Source: an uncultured Acetobacteraceae bacterium (lineage in GTDB: Bacteria; Pseudomonadota; Alphaproteobacteria; Acetobacterales; Acetobacteraceae). Taken from it: a DNA stretch of 64,000 nucleotides. Made by a program: the position numbers and the translations under genes. Below are positions 1-64,000 of this stretch, one piece after another. Location: assembly GCA_946476985.1 (NCBI GenBank), contig CAMKWS010000003.1, forward strand, positions 1 through 64,000. Reading direction: 5' to 3'. A model generated the notes under the pieces. It worked only from the letters and a program-made list of their open reading frames with translations. It was not told where the DNA came from and did not search any database. The stretch's first letter is position 1, and each line of letters begins with the position of its first letter.

Positions 1-26
1 ACGCTCCATCCGTCCTTCTGAGGCCA

Positions 27-360
27 CGGTTCATCCCCACACGGGTGGGGAACACCCCATAAACCCCAGCCCGTCTGCTAACCACGACGGTTCATCCCCA
101 CACGGGTGGGGAACACGCGCTCCAAATTAAAGATGATGGCACTATATGCGGTTCATCCCCACACGGGTGGGGAACACTGATGTGGAAGGACAGGAAACCG
201 TCACAACCGCGGTTCATCCCCACACGGGTGGGGAACACAAATGGCACCAAATGCCGGTCCACATAACCACCGGTTCATCCCCACACGAGTGGGGAACACG
301 AGTTCTGCAACGCGTCAGTGCCGTATTCATCCGGTTCATCCCCACACGAGTGGGGAACAC
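27..360 (-). CRISPR. Type I-E-like CRISPR array, partial at the left window edge: 6 repeats (27-55, 88-116, 149-177, 210-238, 271-299, 332-360) and 5 complete 32-nt spacers
   Basis: 29-nt repeat CGGTTCATCCCCACACGGGTGGGGAACAC recurs every 61 bp. Its reverse complement GTGTTCCCCACCCGTGTGGGGATGAACCG has the canonical I-E form (GTGTTCCCC...GGGGATGAACCG), so crRNA is probably transcribed leftward. The last two repeats carry ACGAGT instead of ACGGGT. Confidence 0.97.
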
Positions 361-430
361 TCTTCGAATAACCATCTATAATATAAAGCTTATTTTATTA
401 TCAAAGATCCTACCAACTTAAATAAAAATT
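361..430 (-). promoter_or_regulatory. Putative CRISPR leader (AT-rich) next to the rightmost repeat
   Basis: Repeat orientation puts the leader on the right. The AT-rich, ORF-free sequence starts directly after the last repeat. Exact limits unknown. Confidence 0.5.
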
Positions 431-866
431 TAAGATCTATCTTCACCCTAAAGCTTTACCAGCTTTCTGGACCACTCCCAAGCATTCCTCTTGTCCGTAC
501 ATTATCCCTTAGGTGGCCCTCCCGTTAGAACATAATAATGAGGCCTTCCTTTAAGAGGATAATTATATCCACCTAATTGGAGCCATTATCCACATTGTTA
601 TCACCTAATCGTCCACTGTTTCATCCGCCAAAACTGTGGGTAACCTGTTAACCCTCATCACCTTCTAACACTTCAGAAAATTCAAATGTAAACATTATGC
701 TTATAAAATATTAGTATTTATAATATTTTTGATTTCAAAAACAATAAACACTAAATTCTATTTAAAATGGATGAGATTATTTCGTTAATTCATCTACGTT
801 CAACTTCCAATACAAAAAATAAACCTTATTAAAGAAGAATGATAACAATACCTCATTGGGGATATC

Positions 867-2381
867 ATGAAAGAATCTTCTAATAATATTCATTCATTAC
901 AAACAACCATACATAACAATGATTCTTTAGAATCACGATTACAATTCCTCCAATTGGGTGAAAAAGATCGTCAAGCTATAAGCCGCATACGTAAATATAT
1001 TACGAAAGAACTTTCACCATCCCTAGATTACTTTTACGATATCGTTCGTAATACCGAGACAACAAAGGCATTCTTTACAAATGAAGACGCCATACGGCAG
1101 GCTAAAAAAGCCCAAGAAGCACATTGGCAAAGTATTTCTTCCGCTACATTTGATGAGCACTACGCAGCACGTGTCCGCCAAGTAGGCGCAGCACATGCCA
1201 GCATCGGCTTAGACCCTCGCTGGTATATTGATGGCTACGCTATTATTCTTAGCCAGCTCATAAGCCGCATTATCAAAGCTATTTCTCCCAAAACACCACT
1301 TATTCCATCCAAACTTTCCTCAAGCCGCGTCATCCACTCCCTAACTAGCCTCTGTAAAGCAGTCATGCTGGATATGGATTTGACTATCTCGGTCTATTTA
1401 GACGAACAAAAGAAGGCTACAGCTCAATCTCAAGAAAAAATGAGCCAACTAGATGACGCTATCCAAAAAGAGCGTCATTTTGTCACGAACAGTTTTGGTA
1501 AAATGCTCAGCACAATTGCGAGCCAAAATCTCTCGCATCAGATGCATGGGGACTTCCCTACTGCATATGTGCCGATGTTGGACAACCTTAACCAGGCAAT
1601 TACGTCTTTACGCACAACATTACGCTCTGTCAGCCAAGCAACAAACAGCATTGATAACACTGCCGATGAGATTAGCAGCGCAACACAGGACCTCGCCCAA
1701 CGCACAGAACAGCAGGCGGCCTCTGTTGAGAAAACCGCTGCAGCCGTTGAAGAAATCACAGCCGCGGTGTCCTCAACCGAAGCCCGAGTAACAGAAGCCA
1801 ACAAGTTTGTTGATGAATGCCAAGCTATTACAGAACAATTTGGCACAATGATCCGCCGTGCCGCCATAGCGATGAATGAAATTGAGCGCTCAGCTGAGGC
1901 TGTAAATAAAATCACGAATGTCATTTCCAACATCGCCACACAAACCAACCTTCTCGCTCTCAATACTGGAGTTGAGGCCGCTCATGCAGGCGAAGCTGGA
2001 AGTGGTTTTCGTGTACTGGCCCAAGAAATACGCAAGCTTGCCAACCGCGTTGGCGATGCCTCAGATGAAGTGAAAGAATTAATCAGTACATCTCAAAGCC
2101 ATGTCGATGCAGGCTCCACTATTATGAAAGATGCCAGCGAAGCAATTGATACAATCATCTCTAGCGTGGCAAATATCAGTACTCACTTAAAGGCCATCTC
2201 ACGTGCAACATCCGAACAAGCTTCAGCACTGCGCGATGTTAATAATGCTGTCGTCACAATCGACCGCGGCACACGTGAAAACGCCGCTATGGTAGAAGAA
2301 ACATCTGCCGCAACTTCTAATATGGCCAAGCTAACCCGCCAACTGAAGAACCTATTAGGAAAGTTCAAATTGGATGAATAG
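867..2381 (+). CDS. Globin-coupled methyl-accepting chemotaxis protein (soluble, HemAT-like)
   Basis: N-terminal protoglobin-type sensor (..RVRQVGAAHASIGLDPRWYIDGY.. with putative proximal His) followed by an MCP signalling domain (NLLALNTGVEAAHAGEAGSGFRVLAQEIRKLA). No transmembrane segments evident. Confidence 0.88.
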   Translation: MKESSNNIHSLQTTIHNNDSLESRLQFLQLGEKDRQAISRIRKYITKELSPSLDYFYDIVRNTETTKAFFTNEDAIRQAKKAQEAHWQSISSATFDEHYAARVRQVGAAHASIGLDPRWYIDGYAIILSQLISRIIKAISPKTPLIPSKLSSSRVIHSLTSLCKAVMLDMDLTISVYLDEQKKATAQSQEKMSQLDDAIQKERHFVTNSFGKMLSTIASQNLSHQMHGDFPTAYVPMLDNLNQAITSLRTTLRSVSQATNSIDNTADEISSATQDLAQRTEQQAASVEKTAAAVEEITAAVSSTEARVTEANKFVDECQAITEQFGTMIRRAAIAMNEIERSAEAVNKITNVISNIATQTNLLALNTGVEAAHAGEAGSGFRVLAQEIRKLANRVGDASDEVKELISTSQSHVDAGSTIMKDASEAIDTIISSVANISTHLKAISRATSEQASALRDVNNAVVTIDRGTRENAAMVEETSAATSNMAKLTRQLKNLLGKFKLDE

Positions 2382-2404
2382 GCTTATATCAACCATATAT
2401 CCAT

Positions 2405-3883
2405 CTACTCAGGCCGCTGTAACAGACCTACACCATGCGGCCCCATCACTTTAAATATATAGCCGCTTTGTTTTAGCCAGGTCGTAAAGGCATCATACGG
2501 GATAATATAATCTTCTTTACGACCAATAAACGCTATATAATTAAACCTCTTTTCCCGTATTAAATCTCTAATACGATAATCTTGATCGTTCTTTTTAAAC
2601 GCTTCACCTAAATTAAAAACATCTACGGATAAAGGCTGCCCTGCCCAATGGCACAATATCATATCTGTGCATAAGACAGTCCCTGTCTGTTTTTGTACAA
2701 AAGCAATACGTTCCGCCCACACCTGTTTTTGATGGGGTAAAACCGCTAATTCTTTATCTAGTTGTACAAACCGCACTGGCACTAAAAAAAACAACGGCAG
2801 AGATACAATCACGCAGGCTTTGACATAAAGAAGCTGTCCTCTTCGCCCTCCTCCCAGAGTGTCATATTTTGCAAGAACATCTCCACATAGAAGGCTGGCT
2901 GCAATTAATGCATCAAACATGCAATTATAATCGACGCCTTTCCCTAACCCAGATAGGCTTCCTACGATGATAGACAGCACCAAAAAGATACAAAATAATC
3001 CCGTTCGGCGTTGTGCATACCCTCTCCACGCACGACGCAAAACATACGCTCCTCCCACATATAAAAGCCCTATCATCCACACAAGCTCCCGCGGGCCATG
3101 AAAGAAGCGCCCCAAACGAATTTCTCGCTCATGATGAAATATATCTTCTAAAAACCAGTGCCCATAAATTGTGTAAAAACATAAGCCCACCGCTAAAAAT
3201 ACGATGGCACATGCAGCACTCCACACAGGAAAAAATCTTCTATGAAAGAATAAAAGCCAAAGCGATACAGCACATGGCAGTGCTACTAAATTGTGCTTAA
3301 TAAATAAGCCGCATACCATAAGGCATGCAGCGCTACATACAGACCAACTAGAAAGCGCTTGCCCCCTCCTCCCCAGAAGTACCCACAACCCTGACAACAT
3401 AACCAGTTGCGCCAACCACTGTGGGTCATCCATTCCAAAATAATTATGGAATGCTGTAATAGAAGTTAGTAAAAAAATGATCGGTATGTAGATCAAAGCA
3501 CGTGTTTTGCCGTTAAAATTATGAATGATCCGTCCGATTAATATCGCAACAAAAATAATAGAGAGAAAAGCTATTCCTCTCCCAACAAAAACAACATCAC
3601 AACCCAGTATGTTCGCTATCATACCAATCAAAATGAAGGATAACGGTGGGTAATTATTAAAGATAAAACCATCGCGTGCAGGATAAAGACTATACGAGCC
3701 AGCAAAAACTCTACGCGCTAACGTGGCATTCCAGCCTTCATTATAATCTAACGGAATATAGGCCAATAATTCCGGGATACTTAAGGATATCAGGATGAGT
3801 AGAAGGATACCCCAAAGATATACGCTATATTTTGAGACATAGATCGAAAAGCTTTTAATTTTTATAAATGAAAAACAAATCAT
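2405..3883 (-). CDS. Multi-pass membrane protein, GT-C/ArnT-PMT-like glycosyltransferase family
   Basis: Multiple hydrophobic helices; first-loop motif LDYNEGWNATLARRVFAG..YPPLSF resembles GT-C (DE-containing) loops. Confidence 0.55.
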   Translation of the reverse strand: MICFSFIKIKSFSIYVSKYSVYLWGILLLILISLSIPELLAYIPLDYNEGWNATLARRVFAGSYSLYPARDGFIFNNYPPLSFILIGMIANILGCDVVFVGRGIAFLSIIFVAILIGRIIHNFNGKTRALIYIPIIFLLTSITAFHNYFGMDDPQWLAQLVMLSGLWVLLGRRGQALSSWSVCSAACLMVCGLFIKHNLVALPCAVSLWLLFFHRRFFPVWSAACAIVFLAVGLCFYTIYGHWFLEDIFHHEREIRLGRFFHGPRELVWMIGLLYVGGAYVLRRAWRGYAQRRTGLFCIFLVLSIIVGSLSGLGKGVDYNCMFDALIAASLLCGDVLAKYDTLGGGRRGQLLYVKACVIVSLPLFFLVPVRFVQLDKELAVLPHQKQVWAERIAFVQKQTGTVLCTDMILCHWAGQPLSVDVFNLGEAFKKNDQDYRIRDLIREKRFNYIAFIGRKEDYIIPYDAFTTWLKQSGYIFKVMGPHGVGLLQRPE

Positions 3884-3996
3884 TCTATTCTCATTATATA
3901 AATTTACGTACTACAATTTATCTCCCTCAAAAAAATATCACATATTCTTTTTGTTAAAAATTAATTTAATAATCTATCCTCAATAATCCTCTCTAA

Positions 3997-4034
3997 AAAT
4001 AAAACCCAGCGCCATAGCACTGGGTTTTATTTTT
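3997..4034 (-). terminator. Rho-independent terminator of gldA (possibly bidirectional)
   Basis: AAAACCCAGCGccatagCACTGGGTTTTATTTTTT inverted repeat with flanking A/T tracts. Confidence 0.75.
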
Positions 4035-4054
4035 TACCTAATATTACTCAGCTA

Positions 4055-5167
4055 TTACTGAGCAGCGCGATAACGCTCACCCAGTGCATTTGCTGCAACC
4101 ATAGCATCGTACAGATCATCAGGTGTAACTTTGAAAGGCATATTGCCCATCGTATCATTCTTATCGCATGCGATTTCAGCCACTTTGCGCCATTCCGCCT
4201 CGACAAATGTTTTCACACCGAGTTCTTTCAGTGTCAGAGGCAAGCCAGCAGCTTTAACGATACGGACAACTTCCTCAATTTCTTCATCTGGTGCATTTTC
4301 AAGCACAAGCTGTGTTAACAAGCCGAAGACCACTTTCTCGCCATGCTGAGCGTGATGTAGGTCTTCCACCGCTGTCATACCATTATGCACAGCATGTGCC
4401 GCAGCTAGACCACCTGTCTCTGCACCAATACCACTGAGGTAAATAGTTGCTTCAACCATATCTTCCACAGCACGGGTAGAAACCTTGTTGCGTACAGCAT
4501 CCATTGCTTTTTCAACATTAGCGCTGACAACGTCAAAGCACATCTCAGCAAGCCCCAGGCCTGTACGAGATGGTGTTTTACCCACAAGATTAACACCATC
4601 AGCCTTTTGGCAAGCACGTGCTTCAAAGTATGTGGAAAGAGCATCACCCACACCAGCGGCAAAGAAGCGTGCAGGTGCTGCTGCGATGATGCTTGTATCG
4701 GCAATCACTGCATCTGGGTTCTGCGGTAAGAAGAGGTAGCGATCAAACTCGCCCTTTTCTGTATAGATCACTGCCAGAGCGATACATGGAGCATCAGTCG
4801 ATGCAATGGTTGGGTACAGGATCAGAGGCAGTTTGTAGTAATGCGCCACAGCCTTTGTTGTATCGAGCGTCTTACCACCCCCAATACCAACAACAACATT
4901 CGCACCCTGCTTCTGAGCTAGCTCGCCAAGACGTTTAATCTCAGAATCTGTACATTCACGATTAAATTTCTCTGCCGAGCCTTTAAGACCAGCTTTTTCC
5001 AAGCCCGCAATGGATTCCGTTTTAACACGATCAACAATGAACTCATCGCTGATAATAAAGGCGTTATCACCAAAGTCTTTTACAAAGTCATGCATCTGAG
5101 CCAATAGGCCCGTGCCAACAATAAATTTTTTAGGGGAGGTAACAGTGCGAGGGGTTTTCTCAACCAT
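4055..5167 (-). CDS. gldA: Glycerol dehydrogenase (iron-type ADH superfamily)
   Basis: Motifs VVGIGGGKTLDTTKAVAHYYKLPLILYPTIASTDAPCIALAVIYTEKGEF and FFAAGVGDALSTYFEARAC. Confidence 0.92.
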   Translation of the reverse strand: MVEKTPRTVTSPKKFIVGTGLLAQMHDFVKDFGDNAFIISDEFIVDRVKTESIAGLEKAGLKGSAEKFNRECTDSEIKRLGELAQKQGANVVVGIGGGKTLDTTKAVAHYYKLPLILYPTIASTDAPCIALAVIYTEKGEFDRYLFLPQNPDAVIADTSIIAAAPARFFAAGVGDALSTYFEARACQKADGVNLVGKTPSRTGLGLAEMCFDVVSANVEKAMDAVRNKVSTRAVEDMVEATIYLSGIGAETGGLAAAHAVHNGMTAVEDLHHAQHGEKVVFGLLTQLVLENAPDEEIEEVVRIVKAAGLPLTLKELGVKTFVEAEWRKVAEIACDKNDTMGNMPFKVTPDDLYDAMVAANALGERYRAAQ

Positions 5168-5452
5168 GCCTAAGAACTCCTTAAAGCATATTCAAATACT
5201 TAGTACCCTTTCACGTTACGCTCCTGCACAGTCATTGGCTAGTCATCGACACTATTTTTAAAACATGCCAGCATGTATTAAAGCGCATAGGTGCCTTAGA
5301 AAATTGAAAACATGAGAAACGATCTCATCTTCACGAAATGAGAATATTTAAAACAACAAATAAATAAAAAATGATTTATTTTAGAAAATATTATAAAAAT
5401 AAATCTATGAAAAAATATTCCCATTTTTATTTGAAGACCATTTTAATCCCAA

Positions 5453-5484
5453 TTCAAAAAAGCCCTCCTCTCTGAAAGGAGGGC
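5453..5484 (-). terminator. Rho-independent terminator downstream of panC
   Basis: GCCCTCCTctctgaaAGGAGGGC hairpin followed on the minus strand by a T tract. Confidence 0.8.
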
Positions 5485-5491
5485 CCCCTCT

Positions 5492-6325
5492 TCATGGTAA
5501 AAGGGGTAGATTATCAATCAACCGGACAGCCCCTAAATGCACAGCCAAAAGGGCAAGAGCGTTGCCTGTAATCTGCTCTTCGGGCTCAAATGTTTCTGGA
5601 TTTACGATTGTTGCGTAGTCAATCTCGCTTAGCCCGGCCTCAAGCAACACTTGCTTCATAGCTGCTTCCAACACCGCACGGGACCGCTCCCCTCCATGCA
5701 CTAAGGTCTGAGCTACACATAACGCCTTATAAAGAGCAGGTGCTTTTGCCCGTTCCGCCGCAGTTAAGCGTGCATTTCGGCTGGAGTAAGCAAGCCCATC
5801 CTCTTCTCGCCATGTCGGCATGGTCTTGATCTCAACGGAGATATCCAAATCCTGCACAAAGCGCTTAATAACAGCGCATTGTTGAGCATCTTTTTGCCCA
5901 AAATATGCTTTCTGAGGGGCGATGATATTAAAAAATTTTGTTAAAACTGTCGCCACACCAGCAAAATGCCCAGGGCGGGATGCCCCTTCCATCTTCAGGG
6001 CCACATCTTTAACTTCAACTGAGGTCGCAAATCCTGAGGGATAAAGCTCAGATACCTCAGGAATAAACACCATATCCACACCCTCGCGAGCAAGTAAGGC
6101 TTTATCTTGCTCTATTGCGCGAGGATAATTGGCTAAATCATCTGGCGAGCCAAATTGTATAGGGTTCACAAAAAGACTGACAATAACAGCATCATTCTCA
6201 GCCTTCGCCTTCCGTACCAGTGAGAGATGCCCCTCATGAAGAAAGCCCATTGTCGGCACAAATCCCACCGTACCAAATGCCGCACGCACCTTCCGCATCT
6301 CTTGAACTGTCGTGCATACCTTCAT
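5492..6325 (-). CDS. panC: Pantoate--beta-alanine ligase
   Basis: GFVPTMGFLHEGHLSLVRKAKAENDAVIVSLFVNPIQF; FGQKDAQQCAVIKRFVQDL. Confidence 0.96.
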   Translation of the reverse strand: MKVCTTVQEMRKVRAAFGTVGFVPTMGFLHEGHLSLVRKAKAENDAVIVSLFVNPIQFGSPDDLANYPRAIEQDKALLAREGVDMVFIPEVSELYPSGFATSVEVKDVALKMEGASRPGHFAGVATVLTKFFNIIAPQKAYFGQKDAQQCAVIKRFVQDLDISVEIKTMPTWREEDGLAYSSRNARLTAAERAKAPALYKALCVAQTLVHGGERSRAVLEAAMKQVLLEAGLSEIDYATIVNPETFEPEEQITGNALALLAVHLGAVRLIDNLPLLP

Positions 6326-6531
6326 AACAAAACATCCCTTTGTGGTAAGGTGTGTTGAATGCCCCCACCCTACTTTTCACGAACAACCTCAACCCATATA
6401 CGCATAGGCTATCTTTGCACTACCAGATTCTATTCTCGTTAGAAAACTCTCCTATATTTTCTGGGAATAGACCGTAAAAAACCATCCCCTCCCCGCTGAC
6501 AAAACCTCACGATCATGGCAATGAACACTCC

Positions 6532-7761
6532 ATGACACACGCCGCTTCTTCCTCCCTACACATTGCCATTATAGGTGCTGGCCCTGCTGGCTTATTCGCA
6601 GCCGAGCAATTAGGGAAGCAGGGCCATCAAGTTCATATCTACGACCATATGGCACGCCCAGGGCGTAAATTCCTTATGGCAGGCCGCAGCGGTCTAAATC
6701 TGACACATAACGAACCCTTTAAGGGTTTCATCTCCCGCTATGCAGCCGCAAGCACATGGCTAGAACCCGCCCTCACCGCCTTTCCCCCTACGGCTCTACG
6801 CCACTGGGCTGAAGAACTAGGGCATGAGTGCTTTGTTGGCAGCTCTGGAAAAGTCTTTCTTAAAGACTATAAAGCTTCCCCCCTCCTGCGTAGCTGGCTC
6901 CAGCGCTTACAGGGATTATCTGTCCAATTTCATCCCCGCCATAGGCTAAAGGCTCTAAACGGTTTAGAGCTCACCTTCCAAACGCCACGCGGCGAACAAA
7001 CCCATAAAGCCGTAGCCATTATCCTCGCACTTGGAGGAAGCAGCTGGGCACGACTAGGGAGTGACGGGCAATGGGCGCAGCTTCTCTCAGAACATTGTGC
7101 ATCTTTTGCACCATCTAATTGCGGCTTCATGCCAGATTGGCCAATGGAATTTCTTACACGTCATGAAGGTGCAACACTGCGTGGTGTTTCCCTCACCTAT
7201 GCAGGGCAAACTAAAAGAGGCGATCTCATCATCACGCCTCGTGGGATTGAAGGCGCACCTCTTTACGCTCTATCCCCTCTTCTGCGAGAGAAACTGACCA
7301 CAGAGCACGCAACCCTCACGCTAAATCTACGCCCCACCCTTTCTATAGAGCAGATCACCGCACGCCTTGCCCAACAACGCCTGCGCGAGAGCCGTAGCAA
7401 TAAACTCCGCAAAGCATTCAAGCTTGATAAACCCGCACGAGAGCTTCTCAATCTTCTTGCGCCAGAAGCCCGTACAGTATCTGAGCTAACTTCCGCCATT
7501 ACGGCATTACCCCTTACTCTTACCGCACCCGCAGCACTGGACCGTGCTATTTCCACCGCTGGGGGCGTGCGCCAGACAAGCCTTAATGACGCCTATATGT
7601 TCCACCACCAGCCCGGCCTTTTTGCTTGCGGCGAAATGCTTGATTGGGAAGCCCCAACGGGGGGATATCTCCTACAAGGGTGTTTTTCTACGGCTTATGT
7701 ATGTGCAAAAGGCGTTCATCACTGGCTCTCTGCGTCATTGCCAGGTAAAATAGAATCATGA
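6532..7761 (+). CDS. NAD(P)/FAD-dependent oxidoreductase, HI0933/BaiN-like flavoprotein
   Basis: IAIIGAGPAGLFAAEQLGKQGHQVHIYDHMARPGRKFLMAGRSGLNLTHNE; C-terminal GLFACGEMLDWEAPTGGYLLQGCFSTA. Confidence 0.9.
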   Translation: MTHAASSSLHIAIIGAGPAGLFAAEQLGKQGHQVHIYDHMARPGRKFLMAGRSGLNLTHNEPFKGFISRYAAASTWLEPALTAFPPTALRHWAEELGHECFVGSSGKVFLKDYKASPLLRSWLQRLQGLSVQFHPRHRLKALNGLELTFQTPRGEQTHKAVAIILALGGSSWARLGSDGQWAQLLSEHCASFAPSNCGFMPDWPMEFLTRHEGATLRGVSLTYAGQTKRGDLIITPRGIEGAPLYALSPLLREKLTTEHATLTLNLRPTLSIEQITARLAQQRLRESRSNKLRKAFKLDKPARELLNLLAPEARTVSELTSAITALPLTLTAPAALDRAISTAGGVRQTSLNDAYMFHHQPGLFACGEMLDWEAPTGGYLLQGCFSTAYVCAKGVHHWLSASLPGKIES

Positions 7762-9218
7762 CGTCATCAACTTTTGGACCCATTCTCCTCGGCACGACAC
7801 CTCGTGGCGAAAATGCGTATATTGACCTCCCAGAACTTCTGGCCACCCGTTTATTGGTGCAGGGGAATTCTGGCTCAGGAAAATCTCACCTTTTGCGCCG
7901 CTTGTTGGAGCAGAGTGCGAATCTTGTCCAACAAGTTATCATCGACCCAGAAGGCGATTTCGTCACTCTGGCCGAGAAATATGACCACCTCGTTATTGAG
8001 ACAGATACACAATCAGAAGCGAGCTTACGTGCTGCGGGAGAACGCGTGCGCACACATCGTGCTTCCGTTGTGCTAAATTTGGAACAAAGCGAACCGGAAG
8101 GGCAGCTGCGCTCTGTCGGCGCATTTCTCTCTGGTATGTTTGAAGCCCCACGGGCTTATTGGTATCCTGTCCTGATCGTTGTGGATGAAGCACAGCTTTT
8201 TGCCCCTATTGCTGGGGGCGATACGTCTGACGAAGCACGACGTCTCTCTCTTAATGCGATGACAAACCTTATGTGCCGTGGGCGCAAACGTGGCATGGCA
8301 GGCATTATCGCCACACAACGTTTGGCAAAACTGGCGAAGAATGTCGCGGCAGAGGCTTCCAATTTTCTTATGGGGCGTACCTTCCTCGATATCGACATGA
8401 CCCGTGCCGCCGATCTCCTTGGTATGGAACGTAGAGCAGCCGAGAGCTTTCGAGACCTCTCCCGCGGGCAATTTATGTCTCTTGGACCAGCTCTCTCTCG
8501 GCGGCCACAACGTGTTACCATCGGCCCAGTAGAAACAGCGAGCCATGCTGGCGGCCCTGCCCTTATGCCGCTGGAACAACCTAATGTTCCAGTTGAAGAA
8601 TTACGTGACCTCATTCTTCAACCCGTTGCAGAACCCACACCACGTATCCGCAAAGAACCTCCACCACCCAAGCCGGACCTTCTCGCCCAACTAGATGCCT
8701 TCGGGGCAAGCCGTGCTGCAGAAGAACAACAGCAAGCGGCCCAAACTAATGAAGCCAACCCAGAACAAATATGGGACCTTGTGGCGCAAATAGGTCAAGA
8801 TAAAGAAGCCGCCTATCGCCCTCTCGCGACATTATATCAAGACTTCCAAATGAGGGCGCGCCTCGCTGGCTTTTCTCGCCATGTATTAGATATGGCCAGC
8901 TTCCAAACCATGCTGAGTACCATTCGTTGTGGTATAGACCGTGAGCGAGCAGAAAGTGACGATTGGCAAGATATTCAACAACGTGCGGGAAACTTGCCAG
9001 AGGATATTCAACCGGTTTACTTCCTCCTCGCCCGTGCCGCGATGGACAACCAACCTTGCCCAGATGATGCAGCACTTGCCCAAGCTTATGGAACGCACTC
9101 ACTCGGTAGAGCCCGCCGCCAACTTACATATTTGGAAGAATGTGAGGCTATTATTTTACAAGGCACCGGCGCTAACCGCCGTGTAGCCATCATTGGCCCT
9201 GGCTGGCAAACAGCCTGA
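7758..9218 (+). CDS. HerA/DUF87-like P-loop ATPase
   Basis: Walker A LLVQGNSGSGKSHLLRRLLEQ, Walker B VLIVVDEAQLFAP; 4-nt overlap with the upstream flavoprotein. Confidence 0.82.
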   Translation: MTSSTFGPILLGTTPRGENAYIDLPELLATRLLVQGNSGSGKSHLLRRLLEQSANLVQQVIIDPEGDFVTLAEKYDHLVIETDTQSEASLRAAGERVRTHRASVVLNLEQSEPEGQLRSVGAFLSGMFEAPRAYWYPVLIVVDEAQLFAPIAGGDTSDEARRLSLNAMTNLMCRGRKRGMAGIIATQRLAKLAKNVAAEASNFLMGRTFLDIDMTRAADLLGMERRAAESFRDLSRGQFMSLGPALSRRPQRVTIGPVETASHAGGPALMPLEQPNVPVEELRDLILQPVAEPTPRIRKEPPPPKPDLLAQLDAFGASRAAEEQQQAAQTNEANPEQIWDLVAQIGQDKEAAYRPLATLYQDFQMRARLAGFSRHVLDMASFQTMLSTIRCGIDRERAESDDWQDIQQRAGNLPEDIQPVYFLLARAAMDNQPCPDDAALAQAYGTHSLGRARRQLTYLEECEAIILQGTGANRRVAIIGPGWQTA

Positions 9219-9291
9219 TCCCCTTATCTTTACGCTCCTAGGGCGAGATTACCCTCATCCCACGCGTAAAATATGATGATCTGCACGACCC

Positions 9292-9326
9292 AAAAAATGG
9301 CGGGGGAAGCCCCCGCCATTAAAATG
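9292..9326 (-). terminator. Terminator at the end of the pentose-phosphate operon
   Basis: AAAAAATGGCGGGGGaaGCCCCCGCCATTAAAA hairpin. Confidence 0.8.
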
Positions 9327-9358
9327 CTCATAATGAGCGCCTTCACGGCAGAGTTTTA

Positions 9359-9928
9359 TCAAAACTCTTTGGGTGGAGGTACAACACGCAAACGAGCAAT
9401 CACACGTTCTGCCAGCTCTTCAGGTGTTGCATCTCCAGGCACGCGAATAACGGGCTCATCATCGGTTGGCTCTTCCAATGTTGCCAACTGACTTGGAAGA
9501 AGAGTTGGGGGCATGTAATGGCCTGTACGTGCCTTGAGGCGTGCCTCAATCACTTTTGGGTCCACTTGTAAATAAACAAACTGAACCGGGATATGTTTTG
9601 CAAGCGCTTCACGATATTTCCGCTTCAAGGCAGAGCATGTCAGCACAGCACCAGTACCTGCCTCGGCACGTTCTGCTAGCCAATCGTGACACAGCTCCAA
9701 CCATGGGGCACGATCTTCATCGTTTAATGGCTGACCAGAGCGCATCTTCTCGACATTGGCTTTCGGATGCAGGGAGTCACCTTCCTGAAAAGGCCAATCC
9801 AATTTCTCTGCCAGAAGCTCTGCTACCGTGGTCTTCCCCGTACCAGAAACACCCATAACTACAATATAATGTGGGGCAATATCAGATAGGGTTCCAGGAG
9901 CCTTTTTACTCTTCGTCATGGCGTCCAT
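9359..9928 (-). CDS. gntK: Gluconokinase
   Basis: VMGVSGTGKTTVAELLAEKLDWPFQEGDSLHPKANVEKMRSGQPLNDEDRAPWL. Confidence 0.95.
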   Translation of the reverse strand: MDAMTKSKKAPGTLSDIAPHYIVVMGVSGTGKTTVAELLAEKLDWPFQEGDSLHPKANVEKMRSGQPLNDEDRAPWLELCHDWLAERAEAGTGAVLTCSALKRKYREALAKHIPVQFVYLQVDPKVIEARLKARTGHYMPPTLLPSQLATLEEPTDDEPVIRVPGDATPEELAERVIARLRVVPPPKEF

Positions 9929-10602
9929 CGTTCAACCTCCCGTTCAGTTGCAACCAATACATCGGTTGCCATATTGGGAAACAATCCATGCTCCACTACG
10001 CCCACTGTCCCATCAATTTGTGCGGCTAGCGCTTGCACGTCCTGAATCGGGCCAAATACGCAATCAAGTATCATGTTTCCATTATCTGTGGTGAGCAGCT
10101 CACCGGCGAGTGTCCGCCGGGGGCGAATGACTCCCGCCCCCATTTTTTCCAAACGATTGGCCGTAGCCTCATAACCGAATGGAATTACTTCCACAGGCAC
10201 GGGAGCTCTTTCCCCAAGCTGATTAACCGGCTTGGTCGCATCCACTATCACGACAAAACGCCGCGATGCCTGGGCAACAATCTTTTCACGTAACAGAGCC
10301 GCACCAAGGCCCTTAATGAGATGCAGCGTGCCACGCTCCACCTCATCGGCACCATCTATGGCGATATCCAGCACCTGATGATCTGCAAAGCTCGTGAGAG
10401 GGATGCCTGCCGCACGGGCCAACCTGCCAGATTCCTCTGAAGTTGGAATGGCTAGAATATCCAGCCCCTCTGCAACACGCTCACCTAGCCTCTCAATCAT
10501 AAAAGCTGCCGTGCTACCTGTGCCCAAACCTACAACCATGCCAGGCTGAACAAAATCAGCGGCATTGTGGGCAGCAACACGTTTACAGTCATCAACGTTC
10601 AT
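9916..10602 (-). CDS. rpiA: Ribose-5-phosphate isomerase A
   Basis: GMVVGLGTGSTAAFMIERLGE; DIAIDGADEVERGTLHLIKGLGAALLREKIVA. Confidence 0.96.
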   Translation of the reverse strand: MNVDDCKRVAAHNAADFVQPGMVVGLGTGSTAAFMIERLGERVAEGLDILAIPTSEESGRLARAAGIPLTSFADHQVLDIAIDGADEVERGTLHLIKGLGAALLREKIVAQASRRFVVIVDATKPVNQLGERAPVPVEVIPFGYEATANRLEKMGAGVIRPRRTLAGELLTTDNGNMILDCVFGPIQDVQALAAQIDGTVGVVEHGLFPNMATDVLVATEREVERWTP

Positions 10603-11363
10603 GAGGGCTCTCCAGCAGCAGCTCTGTCTGCCAGTATGAGGATTCTACCTTCAGAGACAATACGCCCAGATGGGATGCTGCCATCTCCCTGACGCAAACG
10701 GGCCAACATTGGTACTTTATTTTCACCCGTCACTAAGAAAACAACGAGACCACTAGATTCAATAGCCGGATATGTCAGTGTTAACCGCTCATGCGGGGCT
10801 GTGCTTGGGTCAGACACACCCACCCATGCTGTTTTTTCATCCAAAATTGGCTCGCCAGGGAAGAGAGATGCCGTATGACCATCTGTTCCTAGCCCCAACA
10901 TAACAATATCAAATAAAGGGCGTCCCTTTTCTAAAGTGGTCGATCCATAGGTTTTTTCTAATGTTTCTTGGTAACGTCGTGCGTCCTCAAGGGCTGTCGT
11001 TTTTGTTGGCATGGGATGAATCTGCTCTGCAGGCAAAGGCACCTTAGACAACAAAAGTTCTTGCGCACTGGCATGATTGCTATCTGCGTGGCTATCATCC
11101 ACATAGCGTTCATCCCCATAGAACACTTCTACACGTGCCCAATCGATACGATTTGCCATCTCTGGTTGTGCCAGAATTGCAAAAAGTCGCTTAGGGGTAG
11201 AACCACCCGATAACGCCACACGTACTTTGCCCTCAGGCTTTGCTCGTACGGTTTCGATCAATAATTCTGCCATTTTCATAGCAACAGAATCAGCATCCGC
11301 TAACACTTCAAAGTCAGCATGGCGCATATCTGTGGTCATTCTCGTGTTCTCCGTCATCAACAT
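10599..11363 (-). CDS. pgl: 6-phosphogluconolactonase
   Basis: VRVALSGGSTPKRLFAIL; VFYGDERYVDDSHADSNHASAQELLLSKVPLP; MLGLGTDGHTASLFPGE. Confidence 0.95.
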   Translation of the reverse strand: MLMTENTRMTTDMRHADFEVLADADSVAMKMAELLIETVRAKPEGKVRVALSGGSTPKRLFAILAQPEMANRIDWARVEVFYGDERYVDDSHADSNHASAQELLLSKVPLPAEQIHPMPTKTTALEDARRYQETLEKTYGSTTLEKGRPLFDIVMLGLGTDGHTASLFPGEPILDEKTAWVGVSDPSTAPHERLTLTYPAIESSGLVVFLVTGENKVPMLARLRQGDGSIPSGRIVSEGRILILADRAAAGEPS

Positions 11364-11364
11364 A

Positions 11365-12201
11365 TCATCCCTGCGAAGCAGGCTTCTTAGTAGGCATAAT
11401 GAACGTATCTACCGCATATGCCCATCCACCTTCATCAGGCGGTTTTGTAACACAACGCGCCTGTTTCTTAACAGAATCAGGAGCTTGCCCCATAGCAATA
11501 CCCAACCCTGCCACGCTCAGCATGGGGATGTCATTAGGTGCATCACCCAACACAGCCACTTGGGCCGAGTCTACCCCATAAAAACCGGCCAACACACGAA
11601 CGGCCTCGCCCTTTGTAGCCTGAAAAGGTGTAATATTTAGTTTATGCGGAGCCGATCTTAGTATGCTCGCACCATCACAAAAGCGCGCGCCAAGAACTTT
11701 TTCCAATCGGGCAATCAGATCTATATCTTCGGAACTAACAATCAAGCGATTGATGCTACCCGAATGAATGGGCAGTGCATCAACTTGCTGAGGGATAACA
11801 CCCGTTACCTCATGTTCTCTTAAGGCCAAAGGGGTTTGCGTATCACATACGAACCAAGAGGCCTCATTTTGGAACCAAATTTCCACCTGCTCTGTTGCCA
11901 AAGCCACCATGATGGAATGCAATATTTCAACAGAAAAATGATGGCTAGAGAGGATCGTTCCATCTGGGGTAAAGAAAACCCCGCCATTAAACCCAGCACA
12001 CGGGCCTTCAAGGCCTAATTTACGCACATAAGGCAACACCCCCGCTGGAGCGCGCGCACTGACTAAAGCAAGGGGGATGTGTGCTTGTCTCAGCCGTTCC
12101 ACCGCGGCTAGTGTTCGCGCCGAAATATCTCTATCAGAATCAAGAATGGTGCCATCCATATCAGATAGCACCAACCTTATACCAAGGGGATGATCTACCA
12201 T
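11365..12201 (-). CDS. Cof-type HAD-IIB family phosphatase
   Basis: LVLSDMDGTILDSDRDISARTLAAVERLRQAHIPLALVSAR; VAVLGDAPNDIPMLSVAGLGIAMGQAPDSVKKQA. Confidence 0.9.
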   Translation of the reverse strand: MVDHPLGIRLVLSDMDGTILDSDRDISARTLAAVERLRQAHIPLALVSARAPAGVLPYVRKLGLEGPCAGFNGGVFFTPDGTILSSHHFSVEILHSIMVALATEQVEIWFQNEASWFVCDTQTPLALREHEVTGVIPQQVDALPIHSGSINRLIVSSEDIDLIARLEKVLGARFCDGASILRSAPHKLNITPFQATKGEAVRVLAGFYGVDSAQVAVLGDAPNDIPMLSVAGLGIAMGQAPDSVKKQARCVTKPPDEGGWAYAVDTFIMPTKKPASQG

Positions 12202-12274
12202 TCTTCCTTCCTCCCACTAGGGGGAAAAGAAGTAGGGAGCGGGCACCCCCACCGCGCCCCCTAGTCACGATAAT

Positions 12275-13279
12275 TTATTTTTTACGCTCTACGTGCCCAC
12301 CAAAACCAAAACGCATGGCAGACAGAGCTTTCTCTGCAAAGTTATTACCTGAGCGAGAACGGAAGCGCGTATACAGAGCTGCCGTCATTACTGGGGCAGG
12401 AACGTCTTCTTCGATCGCGGCTTCAATTGTCCAGCGCCCCTCACCAGAATCTTGCACTTCGCCACTAAATTCATTCAGATCGGAAGAACGCGCTAGAGCT
12501 TCGGCTGTTAGATCAAGCAACCAAGAGGAGACCACACTCCCACGGCGCCATACCTCAGCAATATCTGCCAAGTTCAGATCATAACGCTCACTTTCTGGCA
12601 ACTTATCAGAGTTCTTACTAGCCAGAACATCAAACCCCTCAGCCAGAGCTTGCATCATGCCATATTCAATGCCGTTATGAATCATCTTCACAAAATGGCC
12701 AGATCCCGCCGGACCACAGTAAAGATAGCCCTGCTCCGCACGCGGATTATGACGGCCATCATCCTCACGGTCCGGTGTACGTGGCACATCACCCATCCCC
12801 GGCGCCAATGCTTGAAAGATAGGGTCAACATATTCAGCAGCATGGCGCTCACCGCCATACATCATGCAGTAGCCACGCTCGAGGCCCCACACACCACCGG
12901 ATGTTCCAACATCAAGATAATCAATACCACGCTCAGCAAGCTCTTTCGCACGACGGATATCCTCTTTGTAGTAGGTATTCCCACCATCAATGATGATATC
13001 CCCTTTCCGCAAGAGAGGCGCTAAGCGCTGAATACAGGTCTCTGTGACCTCGCCAGCGGGGAGCATCACCCAAATAACTCGCCGCTCTTCTCCGGCCAGC
13101 AAATCTGCCAGTTTTTCGAAAGTAGGAGCCCCTTGCGCACGACCATCTTCGCAACGCTCAACCGTTTTCTCAATCACAGCCTGAGTGCGGTCAAAAGCAA
13201 CCACATCATGACCTTTACGGGTTAGGCGGACTGCAATATTCCCGCCCATACGGCCTAGTCCGATAATTCCGATACGCAT
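12275..13279 (-). CDS. gnd: 6-phosphogluconate dehydrogenase, decarboxylating (short YqeC-like type)
   Basis: [81 protein letters not shown]. Confidence 0.95.
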
Positions 13280-13284
13280 ATCTT

Positions 13285-16134
13285 TCAGGCTCCTTTTACA
13301 ACTTCCGTCAATACCTTGGCGAGACGGTCTAACCCCTCTGCCAACGGCCCAATAATATGTACACGCAACGCACGACGCCCGCGGGAAGCAATTACATCAA
13401 AATCCCCACGAGCCTGAGCCGCTTTCACAATACCAAAGCTGTATGTATGGCCCGGAATTGTCAGATCAGCAGAATCATCTGCCGTTACCTGTAGGAACAC
13501 CCCACTATCAGGGCCCCCTTTATAAGCCTGCCCAGTTGAGTGAAGGAAGCGCGGCCCAAACTGGGCGGCGGTTGCCACATGTAGGCGGTCCCTCAACTCT
13601 GTCCTTACCTCTTGTTCCCAAGCGATATGAGCTGCGTTGCGCTCAATATAAGCTAGGAGGCCAATATAATCATTCTTACCCACGCGGTCAAAATGAGCCT
13701 TTAAGATTGCTTCAGCTGTTTCGCCTTTAAGAGCCTCTTGATTACGCTCATCAGCGTAAAAAGCAAGATTCCCATCAATCGCAAAAGGTGCCTCTGCTGG
13801 GAGCTTTCCAGTTTCTCCATAAGCTGCTGTCAACTTACGGGTCTCAACCTTACTAAACTCCACATCTGGTTGATCAAATGGATCAATCCCCAAAACAGAG
13901 CCTGCAATAGCTGTCGCAAATTCAAAGACGAAAAACGCCTGCACAATCTGCTCAACTGTTTCCAGATGCAGCGTCACGACAGGATGCCCTGCCTCGCGCA
14001 AAGCTTTTAAGCCCTGATCCACAGGCTCATGACCTAAACGCAGCTCCACGAATACACGGTCATCACCATAGAGATCAGGCGTGCCTAGAGGCTCACCATC
14101 AATGGGGATCAACCCTGTTCCCTGTTTGCCGGTACTCTCAGCAATAAGCTGCTCCAGCCAGGCCCCCAGAGAAGCAATCTCTTTAGACGCGACGAAGGTC
14201 ACTTTATCCCGCTGGAATCCCGTTGCCGCAACGCCTAATGCAAGGCCGAGCATCGCACCAGGGTTTGTGGATGGCGGGACAGATGCATCACAAGCTTGCA
14301 CCATCAAGCCTGCAGTTTCTAACAGCTTGCGCACATCATAGCCCGCAGCAGCAGCCGGTGTCAGACCAAAAGCTGAAAGAACAGAATAACGCCCACCAAT
14401 CTCTGGATTGCCAAAGAAGATATGCGCAAAACCACGCTCTTTTGCGGCACGTTCCAGAGCAGAGCCAGGGTCTGTCACCGCAACAAAACGCCCACCCGGC
14501 TCTTGCCCAAGAGCCTCCTGCGCTTGAGCCCAGAAATAATCCAATAAGATATTCGGCTCTAACGTGGAGCCAGACTTACTAGAAACGATGAATAATGTGT
14601 TCTTCAGATCTACAGCATGCGCGAATGTTGCCACCTGCTGTGGATCAGTACTATCCAACACATGCAGCTTAGGCCCGCCTGGAACTTGACCAAATGTTTC
14701 AGCCAATACCTCTGGCCCAAGGCTAGAGCCCCCCATGCCGAGCAGTAGAACATCTTTATAACCACGCTCTTTGACCTCACGGCCTAAAGCTTCATAGCCA
14801 GCGAGTGCCGCCATGCCGTCATCAACGGCACTCAGCCACCCAAGCCATTTGCTTTCTGGTCCATTGGTCCAAACAGAGGCATCCCGCTCCCAGATGCGGC
14901 GTATCTTCCCGTCACGGCTCCAGCTCTTGCCAGCTGCTACAACGGCATTATCCAATTCATCTGATAGGGCTAAGGATACTCGCATAAGACGTTCTCCTAA
15001 AACTGCTTCCCGGCGAGCTGCGACCGCACCGAGCAATCCATCAAAAGCAACTTCGAACGCCGCAACCCCTTCCTCCAGCAAGGAAGCTGTTACTCCTGCA
15101 AGATCCAGCCCCAAACGCTCCGCTTGGTTAAGGATGCGGCTCGATGCCTCTACATCCTCAACCAAGCGTGCTTCAGGAACGCCATGATCCCTAAAAGCCT
15201 CTAAGGTACGAGGAGGCAGCGTGTTTACTGTCGCCTCACCTATCAGTTCTTCGACATAAAGAACATCCCTATAAGCTTTATCTTTTATGCTCGTACTAGC
15301 CCAAAGCAAACGCTGCGTCTGCGCTCCTCGGGCCTCTAGGGCTTTCCAGCGTTCTCCAGAGACAACACTGAGATAGTGCTGGTATGCAATACGCGCATTA
15401 GCAATGGCCACTTTACCACGCAGAGCTTTCAGCTCGTCTGTGTTGGTATCTCCTGCCGCCACACGACGGTCGATGATGCCATCAATCTTGCCATCAATTC
15501 GACTGATGAAGAAAGAAGCCACACTCGCCACATGGCCCAAAGGCTCACCCTTAGCTGCGCGTGCTTCTAAACCACGCAGATAAGCCTCAAGAACTTTTTT
15601 GTAGCTCTCAAGCGAGAACAACAATGTGACGTTGATATTAATCCCTTCAGCGATGGCCTGCTCAATAGCTGGGATCGATTCTTCAGTCGCTGGAATCTTG
15701 ATCATCGCATTGGCGCAATTGACCGTCTTCCAAAGCCTACGAGCCTCTTCCAACGTGCCTTGGCCATCATAAGCAAGGTAAGGTGATACCTCGAGGCTCA
15801 CATAACCATCCCGCCCTTGCGTCTCATCAAACACAGGCTTCAGCACGGTACATGCTTTGCGGATATCCTCTACGGCGATCGTCTCGTAAAGCTCACCTGC
15901 TGTAAGGGGATTCTTACGCAGCAAGGCCTGCACGGCCTCCTCATACTCCGCCCCATGCCCAATGGCTTGTTCAAAAATCGCGGGGTTGGAGGTCACCCCT
16001 TTCAGGGCGTCCTCCTTTACCAATTTGGCTAAAGATCCATCCTCGATAAAATCACGCCGGATGAAGTCGAGCCAGATTGACTGACCATGACCAGCTAAAC
16101 GAGTTAGTGGTGTATCAGAAAAATGACTCCCCAT
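13285..16134 (-). CDS. tal-pgi: Bifunctional transaldolase/glucose-6-phosphate isomerase (fusion)
   Basis: N-terminal transaldolase ([59 protein letters not shown]) continuous with a C-terminal PGI ([39 protein letters not shown]). Confidence 0.95.
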
Positions 16135-16148
16135 AATCTTTCTCCGCC

Positions 16149-18242
16149 TTATGCGTTCAACAGACGCAGAGCCTGTTCGTAAACAGCCTCTACAGTGAAA
16201 CCGAATTTCGCCATAAGCTCCGCCGCAGAACCTGCAGCTCCAAAGCTATTCATCGCCATGATAGTGCCATCCAGCCCCACATAACGATCCCAGCCGAAAC
16301 TTGCTGCCATTTCTATACCGATACGCTTACGGACAGAAGGTGGCAGTACGGAATCACGATACGATTTGTCTTGTTTCTCAAATAGATCAAAGCTGGGCAT
16401 CGAGACCACGCGCACACGCACGCGCTGTGCCCGCAACTTATTATAAGCGCCCATCGCCAAAGCGACTTCAGAGCCCGAAGCCATAAGAATAATCTCTGGT
16501 TCAGTCTCACAATCAACCAAGACATACGCCCCACGCGCCACACCATCGGCTGCCCCACATAGGGAGCGATCAAATGTCGGCAAATTCTGACGACTTAGCG
16601 CAAGAGCTACAGGCCCTTGTGTATGCTCCATCGCCACACGCCAGCTTTCAACAACCTCATTCGCATCGGCTGGACGCAATAAAGTTATGCCCGGCGTTGC
16701 ACGCAATTGTGCAAATTGCTCAATCGGCTGGTGGGTCGGGCCATCCTCACCAACACCAATCGAATCATGTGTAAACACATAAATGACCGGCAGGTGCATC
16801 AACGCAGCGAGACGAATAGGCGCCTTCATATAATCTGAGAAGATCATAAAGCCCGAGCCAAAGGGACGCAGGCCGCTCAAAGCGAGTCCATTGCAAATCG
16901 CCCCCATGGCATGCTCTCGCACACCAAAATGGATATTCCGCCCATCATAACGACCAGGAGCCGCATCACCGTTGGATGGTGCCTGCAAAGAATCTGCCCC
17001 CTTAATGTGAGTCTTGGTTGAAGGTGCGAGATCAGCAGCACCACCAATCATCCAAGGGATATTCTTTGCAACAGCATTCAACACCTCACCAGAACTCTGG
17101 CGAGAGGCAATGCCTTTCTCATCAGCCGGATACACCGGCAGATCACAATCCCACCCTTCTGGCAGAGTACCCGCAAAGATATGCTTCAGCTCTTCACCTT
17201 CCTGCGGATATTCTACGCAATAAGCAGCGAATTGCTCTTCCCATTTCTTCTGCGCTTCTGCACCACGGCGACCAGAAAGCTCAGCAAAATGCTCCTTTAC
17301 CCCTTTAGGAACGGTAAAGGCTTCAGCATCTTCCGGCCAACCATAGGCCTGCTTCGCTCCTATAATTTCATTTGCCCCTAGCGGTTCGCCATGGGCAGAC
17401 GCCGTACCAGCTTTATTAGGCGCACCATAACCAATCACTGTTTTGAGGATGATTAATGTCGGCCGTGAAGTTTCCTCACGCCCTTTCTGTAAGGCATCAC
17501 GAATAGCCTCAACATCATTTCCATCTTCAACCTCTAAAACATGCCAGCCATACGCTTTAAAGCGAAGGCCGACATCCTCTGTGAAGGCGACATTCGTAGA
17601 TCCCTCAATAGAGATCTGATTGCTATCATACACCCATGTCAGATTACCGAGCTTGAGATGCCCCGCAACAGAAGCTGCCTCACCAGAGACTCCTTCCATC
17701 ACATCACCATCTCCGCAGAAGGCCGTGACATGATAGCCAAATAGATCAAACCCTGGCCGGCCATATCGGCTCGCAAGCCAACGTTCTGCCATTGCCATAC
17801 CAACAGCGCTGCTACAGCCCTGCCCTAGAGGGCCAGTGGTGATCTCCACTCCTGCCGTATGCCCATATTCTGGATGCCCAGGCGCCCGCGACCCAAGGCG
17901 GCGGAAATTCTTAATATCATCCAGCGTTAAAGCGGGACGATTCACCGCACGGCCATCCTCGACATCCTGCACATCTGCAAGAAACAATGTGGCGTAAAGC
18001 AGGATGGACGCATGTCCACCCGAGAGAATAAATCGATCACGCCCCGGCCAAAAGGGATCGGCCGGATTATAATACATTGTAAACTGCCAATAAGCATACA
18101 TAGCTGGTGCTAGAGCCATTGCGGTACCCGGATGGCCGGATTTTGCGCGCTCCACACCATCCATCACTAATGTGCGAATAGTGTCTATGCTTAGTTTCGA
18201 CAGCATGCTGTTCACTGATTTAACATCCTTAAGTAAAGCCAT
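16149..18242 (-). CDS. tkt: Transketolase (start placed at MALLKDVK; the ORF track extends to 18341)
   Basis: RAKSGHPGTAMALAPAMYAYWQFTMYYNPADPFWPGRDRFILSGGHAS; TGPLGQGCSSAVGMAMAERWLA; FTHDSIGVGEDGPTHQPIEQFAQLRATPG. Confidence 0.95.
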   Translation of the reverse strand: MALLKDVKSVNSMLSKLSIDTIRTLVMDGVERAKSGHPGTAMALAPAMYAYWQFTMYYNPADPFWPGRDRFILSGGHASILLYATLFLADVQDVEDGRAVNRPALTLDDIKNFRRLGSRAPGHPEYGHTAGVEITTGPLGQGCSSAVGMAMAERWLASRYGRPGFDLFGYHVTAFCGDGDVMEGVSGEAASVAGHLKLGNLTWVYDSNQISIEGSTNVAFTEDVGLRFKAYGWHVLEVEDGNDVEAIRDALQKGREETSRPTLIILKTVIGYGAPNKAGTASAHGEPLGANEIIGAKQAYGWPEDAEAFTVPKGVKEHFAELSGRRGAEAQKKWEEQFAAYCVEYPQEGEELKHIFAGTLPEGWDCDLPVYPADEKGIASRQSSGEVLNAVAKNIPWMIGGAADLAPSTKTHIKGADSLQAPSNGDAAPGRYDGRNIHFGVREHAMGAICNGLALSGLRPFGSGFMIFSDYMKAPIRLAALMHLPVIYVFTHDSIGVGEDGPTHQPIEQFAQLRATPGITLLRPADANEVVESWRVAMEHTQGPVALALSRQNLPTFDRSLCGAADGVARGAYVLVDCETEPEIILMASGSEVALAMGAYNKLRAQRVRVRVVSMPSFDLFEKQDKSYRDSVLPPSVRKRIGIEMAASFGWDRYVGLDGTIMAMNSFGAAGSAAELMAKFGFTVEAVYEQALRLLNA

Positions 18243-18483
18243 TGTCCGGTCACCTTTGGCTGGCTTAATGCCCCTTAACATGGCCCGCCTCAGCCCAGAC
18301 CTCTCACAAGTGGCCTTATACAGCGGCGGACGCAATGCCAAAACTCACAGAAAACAGGAAAATCTGTTTATCTGACGTACTTTTCTTCCCCTAACAGACA
18401 AAAATAAAAAACTTCCTAACAGCTCCCTACCTATCTTCACCGTCCTATGAGTTCGTCGCATAGCGCCCCTGAAAAAAGCTCTT

Positions 18484-19104
18484 ATGTCGGCTCAAGCAAT
18501 AAAACTACGCCCCAACACCCTTGACCTGACCGCCCTCAGGCAGGAAGCTCAGGCACCTAATTTTTTGACCTGTCTCTCCACAGCAAAGGCAGCCGCACGC
18601 ATGACAACCTCTAATATGTCTTTCACGCCAGAGCAGATTACCGCTCTCTTTATTGATGCGGCCCGCAATGGCGAAAATGACCTTGTCAAACAGTTCCTAG
18701 ATGCAGGGATGCCGGCAGACTGCGCAGATACGCGCGGCTATACCCCCCTCATTGTCGCTACATATAACGAGCAACTCGAAACCGCTCGCCTTCTGCTCGA
18801 ACATAAAGCAGACCCCAACGGTATTGACGCAAAAGGCGCCACAGCCCTCTCTGGCGTAGCCTTTAAGGGGTTTGAGGATATGGCCTTACTCCTCCTTGAG
18901 TTCGGTGCTGAGATTGATAAACCCAATCATGCAGGGCGTACGCCCCTCATGTTCGCCATTATGTTCGGGCGTAAAGCCATGGCTCAGCTGCTTCTTCAAA
19001 AAGGAGCAAACCCAGACTTACGCGATGCTGAAGGCCTATCCGCCCGTGAACTTGCGCACCGCCAAGGCCTTACTAGCCTCTTTAATGAAAGCACCTCCGC
19101 ATGA
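18484..19104 (+). CDS. Ankyrin-repeat protein (start uncertain; MTTSNMSF at 18601 is an alternative)
   Basis: Tandem ankyrin repeats (DTRGYTPLIVATYNEQLETARLLLEHKADPN; HAGRTPLMFAIMFGRKAMAQLLLQKGANPD). Confidence 0.85.
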   Translation: MSAQAIKLRPNTLDLTALRQEAQAPNFLTCLSTAKAAARMTTSNMSFTPEQITALFIDAARNGENDLVKQFLDAGMPADCADTRGYTPLIVATYNEQLETARLLLEHKADPNGIDAKGATALSGVAFKGFEDMALLLLEFGAEIDKPNHAGRTPLMFAIMFGRKAMAQLLLQKGANPDLRDAEGLSARELAHRQGLTSLFNESTSA

Positions 19105-20165
19105 GCCTTTTTTGGAATAAACACGTCCACGCCCTGCAGCCATATATTCCTGGTGAACAGCCCCGTATGACCAACTTGGTCAAGCTCAACACCAACGAAT
19201 CCCCCTATGGCCCCAGCCCACGTGTTCTAGAGGCGATTGCAAAAAGTGCTGATGACACGCTGCGCCTTTATCCTGATCCAACCGCCCTCAGCCTACGCCA
19301 AGCTATTGGGGCAAGTTTTAACGTCCCCGTAGAATGTGTGTTTACAGGCAATGGCTCTGATGAAGTTCTAGCCCACGCCTTCCGTGCCCTCTTTAAAGAT
19401 GATGCTCCTATCCTCTTTAGCGATGTCACTTACGGGTTCTATCCTATCTATTGCCAAATGTTCGGACTGGACTATCGCAGCATCGCATTGCGGGATGACT
19501 TCACCATCGCCCCAGCAGATTATGAAGGCCCTTCTGGCGGCGTCATCATTGCCAACCCCAACGCCAATACCGGCATCAGCCTCCCACTTTCTGCGATAGA
19601 ATCGCTCCTGCAACGCTTTACAGAGCAAACGGTTATTATTGACGAAGCCTATGTTGACTTCGGCGGTGAAAGTGCCATTGCGCTAACGCAGCGTTATACG
19701 AATCTTCTAGTTGTGCGTACCTTCTCAAAATCCTCGGGATTAGCAGGGCTTCGTGTGGGTTATGCCATTGGCTCACCGGAGCTAATTGATGGCCTCACAC
19801 GCGTAAAAGATAGCTTTAACTCCTATCCTCTTTCCCGCCCTGCCCTTGCCGGTGCCGAAGCCTCTATTAAAGATGAGGCATGGCTGCAACAAACCACCAA
19901 ACGCATTATTGCAACACGCGAGCGTACAACCCAAGAACTGGCAAAGCGTGGCTTTGAAGTCCTTCCATCCTCAGCCAACTTTATTCTGGCGCACCATCCA
20001 ACTCATGCAGCGCAAGAGCTTTTCACCTCCCTACGTGAACGTGCCGTCATCGTCCGCTACCAAGGTAGCAGCGCACGTATTAGTGATTGGCTCCGCATCA
20101 CCATCGGCACAGATGAGGAAATGAACGCTCTCCTCACCGCGCTTGATGCAATCATGGCGGACTGA
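19101..20165 (+). CDS. hisC: Histidinol-phosphate aminotransferase
   Basis: VKLNTNESPYGPSPRVLEAI; VFTGNGSDEVLAHAFRA; VIIDEAYVDFG; VVRTFSKSSGLAGLRVGYAIG. Confidence 0.94.
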   Translation: MSLFWNKHVHALQPYIPGEQPRMTNLVKLNTNESPYGPSPRVLEAIAKSADDTLRLYPDPTALSLRQAIGASFNVPVECVFTGNGSDEVLAHAFRALFKDDAPILFSDVTYGFYPIYCQMFGLDYRSIALRDDFTIAPADYEGPSGGVIIANPNANTGISLPLSAIESLLQRFTEQTVIIDEAYVDFGGESAIALTQRYTNLLVVRTFSKSSGLAGLRVGYAIGSPELIDGLTRVKDSFNSYPLSRPALAGAEASIKDEAWLQQTTKRIIATRERTTQELAKRGFEVLPSSANFILAHHPTHAAQELFTSLRERAVIVRYQGSSARISDWLRITIGTDEEMNALLTALDAIMAD

Positions 20166-20197
20166 CCACCTACATATACTTACCCGAATCACTGCCA

Positions 20198-20229
20198 CGG
20201 CCTCTCATTTTCCTATAATGAGAGGCCGC
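20198..20229 (+). terminator. Terminator-like hairpin downstream of hisC
   Basis: CGGCCTCTCATTttcctatAATGAGAGGCCG perfect inverted repeat; no strong T tract. Confidence 0.5.
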
Positions 20230-20269
20230 AATATCGTTATATCTCGCCCTTGTTAGAGGATACTTCACT

Positions 20270-21514
20270 ATGGCCACCTCATCCTTCACACATGAGCAAC
20301 TATTAGACCGCTTAGCCGAGGTCGCCGTCCGCACCGGCGTAAACATCACCTCAGGCCAACAGCTCGTTATCACAGCAGGGCTGGAGGCTGTGCCCCTCAT
20401 CCGCCGTATTACCGAGCATGCTTACAAAGCAGGGGCATCTTTAGTCACGACACTCTATCATGATGATGAAACAACTCTGGCTCGTTTCATCCATGGGCAT
20501 GAAGAGAGTTTTGATACAGCCTCCACATGGCTCTCTAACGGTATGGCTGAAGCCTTCCGTAACGGGGCAGCTCGTATGGCTATTACGGGCGGCAACCCCA
20601 CCTTACTTAAAAACCAAAACCCCAAACGAATCGCTCGCGCCAGCAAAGCCTCCGCAGCAGCAAGCCGCCCTGCGATGGAGCTCATTACCCAGTTCAGCAT
20701 CAATTGGAACATCGTTGCCTGTGCCACGCCAGAATGGGCACAACAGATATTCCCCGACCTCTCCGCAGAGGATGCCCTCGCTGCGTTATGGAAAGGTATC
20801 TTCCAAGCCTCACGCGTTGACGTCGCAGACCCTGTCGCCGCATGGGCTGAGCATAACCGCACCCTTCATGCACGTGCCGCTATGCTCAACGAACAACGCT
20901 TTGACGCTCTCCATTTCACAGGCCCCGGCACCGACCTCACAGTCGGCCTAGCTGATGGGCATCTCTGGACAGGTGGCGCAGAAGAGGCTGGCAATGGTGT
21001 CGTCTGCAACCCCAATATTCCAACAGAAGAAGTCTTCACCACCCCGCATTGCGCACGGGTAGAAGGTACCGTCTCCAGCACAAAGCCACTCTTCCACCAG
21101 GGCTCTCTCATTGACGGCATCCAAGTACGATTTGAAAAAGGCCGCATTGTCGAGGCCCACGCTGAAAAGGGCGAAGATGTCCTACAGCGTATTCTGGAAA
21201 GCGATGAAGGGGCTCGCCGCATTGGAGAAGTCGCCCTTGTGCCACATTCATCCCCTATTTCACAAAGCGGAATTCTGTATCGCAATACCCTCTTTGATGA
21301 AAATGCTGCCTGCCATATCGCCCTTGGCCAAGCCTACACCAGCTGCATGACCGATATTGAAGGGCTGAGCGAAGAAGAGCTCATCGCACGCGGAGCAAAT
21401 CATTCCATCATTCATATCGATTGGATGATTGGCTCTGATAAAATTGACATTGATGGCCTCAAAGACGGTGCCCGCCACCCCCTCATGCGTGCTGGCGAAT
21501 GGGTAAAAGACTAA
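20270..21514 (+). CDS. M29-family (AmpS/PepS-like) aminopeptidase
   Basis: FTGPGTDLTVGLADGHLWTGGAEEAGNGVVCNPNIPTEEVFTTPH..VEGTVSSTKPL; final HIDWMIGSDKIDIDG. Confidence 0.92.
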   Translation: MATSSFTHEQLLDRLAEVAVRTGVNITSGQQLVITAGLEAVPLIRRITEHAYKAGASLVTTLYHDDETTLARFIHGHEESFDTASTWLSNGMAEAFRNGAARMAITGGNPTLLKNQNPKRIARASKASAAASRPAMELITQFSINWNIVACATPEWAQQIFPDLSAEDALAALWKGIFQASRVDVADPVAAWAEHNRTLHARAAMLNEQRFDALHFTGPGTDLTVGLADGHLWTGGAEEAGNGVVCNPNIPTEEVFTTPHCARVEGTVSSTKPLFHQGSLIDGIQVRFEKGRIVEAHAEKGEDVLQRILESDEGARRIGEVALVPHSSPISQSGILYRNTLFDENAACHIALGQAYTSCMTDIEGLSEEELIARGANHSIIHIDWMIGSDKIDIDGLKDGARHPLMRAGEWVKD

Positions 21515-21519
21515 TAGAT

Positions 21520-21963
21520 ATGGCAATCACGCTAAACCCTGAGCACCTTCCTAAACTAGATATCGTAGCACTTGCTCAGTCGGGACATATTGTCCGGGCT
21601 GAGCGAGACACCGCCGAAGGTGGAGTTCCTGTTTTTCTGACAAAAGAAGGCTGGGACGAGCTCGTACTACAGCATCGTAAGCAAAGTAACGAGCCGATAG
21701 AGCAAACAGCTAGCCACCTATTACCCGCCTTAGAGAAAATATCTGCTCGTATTCTAGCCGAAGCCGCTCGTGCTACTGAAACGCAAAAGCAAGAACATGC
21801 TGCGTTATTTACATTAGAGACAGATCTCTTCCCCAGCTCGCCCCAAACTCGCCTTGTACTCGTCGCAGATAAAACGCACCCTGTTGTATGCGCTCTGCTC
21901 GGCACTCTAGCTCAAATCACACTGCTACTGGCAAGCCACAACACCACAATGGGTGAAGCCTAA
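21520..21963 (+). CDS. Uncharacterised protein
   Basis: ORF begins 5 nt after the M29 peptidase stop; coupled and co-directional; no family recognised. Confidence 0.65.
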   Translation: MAITLNPEHLPKLDIVALAQSGHIVRAERDTAEGGVPVFLTKEGWDELVLQHRKQSNEPIEQTASHLLPALEKISARILAEAARATETQKQEHAALFTLETDLFPSSPQTRLVLVADKTHPVVCALLGTLAQITLLLASHNTTMGEA

Positions 21964-22665
21964 CTGCTCATACGTCCTCCCCCGTTATCAGGGGAGGATC
22001 ATATGCACTGACATACCTATCCACGCTTAAAATCTATATTTCTTCATATCTTCCTTTGCCCACGAAAAAGCCGCTGCCTCCGCTCAATCCTCCAAACTAT
22101 ACTTGGAAAGAGCATGACCTCTGAATGTTTAACTTCAGATAAAGGAATAAGGCGTCGCGCACCCTTCTCCCAAAAAAATTCTACGATTCGAGACAAGAGA
22201 TATGAGCGTGAATGGTTAAAATCTAACAAAAACTTATCTTAAACTTAAAAAAGTGTTATCAAAATTTACGAAAATAGGCACATCACGTATAGATGATATT
22301 TAATAATATACGGTTCATTACCTTTATTAAGTATCACTTACACAACTATTTTTTATTAGTAACAAATTAATGATAAAATTAAATTAATTTTTACGTCAAT
22401 TAATCAAAATAATGATTAAATATAAAAAAAATTAAATATAAACAAAAAAATTAATAATATCATAATTATTCAATATATGTTCAAAACATACAAAATAAAC
22501 CCTAAGTATGACATAAAAAAAGCCACATAAAAACACAAAAGCGCCACAAAGTATCAAAAGAATATAACATACCTTTGGTTGTATAAATTACTCAAAAAAC
22601 AATCACAGGTTGCATTTATCTGAAAGAAATTTTCTAATCATGCTCCGATTAAGGGAGTTGGAATT

Positions 22666-23430
22666 ATGCGTATCCTCATCGCTGATAACGACAGCGCCAC
22701 AACTGATTATCTCGTAAAAGTACTAACCAAGTACTCTTACACAGTGGACCACGTAAAAACGGCCAAAGATGCTGTCGATATGTTTAAGCACTATGAGTAT
22801 GACCTATTCATTACTGAATTATCATTCCCTGATATGATGGGGGACGATGTCATTCGGCAAATCAGAAGAGCCCAAATTTCGACACCAATTATGGTCATCT
22901 CTCACAGGACAGATCCCCATACAAAGGTGGCGGCTTTTTCTGCTGGAGCAGATGATTACGTCACAAAACCATTCGACATCAATGAAGCTCAGGCACGTAT
23001 CCAGGCTCTCACCCGCCGTGCCTATGGTATCTCTGAACCTCGCTTACGCGTTGGACCATTAGAGCTCGACCTAGAAAGCCGCATGGTTAGCATTAACGGG
23101 CACTTCCTCCAACTAACGAGTAAGGAATACTCTATCCTAGAGCTCCTTCTCCTTCGCAAAGGGGCTGTGCTTACAAAGGATATGTTCCTCAATCATCTCT
23201 ATGGCGGCATTGACGAGCCTGAGATGAAAATCATTGATGTGTTCATTTGTAAACTACGCCGTAAATTACAACGCTACGGTGCAGACCAAATGATCACAAC
23301 TGTATGGGGCCGTGGATATATTTTACAGGAGCCCGCAACAGTTAACAACAATACACCACTACCGGACAACCAACAGCCTCTTACGGTTCCCCCTACAGGG
23401 GCGCCAGCGCCTCTCCAGCAAGCCGGTTAA
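22666..23430 (+). CDS. ctrA: CtrA-like OmpR-family response regulator with Glu at the phospho-acceptor position
   Basis: C-terminal LTSKEYSILELLLLRKGAVLTKDMFLNHLYGGIDEPEMKIIDVFICKLRRKLQ..TVWGRGYIL is diagnostic of CtrA. Receiver has E51 (GAA at 22816-22818) in DLFITELSFPDMMG. Confidence 0.87.
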   Translation: MRILIADNDSATTDYLVKVLTKYSYTVDHVKTAKDAVDMFKHYEYDLFITELSFPDMMGDDVIRQIRRAQISTPIMVISHRTDPHTKVAAFSAGADDYVTKPFDINEAQARIQALTRRAYGISEPRLRVGPLELDLESRMVSINGHFLQLTSKEYSILELLLLRKGAVLTKDMFLNHLYGGIDEPEMKIIDVFICKLRRKLQRYGADQMITTVWGRGYILQEPATVNNNTPLPDNQQPLTVPPTGAPAPLQQAG

Positions 23431-23446
23431 ATATGTCTTGATCAAG

Positions 23447-23485
23447 ATATCCCCTCAGCCCATGGACACATGGCTGAGGGGATAT
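23447..23485. terminator. Hairpin between the convergent ctrA-like gene and glmM, possible bidirectional terminator
   Basis: ATATCCCCTCAGCC(c)ATGgacaCATGGCTGAGGGGATAT, long stem with one bulge. Confidence 0.6.
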
Positions 23486-23505
23486 AAATTTAAAAGAACC
23501 ACACT

Positions 23506-24888
23506 CTAATGAGCCATTTCACCAATGCGCTCACTTACATAATCCACAACCTCTTGAACAAGCTCTTCATCCTGCGCCTCAACCATGACACGGATCAAAG
23601 GTTCCGTACCACTTGCGCGCAAGACAAGTCGGCCTTTGTCGCCCAATCGTTCTTCTGCCCACTCTACAACCTCACTTAAAGCGGGGTTCTTCATGGGACT
23701 TTCACCCTTATAAGGCACATTCTTCAGGAGCTGTGGATATGGCTCAAACAAGGAAAAGAGCTGGCTTGCAGGCTGCTCAGCTTCTACTAAAGCTGCCAAC
23801 ACCTGCAACGCAGCTAACAGCCCATCGCCCGTAGTTGCATAGTCAGAAAGCACCATATGCCCTGACTGCTCGCCACCTAAGTTCCCCCCCGTCTCACGCA
23901 TACGCTCGACAACGTAACGGTCTCCTACAGCGGTGCGATAAAGGCTTAACCCCTGCGTCTGCAAATATTTCTCTAGCCCAATGTTAGACATCACAGTTGC
24001 GACAACTTCGGTCCCGTGCAAGCGGCCAAGACGTTTCCACAAAGTTGCAATTAGGGCCAATATTTGATCCCCGTCTACAATACGCCCCGTTTCATCTACA
24101 ATCAGCAAACGGTCCGCATCACCATCAAGGGCGATCCCACAATCAGCGCCATGCTGCTTTACAGCCTCCTGCAGCGCCTGTGGGTGCGTTGAGCCAACAC
24201 CATCATTAATATTCAATCCATCTGGTGCGGTACCGATGCTCACCACATCTGCCCCTAGCTCCCACAAAGCCGCTGGAGCAACACGGTAGGCTGAGCCATG
24301 AGCACAATCGAGCACGATCTTCAGGCCATCCAACCGTAACCCTCTTGGAAAAGAGGATTTTACACTTTCAATATACCGTCCTGCAGCATCATTCAGTCGA
24401 GAAGCTCGACCAATTTTTTCCGGTGATGCTAAACGCCCTGTGAGATCTTCTCCCATCAGAGCCTCAATCTCCATTTCCACGGCATCAGAAAGCTTAAAGC
24501 CATCCGGCCCAAAAAGCTTAATACCATTATCCGTGAAAGGATTATGCGATGCTGAAATCATCACGCCGAGGTCAGCCCTCAAAGAATGTGTTAGCAAAGC
24601 AACCGCAGGCGTTGGCAATGGCCCCACCAGCACAACATCAACCCCTGCCGCCAAGAAACCAGAGACCAGCGCACACTCAATCATATAACCAGAAAGACGT
24701 GTATCTTTCCCCAAAACAACCGTATGACGATGTGTACGACCTGCATCATTTTGCTTACAGAAATATAATCCAGCCGCTTGGCCTAGCTTCTGAGCAATTT
24801 CAACGGTCATGGGTGCGGTATTCGCAGTGCCACGTATTCCATCAGTCCCGAAAAACATCCGTCTGCTGGCCATGGCTCTCTTCCTCAT
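23506..24888 (-). CDS. glmM: Phosphoglucosamine mutase
   Basis: [59 protein letters not shown]. Confidence 0.96.
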
Positions 24889-24999
24889 CCGTCCTCTACG
24901 CTATCCCAAATGCCATACAACCGACATCTTGGATCAACCTTACACATATTGGTGAGGTCTCTAATGTCAGTCCTCCCTCAAATACGCAAGTAAATCATA

Positions 25000-25039
25000 A
25001 AAAATGGGTGTATGTGACACTCCACATACACCCATTTTT
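25000..25039 (-). terminator. Terminator downstream of ftsH
   Basis: AAAAATGGGTGTATGTG-acactc-CACATACACCCATTTTT, perfect 17-bp stem. Confidence 0.75.
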
Positions 25040-25074
25040 CTGTGAGGAACTGAGATACTAACGGCTACCTAGCC

Positions 25075-27012
25075 TTATACAGGTTGCGGCATAGCTCCTT
25101 CAGTTTCAGCTAAACGCTGCTCTCCTCCTGATGAAGGTACAGAGGGACGTCGCCCATTAAAGGAGTGCTCCCCTTCATCTTGGCGGCCAAGTGGCTCACC
25201 ACGAATCACACGCCCTACTTCCTCACCCGTCAGCGTCTCATACTCTAACAAAGCTTCTGCAAGACGATGGAGCTCATCTAAATGAGTAAGAGCAAGATGG
25301 CGACACGTTGCATAAGCTTCATCTACAAGCTTACGAATTTCCTGATCCACCTCACGGCATGTCTGGCCAGACATTTTCTCAGGGTCATCATACGCCACCA
25401 TACCAAGGCGATCACTCATGCCCCAACGGGTAACCATATTACGTGCAAGATCTGTCGCTTGCTTAATATCCCCCGAAGCACCAGCACTAACTTCGTTATG
25501 ACCGAAGATCACCTCTTCACCCACACGTCCCCCCATGGCGATGACTAAGCGAGCCAAACACCATTTGCGATTATAGGACATGTTATCCTTCTCTGGCAGG
25601 TTCATCACCATACCAAGAGCTTGCCCGCGTGGAATGATCGTCGCTTTATGAATAGGGTCTGAACCCGGCGTATAATAAGACGCCAGAGCATGACCGCCCT
25701 CATGATACGCTGTCATACGCTTTTCATCTTCACTCATCACGAGTGAACGACGCTCAGCACCCATCATGACCTTATCTTTGGCCTCTTCAAACTGTGCCAT
25801 GGTCACAGTCCGCCCGCCTTGGCGAGCCGCAAAGAGCGCAGCTTCATTTACAAGATTAGCAAGATCAGCCCCAGAGAAACCCGGCGTGCCTCGTGCAATC
25901 ACCCGTGGGTTTACATCAGATGAAAGAGGCAGCTTCTTCATATGTACCTGAAGAATCTTTTCACGCCCGCCAACATCTGGGTTGGGCACAACCACTTGGC
26001 GATCAAACCGACCAGGGCGCAGTAAAGCCGGGTCCAGTACGTCCGGACGGTTCGTTGCAGCAATGAGGATAACCCCCTCATTACTATCAAAACCATCCAT
26101 TTCAACGAGCATCTGGTTAAGTGTTTGCTCACGCTCGTCATTACCACCGCCAAGGCCCATACCACGATGGCGGCCTACAGCATCGATCTCATCAATAAAG
26201 ATAATGCAAGGGGCGTTCTTCTTGCCTTGCTCAAACATATCGCGCACGCGTGAAGCACCTACACCCACGAACATCTCAACGAAGTCAGAACCTGAGATGC
26301 TGAAGAAAGGCACATTAGCCTCACCCGCAACAGCCCGAGCAAGCAATGTCTTACCCGTACCCGGTGGGCCAACCAGCAAAACCCCCTTCGGAATTTTACC
26401 GCCCAAACGAGTGAATTTTTGAGGATCTTTTAGGAAGTCGACAATCTCTTCTAGCTCTTCTTTGGATTCATCAATCCCTGCAACATCAGCAAAAGTGACA
26501 CGGCCTTTTTTCTCCGTCATCATCTTTGCACGAGACTTCCCAAAGCTCATCGCCCCACGGCCCGCGCCACCATTTTGCATCTGACGGAAGACCATAAAGC
26601 CGAGGCCCAACATCAGAACTATTGGCAAATAAGCTGCAATATAGCGCAGAATTGGATTATCATCATTCTGTGGTGGATGTGCTGTGACCTCTACCCCAGC
26701 AGATGTTAACCGCGGCACTAATGCAGGGTCAGACGGTGCATAAGTCTCGAAGGACGTGCCATTGGTTAACACGCCAGAGATATTCTGATCCCGGATCGTA
26801 ACAGAACGCACTTCGTGCTTATCTACATCATGCACGAAATCAGAATAAGCAATCTGTTGGATAGCCTTATGGTTGCCCCCCGGCTGGAACGCCGTCAGCA
26901 CTCCAATGGCCGCCAGAACTATGACCACCCAGATCGCAACATTACGGCCAATGTTGTTCATCTTTCTCAGAACCTCATGAAATCGGTCATGTGGAAAAGC
27001 TCCACACCACAC
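25075..27012 (-). CDS. ftsH: ATP-dependent zinc metalloprotease FtsH (true start perhaps MNNIGRN at 26961)
   Basis: [57 protein letters not shown]. Confidence 0.97.
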
Positions 27013-27125
27013 ATTTGTTCTCTGTAAGATAGGTATTTCTACTCATGTTCCTAGCCCCAACAGGACAGAAAGCTATAAAAAAACATCTTATGCCTAAAAT
27101 TATTCCCCTAAACAGCGTCTACTTC

Positions 27126-28430
27126 CTAATATAAACGTCCCCCAACGGCAGGCTCTCCTGCATCCCAAACCAATGCACATCGAGTGATATCCTCTTTTAC
27201 GCCACGCACGCCTTCTGGGACTGCCACCACCCTGCCCTCAACCCATAAAGCAGGCAAAGATGGCAACACACAGGCCGCAACAGAACGCCCTACCCGTATA
27301 TGTCGAGCGTAATCTCCCAAAGCGGCAATTTTCGCATAGGAAGCGTCTTCGCCTAAATAACGCCACCGCCCATCCCAACGAACCCCATGATAAGCAGGCA
27401 CCGCTGGTGAGAACGCTCGAGACTCTCTATAGAGCCGCCAACCAGCCTGCTTACCATGCAACGGCACCAAACAAGTACGCCCTAACGAGCCCCCCGCTGC
27501 CTCAAAGAGAGCTTCTAAAGCGCTCCTTGTTGGAAGATATTCATGACCTCCCACCAGACGCACCAACCGCCCTAATAGCTCTATCCGTATTTTTTTAGGC
27601 AGATCAGAAACACGCTTAACGCCTCTTCTCTCCTCGCCTCCTAGTAGAAATGCCTCTCTTTCCACCTCACCGAAGAAACCAGGCAATAATTTCACCCATC
27701 CTTCCGGTTGCCATTCTACATATGAGGACATCAGCCAGGCGAGCTGCTCCTCCTCCACCATTTGGGATTGCACAGCCTGCTGGCGCAAAACACGCATCTC
27801 CCGCCTTTGAAAAGGCTCTAAATCCTGCCGTACACGCACACGTTGGAAGCGACGATTCTGATTTGAAGGATCCTCACACCAGTTCACCCCCGCCTCCAGC
27901 AATGTTGCTCGCAGCCGCTGAGGAGGAATTGTCAATAAAGGCCGCATAACCGTGATACGCCCTCGCACAATTTTACGAGCGATACCGCACAATCCACGCT
28001 GCCCACTACCTCTCTCATGACGCATCCAGAGTGTTTCATCTTGGTCAGCCTGATGGTGCCCTACCAACAGGATTGAGCCCCCAGCCTTTACACTCGCAGC
28101 CTCTAAAATATCAAAACGAGCAACCCTCGCTTGCTCTTGCAGCCCTCCCGCTGCAAGAGGCCCCAATGTAAGAAGGCGAGACGCAATACCTAAATCTGCC
28201 AGACGCTGGCACGTTACCTGAGCCTCTTCCGCAGATTCTGCCCTCAAGGCATGATCTACTACCAAAGCAATAACATGCTGCCGCCATTGCCGTGCGAGAA
28301 AGGCCAATGCCATGGAATCAGCCCCCCCCGAAACCGCTATTAGAATAGGCTGAGTGGCACAATCTGGCCCAAGTGGTCCGAGCCCTTCCATAAGGGCGAC
28401 AAACTCAGACCTTGTTACTGCAGAAGCCAC
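27126..28430 (-). CDS. tilS: tRNA(Ile)-lysidine synthetase
   Basis: PILIAVSGGADSMALAFLARQW; LVGHHQADQDETLWMRHERGSGQRGLCGI. Confidence 0.92.
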   Translation of the reverse strand: MASAVTRSEFVALMEGLGPLGPDCATQPILIAVSGGADSMALAFLARQWRQHVIALVVDHALRAESAEEAQVTCQRLADLGIASRLLTLGPLAAGGLQEQARVARFDILEAASVKAGGSILLVGHHQADQDETLWMRHERGSGQRGLCGIARKIVRGRITVMRPLLTIPPQRLRATLLEAGVNWCEDPSNQNRRFQRVRVRQDLEPFQRREMRVLRQQAVQSQMVEEEQLAWLMSSYVEWQPEGWVKLLPGFFGEVEREAFLLGGEERRGVKRVSDLPKKIRIELLGRLVRLVGGHEYLPTRSALEALFEAAGGSLGRTCLVPLHGKQAGWRLYRESRAFSPAVPAYHGVRWDGRWRYLGEDASYAKIAALGDYARHIRVGRSVAACVLPSLPALWVEGRVVAVPEGVRGVKEDITRCALVWDAGEPAVGGRLY

Positions 28431-28447
28431 CTCTATATCCGCGCTTC

Positions 28448-29464
28448 TTATCGGCAGGACGCCCGCTCACGAAAGATCTTCTCAGATGCTTTCACCCGAG
28501 ATGAAGCTTTAGGAAATTCCTTCGTTAAACGCTGCAATGCCTCACAAGCTGCAGATTTATTCCCGAGAGCCAACATTGAGGCTGACACACCCAAAAGAGC
28601 TTCCGGCGCACGTGAAGATTCCGGATTACGGCTATAAACATCATAATAAGTTAACGCCGCATTCTTATACGCCTTCTGCCCCGCTAATGCCTGAGCTAGC
28701 AAAAACTGGGCTTCTATTTTGCTCCACGTGCCCTGCGCTATTTTAAGAGCCTTGTGGGCATATATATCTGCTTCTTTATAGCGTTGATTTTTCAACGCAT
28801 TACGCCCTGCCTGTAAGGCTTCCTCTTGCTCATGCGTTGACGTAGATCGCGCTTTAGCGGGGGCAGATGGTACAGGTTTTGTTTCAGCCTTTGCCGCACT
28901 CGCCGCTGCCGCCTGGCGTGCGTTATTCTCCATCGTGAACTGCAAATCCGCCAGCTGCTTATTCATCGCCGCCATATTTTGCTGCATTTGGTTATTTAAC
29001 AGATCAATCTGCCCATGCATCTCGCGCACTTGGCCTTCAAGCTCATTCACACGCAGCAACAACCGCGCTACCAGCCCCTTATCTGCTCCACTTTGCCCCG
29101 CCACAGCGGCAGAAGCCGGAGGAGCTAAAGATACAGCACCAGATGATGACGTATCATCCCCCTCATCCACAGCGTCTGTATCACTTCCCAAATCGGAAGA
29201 ACGTAAATGCTTTTGAGCTAATGCTTGATGGCGCTGCATAATCTCTTCACGGGTAAACCCATCATCAGCACCTGCTACATGAGACCATAACAAACCAACA
29301 GGAAGCACCACACTGCCAAATATCGCTCCCATATGCAGAGATCTAAAGAGACACGAAAATTTAGCAGAACAAAGCATGACCTCACCCCTAATCGGATAAG
29401 CTAACAAAACAACAGAAAGCCGAGCTGAGAACCTCCCCAGCCCGACCTTCCTAAACAAAGGCAA
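28448..29464 (-). CDS. cpoB: Tol-Pal system protein CpoB/YbgF (start uncertain)
   Basis: Signal-like segment, coiled coil, then TPR repeats; located between pal and tilS. Confidence 0.82.
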   Translation of the reverse strand: MPLFRKVGLGRFSARLSVVLLAYPIRGEVMLCSAKFSCLFRSLHMGAIFGSVVLPVGLLWSHVAGADDGFTREEIMQRHQALAQKHLRSSDLGSDTDAVDEGDDTSSSGAVSLAPPASAAVAGQSGADKGLVARLLLRVNELEGQVREMHGQIDLLNNQMQQNMAAMNKQLADLQFTMENNARQAAAASAAKAETKPVPSAPAKARSTSTHEQEEALQAGRNALKNQRYKEADIYAHKALKIAQGTWSKIEAQFLLAQALAGQKAYKNAALTYYDVYSRNPESSRAPEALLGVSASMLALGNKSAACEALQRLTKEFPKASSRVKASEKIFRERASCR

Positions 29465-29512
29465 TTATATCAGCCTTCACAATATCCCCTCGCCATAAGG
29501 GGCTATGCGCTT

Positions 29513-29989
29513 TTAGCGAATAGATGTAATGGCATTACGGTTCTGTGCCCAAGCCTCTGGTGTATCTCCATCCGCTGTTGGACGATCTTTCCCGTAAGAA
29601 ATCGTTTGGATTCGCTGCGCTGAGACACCTTTGGCCTCTAAATATTCACGCACAGCATTTGCACGACGCTGCCCCAGAGCAATGTTATATTCCTCTGTGC
29701 CACGATCATCACAATTCCCAGCAATCAGCACATTTACCTTTGGGTAACGTGCCAACCAAGTGGCCTGTTGGTCCAACGTAGCACGGCTGCTGACGCTCAA
29801 CTCATTTTTATCCAGCTCAAAGAATACACGATCCCCAGCAGAGGCAATCAAATCATTCTGACTACCGGGCACCAACTTCGCCACAGGCTGCAAATTCTGT
29901 ATCTCATCAGTATTCTGCGCACCACTACATGCCGCAAGAGCACAGACCATCCCTAGAGCACCCAAAACTTTTAGCTTCATAAAAACCAC
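29513..29989 (-). CDS. pal: Peptidoglycan-associated lipoprotein
   Basis: Lipobox LAAC; OmpA-like VLIAGNCDDRGTEEYNIALGQRRANAVREYLEAKGV. Confidence 0.95.
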   Translation of the reverse strand: MVFMKLKVLGALGMVCALAACSGAQNTDEIQNLQPVAKLVPGSQNDLIASAGDRVFFELDKNELSVSSRATLDQQATWLARYPKVNVLIAGNCDDRGTEEYNIALGQRRANAVREYLEAKGVSAQRIQTISYGKDRPTADGDTPEAWAQNRNAITSIR

Positions 29990-30127
29990 CTATCCCCACC
30001 AAACCCTCACGGGCAATTTATCTCTATATCCCTGCTCTACCAGGATGTTAGCATCTAACTGTGGCGAAACGGTATCATGCTAAAGTCCAGCTGTCTCGGT
30101 GAAAATAATATCCACCAGGATATATTT

Positions 30128-31501
30128 TTAACGTCGCAACGGCGACCATGCTGGGTCTGACGCGCCTGTCGCTGTAGGGATAAGATGCTCATTAAAGCCT
30201 GCAACATCTATCACCTCAATAGAGGACGTAAAACCAACCCCACCAGAACTCGCCGCATTCTGGCGACAAAATGCTAGAGCACGCCCATTTGGAGAAAAAC
30301 TCGGGCTCTCTACCGTAAAGCCCTGAGTTAAAGTCCGCTCCCCCATACCATCTGGTGCCATAAGACCAAGAGAAAAACCTTCCTGTCCTAACCGGGTAAA
30401 TGCAATCTCATCCCCCCGAGGTGACCACACGGGGGAACCGTAATGCCCCGCACCATACGAAATCCGCTTCGCATCCCCCCCAGAAACAGGCATAATATAA
30501 AGCTGCGGGGAGCCATCTCTATCCGAATTAAAGACAATATTCTGCCCATCAGGGCTAAAGCATGGGCTCGTATCAATCACACCCGGTAAAGAGGTCACAC
30601 GACGGCGGCGTTGCGTATCGAGATCAATAATATACAGATTTGATCCCCCATCCCTCGTTGTGACGGAGAGAATAATCTGCTGCCCATCTGGAGAAAAACG
30701 TGGAGCAAAAGAGATGCCCTCAAACGCTCCTAAAATACTTTGTTGCCCCGTTTTGAGGTCATACACATACACGCGGGGGCGATTATTCGCATAAGACAAG
30801 AAAGCAATACGCTCTCCTGAAGGGCTAAAACGTGGCTCTAATGTCAACCAAGAACCACTTGTAAGCATATGAACATTTGCGCCATCTTGGTCCATGATAG
30901 CAAGACGGGTCTGTTGCAGCCGCCGTGGACCAGAACGTGCAATATACGCAATACGCGTATCAAAATACCCTTCTTCACCCAATAAGCGTTTATAAAGCTC
31001 ATCAGCAATAATATGCGCAACGCGGCGCCAGTTCATCTGAGAAGCTGTGTAGGCGCGCCCTTCAAGCTGCTGCTCAGCAATCACATCCCACAAACGCACC
31101 TCTACCCGGACACTCTCCCCTTCAGAGACCGTAGCAGATACCGAAACATGTGCCCCTCTCTGCCTCAAGCTTTGGAAGTCCGGCTCCGCATTAGGCGAAA
31201 GCTCTCCTCCCATAACCTGGAAAAGGCCTGTACTAGAGAGGTCCGCAATAATTACATTCGAGATCTGACTCCCAAGGCCGCCCCCAAAATCTGGCACAAT
31301 AATCGGGATCGAAGCCTGCCGCGCATGTGCGACGGTAATCTCCGGCGGCGCATCTTCTGCACGAGCAGAACTCACCGTCTCTCCCAACGGGCTTACGAGT
31401 ACACTCCCCGCAGCAACACCACCTAATAAAGCACGGCGAGAGAGGTGCTTCTGTAAGAGCTCAGACTCAACATCAGAGAAAAACGACACAGTACACCTCA
31501 A
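30128..31501 (-). CDS. tolB: Tol-Pal system beta-propeller protein TolB
   Basis: Repeated WD40-like PD40 motifs (PRFSPDGQQIILS, PCFSPDGQNIVFNSDRDGSPQLYIM); operon context. Confidence 0.94.
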   Translation of the reverse strand: MRCTVSFFSDVESELLQKHLSRRALLGGVAAGSVLVSPLGETVSSARAEDAPPEITVAHARQASIPIIVPDFGGGLGSQISNVIIADLSSTGLFQVMGGELSPNAEPDFQSLRQRGAHVSVSATVSEGESVRVEVRLWDVIAEQQLEGRAYTASQMNWRRVAHIIADELYKRLLGEEGYFDTRIAYIARSGPRRLQQTRLAIMDQDGANVHMLTSGSWLTLEPRFSPSGERIAFLSYANNRPRVYVYDLKTGQQSILGAFEGISFAPRFSPDGQQIILSVTTRDGGSNLYIIDLDTQRRRRVTSLPGVIDTSPCFSPDGQNIVFNSDRDGSPQLYIMPVSGGDAKRISYGAGHYGSPVWSPRGDEIAFTRLGQEGFSLGLMAPDGMGERTLTQGFTVESPSFSPNGRALAFCRQNAASSGGVGFTSSIEVIDVAGFNEHLIPTATGASDPAWSPLRR

Positions 31502-31519
31502 AAGAAATTCAGCCCCAAC

Positions 31520-32539
31520 TTAAGGCCTAAACAAAAAATGGAACTCGCGCACCTGCCCTAAAAGGCGCTTCGGCACTGGAAGGTGAGCACAAACAGGACT
31601 TAACACAGCATCACGAGCACGTTCAGCCTGCACACGATAAGCTGGATCTGCTGCCATACGCGCTTTAGTCTCTGGCAAGAATGAAACCATACGTGCCTCG
31701 CCATTCGCATCCACCGTTACAGATAACCGTGCAAAAAAGCTTCTGTAATTCCGCGCAAGGGTATCTTCCTGGTAGCAACGCTGCACAGAAGAACCAATGG
31801 CACTTTGCTCCCAACTGGTTAATGCAACAGCGTCTTCTTCCGCATGGCTAGCCACATGGGGGGCTCCTCCCTGTGCAGAATTAGGGCGTACTTTTGGCGG
31901 TTCTTCCTGTTTCTGCTGAGAACGAAAGCTATCTAGCGTTGCCAGAAGTGACTGGCTATTCGCTTGCATCTTCTTGGCCTCATGAGGCTGCTCTGTCCGT
32001 GACGCTATCGGTTTCTTAGGCAATTTAGGGACATCACGTGCGGGAGCTCTTACCTGCGCTTTCTGCTCTGCTGGGGCTTGTTTACGCTCTGCTGCTTCAC
32101 TCACCTCACCTCGCTCTTTTACCGTAGCGTGCTGCTGCAAAGGCGCCTCCACAGCCGTATCAGACGCCTTAGGCAGCGCCTGTGCAGGCGGCGGAGGTGG
32201 AGGGGATGGCGGCGGCGTAACGGGCTGCAACTTAGGCGTATCATGCACAGGGGAAGCTTTTAGGGGTGTAGCAGCTAAATGAGCAGCCGCCTCCGCTGGT
32301 CTCTCCACAGGAGGAGCGTTTTGAGGAGACCCTGTATCTTCGTACAGCATGGAGATTGTCTGCTCAGGCTCAGGTTCAGGCAAATTTGGAGCTCGATTCC
32401 ACAGCAAATAAGCGAACATCCCCCCATGTATCAGCAGTGAAAAAATCACACCGCTGACAACAAGCCCCCCTTGCCCACGTGGGCGGCGGTGAAAGTGCGA
32501 CAGCTCATGACTCTGCGATGAAGGAGACGAGAGCGACAA
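31520..32539 (-). CDS. tolA: TolA-like cell-envelope protein
   Basis: N-terminal TM helix, Pro/Ala/Glu-rich middle, TonB/TolA-like C-terminus; position between tolR and tolB. Confidence 0.82.
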   Translation of the reverse strand: MSLSSPSSQSHELSHFHRRPRGQGGLVVSGVIFSLLIHGGMFAYLLWNRAPNLPEPEPEQTISMLYEDTGSPQNAPPVERPAEAAAHLAATPLKASPVHDTPKLQPVTPPPSPPPPPPAQALPKASDTAVEAPLQQHATVKERGEVSEAAERKQAPAEQKAQVRAPARDVPKLPKKPIASRTEQPHEAKKMQANSQSLLATLDSFRSQQKQEEPPKVRPNSAQGGAPHVASHAEEDAVALTSWEQSAIGSSVQRCYQEDTLARNYRSFFARLSVTVDANGEARMVSFLPETKARMAADPAYRVQAERARDAVLSPVCAHLPVPKRLLGQVREFHFLFRP

Positions 32540-32549
32540 AACTTACTCC

Positions 32550-32978
32550 TTACCGGCTGCCCTGCGGCTGCTGAGCAAGCAGCGCAACATGTGTAAAGCC
32601 ACCTTCTGTAATCACACCCATCGTGCTCATCACCTTCCCATAATCAATATGGGCATCAGCACGTACAAAAACACGACGGCCAGAATCGTTACTCGCCACC
32701 TGTTTTAAGCGTGACACAAGGTCAGTTTCATTCACGGCCTCATCGCCCAAATATAAACTGCCATCACTCTTCAAAGAAACCGTAATTGGCTTGTTATCAG
32801 AATTTACAGGGCTCGCACTCGTTTGCGGCAGGTCAACATTCACACCACTCGTAAGCATTGGGGCTGTCACCATAAAAATGATCAACAACACCAGCATTAC
32901 GTCAACTAAAGGTGTGACGTTGATTGCAGCCTCCGGACGGCGGCGGCGAGCACGCCTCTCGCGTGAGGAAAAAGCCAT
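32550..32978 (-). CDS. tolR: ExbD/TolR family protein
   Basis: AAINVTPLVDVMLVLLIIFMVTAPMLTSGVNVDLPQT. Confidence 0.95.
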   Translation of the reverse strand: MAFSSRERRARRRRPEAAINVTPLVDVMLVLLIIFMVTAPMLTSGVNVDLPQTSASPVNSDNKPITVSLKSDGSLYLGDEAVNETDLVSRLKQVASNDSGRRVFVRADAHIDYGKVMSTMGVITEGGFTHVALLAQQPQGSR

Positions 32979-32983
32979 AATAC

Positions 32984-33778
32984 TTAGCCCTTCTCGCTGC
33001 CACGCTCTTCTGACTGGCGTGAAAGAATTGCAGCAAACTCCGTACCGAACCCTTCCATCCGTTCAGAGAAATTGTCTACACCACGACTAATCAAATTGTA
33101 GGCAAAATAAGCAGGAATAGCTGTTAGCAAACCAATCGCCGTTGCAAACAACGCTTCAGAAATCCCCGGCGCAACAACAGAGAGGTTAGTATTATGCATA
33201 GACGCAATAGATGAGAAGGCATGCATAATACCCCACACCGTACCAAATAGCCCAACAAATGGAGCCACAGGGCCAACAGTTGCCAACAACACGAGATAAC
33301 GGCTTAAACGATCCGTCTCACGTGTGATAGTTAGCCCAATCGCACGATCAATTCGCTCCTGCGTACCACCGCGGATGACATCAATCCCCACAATGCGGGT
33401 AGAGCGGCGCCACTCTCCCATAGCTGCCCCAAATACAGCAGCCATTGGGTGAACAGGACGTGCGCCTTCACTATCGTAAAGATCATCCAAAGACCCACCA
33501 GACCAAAAGCGATCCTCAAAGGAGCTGGCTTCACGGTTTACCCGGCGCAGAAGAAAAATCTTCTCCAAAATAATCGCCCAAACAAACACACTGCACAAAA
33601 CCAGCCCAACCATGACGACTTGGACGACAATAGAAGCATTTAGGAATAAATGGAGAGGAGACAGCCCCCCTGCCCCAGCCGCACCCAGAGCACTCGAATT
33701 CACTAACTGGTCCACTCTATTCTCCCCACACTCTCGCCTCTCGGCCAAAATCATTCTGAGACTTGCCCTATCTGACAA
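32984..33778 (-). CDS. tolQ: MotA/TolQ/ExbB proton channel, TolQ
   Basis: LATVGPVAPFVGLFGTVWGIMHAF..VVAPGISEALFATAIGLLTAIPAYFAYN. Confidence 0.95.
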   Translation of the reverse strand: MSDRASLRMILAERRECGENRVDQLVNSSALGAAGAGGLSPLHLFLNASIVVQVVMVGLVLCSVFVWAIILEKIFLLRRVNREASSFEDRFWSGGSLDDLYDSEGARPVHPMAAVFGAAMGEWRRSTRIVGIDVIRGGTQERIDRAIGLTITRETDRLSRYLVLLATVGPVAPFVGLFGTVWGIMHAFSSIASMHNTNLSVVAPGISEALFATAIGLLTAIPAYFAYNLISRGVDNFSERMEGFGTEFAAILSRQSEERGSEKG

Positions 33779-33949
33779 AAGGGCGATCTGCCTCCAATGG
33801 CATAGCTATAAGAAACAAGAAAGCTACTTTCTATGTTAATCTTTTGCCAGCCCTTTTCCCAAAACGACTCTTACAGCCCGGTACTTACGCTCGTCCTCTT
33901 TGCAGCATCATATATCACAACACTGCATCCAGCAGCAGAATGCCCTGCA

Positions 33950-34372
33950 TTACGAGATAATCTCTAACCCTGAGAGCTTCTCTAAATATGCACCGGGCAC
34001 ACGCAACGGCACCATATCTGTCAGCTTTAAACATGCCAACTCGACATCAATGGTGACAGATTTACGTCCCTCACAGGATAAATTTCTTATCACCTGCTGC
34101 AACTTCAAACGCGCACCCACAGCTTCCACCAAATGGGTTTGCACCTCGAGCAATTCATCAAGCCTCAAAGGACTATGATACCGAATAGACAGCTGACGAA
34201 CGACAAAACCGATATCATCCTGAGCCGCCATTTCCCCAACAGCCAACCCCAAAGAACGCAATGCTTCTGCTCGGGCACGTTCTGCAAAGCCTAAATAGCG
34301 GGCGTGATAAACAATGCCGCCGGCATCTGTATCTTCATAATATACGCGGAATTGGCACGAATGAGCCGCCAT
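33950..34372 (-). CDS. ybgC: Tol-Pal-associated acyl-CoA thioesterase
   Basis: FRVYYEDTDAGGIVYHARYLGFAERARAEALRSLG. Confidence 0.93.
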   Translation of the reverse strand: MAAHSCQFRVYYEDTDAGGIVYHARYLGFAERARAEALRSLGLAVGEMAAQDDIGFVVRQLSIRYHSPLRLDELLEVQTHLVEAVGARLKLQQVIRNLSCEGRKSVTIDVELACLKLTDMVPLRVPGAYLEKLSGLEIIS

Positions 34373-34391
34373 ATACCCTCACAGACTGAAA

Positions 34392-35441
34392 TTACAAGAA
34401 ACGTGGTTCATTCCCACTTGATGGCGGAGTTAGCCCTAAATAGCGCCACCCCGGCTCACCCAACATTCGCCCACGTGAGGTCCGCAATATTAAACCCTCC
34501 TGTATCAAATACGGCTCTACAACATCTTCTAAAGTGTCCCTCGCCTCCGCTAAAGCTGCGGCAAGGGTCTCAACCCCTACTGGGCCACCACGGTGATGTT
34601 CTGCAATACGCCGTAGATACCGCCGATCCATCGCATCCAACCCATGCCGATCCACTTCCAAGCGAGATAAAGCGGCGTCAGCCAGTGTGCGATCAATCAC
34701 ATCTTTTTTCGCTACAAGCGCAAAATCACGGACACGGCGTAACAAACGCCCAGCGATACGTGGTGTCCCACGGGAGCGACGGGCAATCTCTTCAGCCCCT
34801 TCGTCTGTGAGATTCATAGCAAGCTTCTTTGCTCCACGACTCACAATTTGTCGCAATTCATCTGGCGTATAGAAGACCAAACGAAGGGGAATTCCAAAGC
34901 GATCCCTCAAAGGCGTTGCCAACAAACCCGAACGTGTTGTCGCTGCAACAAGTGTAAAAGGTGCAAGATCAATCCTTACAGAGCGGGCTGCTGGTCCTTC
35001 CCCAATGACAAGGTCGAGCTGGAAGTCCTCCATAGCGGGATACAGCACTTCCTCAATGGCCGGTTGAAGACGATGAATTTCATCAATAAACAGCACATCA
35101 CGTGGCTGGAGGTTAGTTAAAATGGCCGCTAAATCCCCCGCACGCTGGATCACCGGCCCTGATGTTGCCCGAAAACCAACCCCTAATTCTTTGGCAACAA
35201 TTTGCGCTAATGTCGTCTTTCCCAAACCAGGTGGGCCATGAAGCAATACATGATCTAACGCATCGCTTCGTTTCCGTGCTGCTTCGATAAAGATGGAAAG
35301 ATTCTCACGGCTTGCCTTTTGCCCCGTAAAATCTGCCAAGGATTGCGGACGCAGGCCAACATCTGCCATATCCTCTGGCTGCCGTGCAGCGTCTGTCTCA
35401 GGCGCACGCCCCACAGATGGATCCGGCATAAACTGGTTCAT
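34392..35441 (-). CDS. ruvB: Holliday junction branch migration DNA helicase RuvB
   Basis: [44 protein letters not shown]. Confidence 0.97.
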
Positions 35442-35519
35442 CTGCCCCGCCCTTTTTTCATTACATCCCCCACCGCTTTATCCATCTTTATACCCATCAC
35501 GCTCTCAAGCATGCATACC

Positions 35520-36149
35520 TCAACGGGCCAGTTCCTGCAGTGCAAGACGGATAACATAATCTAGCTCAGCATTCTCTGCCTCACCAATGATACGGCGAAC
35601 AACTGGCCAACTTTCAGCCCTACGAAACCCTAGCCCCTCTAAGGCGAGTAAAGCATCGGCTTCAACACCTTCATTCTGCGCTGGGGCAGCCACTATCGCA
35701 TCCGTACCTACCACCCCCATAGAGGCTCCCCCACCAGGGACCGGCATTTTCGCCACTTTTGCTTTTAATTCCGTCAATAACCGTGTCGCCAAACGTGGCC
35801 CCACACCTGCGGCTTGCGTAAAAGGCAGCTTATCGCCCGCCTGCACAGCCTGCCACAGTAACGTAGGACGACTAACAGAAAGAATAGCAAGAGCCACACG
35901 CGCCCCGACACCTTGTACGGTCGTTAACAAACGAAACCACTCCTGCTCCTCAACATCGGCAAAGCCAAAGAGCTGAATGGCATCCTCCCGCACAATCGTC
36001 TCGATAAACACTCGAGCAACCTCTGGCGGACGCGATAAAAGACCTAAGGTATGAGCAGAAGCTGAGACGACATAACCAACGCCATTCACATCGACCAGGC
36101 AGCGGTCACCCTCAATATGAGAGACAAGGCCTGTCAACATCCCTATCAT
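35520..36149 (-). CDS. ruvA: Holliday junction DNA helicase RuvA
   Basis: [46 protein letters not shown]. Confidence 0.95.
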   Translation of the reverse strand: MIGMLTGLVSHIEGDRCLVDVNGVGYVVSASAHTLGLLSRPPEVARVFIETIVREDAIQLFGFADVEEQEWFRLLTTVQGVGARVALAILSVSRPTLLWQAVQAGDKLPFTQAAGVGPRLATRLLTELKAKVAKMPVPGGGASMGVVGTDAIVAAPAQNEGVEADALLALEGLGFRRAESWPVVRRIIGEAENAELDYVIRLALQELAR

Positions 36150-36652
36150 GCCATACGTACTCCCAGAGCCACTTGCTGTGCACTACCACGATGATGTGCG
36201 TGGCAGATTGCCACAGCCAAAGCATCCGAGGCATCCGCCTTTTTCACCTCCGCTCCCGGCAAGAGGCGCTGTACCATCATAGTTACTTGTTCTTTTGTAG
36301 CTGCGCCTGTGCCAACCACAGCGCGTTTTACACTCTTTGCACCATATTCATGCACGCTAAGCCCTGCCAAAGCAGGTACTAACAGCGCAACACCACGTGC
36401 ATAACCAAGCTTCAATGTAGAGGAACCATTACGGTTTACGTATGTTTCCTCTACAGCGGCCTCCATAGGGCGGTAATGCTCGATGAGACGCTTCAACCCC
36501 TCATGCAAATCACATAACCGGCGCGGGACATCATCCCCACTATGCGTTGCCAGCACACCATTCGCCACATGCCGCAAGCGATTGCCTTCTACATCAACAA
36601 TCCCCCAGCCCATAAAACGTAGGCCGGGGTCAATGCCGAGAAGACGTATCAA
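36146..36652 (-). CDS. ruvC: Crossover junction endodeoxyribonuclease RuvC
   Basis: [59 protein letters not shown]. Confidence 0.96.
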
Positions 36653-37398
36653 GCTGTTAGCGCCTGTGCCACCTCATCAGAGAGGTCGAAGTTTGCATAA
36701 ACAGACTGTACGTCGTCATTTTCTTCAAGCGTATCAATCAGCTTCAGAACAGAGCGTGCCTGATCTTCATCCAGAGCCACTGTTGTCTGCGGACGCCAAT
36801 CCAGCTTTGCAGAGCGAGGCTCACCGAAACGCCCCTCAAGCGCATCACGCACGCTCATCAACGCTTCCATCTCTGTCGTAATTTCGTGGCCATCTTCTGT
36901 GGTTTCCACGTTATCGGCTCCAGCTTCAATAGCCGCCTCCAGCATATCATCTTCTGATGCAGCATCCAGCGGATATAAAATCACCCCGATATGGTCAAAG
37001 CCAAAAGAAACAGAATTCGTTTCCCCCAAAGAACCACCATGCTTAGAAAATGCTGCACGCACTTCCGCCGCTGTACGGTTGCGGTTATCTGTTAGCCCTT
37101 CGATGATAAGAGCCACACCTGCAGGCCCATAACCCTCATAACGCACAGCTACGTAATCTTCACCACCCGCTGCACCGGAAGCCTTTTTAATAGCGCGCTC
37201 AACCGTATCTTTAGGCATATTCACTTCACGAGCCGCCAAAATAGCTGCACGCAAACGTGGGTTTTTGTCAGGCTCAGGCAGACCAGAACGTACAGCAACG
37301 GTAATCTCGCGAATAACCTTACCAAATTGCTTTGCACGCTTTGCATCCTGTGCACCTTTACGGTGCATGATGTTCTTAAATTGTGAATGTCCTGCCAT
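36649..37398 (-). CDS. yebC: YebC/PmpR-family regulatory/translation factor
   Basis: [39 protein letters not shown]. Confidence 0.95.
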
Positions 37399-37494
37399 GG
37401 ACCTTACATCTCCCTAAAACCAGTTCAACCTTACATACTGCGCAAACTCGCGCATTGCCCCTTCCCTATAATCTATTGAAGGAGCTCTCTAACT

Positions 37495-40152
37495 CTAAAA
37501 CATCTTACCATGACAATGCTTAAACTTCATACCTGAACCACAAGGGCACGGCGCATTACGTGGCACTTCATCTAACCAACGAGCCAATGTTGCGGCATCT
37601 AACGTGTCGCCTTCATCATGCGCACTACCCCCTGCCACAGCCTCAGGAGTTTCCGGCATAGTCGGGGCCTCACTCACAGCTTGCACATGGGCAACAGCCT
37701 GTACAACGCGCATACGCATGTCATCCAGCATGTAAGTAAACATCTGGAAAGCTTCTTGCTTATATTCGTTCAACGGGTCACGCTGACCATAAGCCCGCAG
37801 ACCAATACCTTGCCGCATTTGGTCGAGCGCATGCAGATGTTCTTTCCATGCACTATCAAATGATGTCAGCAGAATATGCTTCTCAATCAAGCGCATCATC
37901 TCTGGCCCGACACTTGCTGCCCGGGCAGCGTGAGATTTCACAGCCTCTTCTTCAATACGCTCAATAACACCTTCAATATCCATGCCATCTTCTTGCGCCC
38001 AGTCAACGATAGGCAGCTCAAGGCCTAAGACACGCTTAACTTCTTGAGTCAGACCCTCTACATCCCATGCTTCTGCAAAAGAATTTTCAGGAATATGCGC
38101 ATGAACAAGATCCTCAATTACATGCTCACGCATTTCTGCCACAACTGCAGATACATCTTCCGAAGCCATATATTCGCGGCGCTGTGCGTAAACCTCTTTA
38201 CGCTGCGCATTCATGACATCGTCATATTTCAGCGTATTCTTACGCATATCGAAATTGCGTGCTTCAACCTTCTTTTGCGCTTTCTCAAGCGCCCGGTTCA
38301 ACCACGGATGCACAATTGCTTCGCCACGCTTCAAACCCATCTTCTGCATCATCCCGCCCATACGGTCTGAGCCAAAAATACGGATTAAATCGTCTTGCAA
38401 TGACAAGAAAAAGCGTGAGTTACCCGGATCACCTTGACGCCCTGAACGCCCACGCAACTGGTTATCTACTCGGCGGCTCTCATGCCGCTCTGTACCGATA
38501 ACATAAAGACCGCCAAGCTGATGCACGCGATCATGGTCGGCAGCCACTTTTGCGCGGACCTCTTCAGCGACTTTCTCACGCTCAGCTTCATCTTCGATCC
38601 CGGCTGTCTTTTCAGCAACCAACATCTCGACATTTCCACCGAGCTTAATATCTGTCCCACGGCCCGCCATATTAGTTGCAATCGTAATCGCACCCGGCGC
38701 ACCCGCTTGTGCAATAATACTCGCTTCACGCTCGTGATGGCGTGCATTAAGCACATTATGTGGAACATGATTTTTACGCAGCAAATGAGAGAGAATTTCA
38801 CTCTGCTCAATAGATGCCGTACCCACAAGAATAGGCTGTCCTGTTTTGCGGATTTCCGCAATCAGACCCGCGACTGCCTCGTATTTTTCTTCTGCAGTAA
38901 GGTAAACTTCATCATCTGCATCTTGGCGACGCACAGGCAAATTCGTAGGGATCTCAACCACTTCTAGGTTATAAATCTCTGCGAACTCATCGGCTTCTGT
39001 CATCGCCGTACCCGTCATACCTGATAGCTTAGGATACAACCGGAAATAATTTTGGAAGGTAATCGAGGCCAGCGTCTGATTCTCTTGTTGAATCTCTACG
39101 CCCTCTTTTGCCTCCAATGCTTGATGAAGCCCATCAGAGAAACGGCGGCCATCCATCATACGGCCTGTAAATTCATCAATCAGAATGACTTTATCATCCC
39201 GCACGATGTAATCTACATCTCGTGTAAATAATGTCCGTGCGCGCAGGGACTGTTGGACATGATGCACGACAGAAACATTATGCAGATCATAAAGACCACC
39301 TTCTTTTAGAAGGCCTGCCTCCTGCAACATCTCTTCAACACGGTCAGAGCCCGCTTCTGTTAGGGTAACCGTGCGAAGCTTCTCATCTTTCTCGTAGGCA
39401 TCAGGCTCTTTGACCAATACGGCAATAATCTCATCAACATGACGATATAGGTCTGAGCTATCATCCGCAGGACCAGAAATAATCAGAGGTGTCCGTGCTT
39501 CATCGATAAGGATACTATCAACTTCATCCACAATGGCGAAGTTAAACTCTCTTTGGACCATCTCCCCAAGAGAGTATTTCATATTATCACGAAGATAATC
39601 GAAGCCGAATTCGTTGTTAGTCCCGTATGTGATGTCCGAGCCATAAGCAGCACGGCGCTCATCATCTGTAAGATTTGGGACAATCACACCTGTTGTTAGC
39701 CCAAGGAACCCATACAACTTGGACATTTCTTCAGCATCACGGCTTGCTAAATAATCATTCACCGTAACAACATGTACACCTTTGCCGGCTAAGGCATTTA
39801 GGTACACAGCTAATGTCGCAACAAGGGTCTTACCCTCACCAGTGCGCATCTCCGCAATGCGGCCATCATGCAGCACCATTCCACCAATCAGCTGCACATC
39901 GAAATGGCGCATTCCCAGCACACGGCGGGACGCCTCACGGCACACCGCAAAGGCTTCACACAATAAAGCATCCAACGTTTCGCCATTTTGAAGGCGCTCA
40001 CGAAATTGATCCGTTTTGGCGCGCAACTCCTCATCCGAAAGAGCCTGAATCTCCGGTTCAAGAGCATTAATCTCTGGCACTCGCCGTTGATATTTCTTCA
40101 AGGAGCGATCGTTAGAGAGGCCAAAAAGGGCGCGAGCAAGGCGTGAAAGCAT
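37495..40152 (-). CDS. secA: Preprotein translocase SecA
   Basis: [41 protein letters not shown]-terminal zinc motif [14 protein letters not shown]. Confidence 0.98.
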
Positions 40153-40514
40153 AGGTTACCCTAAAAAATTCTCTACCTATGGTAAGAACGCCTCCTCCTT
40201 TTGCCACAAAGCCGAAAACGCCTACCACGGATAGTCATAACTCTTTCTATGTATGCTCGACATAAGGGCGACATGCAAACGGGTCAATGAAAAAGCCCAT
40301 TATCTTACACATCAAACAAGCTCTTCTGCTTTTTCTCTCCCATAGGTCAGCACAATAACAGTCTCACAAAAGCGTTATATACTAAGAAACGACCCTCCTT
40401 TTGCCAAGAAAATGACAGAAAAGATAGGAAATACTTCCCTATTCACCCTCAAAGGCACTTGCGAGGAGGTGCTGGCTTTGTCATGGTGGCATCATCTTAG
40501 TTTAACGAACTTAA

Positions 40515-41453
40515 TTGGTGAGGTACTCCATGCGGTTCTCCCGCTCTCTTCTCGTATGCACGGCCCTACTTGGGGGCCTCTCCTCTGTCACAGCTTTTCC
40601 GGCTCAAGCAGCTGACGCCCCACAGGCCGCTCCCGCACAAGTAGCGGCGGACCCCAACATGGTCCTCGCAAGCGTAAACGATCAGAAAATCACACTAGGT
40701 GATGTTCAGCGTGCGGCAGCAAACCTCCCTCCTGAGGCACGCCAGCTACAGCCGTCTGTTATCATTCCATTGCTGATTAATCAGTTAATTGACCAAAAAG
40801 CGATTCAGCTTCAGGCTGAAAAAGAAAAGCTTGGCGACAAACCTTCCGTCAAAGCTGCTATGGAAGCCGCTGCGAACAACATTCTGCAGAATGCTTACCT
40901 CGAAGAGCAGGTTTCTCCTAAACTGACAGACAACGCTCTGAAGGCTTATTACCAAGAGCATTACGCTTCTAAAAAACCTGAAGAAGAAGTCCACGCACGC
41001 CATATTCTGGTGGACAGTCAGGCAAAAGCGGAGTCCATCATTCGCCAGCTCAATAAAGGAGCTAACTTCGCGAAACTGGCCTCTAGCTTCTCTACAGATA
41101 AAGCCTCTGGCGGCACCAATGGGGGTGACCTCGGTTGGTTTAAACGTGGTGATATGATCCCAGACTTCTCCAATGTTGTCTTCACCATGAAACCAGGCAG
41201 CATCTCTCAAACACCGGTGCATACCCAATATGGCTGGCATGTCATTCAGGTTCTGGGCACACGCACAGCTCCAGTTCCAAGCTTTGAACAGCTGCACGAC
41301 CAAATCCGCCGCGATATGATCCGTCAGGAAGTTCGTCAGGTTGTTGATGCTGCCGAGAAGCAGGCTCACATCGTTCATTACGATGCGAAAGGCCAGCCCA
41401 TCACAACACCAGCACCTACAGCTGCTCAGCCTGCAGAAGGGGCTGCACACTAA
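40515..41453 (+). CDS. Periplasmic parvulin-type peptidyl-prolyl isomerase
   Basis: Signal peptide; EEEVHARHILVDSQAKAESIIRQLNKGANFAKLASSFSTDKASGGTNGGDLGWFKRGDMIPDF. Confidence 0.92.
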   Translation: MVRYSMRFSRSLLVCTALLGGLSSVTAFPAQAADAPQAAPAQVAADPNMVLASVNDQKITLGDVQRAAANLPPEARQLQPSVIIPLLINQLIDQKAIQLQAEKEKLGDKPSVKAAMEAAANNILQNAYLEEQVSPKLTDNALKAYYQEHYASKKPEEEVHARHILVDSQAKAESIIRQLNKGANFAKLASSFSTDKASGGTNGGDLGWFKRGDMIPDFSNVVFTMKPGSISQTPVHTQYGWHVIQVLGTRTAPVPSFEQLHDQIRRDMIRQEVRQVVDAAEKQAHIVHYDAKGQPITTPAPTAAQPAEGAAH

Positions 41454-41456
41454 GCC

Positions 41457-42692
41457 ATGACTACACCACATGTCCGCTCCCCTTTGGCGCTGTCTCTACC
41501 TAAATTGACCTCCATCTCTGGGGTGCGGATGAGTGGTGTCGAGGCAAATATCCGCTATAGCGGTCGAACAGACCTTATGTTGGTCGAGTTCGCCCCAGGC
41601 ACAACAGCGGCGGGCGTTTTTACACGCAATCTCTGCCCTGGCGCACCTATTCCCTGGTGCCGCCAGGCGTTAGAGAGTACTCCTCACGCCCGTGCTTTGC
41701 TTGTTAATTCAGGCAATGCAAATGTCTTTACAGGGCGCGCTGGAGAAGAGGCCGTTATTGCCTGTGCGACAGAAACGGCCGAAAAGCTCGGTTGCCCGGT
41801 AGAAGATGTCTTCCTCGCCTCTACAGGCGTTATCGGCGAGACGCTGCCTTACCAGAAAATTCTTACCGCCCTCCCCTCTGCCATTGAGGCATTGCGCGAA
41901 GATGGGTGGGAAGATGGGGCACGTGCCATCATGACAACGGACACCTTTCCTAAAGCTGTCCGCCGTGATGTTATGATTGGCGATATCCCTGTTCGCATTC
42001 AGGGCATCGCAAAAGGCTCCGGCATGATTGCCCCTGATATGGCAACCATGCTCGCTTATGTTGCAACAGATGCCACCCTTCCTCAAAACATACTGCAAGC
42101 TTTGCTAGAGGAAGGCGTTAAAACGAGCTTTAACGCAATCACTGTGGATTCAGATACATCCACATCAGATATGTTAATGCTCTTTGCGACTGGGCAAGCC
42201 GCACATGCAGAAATTACCAGCCTGGATGATTCTAATCTTGTAGAATTCCGCAAGGCTATGGGAGAGCTGCTACATGAGCTTGCTATGCTGGTTATTCGCG
42301 ATGGCGAAGGCATTACCAAGCTTATCCGCGTGAATGTGCAAGGTGCGCATGATGATGAGTCCGCTCGTAAGATCGCTCTCTCCATCGCCAATTCACCGTT
42401 AGTTAAAACAGCTATTGCAGGTGAAGACGCAAACTGGGGACGTGTTGTGATGGCCGTCGGAAAAAGCGGTGAACCCGCCGATAGAGATCGCCTCTCTATC
42501 GCCATTGGGGATCACTGGGTTGCAAGTAAAGGCAGCGTGCAAGAACACGATGTAGAAGCACTTGATAACTATATGCGACAGCAGGAAATCACCATCACAG
42601 CCGATATGGGATTGGACTCCGGTTGCGCGACAATCTGGACCTGTGACCTGACACACGGCTATATTGATATCAACGGTTCTTACCGTAGCTGA
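41457..42692 (+). CDS. argJ: Bifunctional ornithine acetyltransferase/N-acetylglutamate synthase
   Basis: LVNSGNANVFTGRAGEEAV; FLASTGVIGE; autoprocessing-type KGSGMIAPDMATMLAYVATDA. Confidence 0.96.
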   Translation: MTTPHVRSPLALSLPKLTSISGVRMSGVEANIRYSGRTDLMLVEFAPGTTAAGVFTRNLCPGAPIPWCRQALESTPHARALLVNSGNANVFTGRAGEEAVIACATETAEKLGCPVEDVFLASTGVIGETLPYQKILTALPSAIEALREDGWEDGARAIMTTDTFPKAVRRDVMIGDIPVRIQGIAKGSGMIAPDMATMLAYVATDATLPQNILQALLEEGVKTSFNAITVDSDTSTSDMLMLFATGQAAHAEITSLDDSNLVEFRKAMGELLHELAMLVIRDGEGITKLIRVNVQGAHDDESARKIALSIANSPLVKTAIAGEDANWGRVVMAVGKSGEPADRDRLSIAIGDHWVASKGSVQEHDVEALDNYMRQQEITITADMGLDSGCATIWTCDLTHGYIDINGSYRS

Positions 42693-42719
42693 TTCTTCTA
42701 TTGCTCACGCGATTATGAT

Positions 42720-42761
42720 AGCAGCCCGTCTTCAAAAAGATGAAGGCGGGCTGCTTTTTTT
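42720..42761 (+). terminator. Rho-independent terminator of argJ
   Basis: AGCAGCCCG...CGGGCTGCTTTTTTT. Confidence 0.88.
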
Positions 42762-42983
42762 ATCTTAAAAATATGTCAAGAAAATTAACAAAAAACGGCT
42801 AAATTTAGCTAGAAACTAACAAAAAATTACCACTTTTACAGCATGACCATTTGTATGTAGGGCTGTAAAAAATGATGCCTATAACCATAACAGGGCTTGC
42901 CTAGCCTTTTCTAGCACGTTAGAGCCCAATTTCCTGCGCGTCCTGTTGCGCCTGTTGTGTCAGAAAAACGAGGAAAACGGTTC

Positions 42984-44246
42984 ATGTCCGCGAAGAAGCA
43001 TGTGGTAATTCTGGGGGGTGGTGTCGGAGGACTTGAAGCCGCAAACCTGCTAAGCCGCAACTCCCGCATCAAGGTCACACTTGTTGATCAAAACTCCGTT
43101 CATATTTGGAAACCAGCTCTACACGAATTTGCCTCAGGTACTATCGGACATAGAGGCAACTTGTTCGCTTTTACAGAACTCGCCAAACGCTTCGGGTTCG
43201 AGTTCATCCAAACTACGATGGAAAATATCGACCGTTCTACCAAAACGGTACAGCTGAAGAACGGTCTCACCTTACAGTATGACCAGCTCGTTGTTGCACT
43301 CGGCGCACGGGCGAATGACTTTGGCACACCTGGAGCAAAAGAAAACAGTCTATTCTTGAATTCTCTGGCCGATGCCACCGTTATTCATGATCGCTTTCGT
43401 GATCTCCTCATTCAAGCACAAAAAACCAACACTGCCGTCCAGATGAGCATCGTTGGTGGTGGCGCAACAGGCGTCCAACTTGCTGCTGAACTCTGCCAGG
43501 CAATCGACACGACACCTGGCCTTGGGGAAGCTGCACGCCGCCGCTTACTCAAACCAACATTGATCGAAGCCCTACCACGCCTTCTGGCAGCTTTCCCTGA
43601 GCGTGTTTCAGCCGAAGCCAAAGCAGAGCTAGAACGCCTTGGGTTTAATGTCATCACCAATGGCATGGTGAGTGAAGTAGGTACCGACCACATTGCCCTC
43701 AAAGATGGCCGCACCATTCCTGCGGACTTCCGCATCTGGGCAGCAGGTGTGCAGGCAAGTGCAGCTACAGCACTCTTTGGTGATCTTGAGCTTAGCCGTG
43801 GTGGGCAACTCATGGTTACACCAACACTGCAAACCACTCAGGATCCTGCCATCTTTGCTATCGGCGACTGTGCTCGCATGGATGAAAACCCGGTGGCCCC
43901 AACAGCTCAGGCAGCTCGGCAGCAAGGGCGTTACATCGGCCGTGTTGCTATCCCACGTTTAGTTGCTGGCAAAGCAGTGCCTCCATTTGTGTATAATGAC
44001 CGTGGGTCTGTGGTCTCTCTCGCTCATTACAATGCTTGGGGGATGTGGCCCTCTAAGAAAGATTTCGGTGGTCATGGCCTAGGCGCACGTTTCGCACGTT
44101 TCATTCATGAAGGACTTTTCCGCCAACACCAAATGGGCCTCAGCGGGATCTTCCGTATGGTTTGCGCAACACTTAGTGAGCATCTCCGCCCCAACAATCC
44201 TGGCCTTATTGGCAAAATCACCGGTAAGGCAAAAAAAGAAGTCTAA
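42984..44246 (+). CDS. ndh: Type II NADH dehydrogenase (NDH-2); start placed at MSAKKHVV (ORF track starts 42957)
   Basis: VVILGGGVGGLEAANLLSRN; MSIVGGGATGVQLAAELCQ; AIFAIGDCARMDENPVAPTAQAARQQG. Confidence 0.92.
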   Translation: MSAKKHVVILGGGVGGLEAANLLSRNSRIKVTLVDQNSVHIWKPALHEFASGTIGHRGNLFAFTELAKRFGFEFIQTTMENIDRSTKTVQLKNGLTLQYDQLVVALGARANDFGTPGAKENSLFLNSLADATVIHDRFRDLLIQAQKTNTAVQMSIVGGGATGVQLAAELCQAIDTTPGLGEAARRRLLKPTLIEALPRLLAAFPERVSAEAKAELERLGFNVITNGMVSEVGTDHIALKDGRTIPADFRIWAAGVQASAATALFGDLELSRGGQLMVTPTLQTTQDPAIFAIGDCARMDENPVAPTAQAARQQGRYIGRVAIPRLVAGKAVPPFVYNDRGSVVSLAHYNAWGMWPSKKDFGGHGLGARFARFIHEGLFRQHQMGLSGIFRMVCATLSEHLRPNNPGLIGKITGKAKKEV

Positions 44247-44273
44247 CTCTCTCTTCTTCTTTCAAGCTTGCTT

Positions 44274-44305
44274 CACCCCTAGGTCTTCGCCTAGGGGTGT
44301 TTTTC
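44274..44305 (+). terminator. Rho-independent terminator of ndh
   Basis: CACCCCTAGG-tcttcg-CCTAGGGGTGTTTTT. Confidence 0.9.
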
Positions 44306-44458
44306 TATCAACACTCTAAAGACAGATACCTCACAAACACATATAATGGTCTCCATAGACACTTTCTGACTTCATGCCCCAGCCTTTATCGACTGGCATG
44401 CAGAACAGGACGACATGTTTTGCAATGTCTGTTCCAGCCTTTAGGGAGACACGCCACC

Positions 44459-45211
44459 ATGACATCCCCTCTCTCCCCCAACGCAGCACATTCTCTGCCT
44501 CAAGCCATCACAGATCACTTAGAGCATGATGGGTTCACCTTCCTCCCCGCAAAGCAATCACGCGCATGGCTAGAAGCCTATGGTCTAAAAGACTGGGATA
44601 GTTTCGCCGCAAGCTGGAACCATCTAGGGGTAGACCGGTATATGGCAGATGGAGGACGCTATCGCCGTCGCCGTTATGGAACATTCTCCATCACCAATGA
44701 GACAATTACCCGCAAGCAACATCAGCCGCATTACCAAAGCCGAGACTACAACCTCCTCAATGGAGGTGTTGAGCGTTGGTTTAGCCCCATTACCGATGAA
44801 ATCGGCCAACATTCTGCGCTGCTCGCCATCCTGCAAGCAAGCTCCCATATGGCTGATACCCTTACGCCTCATGAAGACACCCCAACCTCTTGGCATGTTG
44901 AGGTTCATCAATTCCGTATTGAAGCCGCCGCCGAAGGTACCGGGCACCCAACGCCAGAGGGAATGCATCGCGATGGTGTCGACTGGGTCTTTGTCTTCAT
45001 GGTCAATCGCACGAATATTCGTGAAGGTGTGACCAGTATTCATGCATTAGATAAAACATCTGAGCTAGGGAGCTTCACACTAACCACGCCACTTGATACC
45101 GCAATTGTAAATGACCATCGTGTCTATCATGGCGTAACTCCCGTTGAACCAGAGACCCCAGGTAAGCCCGCTTATCGAGATGTTCTCGTCGTTACGTTAC
45201 GTTATGAATAA
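44459..45211 (+). CDS. 2OG-Fe(II) dioxygenase family protein (PF10014/BsmA-like); ORF track starts 44297
   Basis: Fe-ligand-like motifs MHRDGVDWVFVFMVNRTNIREGVTSIHA and NDHRVYHGVTPV; AGGGAG RBS before 44459. Confidence 0.82.
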   Translation: MTSPLSPNAAHSLPQAITDHLEHDGFTFLPAKQSRAWLEAYGLKDWDSFAASWNHLGVDRYMADGGRYRRRRYGTFSITNETITRKQHQPHYQSRDYNLLNGGVERWFSPITDEIGQHSALLAILQASSHMADTLTPHEDTPTSWHVEVHQFRIEAAAEGTGHPTPEGMHRDGVDWVFVFMVNRTNIREGVTSIHALDKTSELGSFTLTTPLDTAIVNDHRVYHGVTPVEPETPGKPAYRDVLVVTLRYE

Positions 45212-45288
45212 CTTCCGAACATAACACTGCTATCGATCAGCCATAGTCACTTTACTCTCTCCTATCCTCTGCTAGGCTTCATCCCACA

Positions 45289-45780
45289 ATGTTCAAAAAA
45301 ACACTCTTCTTGGCCGGCTTCTTAGGCCTTACATCCCTCAGCGGACTCCCCCAATCTGCAAATGCAGCCCCCACTACCGTCTCAAAGGTGCAAAACGCCA
45401 AGCCCGTCATTCTGCATGAACAACCCGGCAGCAAGCTTAATGAGCAAGCGCGCGCTCTTAATGCTGACGTCCTGCAAGATGCGGCACGCCACCATGACCA
45501 TCCCATTATTCTAATTGGGACCGTCCCTCTTTCCTCTGCACCGCAAGATCAAGCCCTTTTCGTGCAGCTTCAATCTTACCGACTTTGCGGCTCCGCTGGA
45601 TGCACAACATCCATTTACCGCCAAAAAGGTCAACAATGGGAAACCTTATTAGACGCCGTAAATGGAAGTATCAGCATCCTTCCCTCCAGCCATAATGGCC
45701 TCTCTGACCTCCTCATTGATGGAAAAGACTACTGGTTTTTTGACGGGAAAAGCTACCAAGATACGGAAAACACCCCCTAA
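45289..45780 (+). CDS. Hypothetical exported protein
   Basis: Clear Sec signal peptide (MFKKTLFLAGFLGLTSLSGLPQSANAA); LCGSAGC cysteine pair; no family recognised. Confidence 0.7.
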   Translation: MFKKTLFLAGFLGLTSLSGLPQSANAAPTTVSKVQNAKPVILHEQPGSKLNEQARALNADVLQDAARHHDHPIILIGTVPLSSAPQDQALFVQLQSYRLCGSAGCTTSIYRQKGQQWETLLDAVNGSISILPSSHNGLSDLLIDGKDYWFFDGKSYQDTENTP

Positions 45781-45826
45781 ACCCCTTCTTTTCATAAACC
45801 CATATTTACATATTTCTCATTTTTCA

Positions 45827-45868
45827 AAGGCAGTTTTGACGCCATTTAATGGCTAAAAACTGCCTTTC
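45827..45868 (+). terminator. Terminator-like hairpin after the exported hypothetical protein
   Basis: AAAGGCAGTTTT..GCCATTTAATGGC..AAAACTGCCTTT nested inverted repeats. Confidence 0.6.
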
Positions 45869-46185
45869 TATTATAAAAAAATATATTCTGAGGGCGCATA
45901 CAGTCTCCTTGCCCCTTAAAAACAATTAATAATTAAAAGAAAAATATTTTTTTGACCAATATATAAACACATAAAACAATCCTTATATGTTTATAACTTC
46001 AAAATATTTAAATAATATAATAATTACAAATAATATATAATAAACGATAAAAATATACTTAGCATATAACGAAATACTTATATGCTTTACAGCTTGATAT
46101 TGATAATAAATCAATATACGGAAAGCATCATCTTAAATTTTACAAATGGCCGGAAATACCCCTTCCTTTATGTTTGGTTTTTAGC

Positions 46186-47169
46186 ATGGATCAGCTTTCT
46201 TCTCATTCTATTCCTACACATACATCTCCTCTTCTGCTTGATGGCGGCATGGGCCGTGAACTCCACCGGGTGGGAGCACCTTTTCGCCAACCGGAATGGT
46301 CTGCCCTTGCTTTAATGGAACGCCCTGACCTGGTGCAAAAAGTACATGAGACATTTCTTGCCGCAGGTGCCAACGTCATCACCACTAATAGCTATGCGAT
46401 TGTCCCATTCCACATCGGAGCTGATCGCTTTACCAATATTGGAAAAGACCTCGCACACCTCGCAGGAACGCTAGGTCGCCAAGCTATTGATGCGTATCAG
46501 GCCTCCTCCCAAACACCAAACAGCTTTTCTGCCCTTGCAGGATCATTACCCCCTGTATGTGGTTCCTACCGACCTGACCTCTTTGACGCACATATCGCTG
46601 AAGATCTTTTCGCAACACTCGTAGAAGGCTTATCCCCTTCAGTAGATCTCTGGCTAGCAGAGACACAAAGCAGCATTGCCGAAATGACAACAGCCCGTCA
46701 GGCTATTTCTGCTGATGATACGCGACCATTTTGGGGGTCTTTCACACTGGATGATACCCAGCCAGAAATCCTCGCAACAGGGCAAAACACGCTGCACTTA
46801 CGCTCCGGTGAACCACTTGAAGACGCCATCCAGGCTGCTATCGAACTTAACCTTGATGCTCTACTCTTTAATTGCAGCGACCCTCGCATTATGGCAACGG
46901 CTTTACACACAGCACAAAAGATCATCTCTCAACATACAAACAATACCCCCCTTAAACTTGGCGTCTACGCCAATGGCTTTGTGCATAATAATCACCATGT
47001 GGAGGGTGAAGGTGCCAATGAGGCCATAACTCCTATTGATACCGAATTAACACCAGAGCGTTACGCACGCTTTGCACATCAGTGGCACGAAGAGAGAGCA
47101 CATATCATCGGCGGATGTTGTGGCATTGGGCCAGAACATATTTCCTATCTTGCGAAGAGTTTCTCTTAA
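46186..47169 (+). CDS. mmuM: Homocysteine S-methyltransferase (start MDQLSSHS; ORF track starts 46174)
   Basis: LLDGGMGRELHRVG; zinc-ligand motifs LLFNCSDP and IIGGCCGIGPEHI. Confidence 0.92.
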   Translation: MDQLSSHSIPTHTSPLLLDGGMGRELHRVGAPFRQPEWSALALMERPDLVQKVHETFLAAGANVITTNSYAIVPFHIGADRFTNIGKDLAHLAGTLGRQAIDAYQASSQTPNSFSALAGSLPPVCGSYRPDLFDAHIAEDLFATLVEGLSPSVDLWLAETQSSIAEMTTARQAISADDTRPFWGSFTLDDTQPEILATGQNTLHLRSGEPLEDAIQAAIELNLDALLFNCSDPRIMATALHTAQKIISQHTNNTPLKLGVYANGFVHNNHHVEGEGANEAITPIDTELTPERYARFAHQWHEERAHIIGGCCGIGPEHISYLAKSFS

Positions 47170-47225
47170 CCTGCTCTCCTCCGCATCCATTCCCTCTCTT
47201 TTCCCCTGCCCTTTGGGAGACCACC

Positions 47226-49691
47226 ATGCCCCGCCCGCATGATCTTTTTATTCTGCCTGCAACCCTACTCACCCTCTCACAAGGTGTTGGCATCACACAG
47301 GCAGAAGCCTCCTCTACAGTTGATAACGACACACAACGCCATGTAGCCCACGCCACTACAGCCGAGGCCGCTCCTTCTAAAGCAGGGCATAAAAAACACG
47401 GACCTGTTGAAGCACAATCAGCAGAACGCGTACTGATCACCGGCGTTTACACCCCCCTTAAAAAGGCACGCGCAAGCACATCGCCGGTGGATGTTGTCTC
47501 AGCCAAGCAGCTCCATCGCACAGGGCAAATGAATCTGGCCGACGGGCTAGCCCGTGTAAATCCTTCTGTAACAATTGGGGCTGCTGGATATGATAGCGGG
47601 GCATTTACATCATCTATCCGCTTGCGTGGATTAAACCCTAACCACACCTTGGTTCTCATTAACGGCATTCGCCGCCATACGACAGCTAATCTTTATGCCG
47701 ATAGCGGACCACAAGAAGGTTCCAGCCCGGTTGACCTAAACATGATCCCCGCTGAGGCTATCGACCATGTGGAAGTGCTCCGTGATGGTGCCGCCTCACG
47801 CTACGGAGCTGATGGCATTGCCGGGGTGATTAATATCGTCCTAAAAAAATCCGTCTCCAATTTTAATATAGACGCACAAACTGGCGCCAATGCCTATAAT
47901 GGTGACGGATGGCAATATCAGTTCGGCTTCAATAAAGGTTTCTCCCTAGGAGAAAATGGCTATGCGAACCTTAGCGGGCAAATGTACCATACCGACCATT
48001 TCGTCGCCCCCGCTATTGATGTCCGTACCGGTAAAGATGACGACCCCGCTTTAAGCCTTGCTGAAGAAACACGCCAAACACTCAGCCTGAATTTTGGTAA
48101 GAAATTCACAGATTCATTAGAGGGCTACGGTTTTATCACCTATGCACACCGCCATGGCGAATCTTACCAAGATTACCGCACACCGGATGTCCTACCTCAA
48201 TATTATCCCGATGGTTTCGTCCCCATTGAGGCGATGGAAGAGCAAGATTACGCTGCGACTTTAGGCTTAAAAGGCCGCCTACCCGCTGGGTTTAAATGGG
48301 ATCTCAACACAACATATGGTGCTGATGAAGACCATATGACCCTTAAAAATACAGGGAACCCCGCCTATTATCAAAATTTCGGCTACACACCGACAAAAGT
48401 ACACACAGAACAATTTCGCCATGCCCAGTGGAATAATACACTCGATATCAGCCGCCATTTTGCATTCGCCCCTAACCGCTCGCTCGACCTCTCCTTTGGT
48501 GCCCAACATAGGCTAGAGATGTATTCCATTGGCGCAGGTGAATATGCCTCATATTACCAGGGAGGCACACAAGGGTTTGCTGGTTTGATGCCCGAGAATG
48601 CCGGCTCCTGGAGCCGTGATGTATGGGCGGGCTACTTAGATGCAGACTTCCACCCTCTCCATCATCTTGATCTAGATATTGGTGGGCGCTACGAGCATTA
48701 TACCGATGTCGGTAATGCACCAACGGGTAAAATCGCTGCACGCTATGATGTCTCTAAACATTTTGCACTCCGTGCGACCATCAATAGCGGCTATCGTGCT
48801 CCCACCCTATTAGAAGAACATTATAGCGTCCTCAGCGTGATCCCCAACGGGGCCTATGCTAGTCTTCCTGTCAGCTCAGAAGCAGCTAGATCTCTTGGTG
48901 CCCAGCGTCTAAAAGCAGAGCGCTCAACAAATATTAGCGGCGGCTTTGTAATGGAGCCATTAAAAGATTTCCATATCTCTGTTGATGCCTACCAAATTAA
49001 TATTCGCGACCGCATTGTTCCTGGTGGGAGCTTCCAAGGCAGTGCAGCTGAAAACGCCATTATGCTCACAGGAGCCACACTCCCCAATGGCTTAGACCCC
49101 AATAACGTCACCGCCACATATTTTGCCAATGGGGCTAGTACACGCACCCAAGGCTTAGATATTATGGCCGACTATGACCTAAAACTGCACCGTTACGGGA
49201 CATTAAACCTCAGCCTCGCTCTCAACCTTAACCGCTCCCGCATCCACCATATTGGCAGCGATGCAAACGGGAACCCGCTACTCAATGCACAAGAAGTCGG
49301 CTACATCACCACGGCCTCTCCACGTAGCAAGATCATCCTCAATGCTTACTGGAAAACAGGTAAATGGGATGTCAATTTGCGGCAAACACGCTATGGCGAG
49401 ACAGTAAATAACGTCACATATCAAGACCAAGCACCAAGTGCCCTGCAATATTCACAAAGCCAATTCTACCGCTTTGTAAATACACCTGCATGGCTAACCG
49501 ACCTAGAAGTTGGCTACCAAGCAACAAAACGCCTTCACCTTGCTATCGGTGGGAATAATCTCTTCAATGTCCGTCCCCGCCGCATGCCTTTAGAGACCTC
49601 CTATACGGGCACCCTGCATTACGATAACAACTCCGCAGGCGTCCCGATGACAGGTGGCTATTATTATGGACGCATTAATGTCAGCCTGTAG
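47226..49691 (+). CDS. TonB-dependent outer-membrane receptor (start MPRPHDLF; ORF track starts 47082)
   Basis: Plug domain VDVVSAKQLHRTGQMNLADGLARVNPSVTIG..VEVLRDGAASRYGADGIAGVINIVLKK; beta-barrel C-terminus ending YYYGRINVSL. Confidence 0.95.
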   Translation: MPRPHDLFILPATLLTLSQGVGITQAEASSTVDNDTQRHVAHATTAEAAPSKAGHKKHGPVEAQSAERVLITGVYTPLKKARASTSPVDVVSAKQLHRTGQMNLADGLARVNPSVTIGAAGYDSGAFTSSIRLRGLNPNHTLVLINGIRRHTTANLYADSGPQEGSSPVDLNMIPAEAIDHVEVLRDGAASRYGADGIAGVINIVLKKSVSNFNIDAQTGANAYNGDGWQYQFGFNKGFSLGENGYANLSGQMYHTDHFVAPAIDVRTGKDDDPALSLAEETRQTLSLNFGKKFTDSLEGYGFITYAHRHGESYQDYRTPDVLPQYYPDGFVPIEAMEEQDYAATLGLKGRLPAGFKWDLNTTYGADEDHMTLKNTGNPAYYQNFGYTPTKVHTEQFRHAQWNNTLDISRHFAFAPNRSLDLSFGAQHRLEMYSIGAGEYASYYQGGTQGFAGLMPENAGSWSRDVWAGYLDADFHPLHHLDLDIGGRYEHYTDVGNAPTGKIAARYDVSKHFALRATINSGYRAPTLLEEHYSVLSVIPNGAYASLPVSSEAARSLGAQRLKAERSTNISGGFVMEPLKDFHISVDAYQINIRDRIVPGGSFQGSAAENAIMLTGATLPNGLDPNNVTATYFANGASTRTQGLDIMADYDLKLHRYGTLNLSLALNLNRSRIHHIGSDANGNPLLNAQEVGYITTASPRSKIILNAYWKTGKWDVNLRQTRYGETVNNVTYQDQAPSALQYSQSQFYRFVNTPAWLTDLEVGYQATKRLHLAIGGNNLFNVRPRRMPLETSYTGTLHYDNNSAGVPMTGGYYYGRINVSL

Positions 49692-49722
49692 TCTCACCCG
49701 ATAATCCTAAGGTCGGCCCCTC

Positions 49723-51105
49723 ATGTTTTCAGGTATTGAACAACATACGATACATCCTATCCCTGAGCATGAGCGCCGGGGCCGCCCACGGGACCAATTC
49801 TCCATTTGGTTCAGCACGAATATGACATTGCTTACCGTTGTCACGGGAGCATTAGGGCCTATCGCCTGTCATATCTCTTTTTTATGGACAGCACTCGCCT
49901 TTCTCTTGGGCAGCTTAACCGGCGCTATTTTTATGGCACTCCACGCAGTGCAAGGCCCTGCGCTTGGCGTCCCACAAATGATCCAAAGTCGCGGACAATT
50001 TGGAGCATGGGGAGCTATCCCCGTCATCCTCATGGTTGTCATCATGTATGTCAGCTTCATCGCCTCCAACTGTGTTGTTGGCGGTGATGCTTTACATAAT
50101 ATCGTACCAGCCTTTAGCGCTCACTCTGCTATTATCATTATGGCCCTTCTGAGCTTTATCCCCTGCATTATTGGCTATCGTACCATTGAGGCATGGTCCC
50201 CTCTCGTATCCTGTCTTACTATGGCCGTTATTGCTCTTTGCTTTGCCCTTTGTGTGGTTAATGAGATACATTCAGCCCATATCTTGAAGGATTTACACGG
50301 CTCATTTGCGGGTTTTCTACAAGCCTTCTCAATTGCCGTATTATGGCAAGTTGCAACAGCACCCTATGTCTCTGATTCATCGCGCTATTTGCCTAATGAT
50401 GCAAAAACATACCCGCATATTTTCCTCGCCTGCTATGGAGGAACAGTCTGCGGCACATTTTTAGCTATGGCCGTAGGTGCTTTTCTCAGTGCCGAAACTG
50501 GTCTCACCCCTGCATTAGCCATCAGCCATATTGCAGGAGCATGGGCAGGGCCGATCATCCTTATTCTCGGCCTCTCTATCGCCTTTGCCAATGCGATGGA
50601 TATTTACTGCTGTACACTCTCATTCATCACATTATTGCACAGCTTTAAACCTGGTTGGCGCCCTAGGGGCCTCAGCCGTATCATCATCAGCTTACTCACC
50701 ATACTCACCGCAACCAGCATGGCGCTGTTCATGTCACGCTCTTTCAGCGCAACTTATAATGCCTTGCTTGAAATCCTCATGACGGTAATGATTCCATGGA
50801 CAGCCATTAACCTGGCTGATTTCTACCTTATTAAGAAAGGTGCCTACCACGTTCCCTCATTCTTTGAGAAAAATGGGGGCCTCTACGGACGTCTCAATAT
50901 TCCAGCTATTTTGAGTTACCTCTTAGGCATTCTTGCGGAAATTCCTTTCCTCAAACTTTCGCTATATCAAGGCCCGCTACTTCCTTACTGCCATGATATA
51001 GATATTTCGTGGCTTATTGCCCTCGGCACAGCAACATTTAGCTACTTATTGCTCTATAAATGCGCATATCTCACCAAGCGCTCCTGCCACAAATCACACA
51101 GATAG
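49723..51105 (+). CDS. NCS1-family nucleobase-type permease (purine/cytosine permease-like)
   Basis: About 12 TM helices; VVTGALGPIACHISFLWTALAFLLGSLTGAIFMALHAVQGPALGVPQMIQSRGQFGAWGAIPV. Confidence 0.87.
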   Translation: MFSGIEQHTIHPIPEHERRGRPRDQFSIWFSTNMTLLTVVTGALGPIACHISFLWTALAFLLGSLTGAIFMALHAVQGPALGVPQMIQSRGQFGAWGAIPVILMVVIMYVSFIASNCVVGGDALHNIVPAFSAHSAIIIMALLSFIPCIIGYRTIEAWSPLVSCLTMAVIALCFALCVVNEIHSAHILKDLHGSFAGFLQAFSIAVLWQVATAPYVSDSSRYLPNDAKTYPHIFLACYGGTVCGTFLAMAVGAFLSAETGLTPALAISHIAGAWAGPIILILGLSIAFANAMDIYCCTLSFITLLHSFKPGWRPRGLSRIIISLLTILTATSMALFMSRSFSATYNALLEILMTVMIPWTAINLADFYLIKKGAYHVPSFFEKNGGLYGRLNIPAILSYLLGILAEIPFLKLSLYQGPLLPYCHDIDISWLIALGTATFSYLLLYKCAYLTKRSCHKSHR

Positions 51106-51162
51106 AGCGTGGTAAGTCGTGGGAACGAACTTGCAAAAAGATATTTTTTATCGGGAAGCTAC

Positions 51163-51236
51163 TGGAGCGGATGAGGGGAATCGAACCCCCGTATGCAGCT
51201 TGGGAAGCTGCCGTTCTACCATTGAACTACATCCGC
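51163..51236 (-). tRNA. tRNA-Gly (anticodon CCC), CCA encoded
   Basis: Reverse complement GCGGATGTAGTTCAATGGTAGAACGGCAGCTTCCCAAGCTGCATACGGGGGTTCGATTCCCCTCATCCGCTCCA folds as a 74-nt cloverleaf. Confidence 0.96.
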
Positions 51237-51384
51237 CTTATGCGGCCCTTATACTGTCTGCCTTCCTATCGTGCAATCCCCATTTTACCCCTCTTATTCT
51301 TGTTTAAACGTATTTCTTTATCGCTTTTCTTGACGCCTCATACTGCAAAGCGCATAGTCACCTTGCATTTCTTTTAAAGAACTG

Positions 51385-51443
51385 CCCTCGTGATTTGACA
51401 GGCCGGCTTGCGGCGAGGTTAAAAAATAGCGCTAAAGAGGCCC
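51385..51443 (+). promoter_or_regulatory. SAM-II riboswitch upstream of metZ
   Basis: CCTCGTGATTTGACAGGCCGGCTTGCGGCGAGGTTAAAAAATAGCGCTAAAGAGGCC: P1 CCTCG/CGAGG, conserved GATTTG, GGCTTGC, TTAAA and GCTAAAG, plus a possible GGCC:GGCC pseudoknot. Confidence 0.88.
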
Positions 51444-51530
51444 TGTTTCTCCCGACAGAATCAGGACTTCCACGGCCTCCATCCTAATGGCAGGTTCTTT
51501 TAGTTCCTGCCGCAAAAGCTGGAGGAACCC

Positions 51531-52745
51531 ATGCCCTCTTCACACGCCTCTTTTCTTTCATCCTGTAACGTTGCCACACGCCTATTACACGAGGCCCGCA
51601 ACCGCACAGAACATGGTGAAACATCCGATGCTATCTTCCCAACATCAGGCTTTGTTTATGATAGTGCCGAACAAGCAGAAGCTACATTTGAAGGCAAGGT
51701 CGACCACCTCCAATATAGCCGCTATGGCAACCCAACAGTAGATACGCTGCAAGAACGCCTCGCCCTTCTAGAAGGAGCAGAAGCCTGCCAAACAACAGCC
51801 ACCGGCATGGGCGCTGTGTCTTGCGCCCTACTCGCTCACCTTAGAGCTGGCGACCGTGTTGTTGCCTCCAGTGCACTTTTTGGTTCGACACACTGGCTTC
51901 TAACCTCACTTTTACCCGGCTACGGTATAGAAACCGAAATGCTCGACGGCACTGACCCTGCAGCATGGGAGAAGGCTTTATCTCGCCCAGCGCAAGCTGT
52001 GTTGATTGAAACCCCTTCCAACCCCATGTTAGACGTACTGGACATTCGCCATATCGCAGACCTCGCCCATAAAGCAGGGGCGATTTTTATGGTGGATAAT
52101 GTCTTTGCCACCCCGATTGCACAACGCCCTCTAGAGCTTGGCGCAGACGTCATCATCTATTCATGCACCAAACATATTGATGGACAAGGCCGTGTCATGG
52201 GCGGGGCCATTTTAGGCACGAAAGAATGGATTACCGAAACACTCCAGCCTTTTGTACGCAATACCGGCAACACACTCTCCCCCTTCGATGCCTGGGTGCT
52301 GCTCAAAGGGCTTGAGACTCTCAAACTACGTGTCGAAGCAATGGCCCATAATGCCGCACTCATTGCAGATGCTCTAAGCAGCTTCCCCGGTGTGACACGT
52401 GTACTTTACCCAGGCCGAGACGATCACCCACACACTGCGATTGCACGCGCTCAAATGAGCAATGGTGGCTCGCTCATCGCCTTTGAAGTTGCCAATGGGA
52501 AACAAGGAGCATTTGCCTGCCTCAATGCACTCCGCCTCGTTTCTCTCTCTAATAATTTGGGGGATGCTCGTAGCATTGCGACACATCCTGCCACGACAAC
52601 ACATAAAAAGCTCTCTCAAGAAGATCGTAACAATCTTGGCATTACTGATGGCTCCATTCGTCTCTCTGTCGGGCTGGAAGATGCACAAGATCTGATTAAC
52701 GACCTTAAACAAGGCGCCGAAGCGGCACGTAACGTCTCACTATAA
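51531..52745 (+). CDS. metZ: O-succinylhomoserine sulfhydrylase
   Basis: Cys/Met-metabolism PLP fold: YSRYGNPTVDTLQERLALLEGAEACQTTATGMGAV; DVIIYSCTKHIDGQGRVMGGAILG. Confidence 0.93.
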   Translation: MPSSHASFLSSCNVATRLLHEARNRTEHGETSDAIFPTSGFVYDSAEQAEATFEGKVDHLQYSRYGNPTVDTLQERLALLEGAEACQTTATGMGAVSCALLAHLRAGDRVVASSALFGSTHWLLTSLLPGYGIETEMLDGTDPAAWEKALSRPAQAVLIETPSNPMLDVLDIRHIADLAHKAGAIFMVDNVFATPIAQRPLELGADVIIYSCTKHIDGQGRVMGGAILGTKEWITETLQPFVRNTGNTLSPFDAWVLLKGLETLKLRVEAMAHNAALIADALSSFPGVTRVLYPGRDDHPHTAIARAQMSNGGSLIAFEVANGKQGAFACLNALRLVSLSNNLGDARSIATHPATTTHKKLSQEDRNNLGITDGSIRLSVGLEDAQDLINDLKQGAEAARNVSL

Positions 52746-52755
52746 TCACCTCCCC

Positions 52756-52794
52756 TTACCCAAGCTTGCTATCTCTCCTAGCAAGTTTGGGTAA
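52756..52794 (+). terminator. Terminator-like hairpin after metZ
   Basis: TTACCCAAGCTTGCT..AGCAAGTTTGGGTAA inverted repeat; no T tract. Confidence 0.5.
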
Positions 52795-52833
52795 CCCGTA
52801 TGCTCTATCCTGTGTACGAAAAATGCACAGCAT

Positions 52834-53358
52834 ATGCAGAATGACCTGACAAAAGCCCTTAATGATTCTAGTAAGGGCTTCATGTCTGAAAATTCTCCTC
52901 CCCATAACGACCTCATGGTCGAGACAGAAATGGTTGAGCTAGAGCCAATCACCTCTCTTCCCGCCTTTACGGCGCAAACAGGTGATATCGTCGTAAATGT
53001 TCGACCTTTCTGGGTAGATGACCACTCCGCACCAGATGAACATCGTTATGTGTGGCTATATCACGTCATTATTGAAAATAACGGAGACGAAAATATCCAG
53101 CTTCTTTCACGAAGCTGGGTCATCACGGATGACCGAGGAGAACAAGAACGTGTGCATGGTGAGGGGGTCGTTGGTGAACAGCCCATTATTGCACCAAAAG
53201 CCAGCTACCAATATACATCCGGTGCTGAGCTCAAAACACCTAGCGGCTTTATGGAAGGGGTCTTTCATATGATTGCCCCTGCCAGCGAGTACCGTTTTGA
53301 TGTCGCCGTGCCTGCATTTAGCCTAGATAGCCCCCACCATATGGGAATGGCACACTAA
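52834..53358 (+). CDS. apaG: ApaG domain protein (start may be internal at MSENSPPHN)
   Basis: VNVRPFWVDDHSAPDEHRYVWLYHVIIENNGDENIQLLSRSWVITDDRG..VHGEGVVGEQPIIAPKASYQYTSGAELKTPSGFMEGVF. Confidence 0.94.
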   Translation: MQNDLTKALNDSSKGFMSENSPPHNDLMVETEMVELEPITSLPAFTAQTGDIVVNVRPFWVDDHSAPDEHRYVWLYHVIIENNGDENIQLLSRSWVITDDRGEQERVHGEGVVGEQPIIAPKASYQYTSGAELKTPSGFMEGVFHMIAPASEYRFDVAVPAFSLDSPHHMGMAH

Positions 53359-53403
53359 GCTAGCGCCATAAGTTATATATATCGCAACTAAGAGGACCCC
53401 GTC

Positions 53404-54627
53404 TTGACCGCCACGACCTCACGCTCAAAACCAAAACGCATCGCAGCACTTCTACTTGCTGCTGGGCGTGGGCGACGCTTTGCTGCCGGAGCTACAAACC
53501 AACAAGCTACCATCAGCAAACAATTTCACCTCTTAGCAGGCGAACCTGTTATTCGCCGGGCAGCTAAAGCGCTTCTTCCTCATGTGGATGTGCTCCAACC
53601 TGTTGGAGATGACCCCCTCCTTGCCGAAGCCCTCTCAGGTTTAGATATCCTCCCCCCAATCCCCGGTGGAGCAGAGCGCCATGATAGCGTTCGTGCAGGG
53701 CTCAATGCTCTCGCTAACCTGCCAGAGCCTCCCGATATCGTCTTAGTCCATGATGGCGCCCGCCCTTGTGTGCCACCCGCTGTTATTAACCGCACAATTG
53801 ACGCTTTAAAAACCCATGATGGTGCTATCCCCGCTCTACCTGTGAGTGATACACTTAAAAAAGTAGAAAATGGCTTCATCACGGGTACAGTCCCTCGCGC
53901 AGGCTTATGGCGGGCACAAACCCCCCAGGGGTTTTCCTTCCCGCTCTTGCACGACCTACACACACGCCATCGCACTGCCCTCACAGATGATGCAGGGCTC
54001 CTCGAGGCAGAAGGACACCCTGTTGCTATCGTCATGGGCTCAGAAGACAATATTAAACTTACCGTAACGGAGGACCTCATGCGCCTTGAACGCGTCATCA
54101 AAGACGAGCAAGAACAATCCCCAAAAAATACCACTCTCCTGCCACGTGTTGGACTGGGCTATGATGTCCACGCTTTTGCTGAAAACCGCAAATTAATTAT
54201 CTGTGGCATTGAGATCCCCTACGAAAAAGGCCTCGCTGGCCACTCTGATGCAGATGTAGGGATCCACACACTCTGTGATGCTATTTATGGCGCCTTAAAT
54301 GAAGGCGACATTGGCCGTCACTTCCCCCCAAGTGACGAAAAATGGCGTGATATGGATTCCGCACGCTTCCTCGTTCATGCTGGGGAGCTTATCCGCTCCA
54401 AAGGGGCAATGTTCGTCAACGCAGATCTAACGATCATCTGTGAACGCCCCAAAATTGGTCCGCATGCTGAGGCGATGTGCAAGCGCATGGCCGAGCTACT
54501 GAAAGTCAGCCCAAGCCGCATCTCTGTCAAAGCAACAACCTCCGAGCGTCTTGGCTTTACTGGCCGTGAAGAAGGCATTGCAGCGACAGCCGCTGTGAGC
54601 ATCATGGTTCCAGATAACGGGGAATAA
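53404..54627 (+). CDS. ispDF: Bifunctional IspD/IspF (MEP cytidylyltransferase / MECDP synthase)
   Basis: IspD: AALLLAAGRGRRFA..KQFHLLAGEPVIRRA, LVHDGARPCV; IspF: RVGLGYDVHAFAENRKLIICGIEIPYEKGLAGHSDADVGIHTLCDAIYGAL. Confidence 0.96.
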   Translation: MTATTSRSKPKRIAALLLAAGRGRRFAAGATNQQATISKQFHLLAGEPVIRRAAKALLPHVDVLQPVGDDPLLAEALSGLDILPPIPGGAERHDSVRAGLNALANLPEPPDIVLVHDGARPCVPPAVINRTIDALKTHDGAIPALPVSDTLKKVENGFITGTVPRAGLWRAQTPQGFSFPLLHDLHTRHRTALTDDAGLLEAEGHPVAIVMGSEDNIKLTVTEDLMRLERVIKDEQEQSPKNTTLLPRVGLGYDVHAFAENRKLIICGIEIPYEKGLAGHSDADVGIHTLCDAIYGALNEGDIGRHFPPSDEKWRDMDSARFLVHAGELIRSKGAMFVNADLTIICERPKIGPHAEAMCKRMAELLKVSPSRISVKATTSERLGFTGREEGIAATAAVSIMVPDNGE

Positions 54628-54649
54628 TCACTTTCCCCTCCTAATAGAT

Positions 54650-54710
54650 AAGGCCGTATAAGAGACGAGGCGTCTTAGCCCTCTACCTCTTATGCGGCCT
54701 TCTTTATAAC
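54650..54710 (+). terminator. Terminator of ispDF
   Basis: AAGGCCGTATAAGAG..CTCTTATGCGGCCTTCTTTAT. Confidence 0.7.
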
Positions 54711-54739
54711 AGCACCCTGCAAACTTTCTCAAAAAGGGC

Positions 54740-55441
54740 TCACCCCTCCCGCACAAGGCAAAAGAAGCGCAGTGCGTCAGCAATATCTTGCTCTTTTTGC
54801 TCTAACTGACGAGCCAATTCTTTATCATGCCCCCATTCTGCCATTTGATGGTTCTCATCAGCATGGCCAAGGCTCATCGCCTCATCAAAACTCACCACAT
54901 TATCAAGCAAAGCTAACGGCAGAAGAAGACTACCTAAAATAGGGGTCATAACACCTAATGCTGCCAAAATATCAGCATCCATTCCCTCTAGAATCTGCTC
55001 CAATCGCTTTATATAGGCTTCCGGCTGCTTTAACGGCATGAGGCCTGTCGTCATCGCTGGAGACAGACCCTTCCCCTGCGCCCATGAAAAGATCCGCTCC
55101 AACAAAGCGTCATCTTGTGCATCGCTGCGATAGCAAAGGTTATCATCTACCCCATAAGCTTTAAGCACCGCTCTCATCGCAGCCATATCAGGAGCAACCC
55201 GCTCAATACGGCTCCCCGTAATGCGGGTTAGGGTAAGGTCATCTGGGGTGAACTCGGCCCCCTCAGCAATGTTTTGCCATTCTTCTACCAAGGCTTTGGC
55301 AAGAGCTGTCGAGTGAACAGCAAGCTGCCCCCCTGCGGGAAGGCGAATAGGCCGACCATCTAGTAACGGGCCTTGCTGTCCATCATCACCCACGGTCCCT
55401 AATGTTACACTCTTCCAAAAACGCTTCCGTGGCTGTGCCAT
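54740..55441 (-). CDS. ATP12-family F1-ATPase assembly chaperone
   Basis: RKRFWKSVTLG..QGPLLDGRPIRLPAGGQLAVHSTALAKALVEEW; ATP12-like organisation. Confidence 0.88.
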   Translation of the reverse strand: MAQPRKRFWKSVTLGTVGDDGQQGPLLDGRPIRLPAGGQLAVHSTALAKALVEEWQNIAEGAEFTPDDLTLTRITGSRIERVAPDMAAMRAVLKAYGVDDNLCYRSDAQDDALLERIFSWAQGKGLSPAMTTGLMPLKQPEAYIKRLEQILEGMDADILAALGVMTPILGSLLLPLALLDNVVSFDEAMSLGHADENHQMAEWGHDKELARQLEQKEQDIADALRFFCLVREG

Positions 55442-55458
55442 AGCTACTTACTTCCCTC

Positions 55459-58287
55459 TTAATTACCACCTAAGCCCAACGCACGGAGGATCGCTTTTGC
55501 TCCTCCCAAGTGCCCCTGCTCACGCTCTGCCAAAGGCAGACCGGGCTGGCCATTCCGTGCTTTCCGCACACTAATCGCACAGGAATCCTCCTCAGGGCCA
55601 CTACCGCCAATATCAAGCTGTTTGCTCTCATTGTGCCGGTCCATCGGCATAATGCGGAAGGAAGCACCTTGATTCACCACTTTAAGCTGCGTGGAGAAAT
55701 CAACCCCAGCAAGGCTCACATGCGGTTTTAAATGTAATTGGAAACCACCCTCAGCAAGCTGGAAAGCCCCCTGCCCTGTCATGGAAAGATGCTTCACCTC
55801 CAAAGCAAGGTCACTCAGCTGCATCTGCCCTTTTTCAAACTGCGCAACACCCGCCACACAGCGCAAAGCAACATTCCCAGAACCAAGCTTTAAAAGAGTT
55901 GCTGCTGGCCCTGCCAAAGGAGCTAAGAACTCACGATGCACACGCCCATCTACCAGCGAAGCACCCATTTTCCCCTCTAAAGCACGCCCTAACGCAGCAG
56001 GGTCTGCCCCCTGTGTCGTAACATGACCATTAAATTGTAGTGGCCCTTCAAACATCACCGGCTGGTTCAATATATTCTGCACCCAGCTCGCTGGTAAAAT
56101 AATAGGAGAAGCTGTTACGGCAGCACGCATCGGCTCAACAGAGCCATCTAAAACGACCTCACCTGCAAGAGGTATTGCCTGTACATTCCCCCCCAAAACT
56201 GAGAGCCCAAGTCGCCCATCATTCCCAACAAGGTGTAAATGCACATCTTGATAGCCCACACCGCTGACATGGAGCTGATCTGCTAACAAATCAATATCCA
56301 GCGACATTTCACCTGCCGCACCAAGCCACTGAGCCATATAGGGACGCAGATTAGCCCCCTGAATATGTCCAGATGTTCCATCAGCGTCAGAAGCTCTCTG
56401 CCCAGAGGGCAATTTTTGGATATCTTGCGCCTGCGCTTTCTCAGCCGAAACAGCCATAGAATGGGCATCAGCTAACCCTTTATCCGTTGTATGTTCCTCC
56501 ACAGAGGGAGACGTTGTCTCTGGATGTTGGGGCGCTGGAGCTTCATTCGCAGGGGGAGGCCTAAGCGCCGTACTTACCATCGCAGTAGGAACAGGTAACA
56601 TCGCTGTCGGTTGCTTTGGCTCATCTAAGGCAGGCGCATATGAAAAACTCTCACTATCTAAATGCGCTAAATGCACAATTGCCCGCAGCCCACTCCCCAA
56701 AGGAGCGCCCATCTCAATAGAAAGCTGCCCTCCGACTTCTTGGCTATCAAAATGCAGCTCTTGCACCTTGAGACCTTGACGCTCCACCGTATCTAAAGAG
56801 CCAAGCTCCACCTGCCCTGAAAGCTGCCCATTATGCACAAGCAGGCCAGAAAGACCTGCCATATCAGGCAATTGTAACATCACTGCCTGACCATGTACTT
56901 CTAACGCACTCGCGTTAAGGCCAATCTTCCCTTGCAGCTCTACATTAACGTGATCTTGCACAGCCATCACTTTACCGGCGTCATTCCGACTAAAGAGGTT
57001 CGCAAGACTTCGATCTTGGCCTTGTAGCTCCATCTTGAACCCAAGCTGAGGCTGTCCTGCCCCTAACCCAGCAAGAAGTGCCTGCTGCAAGCTCTCCATC
57101 TGGCTATGGAACACCCAGCCATAATGCCCCCACACAGCCTGCCCCTGCACAAAAAGCGGTGCCTGTGGGGCATCTGCGTCTAATTGGAGATCACTCACAT
57201 CTAGTGGCGCTGTACTCTTCCATAAACCATCTGGCACACTCAACTTTGCCAAATGAACATGTATCTGCCCGGGTACTAAATGCCTCGGCAAACGCAAAAG
57301 TGCGTCTGTCAAAGCAATATCCGCATGGCTGGAAGATGCATTACTCTGATTATCGTCACTACGGAAGGTAACCGTCCCCTCAGCCTGCTGCATTACCGGC
57401 AAATGGAGCCGTGGGAACAACTTTCCAAGGTCACGCAGGTCTGCCCATTGTCCCTGCAAACTAAAGGTTACCCCTGTAAGATGATGGGCGTCCTTCATGG
57501 TCCCATCCAGTGTGACATGATTCTGCTGCGTGCTTTCGGCACTGCCTCCCATTGTCACACCAACACTAAAACTCCACGGACTATCCTGCGTGGCATCAGC
57601 CGAGAGTAAGCGTTTCAGGGGCCCCATACGGCCCCGTATCGTTAGCGGCGTATGCCCGTGATGACCACGTAGATCAACCCATGGACTATCGCTACGCATC
57701 CCTTCCAATACGAGGTTATCAATATGGAACCGCCCCTCTGAAGGGATAGAGCCATCTGCTAAATCATCCTGCCATGAGAAATCAGAATCACTTAAATGCA
57801 ACGCCCCGAAGCTGATCTTCCAGTGAGGCGATAAAAAGCCATAACCACGAGGCGATGTCGCCTCCGGCGTTTCATATGAATCAGCAGGCGTAGCCTCTTG
57901 CCCTTGAGAGAGGAAGGGCAGCCAGCTAGAACACTGCCCCTCGCTCGCTCGGTGCAAAGCTATACCAGCTCCTTCCACCGTGAAATCCTGAAAAGAGATC
58001 TCTCTCTGTAGTAAAGCCAGTAAGGAAATATCTACATGCACTGAGCGTGCCGCCACAAAAGGCGCACAGCCCGGACGAGTAAGAACAACATTCACCGCCT
58101 GAAAAGAAGGCCACGGCAATAGCTGGATAGACGTCTCCTTCATACTCAGCTGAAGGCCCGTCTTCTTCAAAAAAGCACTCGCAACGCGGTCGCGTAACTT
58201 ATGCCTGTCCAGCAGCAATTGAGGAGCAAGGCTAATCCCTGTCCCTAGCACTATGAGCCCAATTAAAATTGCTGCCAGCTTCTTCAT
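55459..58287 (-). CDS. AsmA family protein
   Basis: Single N-terminal TM, then long repetitive beta-rich region; C-terminal GALEGKMGASLVDGRVH..AQFEKGQMQLSDLALEVKHLSMTGQGAFQL typical of AsmA. Confidence 0.85.
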   Translation of the reverse strand: MKKLAAILIGLIVLGTGISLAPQLLLDRHKLRDRVASAFLKKTGLQLSMKETSIQLLPWPSFQAVNVVLTRPGCAPFVAARSVHVDISLLALLQREISFQDFTVEGAGIALHRASEGQCSSWLPFLSQGQEATPADSYETPEATSPRGYGFLSPHWKISFGALHLSDSDFSWQDDLADGSIPSEGRFHIDNLVLEGMRSDSPWVDLRGHHGHTPLTIRGRMGPLKRLLSADATQDSPWSFSVGVTMGGSAESTQQNHVTLDGTMKDAHHLTGVTFSLQGQWADLRDLGKLFPRLHLPVMQQAEGTVTFRSDDNQSNASSSHADIALTDALLRLPRHLVPGQIHVHLAKLSVPDGLWKSTAPLDVSDLQLDADAPQAPLFVQGQAVWGHYGWVFHSQMESLQQALLAGLGAGQPQLGFKMELQGQDRSLANLFSRNDAGKVMAVQDHVNVELQGKIGLNASALEVHGQAVMLQLPDMAGLSGLLVHNGQLSGQVELGSLDTVERQGLKVQELHFDSQEVGGQLSIEMGAPLGSGLRAIVHLAHLDSESFSYAPALDEPKQPTAMLPVPTAMVSTALRPPPANEAPAPQHPETTSPSVEEHTTDKGLADAHSMAVSAEKAQAQDIQKLPSGQRASDADGTSGHIQGANLRPYMAQWLGAAGEMSLDIDLLADQLHVSGVGYQDVHLHLVGNDGRLGLSVLGGNVQAIPLAGEVVLDGSVEPMRAAVTASPIILPASWVQNILNQPVMFEGPLQFNGHVTTQGADPAALGRALEGKMGASLVDGRVHREFLAPLAGPAATLLKLGSGNVALRCVAGVAQFEKGQMQLSDLALEVKHLSMTGQGAFQLAEGGFQLHLKPHVSLAGVDFSTQLKVVNQGASFRIMPMDRHNESKQLDIGGSGPEEDSCAISVRKARNGQPGLPLAEREQGHLGGAKAILRALGLGGN

Positions 58288-58358
58288 CTATGCTGTGCCC
58301 TTCTTACGCTCATAAGAACAAGCCTCGCTCGCCTTATCGCGTCATTTCAAGATAATCC

Positions 58359-59330
58359 TTACCGTACCCGGCGTGGTGGAGGCGTATCCCCAGCGATAAA
58401 GCCTAATGCTTTGAATGTCTCCACCATATGCGGTGGGAGTGGTGCGGTCACCTGCAACCGCCCCCCTGCTGGATGGGGGAACTCTAAAGCGCGAGCATGA
58501 AGATGCAACCTATCTGCAAAACCATCTACATGCGTAGCCTGCCCACCATAGCGAGGGTCACCCAAAATAGGGGTGCCAAGGCTTTCAGTATGGACACGTA
58601 ATTGATGTGTACGACCAGTCCATGGAGAAAGCGCTAACCAAGCAAAACGCTTACCCGTTGCATCCAACGTCTCGTAAGCACTCTTGGCCGACATAGCATC
58701 TTCCTCCCCTCGTGCAACTGGCACGATCAACGAGGCTCCGCCGGCTCCAACCTTTGCCAGAGGTTGGTCAATCACACCTTCAGCCGGGCTAGGGCGACCG
58801 ACCACAACAGCCCAATATGTTTTACTCACCTCACGACTACGAAAAGATGCCGCCAACTTTGCCGCAACACCAGGCGTGCGCGCCAGCAACAATAAGCCAG
58901 ACGTATCACGGTCAATACGATGCACTAGGCGCGGTTTATCCCCTCCCTCAGGGCGCAGGCCCTCCAGCATCATATCAATATGAACCGTAATGCCCGGCCC
59001 ACCCTGGGTCGCAAGACCAGAAGGCTTATTCAAAACTATGAGCTGCTCATCCTCATAAAGGATCATATCCCGCAACTGCTTTACCAACGCCGGATTAAGC
59101 GGAGGTGGCGGAGCCGGGCGACTTTGGTCCGGTAAAGGCGGCACCCGCACGGTCTGCCCAGGAAAGAGGCGTTTATTAGGCTGTACACGCCCACCATCAA
59201 CACGCACCTGCCCCTTACGGCACAACTTTTGCAAGCCACCTTGTGTCAAATTAGGGTAATGACGACGAAACCAGCGATCAAGGCGCAGATCTGCCTCATC
59301 CTCACTGACAATACGATTCTCTACACTCAT
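58359..59330 (-). CDS. RluA-family 23S rRNA pseudouridine synthase (RluC-like)
   Basis: S4 domain; PRLVHRIDRDTSGLLLLARTPGVAAKLAASFRSREVSKTYWAVVVG; GRTHQLRVHTESLGTPILGDPRYGG. Confidence 0.93.
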   Translation of the reverse strand: MSVENRIVSEDEADLRLDRWFRRHYPNLTQGGLQKLCRKGQVRVDGGRVQPNKRLFPGQTVRVPPLPDQSRPAPPPPLNPALVKQLRDMILYEDEQLIVLNKPSGLATQGGPGITVHIDMMLEGLRPEGGDKPRLVHRIDRDTSGLLLLARTPGVAAKLAASFRSREVSKTYWAVVVGRPSPAEGVIDQPLAKVGAGGASLIVPVARGEEDAMSAKSAYETLDATGKRFAWLALSPWTGRTHQLRVHTESLGTPILGDPRYGGQATHVDGFADRLHLHARALEFPHPAGGRLQVTAPLPPHMVETFKALGFIAGDTPPPRRVR

Positions 59331-60760
59331 GATTGGCGAGATGCCCGTTTCTGCGCCAGTATGTCTAGTCGTTTTCTAATTCTTTCTTCAAAACCACGGT
59401 TAACTGGCTGATAAAGCGTCACGCGTTCCATCCCCTCTGGGAAGTAATTTTGCCCGGAGAACCCATCTTCATGGTCATGATCGTACTCATAACCTTTTTT
59501 ATAACCGAGCTCTTTCATCAAAGCTGTTGGCGCATTGCGAATATGTGCCGGGGGCATCAAGCTACCTGTTTTACGCGCCAAAGCACGGGCTGCATTATAG
59601 CCCGCATATACCGCGTTGGATTTAGACGCCACAGCCAAATGCACAACTACCTGCGCCAAAGCAACCTCCCCCTCTGGCGAACCCAGCCGCTCATACGCTG
59701 CAGCACCAGCTTGAGCTAAAGGAAGAGAGGTCGGGTCCGCCTCGCCAATATCCTCGCTTGCAAAACGCACCAACCGGCGAGCGATATAGCGAGGATCTTC
59801 TCCCCCTTCGAGCATACGTGCAAACCAATAAAGCCCTGCATCTGGGTCGCTCCCACGTAGAGATTTATGCAGTGCGGAGATGAGGTTATAATGCTCATCT
59901 CTATCCCGGTCATATAAAACAGGGCGCCGAGAGAGCCATTTAGCCAGCTCTTCTGGCCCCAATGGAGCCAATTCTGCAGCGTTCGCATGTTTTTTCTTCA
60001 TCCCCGCCATAAGCGAGAAAAGCTGCTCGACCATGTTAAGCAAATAACGCCCATCTCCATCGGCCATAGCCCGTAAAGAGGCCCTTGCTTCAGTCGTAAC
60101 GGGAAGAGGCGTTTCCATCTCCTCTTCTGCACGTAAAAGCAACTGCTCTAAAGCTGCATCATCCAGCCTATGCAGCACCAACACTTGGCAGCGCGATAGA
60201 AGAGCAGAATTTAAGGCAAAAGACGGATTCTCCGTTGTGGCACCCACCAGCACAACCGTGCCGCGCTCCACATAAGGCAAAAAGCCATCTTGCTGCGCCC
60301 TATTAAAGCGATGAATTTCATCAACAAATAGGAGCGTTCCCTTACCACCTGCTTCCGCTTTACGGCGCGCTTCTTCAAAAGCTTTTTTCAGATCCGCCAC
60401 GCCAGAGAAAACAGCAGATATTTTGGTATAAAACAGCCCTGCACGCGCCGCTAAAAGCTGAGCGATAGTCGTCTTTCCACAGCCGGGGCCACCCCATAAA
60501 ATTAGGCTAGATAAACGCCCACTGGCGAGCATATGGGTTAATGTCCCCTCTGGCCCTAATAAATGCTCTTGGCCTTGAACATCCTCTAAAGACCGGGGGC
60601 GTAACCTATCCGCTAATGGCTGCGTATCTGCCCCACCTTGCGAAGGACGTACCTTCTCCCCCACAAAGTTAGAGCGCCCACGCATAGAGCCATCACTCAC
60701 ATTCTGAGACGCATCGGGGGCAGCCCCCCCTCCAAAGAGATCAGACATTTCTCCTGCCAT
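59327..60760 (-). CDS. rarA: Replication-associated recombination protein A
   Basis: LADRLRPRSLEDVQGQEHLLG; LILWGGPGCGKTTIAQLLAARAG; LFVDEIHRFNRAQQDGFLPYVERGTVVLVGATTENPSF. Confidence 0.95.
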   Translation of the reverse strand: MAGEMSDLFGGGAAPDASQNVSDGSMRGRSNFVGEKVRPSQGGADTQPLADRLRPRSLEDVQGQEHLLGPEGTLTHMLASGRLSSLILWGGPGCGKTTIAQLLAARAGLFYTKISAVFSGVADLKKAFEEARRKAEAGGKGTLLFVDEIHRFNRAQQDGFLPYVERGTVVLVGATTENPSFALNSALLSRCQVLVLHRLDDAALEQLLLRAEEEMETPLPVTTEARASLRAMADGDGRYLLNMVEQLFSLMAGMKKKHANAAELAPLGPEELAKWLSRRPVLYDRDRDEHYNLISALHKSLRGSDPDAGLYWFARMLEGGEDPRYIARRLVRFASEDIGEADPTSLPLAQAGAAAYERLGSPEGEVALAQVVVHLAVASKSNAVYAGYNAARALARKTGSLMPPAHIRNAPTALMKELGYKKGYEYDHDHEDGFSGQNYFPEGMERVTLYQPVNRGFEERIRKRLDILAQKRASRQS

Positions 60761-60860
60761 AATACCTTCTTTCTGACCTCTTCTTTCGTCCTATCGCACA
60801 AAATGCAGCATCTATATGGCGGCTTTGCGCCCTCGTCAGGCTCCGCACAGCCCCACGAAC

Positions 60861-63800
60861 TTACCAGTCTAGAATATTTCTTAAAGACCCCGGCAGTAAT
60901 ACAGAGAAGGGATTCACATGGAACTCAGGCTTTTTCAATGTCCCATCCAAACGATATGTCATCGCCATAACGCCACTTCCCTTTTCTGGAGCCATGACAG
61001 TCCCTTCGCCAAACAATGTTCCTGCTGCATGATTAATGCCAAAAAGCGGAGATAGAGTACCCTGCATATCCAGCACTCCTTTGGTGAAATCAACTTGGCC
61101 TTTCAATGTCCCACCAAAAATATCATTACTGGCACGTCCATCTTCAACCTGCATACGCCCATCTGCCGCATATAATGTCGCATTGAGCTCTACAGTCTCA
61201 AACTGCTCTCGCGAGAGCTGCCCCCAATGCAATGGGGCAAAAACCGTTGCCATTACAAGAGCCGCTGGAGGATGCTTAAGCGTCATATCCTTAATCGCCA
61301 CCTCACCTTGGCACGGTGGCAACCCAATCCGTAATCCTAAGGAATGAACTTTATCGCCTTGTTCTCCTCCTGTTACAGCAGCACATTTCCCCCTTAAGCT
61401 AAATCGTCCCCCTTCAAGCTGCTGGTACACACCAAGAGACGACAAAACCGCCCCAGTATTGGCGATGTCTAACCCTAACGTAAACTCGCCCACTTTATCG
61501 AGAACTGGGGAAAGATGGAAACTCACCCGATTAGGAGCCCCTACCTCTAAGGAGGCCTCCCTTATATGCTGTCCAGACCAAAAAACATGTGTTTTAACAT
61601 CATCTGCACGCTGCTCTGCGCCATATAACAATGTGTTCGCACGCAAATTCACAGACCACTGACCTTGAGGTAAAATACTGGGCGCCCCTTTCCCGTGCGC
61701 TATTGTGGGCTCATGCGTATATTCACCAATATGCGGCTTTAATGTGTTTTTATCATCTTCCTTTGCCGACAACGCCCCCCACCAGGATGTCGCATCTAAA
61801 AGGCTGGCCTGCAGGTCAAACATATAGCGCCCGTCAGCCCCCTCCTCCCCTAATGGCCAATCGAACACAGCGCGCCCCTCACTGCGCCCCAATTTAATTT
61901 TTTGGAACTCTAACCCGCCAACTTGCCCATTTCGCATACGTGATTGCGCTATAACAGAGAGGCGGGGCCCGTAAGCCTGTACATTATCAAGATGTGTGAG
62001 GTGCCCCTCATCCCACCCCAGACTTGCCTTAAACCCCGCCGGCACACCAGAAAGCTTCTGCCAAAAAGGGGCTTTTAACGTCATTGCTGTAAAGTCAGTC
62101 TGTATATCTGCATGCGCCTGCCTATGCCCTGCCTCGGCTGCATATTGTGTATATTGTACATGAGCCTGCCCCTGTCCCTTCAGAACTGGCTCACGCGCAA
62201 GAAAAGCAGGAACGCCTAGCTTATGTAAATTCGCTACAGATAATGGAGCTTTTAAGTCTGCCCGCACTAAAATTTGGCCTGGTGCCCCTGTTTGATGAAA
62301 AGAATCAAACACCTCACCACGAACAGGCACTCCCCATACATGCGCCCCGCCCGTAATTATTAAACTCGCATCCTTAACAGATATATGGCCCTGGCCTTGG
62401 CTTATATGGCCTAAAAACCCCATCATCATACCCATATGCTGCGCCTCAAGCTCAGCACCATAGGTAATATCCTTTACGTTGATCTTTTTAATCAATGGTA
62501 GGCCAAGATTTAGTGTTCCTGTTACATATCCTTCAGGCTGTGTGAAACGAACAGGATGACGCGACAACAGCTTCAACCTAGGATGTGCTAAAATATTCAA
62601 AACCCCAGGAGATGAGCCCTTAACCCCCAGCTCAAAGCGCCCTTCTTGCCTCTTGTGAGACAAGCCAGAAATGATCACCTTCCCTTGCGGCAAAGTGATT
62701 TCACCACCTTTTCCATCTTGCATATGCCCATGCTGCACATCAATCTGTAGCTGATCTGCATCTAAAAAATGTGCATGAGCCTCCACGCCTGTCACAGGCT
62801 GGATGGGCCGCAACCACCATACCGTCAGGTTATGCCCATAAAGATCTCCCTCTAATTGGTCTGAGAGTAATTTACGGAACCCTTCTGCACCATGAAGCTT
62901 CGCCAAAATATGCAACTTCTCACCAGAACCAGACGTCATATTCGTCGTGATCCAGCGACGCGCACCACGTGCAGCCCCCTCGGGCCATACGCTTCCCAAA
63001 GTCGCAAAATCAAAAGCCGGGATATCCCCTTGTATTTCCAACCCAACATTTTGAGGAGCGAGAATATGATCAAGCTCCATCTTCACCTGCAACGAAAGAG
63101 GCACCACATGCCTGTGTTCGTCATTCATCCATAAGTGAGACTGAATGAGACCATTAACAGCAGCACCCTTCTGCCCCAATTCAGAACGCTTAAAATGTAT
63201 ATCCGTTTGAGCTGAAACCAACTGAATGGGCGGCCCTTGCGGCAAAATAAGCTGTCCCTCTCCTACATGTACTCGACCAGAAAGCTGTGCGAGATCACCC
63301 AACATGGCATGATCACTAAGCCGACCAGATACATGAAAAGAGACAGGCACATTATAACCCTGCCATACCGCACGCTGCTCCAACGGCATCGGGAGCCACG
63401 CAGCTAGTAACCCCACGGGAAGAGGCGACATATCTGCCACCCACTCACTCCCCCCCTTAGCATCAGGTCGGATGTCTCCATTTAGGGTGACAGAGCCTAC
63501 CTTTCCACTCAATGTAGGAACATTCTCCAACCGGGCTGCAAGCTGTCCGTGCCACCCATTCTCTTGCTGGTACTCCACCACACCAAATGGCATGGTAAAA
63601 TGGAGTTTCCCCTTAGGATCTGCTTCATCATGAAGGTCAATTGTAATCCCGCGCATATCAATATGCCGGGGTAAATTGAGCTGTCCTACCAATTTTTCCA
63701 GGCTACCTTGAGACGGCTTCTTTACAACCTCTACAGAATCTGGGGGCACTCCTTCTAAATGGATCTGACCTTGCTGTGTTTTCTGGATAGAGAGCCGAAC

Positions 63801-63998
63801 ACCACTAATATTCAACTCTCTTACCGCTATTTTACCATGTAAAAATTCTGCAAAATTTAATGTTGTTTGGGCATGATCAACCGCCTGAAGAGGAATATAC
63901 CCCTTATGGGCGTCAGTCATGACAAGCCGGACATCATCTATCCGAAACGATATCTCAGAAGGATGCTTTTGATGCCGAGGCTGCCACGCGAGGGCCAT
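60861..63998 (-). CDS. Large AsmA-like/YhdP-type (DUF3971) protein, probably truncated by the right window edge
   Basis: Long repetitive beta-rich protein; C-terminal AsmA-like segment (YAADGRMQVEDGRASNDIFGGTLKGQVDFTKGVLDMQGTLSPLFGINHAAGTLFG); ORF is open to within 3 nt of the window end. Confidence 0.8.
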   Translation of the reverse strand: MALAWQPRHQKHPSEISFRIDDVRLVMTDAHKGYIPLQAVDHAQTTLNFAEFLHGKIAVRELNISGVRLSIQKTQQGQIHLEGVPPDSVEVVKKPSQGSLEKLVGQLNLPRHIDMRGITIDLHDEADPKGKLHFTMPFGVVEYQQENGWHGQLAARLENVPTLSGKVGSVTLNGDIRPDAKGGSEWVADMSPLPVGLLAAWLPMPLEQRAVWQGYNVPVSFHVSGRLSDHAMLGDLAQLSGRVHVGEGQLILPQGPPIQLVSAQTDIHFKRSELGQKGAAVNGLIQSHLWMNDEHRHVVPLSLQVKMELDHILAPQNVGLEIQGDIPAFDFATLGSVWPEGAARGARRWITTNMTSGSGEKLHILAKLHGAEGFRKLLSDQLEGDLYGHNLTVWWLRPIQPVTGVEAHAHFLDADQLQIDVQHGHMQDGKGGEITLPQGKVIISGLSHKRQEGRFELGVKGSSPGVLNILAHPRLKLLSRHPVRFTQPEGYVTGTLNLGLPLIKKINVKDITYGAELEAQHMGMMMGFLGHISQGQGHISVKDASLIITGGAHVWGVPVRGEVFDSFHQTGAPGQILVRADLKAPLSVANLHKLGVPAFLAREPVLKGQGQAHVQYTQYAAEAGHRQAHADIQTDFTAMTLKAPFWQKLSGVPAGFKASLGWDEGHLTHLDNVQAYGPRLSVIAQSRMRNGQVGGLEFQKIKLGRSEGRAVFDWPLGEEGADGRYMFDLQASLLDATSWWGALSAKEDDKNTLKPHIGEYTHEPTIAHGKGAPSILPQGQWSVNLRANTLLYGAEQRADDVKTHVFWSGQHIREASLEVGAPNRVSFHLSPVLDKVGEFTLGLDIANTGAVLSSLGVYQQLEGGRFSLRGKCAAVTGGEQGDKVHSLGLRIGLPPCQGEVAIKDMTLKHPPAALVMATVFAPLHWGQLSREQFETVELNATLYAADGRMQVEDGRASNDIFGGTLKGQVDFTKGVLDMQGTLSPLFGINHAAGTLFGEGTVMAPEKGSGVMAMTYRLDGTLKKPEFHVNPFSVLLPGSLRNILDW

Positions 63999-64000
63999 AC

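Follow-up and report, generated by a model that had tools for sequence, protein, structure and literature searches.

The open reading frame at 22,666–23,430 of an Acetobacteraceae DNA stretch of 64,000 nucleotides (hereafter the window) encodes a relative of the cell-cycle regulator CtrA with Glu at the position of the phospho-acceptor Asp51. In CtrA, D51E is the standard laboratory change that makes the protein kinase-independent. The question raised by this locus is whether the same change occurs here as a natural and stable property of CtrA, and what then became of the CckA-ChpT phosphorelay and of the receiver domain that it addresses.

Identity and domain structure of the window protein

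The coding region and the residues on which the argument depends were located as follows.

22666–23430, forward strand: intact ctrA orthologue of 254 residues with zero internal stops; best family CtrA, sole CtrA of the genome.
22672–23019, forward strand: pseudo-receiver domain, residues 3–118 (Pfam Response_reg at residues 3–112, 84 bits; full receiver fold in the AlphaFold2 model).
22687–22689, forward strand: codon 8, Asn replacing the pocket Asp, which is present in 56/56 sequences with Asp51 and ChpT vs 1/56 Glu51 sequences.
22690–22692, forward strand: codon 9, Asp kept, as in 53/56 Glu51 sequences.
22816–22818, forward strand: codon 51 (GAA), Glu replacing the phospho-acceptor Asp, from the sequence and its alignment to relatives.
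22900–22902, forward strand: codon 79, conserved beta4 Ser, kept in 54/56 Glu51 sequences.
22966–22968, forward strand: codon 101, conserved beta5 Lys (50 Lys and 6 Arg among 56 Glu51 sequences).
23107–23325, forward strand: winged-helix DNA-binding domain, residues 148–220 (Pfam Trans_reg_C, OmpR-type), with the nearly invariant recognition region MKIIDVFICKLRRKL.

In the AlphaFold2 model of the window CtrA the receiver and winged-helix elements were complete, the receiver elements stood in order with a pLDDT of about 90, and a disordered tail began at residue 225. With the receiver fold kept and the acceptor Asp absent, the domain is a pseudo-receiver.

The original prediction had placed Glu at residue 51, the changes E7D and D8N in the acidic pocket, a conserved Lys and beta4 Ser, and a CtrA signature in the DNA-binding half. 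All of these were borne out: the codon was read directly, residues 7–9 are D-N-D (Asp9 being kept), the Lys and Ser are K101 and S79, and the DNA-recognition signature FLNHLYGGIDEPEMKIIDVFICKLRRKL was nearly invariant in 27 relatives. When more than 200 relatives were aligned, residue 51 fell in the acceptor column and no competing Asp was found. A base-calling error at codon 51 was excluded, because dozens of independently sequenced relatives carry Glu there (GAA or GAG).

The best NCBIfam match of the protein was CtrA (NF045991), end to end with 285 bits, the next family reaching 164 bits. This model is built around Rhodobacter CtrA and its curated equivalog cut-off of 350 bits was not reached by the window CtrA; among relatives, one with Asp51 from Acetobacteraceae scored 381 bits and a Gluconobacter CtrA 326 bits. 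Since the score lies below the cut-off of a Rhodobacter-centred model, the label "canonical CtrA" is not claimed. In the tree the protein clustered with the CtrA of Acetobacteraceae, separate from the paralogue clade, and it is a CtrA by descent and probably a pseudo-receiver regulator by mechanism.

The window genome has a size of 1.88 Mb and an estimated completeness of 100%, and belongs to the genus of Bombella dulcis (same genus group as genome G032). No second CtrA was found in it, the next OmpR-type matches being about 30% identical. As the genome has no other CtrA orthologue, the suggestion that the protein could be a non-phosphorylated paralogue was not supported. The search for a second CtrA with Asp51 gave none, and the sole other CtrA-like protein, L004 (268 aa; L004:1369–2175, on C7 of the same genome), also lacks the acceptor Asp. 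L004 is a CtrA-like OmpR regulator located directly upstream of fliL, without a Pfam-detectable receiver. Judged by this context, it is possibly a flagellar regulator of the Rem/FtcR type, alphaproteobacterial OmpR regulators with pseudo-receivers that it resembles; the window protein, in contrast, is CtrA by sequence and tree. Paralogues with degenerate receivers like that of L004 were also observed in other Acetobacteraceae (L180, L182, L183 and L187).

Distribution of residue 51 and of the CckA-ChpT relay

The family sample comprised 150 Acetobacteraceae genomes. At residue 51, the 99 orthologues that the tree included had Asp (70), Glu (26), Ala (2) or an unreadable position (1). Glu51 was found in most Bombella species and in Saccharibacter, Asaia, Gluconobacter, Neokomagataea, Swaminathania, Brytella, Acidomonas and Tanticharoenia, Ala51 in Parasaccharibacter apium, B. 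saccharophila, Bombella ESL0385 and B. dulcis, and Asp51 in most other Acetobacteraceae and in Rhodospirillales MAGs. Every acetic acid bacterium named here had either Glu51 or Ala51. The Glu51 of the window CtrA is no error and is not private to this genome; the scope of the original prediction was too narrow, since the change is lineage-wide. In a class-wide sample of 69 alphaproteobacterial CtrAs, nearly all from different families, Asp8, Asp9 and Asp51 were all present in 67, and the other two had Glu51 plus loss of Asp8. These two (L283 and L294, of G238 and G237) represent two other families, with genome sizes of 1.1 and 1.2 Mb, and Glu51 is apparently an independent recurrence there.

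Four genomes of the family sample, from two genera, gave no CtrA match at an E-value of 1e-40, as if CtrA had been lost or much changed; completeness was 98–100% for three of them (G029, G116 and G077) and 85% for G144. The ctrA of Bombella dulcis (L052:3001–3760) has Ala51 and a frameshift near codon 95, and the ctrA stretch on the G032 contig is identical to it. The frameshift could mark a pseudogene or could stem from a fault in the assembly.

ChpT was searched for with a profile built from Acetobacteraceae (A1), for which true ChpT scored at least 75 bits and the kinase background at most 43 bits. At 75 bits or more, ChpT was present in 88 of the 150 genomes of the family sample; with this profile it was found neither in the window genome nor in any of 26 named acetic acid bacteria. 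In the cross-table, the genomes of 27 of the 28 Glu51/Ala51 orthologues had no ChpT, the exception being the MAG G133. For the CckA profile (A2), clear orthologues scored about 374 bits and above and the next matches 350–367 bits, a gap less sharp than that of ChpT; no Glu51/Ala51 genome had a match in the clear range. The window genome had no CckA orthologue, its best match with this profile (E 4.5e-50) being far under the clear range. A weak PF10090 match in the same genome was rejected as ChpT, as it falls on the kinase portion of a REC-HisKA-HATPase protein. Histidine kinases remain in the genome, e.g., the REC-HisKA-HATPase protein at C5:34241. SciP (PF06627) was absent from the window genome and GcrA was present.

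These searches agreed with the part of the original prediction that proposed a CtrA lacking a usable normal phospho-site and uncoupled from CckA-ChpT. A canonical phospho-CtrA carries Asp51 with an Asp8/Asp9 pocket and is accompanied by CckA and ChpT; the window CtrA has Glu51 and Asn8, and its genome encodes neither ChpT nor a clear CckA.

Thirteen Asp51 orthologues were also from genomes without ChpT. The loss of Asp51 is therefore not an automatic outcome of relay loss, and relay loss appears to have come first and acceptor loss after it. An independent-pairs test of Glu51 against ChpT loss had too few contrasts for significance.

Constraint on the receiver, origins of Glu51 and the upstream region

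Among 56 distinct Glu51 sequences, Asp8 survived in a single one (mostly replaced by Ser) and Pro55 in seven. The residues of the alpha4-beta5-alpha5 region, which make up the dimerisation surface in OmpR/PhoB regulators, were almost invariant in the same sequences: K87 was kept in 53, E107 in 55, and D96, D97, R111, R117 and R118 in all 56. The receiver diverged faster than the DNA-binding half, which is among the most conserved stretches (mean dN within Bombella 0.124 vs 0.029). Nevertheless, receiver omega within Bombella was about 0.04–0.17 where dS could be estimated. The receiver thus remains under purifying selection, but not for a role in phosphotransfer.

The change from Asp to Glu had at least five origins on the available trees: in the acetic acid bacteria, in G081/G146, in G133 and in the two other families. 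Two of the eight nonsynonymous single-base changes from GAY yield Glu, so that the chance of five Glu in five changes is near 0.001 by hand arithmetic with mutation bias ignored; a possible direct change from Asp to Ala (G001) softens this figure to about 0.005. Ala51 came after Glu51 in several Bombella-group species. Asp51 was nested among Glu51 rows of the tree twice (G046/G126 and G060), in what are apparent reversions.

Two elements were recognised before the start codon of the window gene.

22651–22657, forward strand: likely ribosome-binding site AAGGGAG, conserved in Bombella.
22577–22615, forward strand: conserved promoter block GGTTGTA ... ACAATC-N3-GGTTGCAT, aligned in 12 loci of the Bombella/Saccharibacter group.

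Most of these loci have a second GGTTGYA at equal distance from the start codon. The GGTTGYA repeats and the ACAATC block are common to Bombella, Saccharibacter and, in part, strain ESL0709. In the 150 bases before the Bombella dulcis ctrA (L052) the block has GGTTTCAT, nearly all relatives having GGTTGCAT. GANTC was absent from the 300 bases upstream of the window ctrA, and control of this gene by CcrM was rejected. In the window as a whole GANTC was under half of expectation (92 observed vs 207 expected), a depletion that would fit a surviving CcrM-type methyltransferase. No full CtrA box (TTAA-N7-TTAA) was found upstream of ctrA, and the genome was not enriched in full boxes (36 sites vs 45 in the reversed control), so that box enrichment was rejected as evidence of a regulon. 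Elsewhere in the window, a 949-aa open reading frame (13285–16134, reverse strand) resembles, when read by eye, transaldolase and glucose-6-phosphate isomerase fused into one protein, and is adjoined by a transketolase frame (16149–18341).

Proposed mechanism, alternatives and relation to known systems

The sole CtrA of this genome has probably become a phosphorylation-independent DNA-binding dimer with a pseudo-receiver, uncoupled from CckA-ChpT and with its output set by amount. According to this reading, the CckA-ChpT phosphorelay would have disappeared in the ancestor of the acetic acid bacteria or close to it, and Asp51 would have been changed to Glu and the pocket Asp8 to Ser or Asn. With both residues replaced, phosphorylation at the normal site would no longer be possible. 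The active conformation would be favoured by Glu51, by S79 and K101, which are still present, and by an unimpaired alpha4-beta5-alpha5 face; CtrA would dimerise and bind DNA without phosphate. Its output would be governed by its amount, through transcription (with the promoter block conserved in the Bombella/Saccharibacter group) and turnover, with no kinase involved. A wider account is plausible, if not quite probable: that the acetic acid bacteria dismantled the relay and hard-wired its output, with loss of CckA-ChpT, next a phosphomimetic Glu, later Ala in some bee symbionts, and a broken or lost CtrA in places.

The description of this CtrA as constitutively active through a D51E phosphomimetic, as originally suggested, is perhaps too strong. 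That Glu51 itself keeps CtrA on is only partly supported, in view of the Ala51 species and the apparent Asp51 reversions; as the receiver of the Ala51 relatives is under purifying selection and Asp51 is nested twice among Glu51 rows, the Glu charge is not indispensable.

The same observations bear on the view that the receiver has been drifting under relaxed constraint since the relay was lost, that Glu51 has no special role and that CtrA is heading for loss. The faster divergence of the receiver, the succession of Ala51 after Glu51, the reappearance of Asp51 inside Glu51 groups, the frameshifted gene of B. dulcis and the four genomes without a CtrA-like match would all fit it, but a receiver omega well below 1, a nearly invariant dimer face, the strong conservation of the DNA-binding half and the recurrence of Asp to Glu in at least five lineages make it unlikely. 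Selection on the receiver would also be in line with a structural need for an acidic residue 51 (Asp or Glu) in a protein whose receiver is the target of a switching ligand, protein partner or protease. Glu is the residue of most CtrAs that lack Asp51, the nested reversions go to Asp, and Agrobacterium Rem, a pseudo-receiver regulator, is inhibited by its partner MirA (PMC12632262); however, SciP is absent and the Ala51 species keep an intact gene, and this explanation is considered quite improbable. Phosphorylation of CtrA at a different residue by another histidine kinase or phosphotransferase is very hard to reconcile with the joint loss of the acceptor Asp and Asp8 in 55 of 56 sequences and with sister species carrying Ala51, even though histidine kinases remain in the genome and substitute phosphotransferases were suggested for the order by Brilli et al. 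2010 (PMC2877005).

The preferred reading, a phosphorylation-independent CtrA, has several known counterparts. Caulobacter CtrA is an orthologue with a shared DNA-recognition region, and its engineered D51E form carries the identical residue change; D51E and D51A have also been used in Rhodobacter capsulatus CtrA (PMC6363796). Here, in contrast to the engineered Caulobacter protein, the change is natural, fixed in a lineage and accompanied by the disappearance of both Asp8 and CckA-ChpT. The OmpR/PhoB-type regulator ChxR of Chlamydia trachomatis dimerises and binds DNA unphosphorylated (PMC3960148), but it is not a CtrA orthologue, and its activity was measured, whereas that of the window CtrA is inferred. 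Bacterial pseudo-receivers share the receiver fold without the acceptor Asp; many dimerise unphosphorylated, mostly via parts of alpha4-beta5-alpha5, Glu is the commonest acceptor replacement in aspartate-less receivers, and replacing the acceptor does not always alter activity (PMC12632262). That review uses neither CtrA nor alphaproteobacteria as a term; the present case differs in that a conserved cell-cycle master regulator changed together with its relay.

The loss of chpT and the partial loss of ctrA in Rhodospirillales are known (Brilli et al. 2010, PMC2877005; Tomasch et al. 2021, PMC8116508), and the acceptor residue is not mentioned in the available portions of these reports. Brilli et al. 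scored cckA as present in Rhodospirillales and left substitute phosphotransferases open (PMC2877005), whereas the profile searches performed here gave no clear CckA in Glu51 genomes; Glu51 with the pocket change would make such phosphotransferases unnecessary. No description of an acceptor replacement in acetic acid bacteria was found in the accessible text of the open, non-subscription literature, in which relay degeneration in the order is already known and the acceptor substitution appears undescribed.

Evolution appears here to have fixed the laboratory D51E change across a group of industrially and ecologically important bacteria, with recurrence elsewhere. The lack of chpT in Rhodospirillales, noted long ago, can also be read in this light. 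Models of the network in which CckA-ChpT controls CtrA should not be transferred to acetic acid bacteria. Close relatives with Asp, Glu, Ala or a broken ctrA form a set in which one can ask whether the output of a phosphorelay can be hard-wired, what then controls CtrA, and whether its activity depends on mimicry by Glu or on the dimer face. If the proposal is true, this series shows a master regulator in conversion from a kinase-driven to an amount-driven switch.
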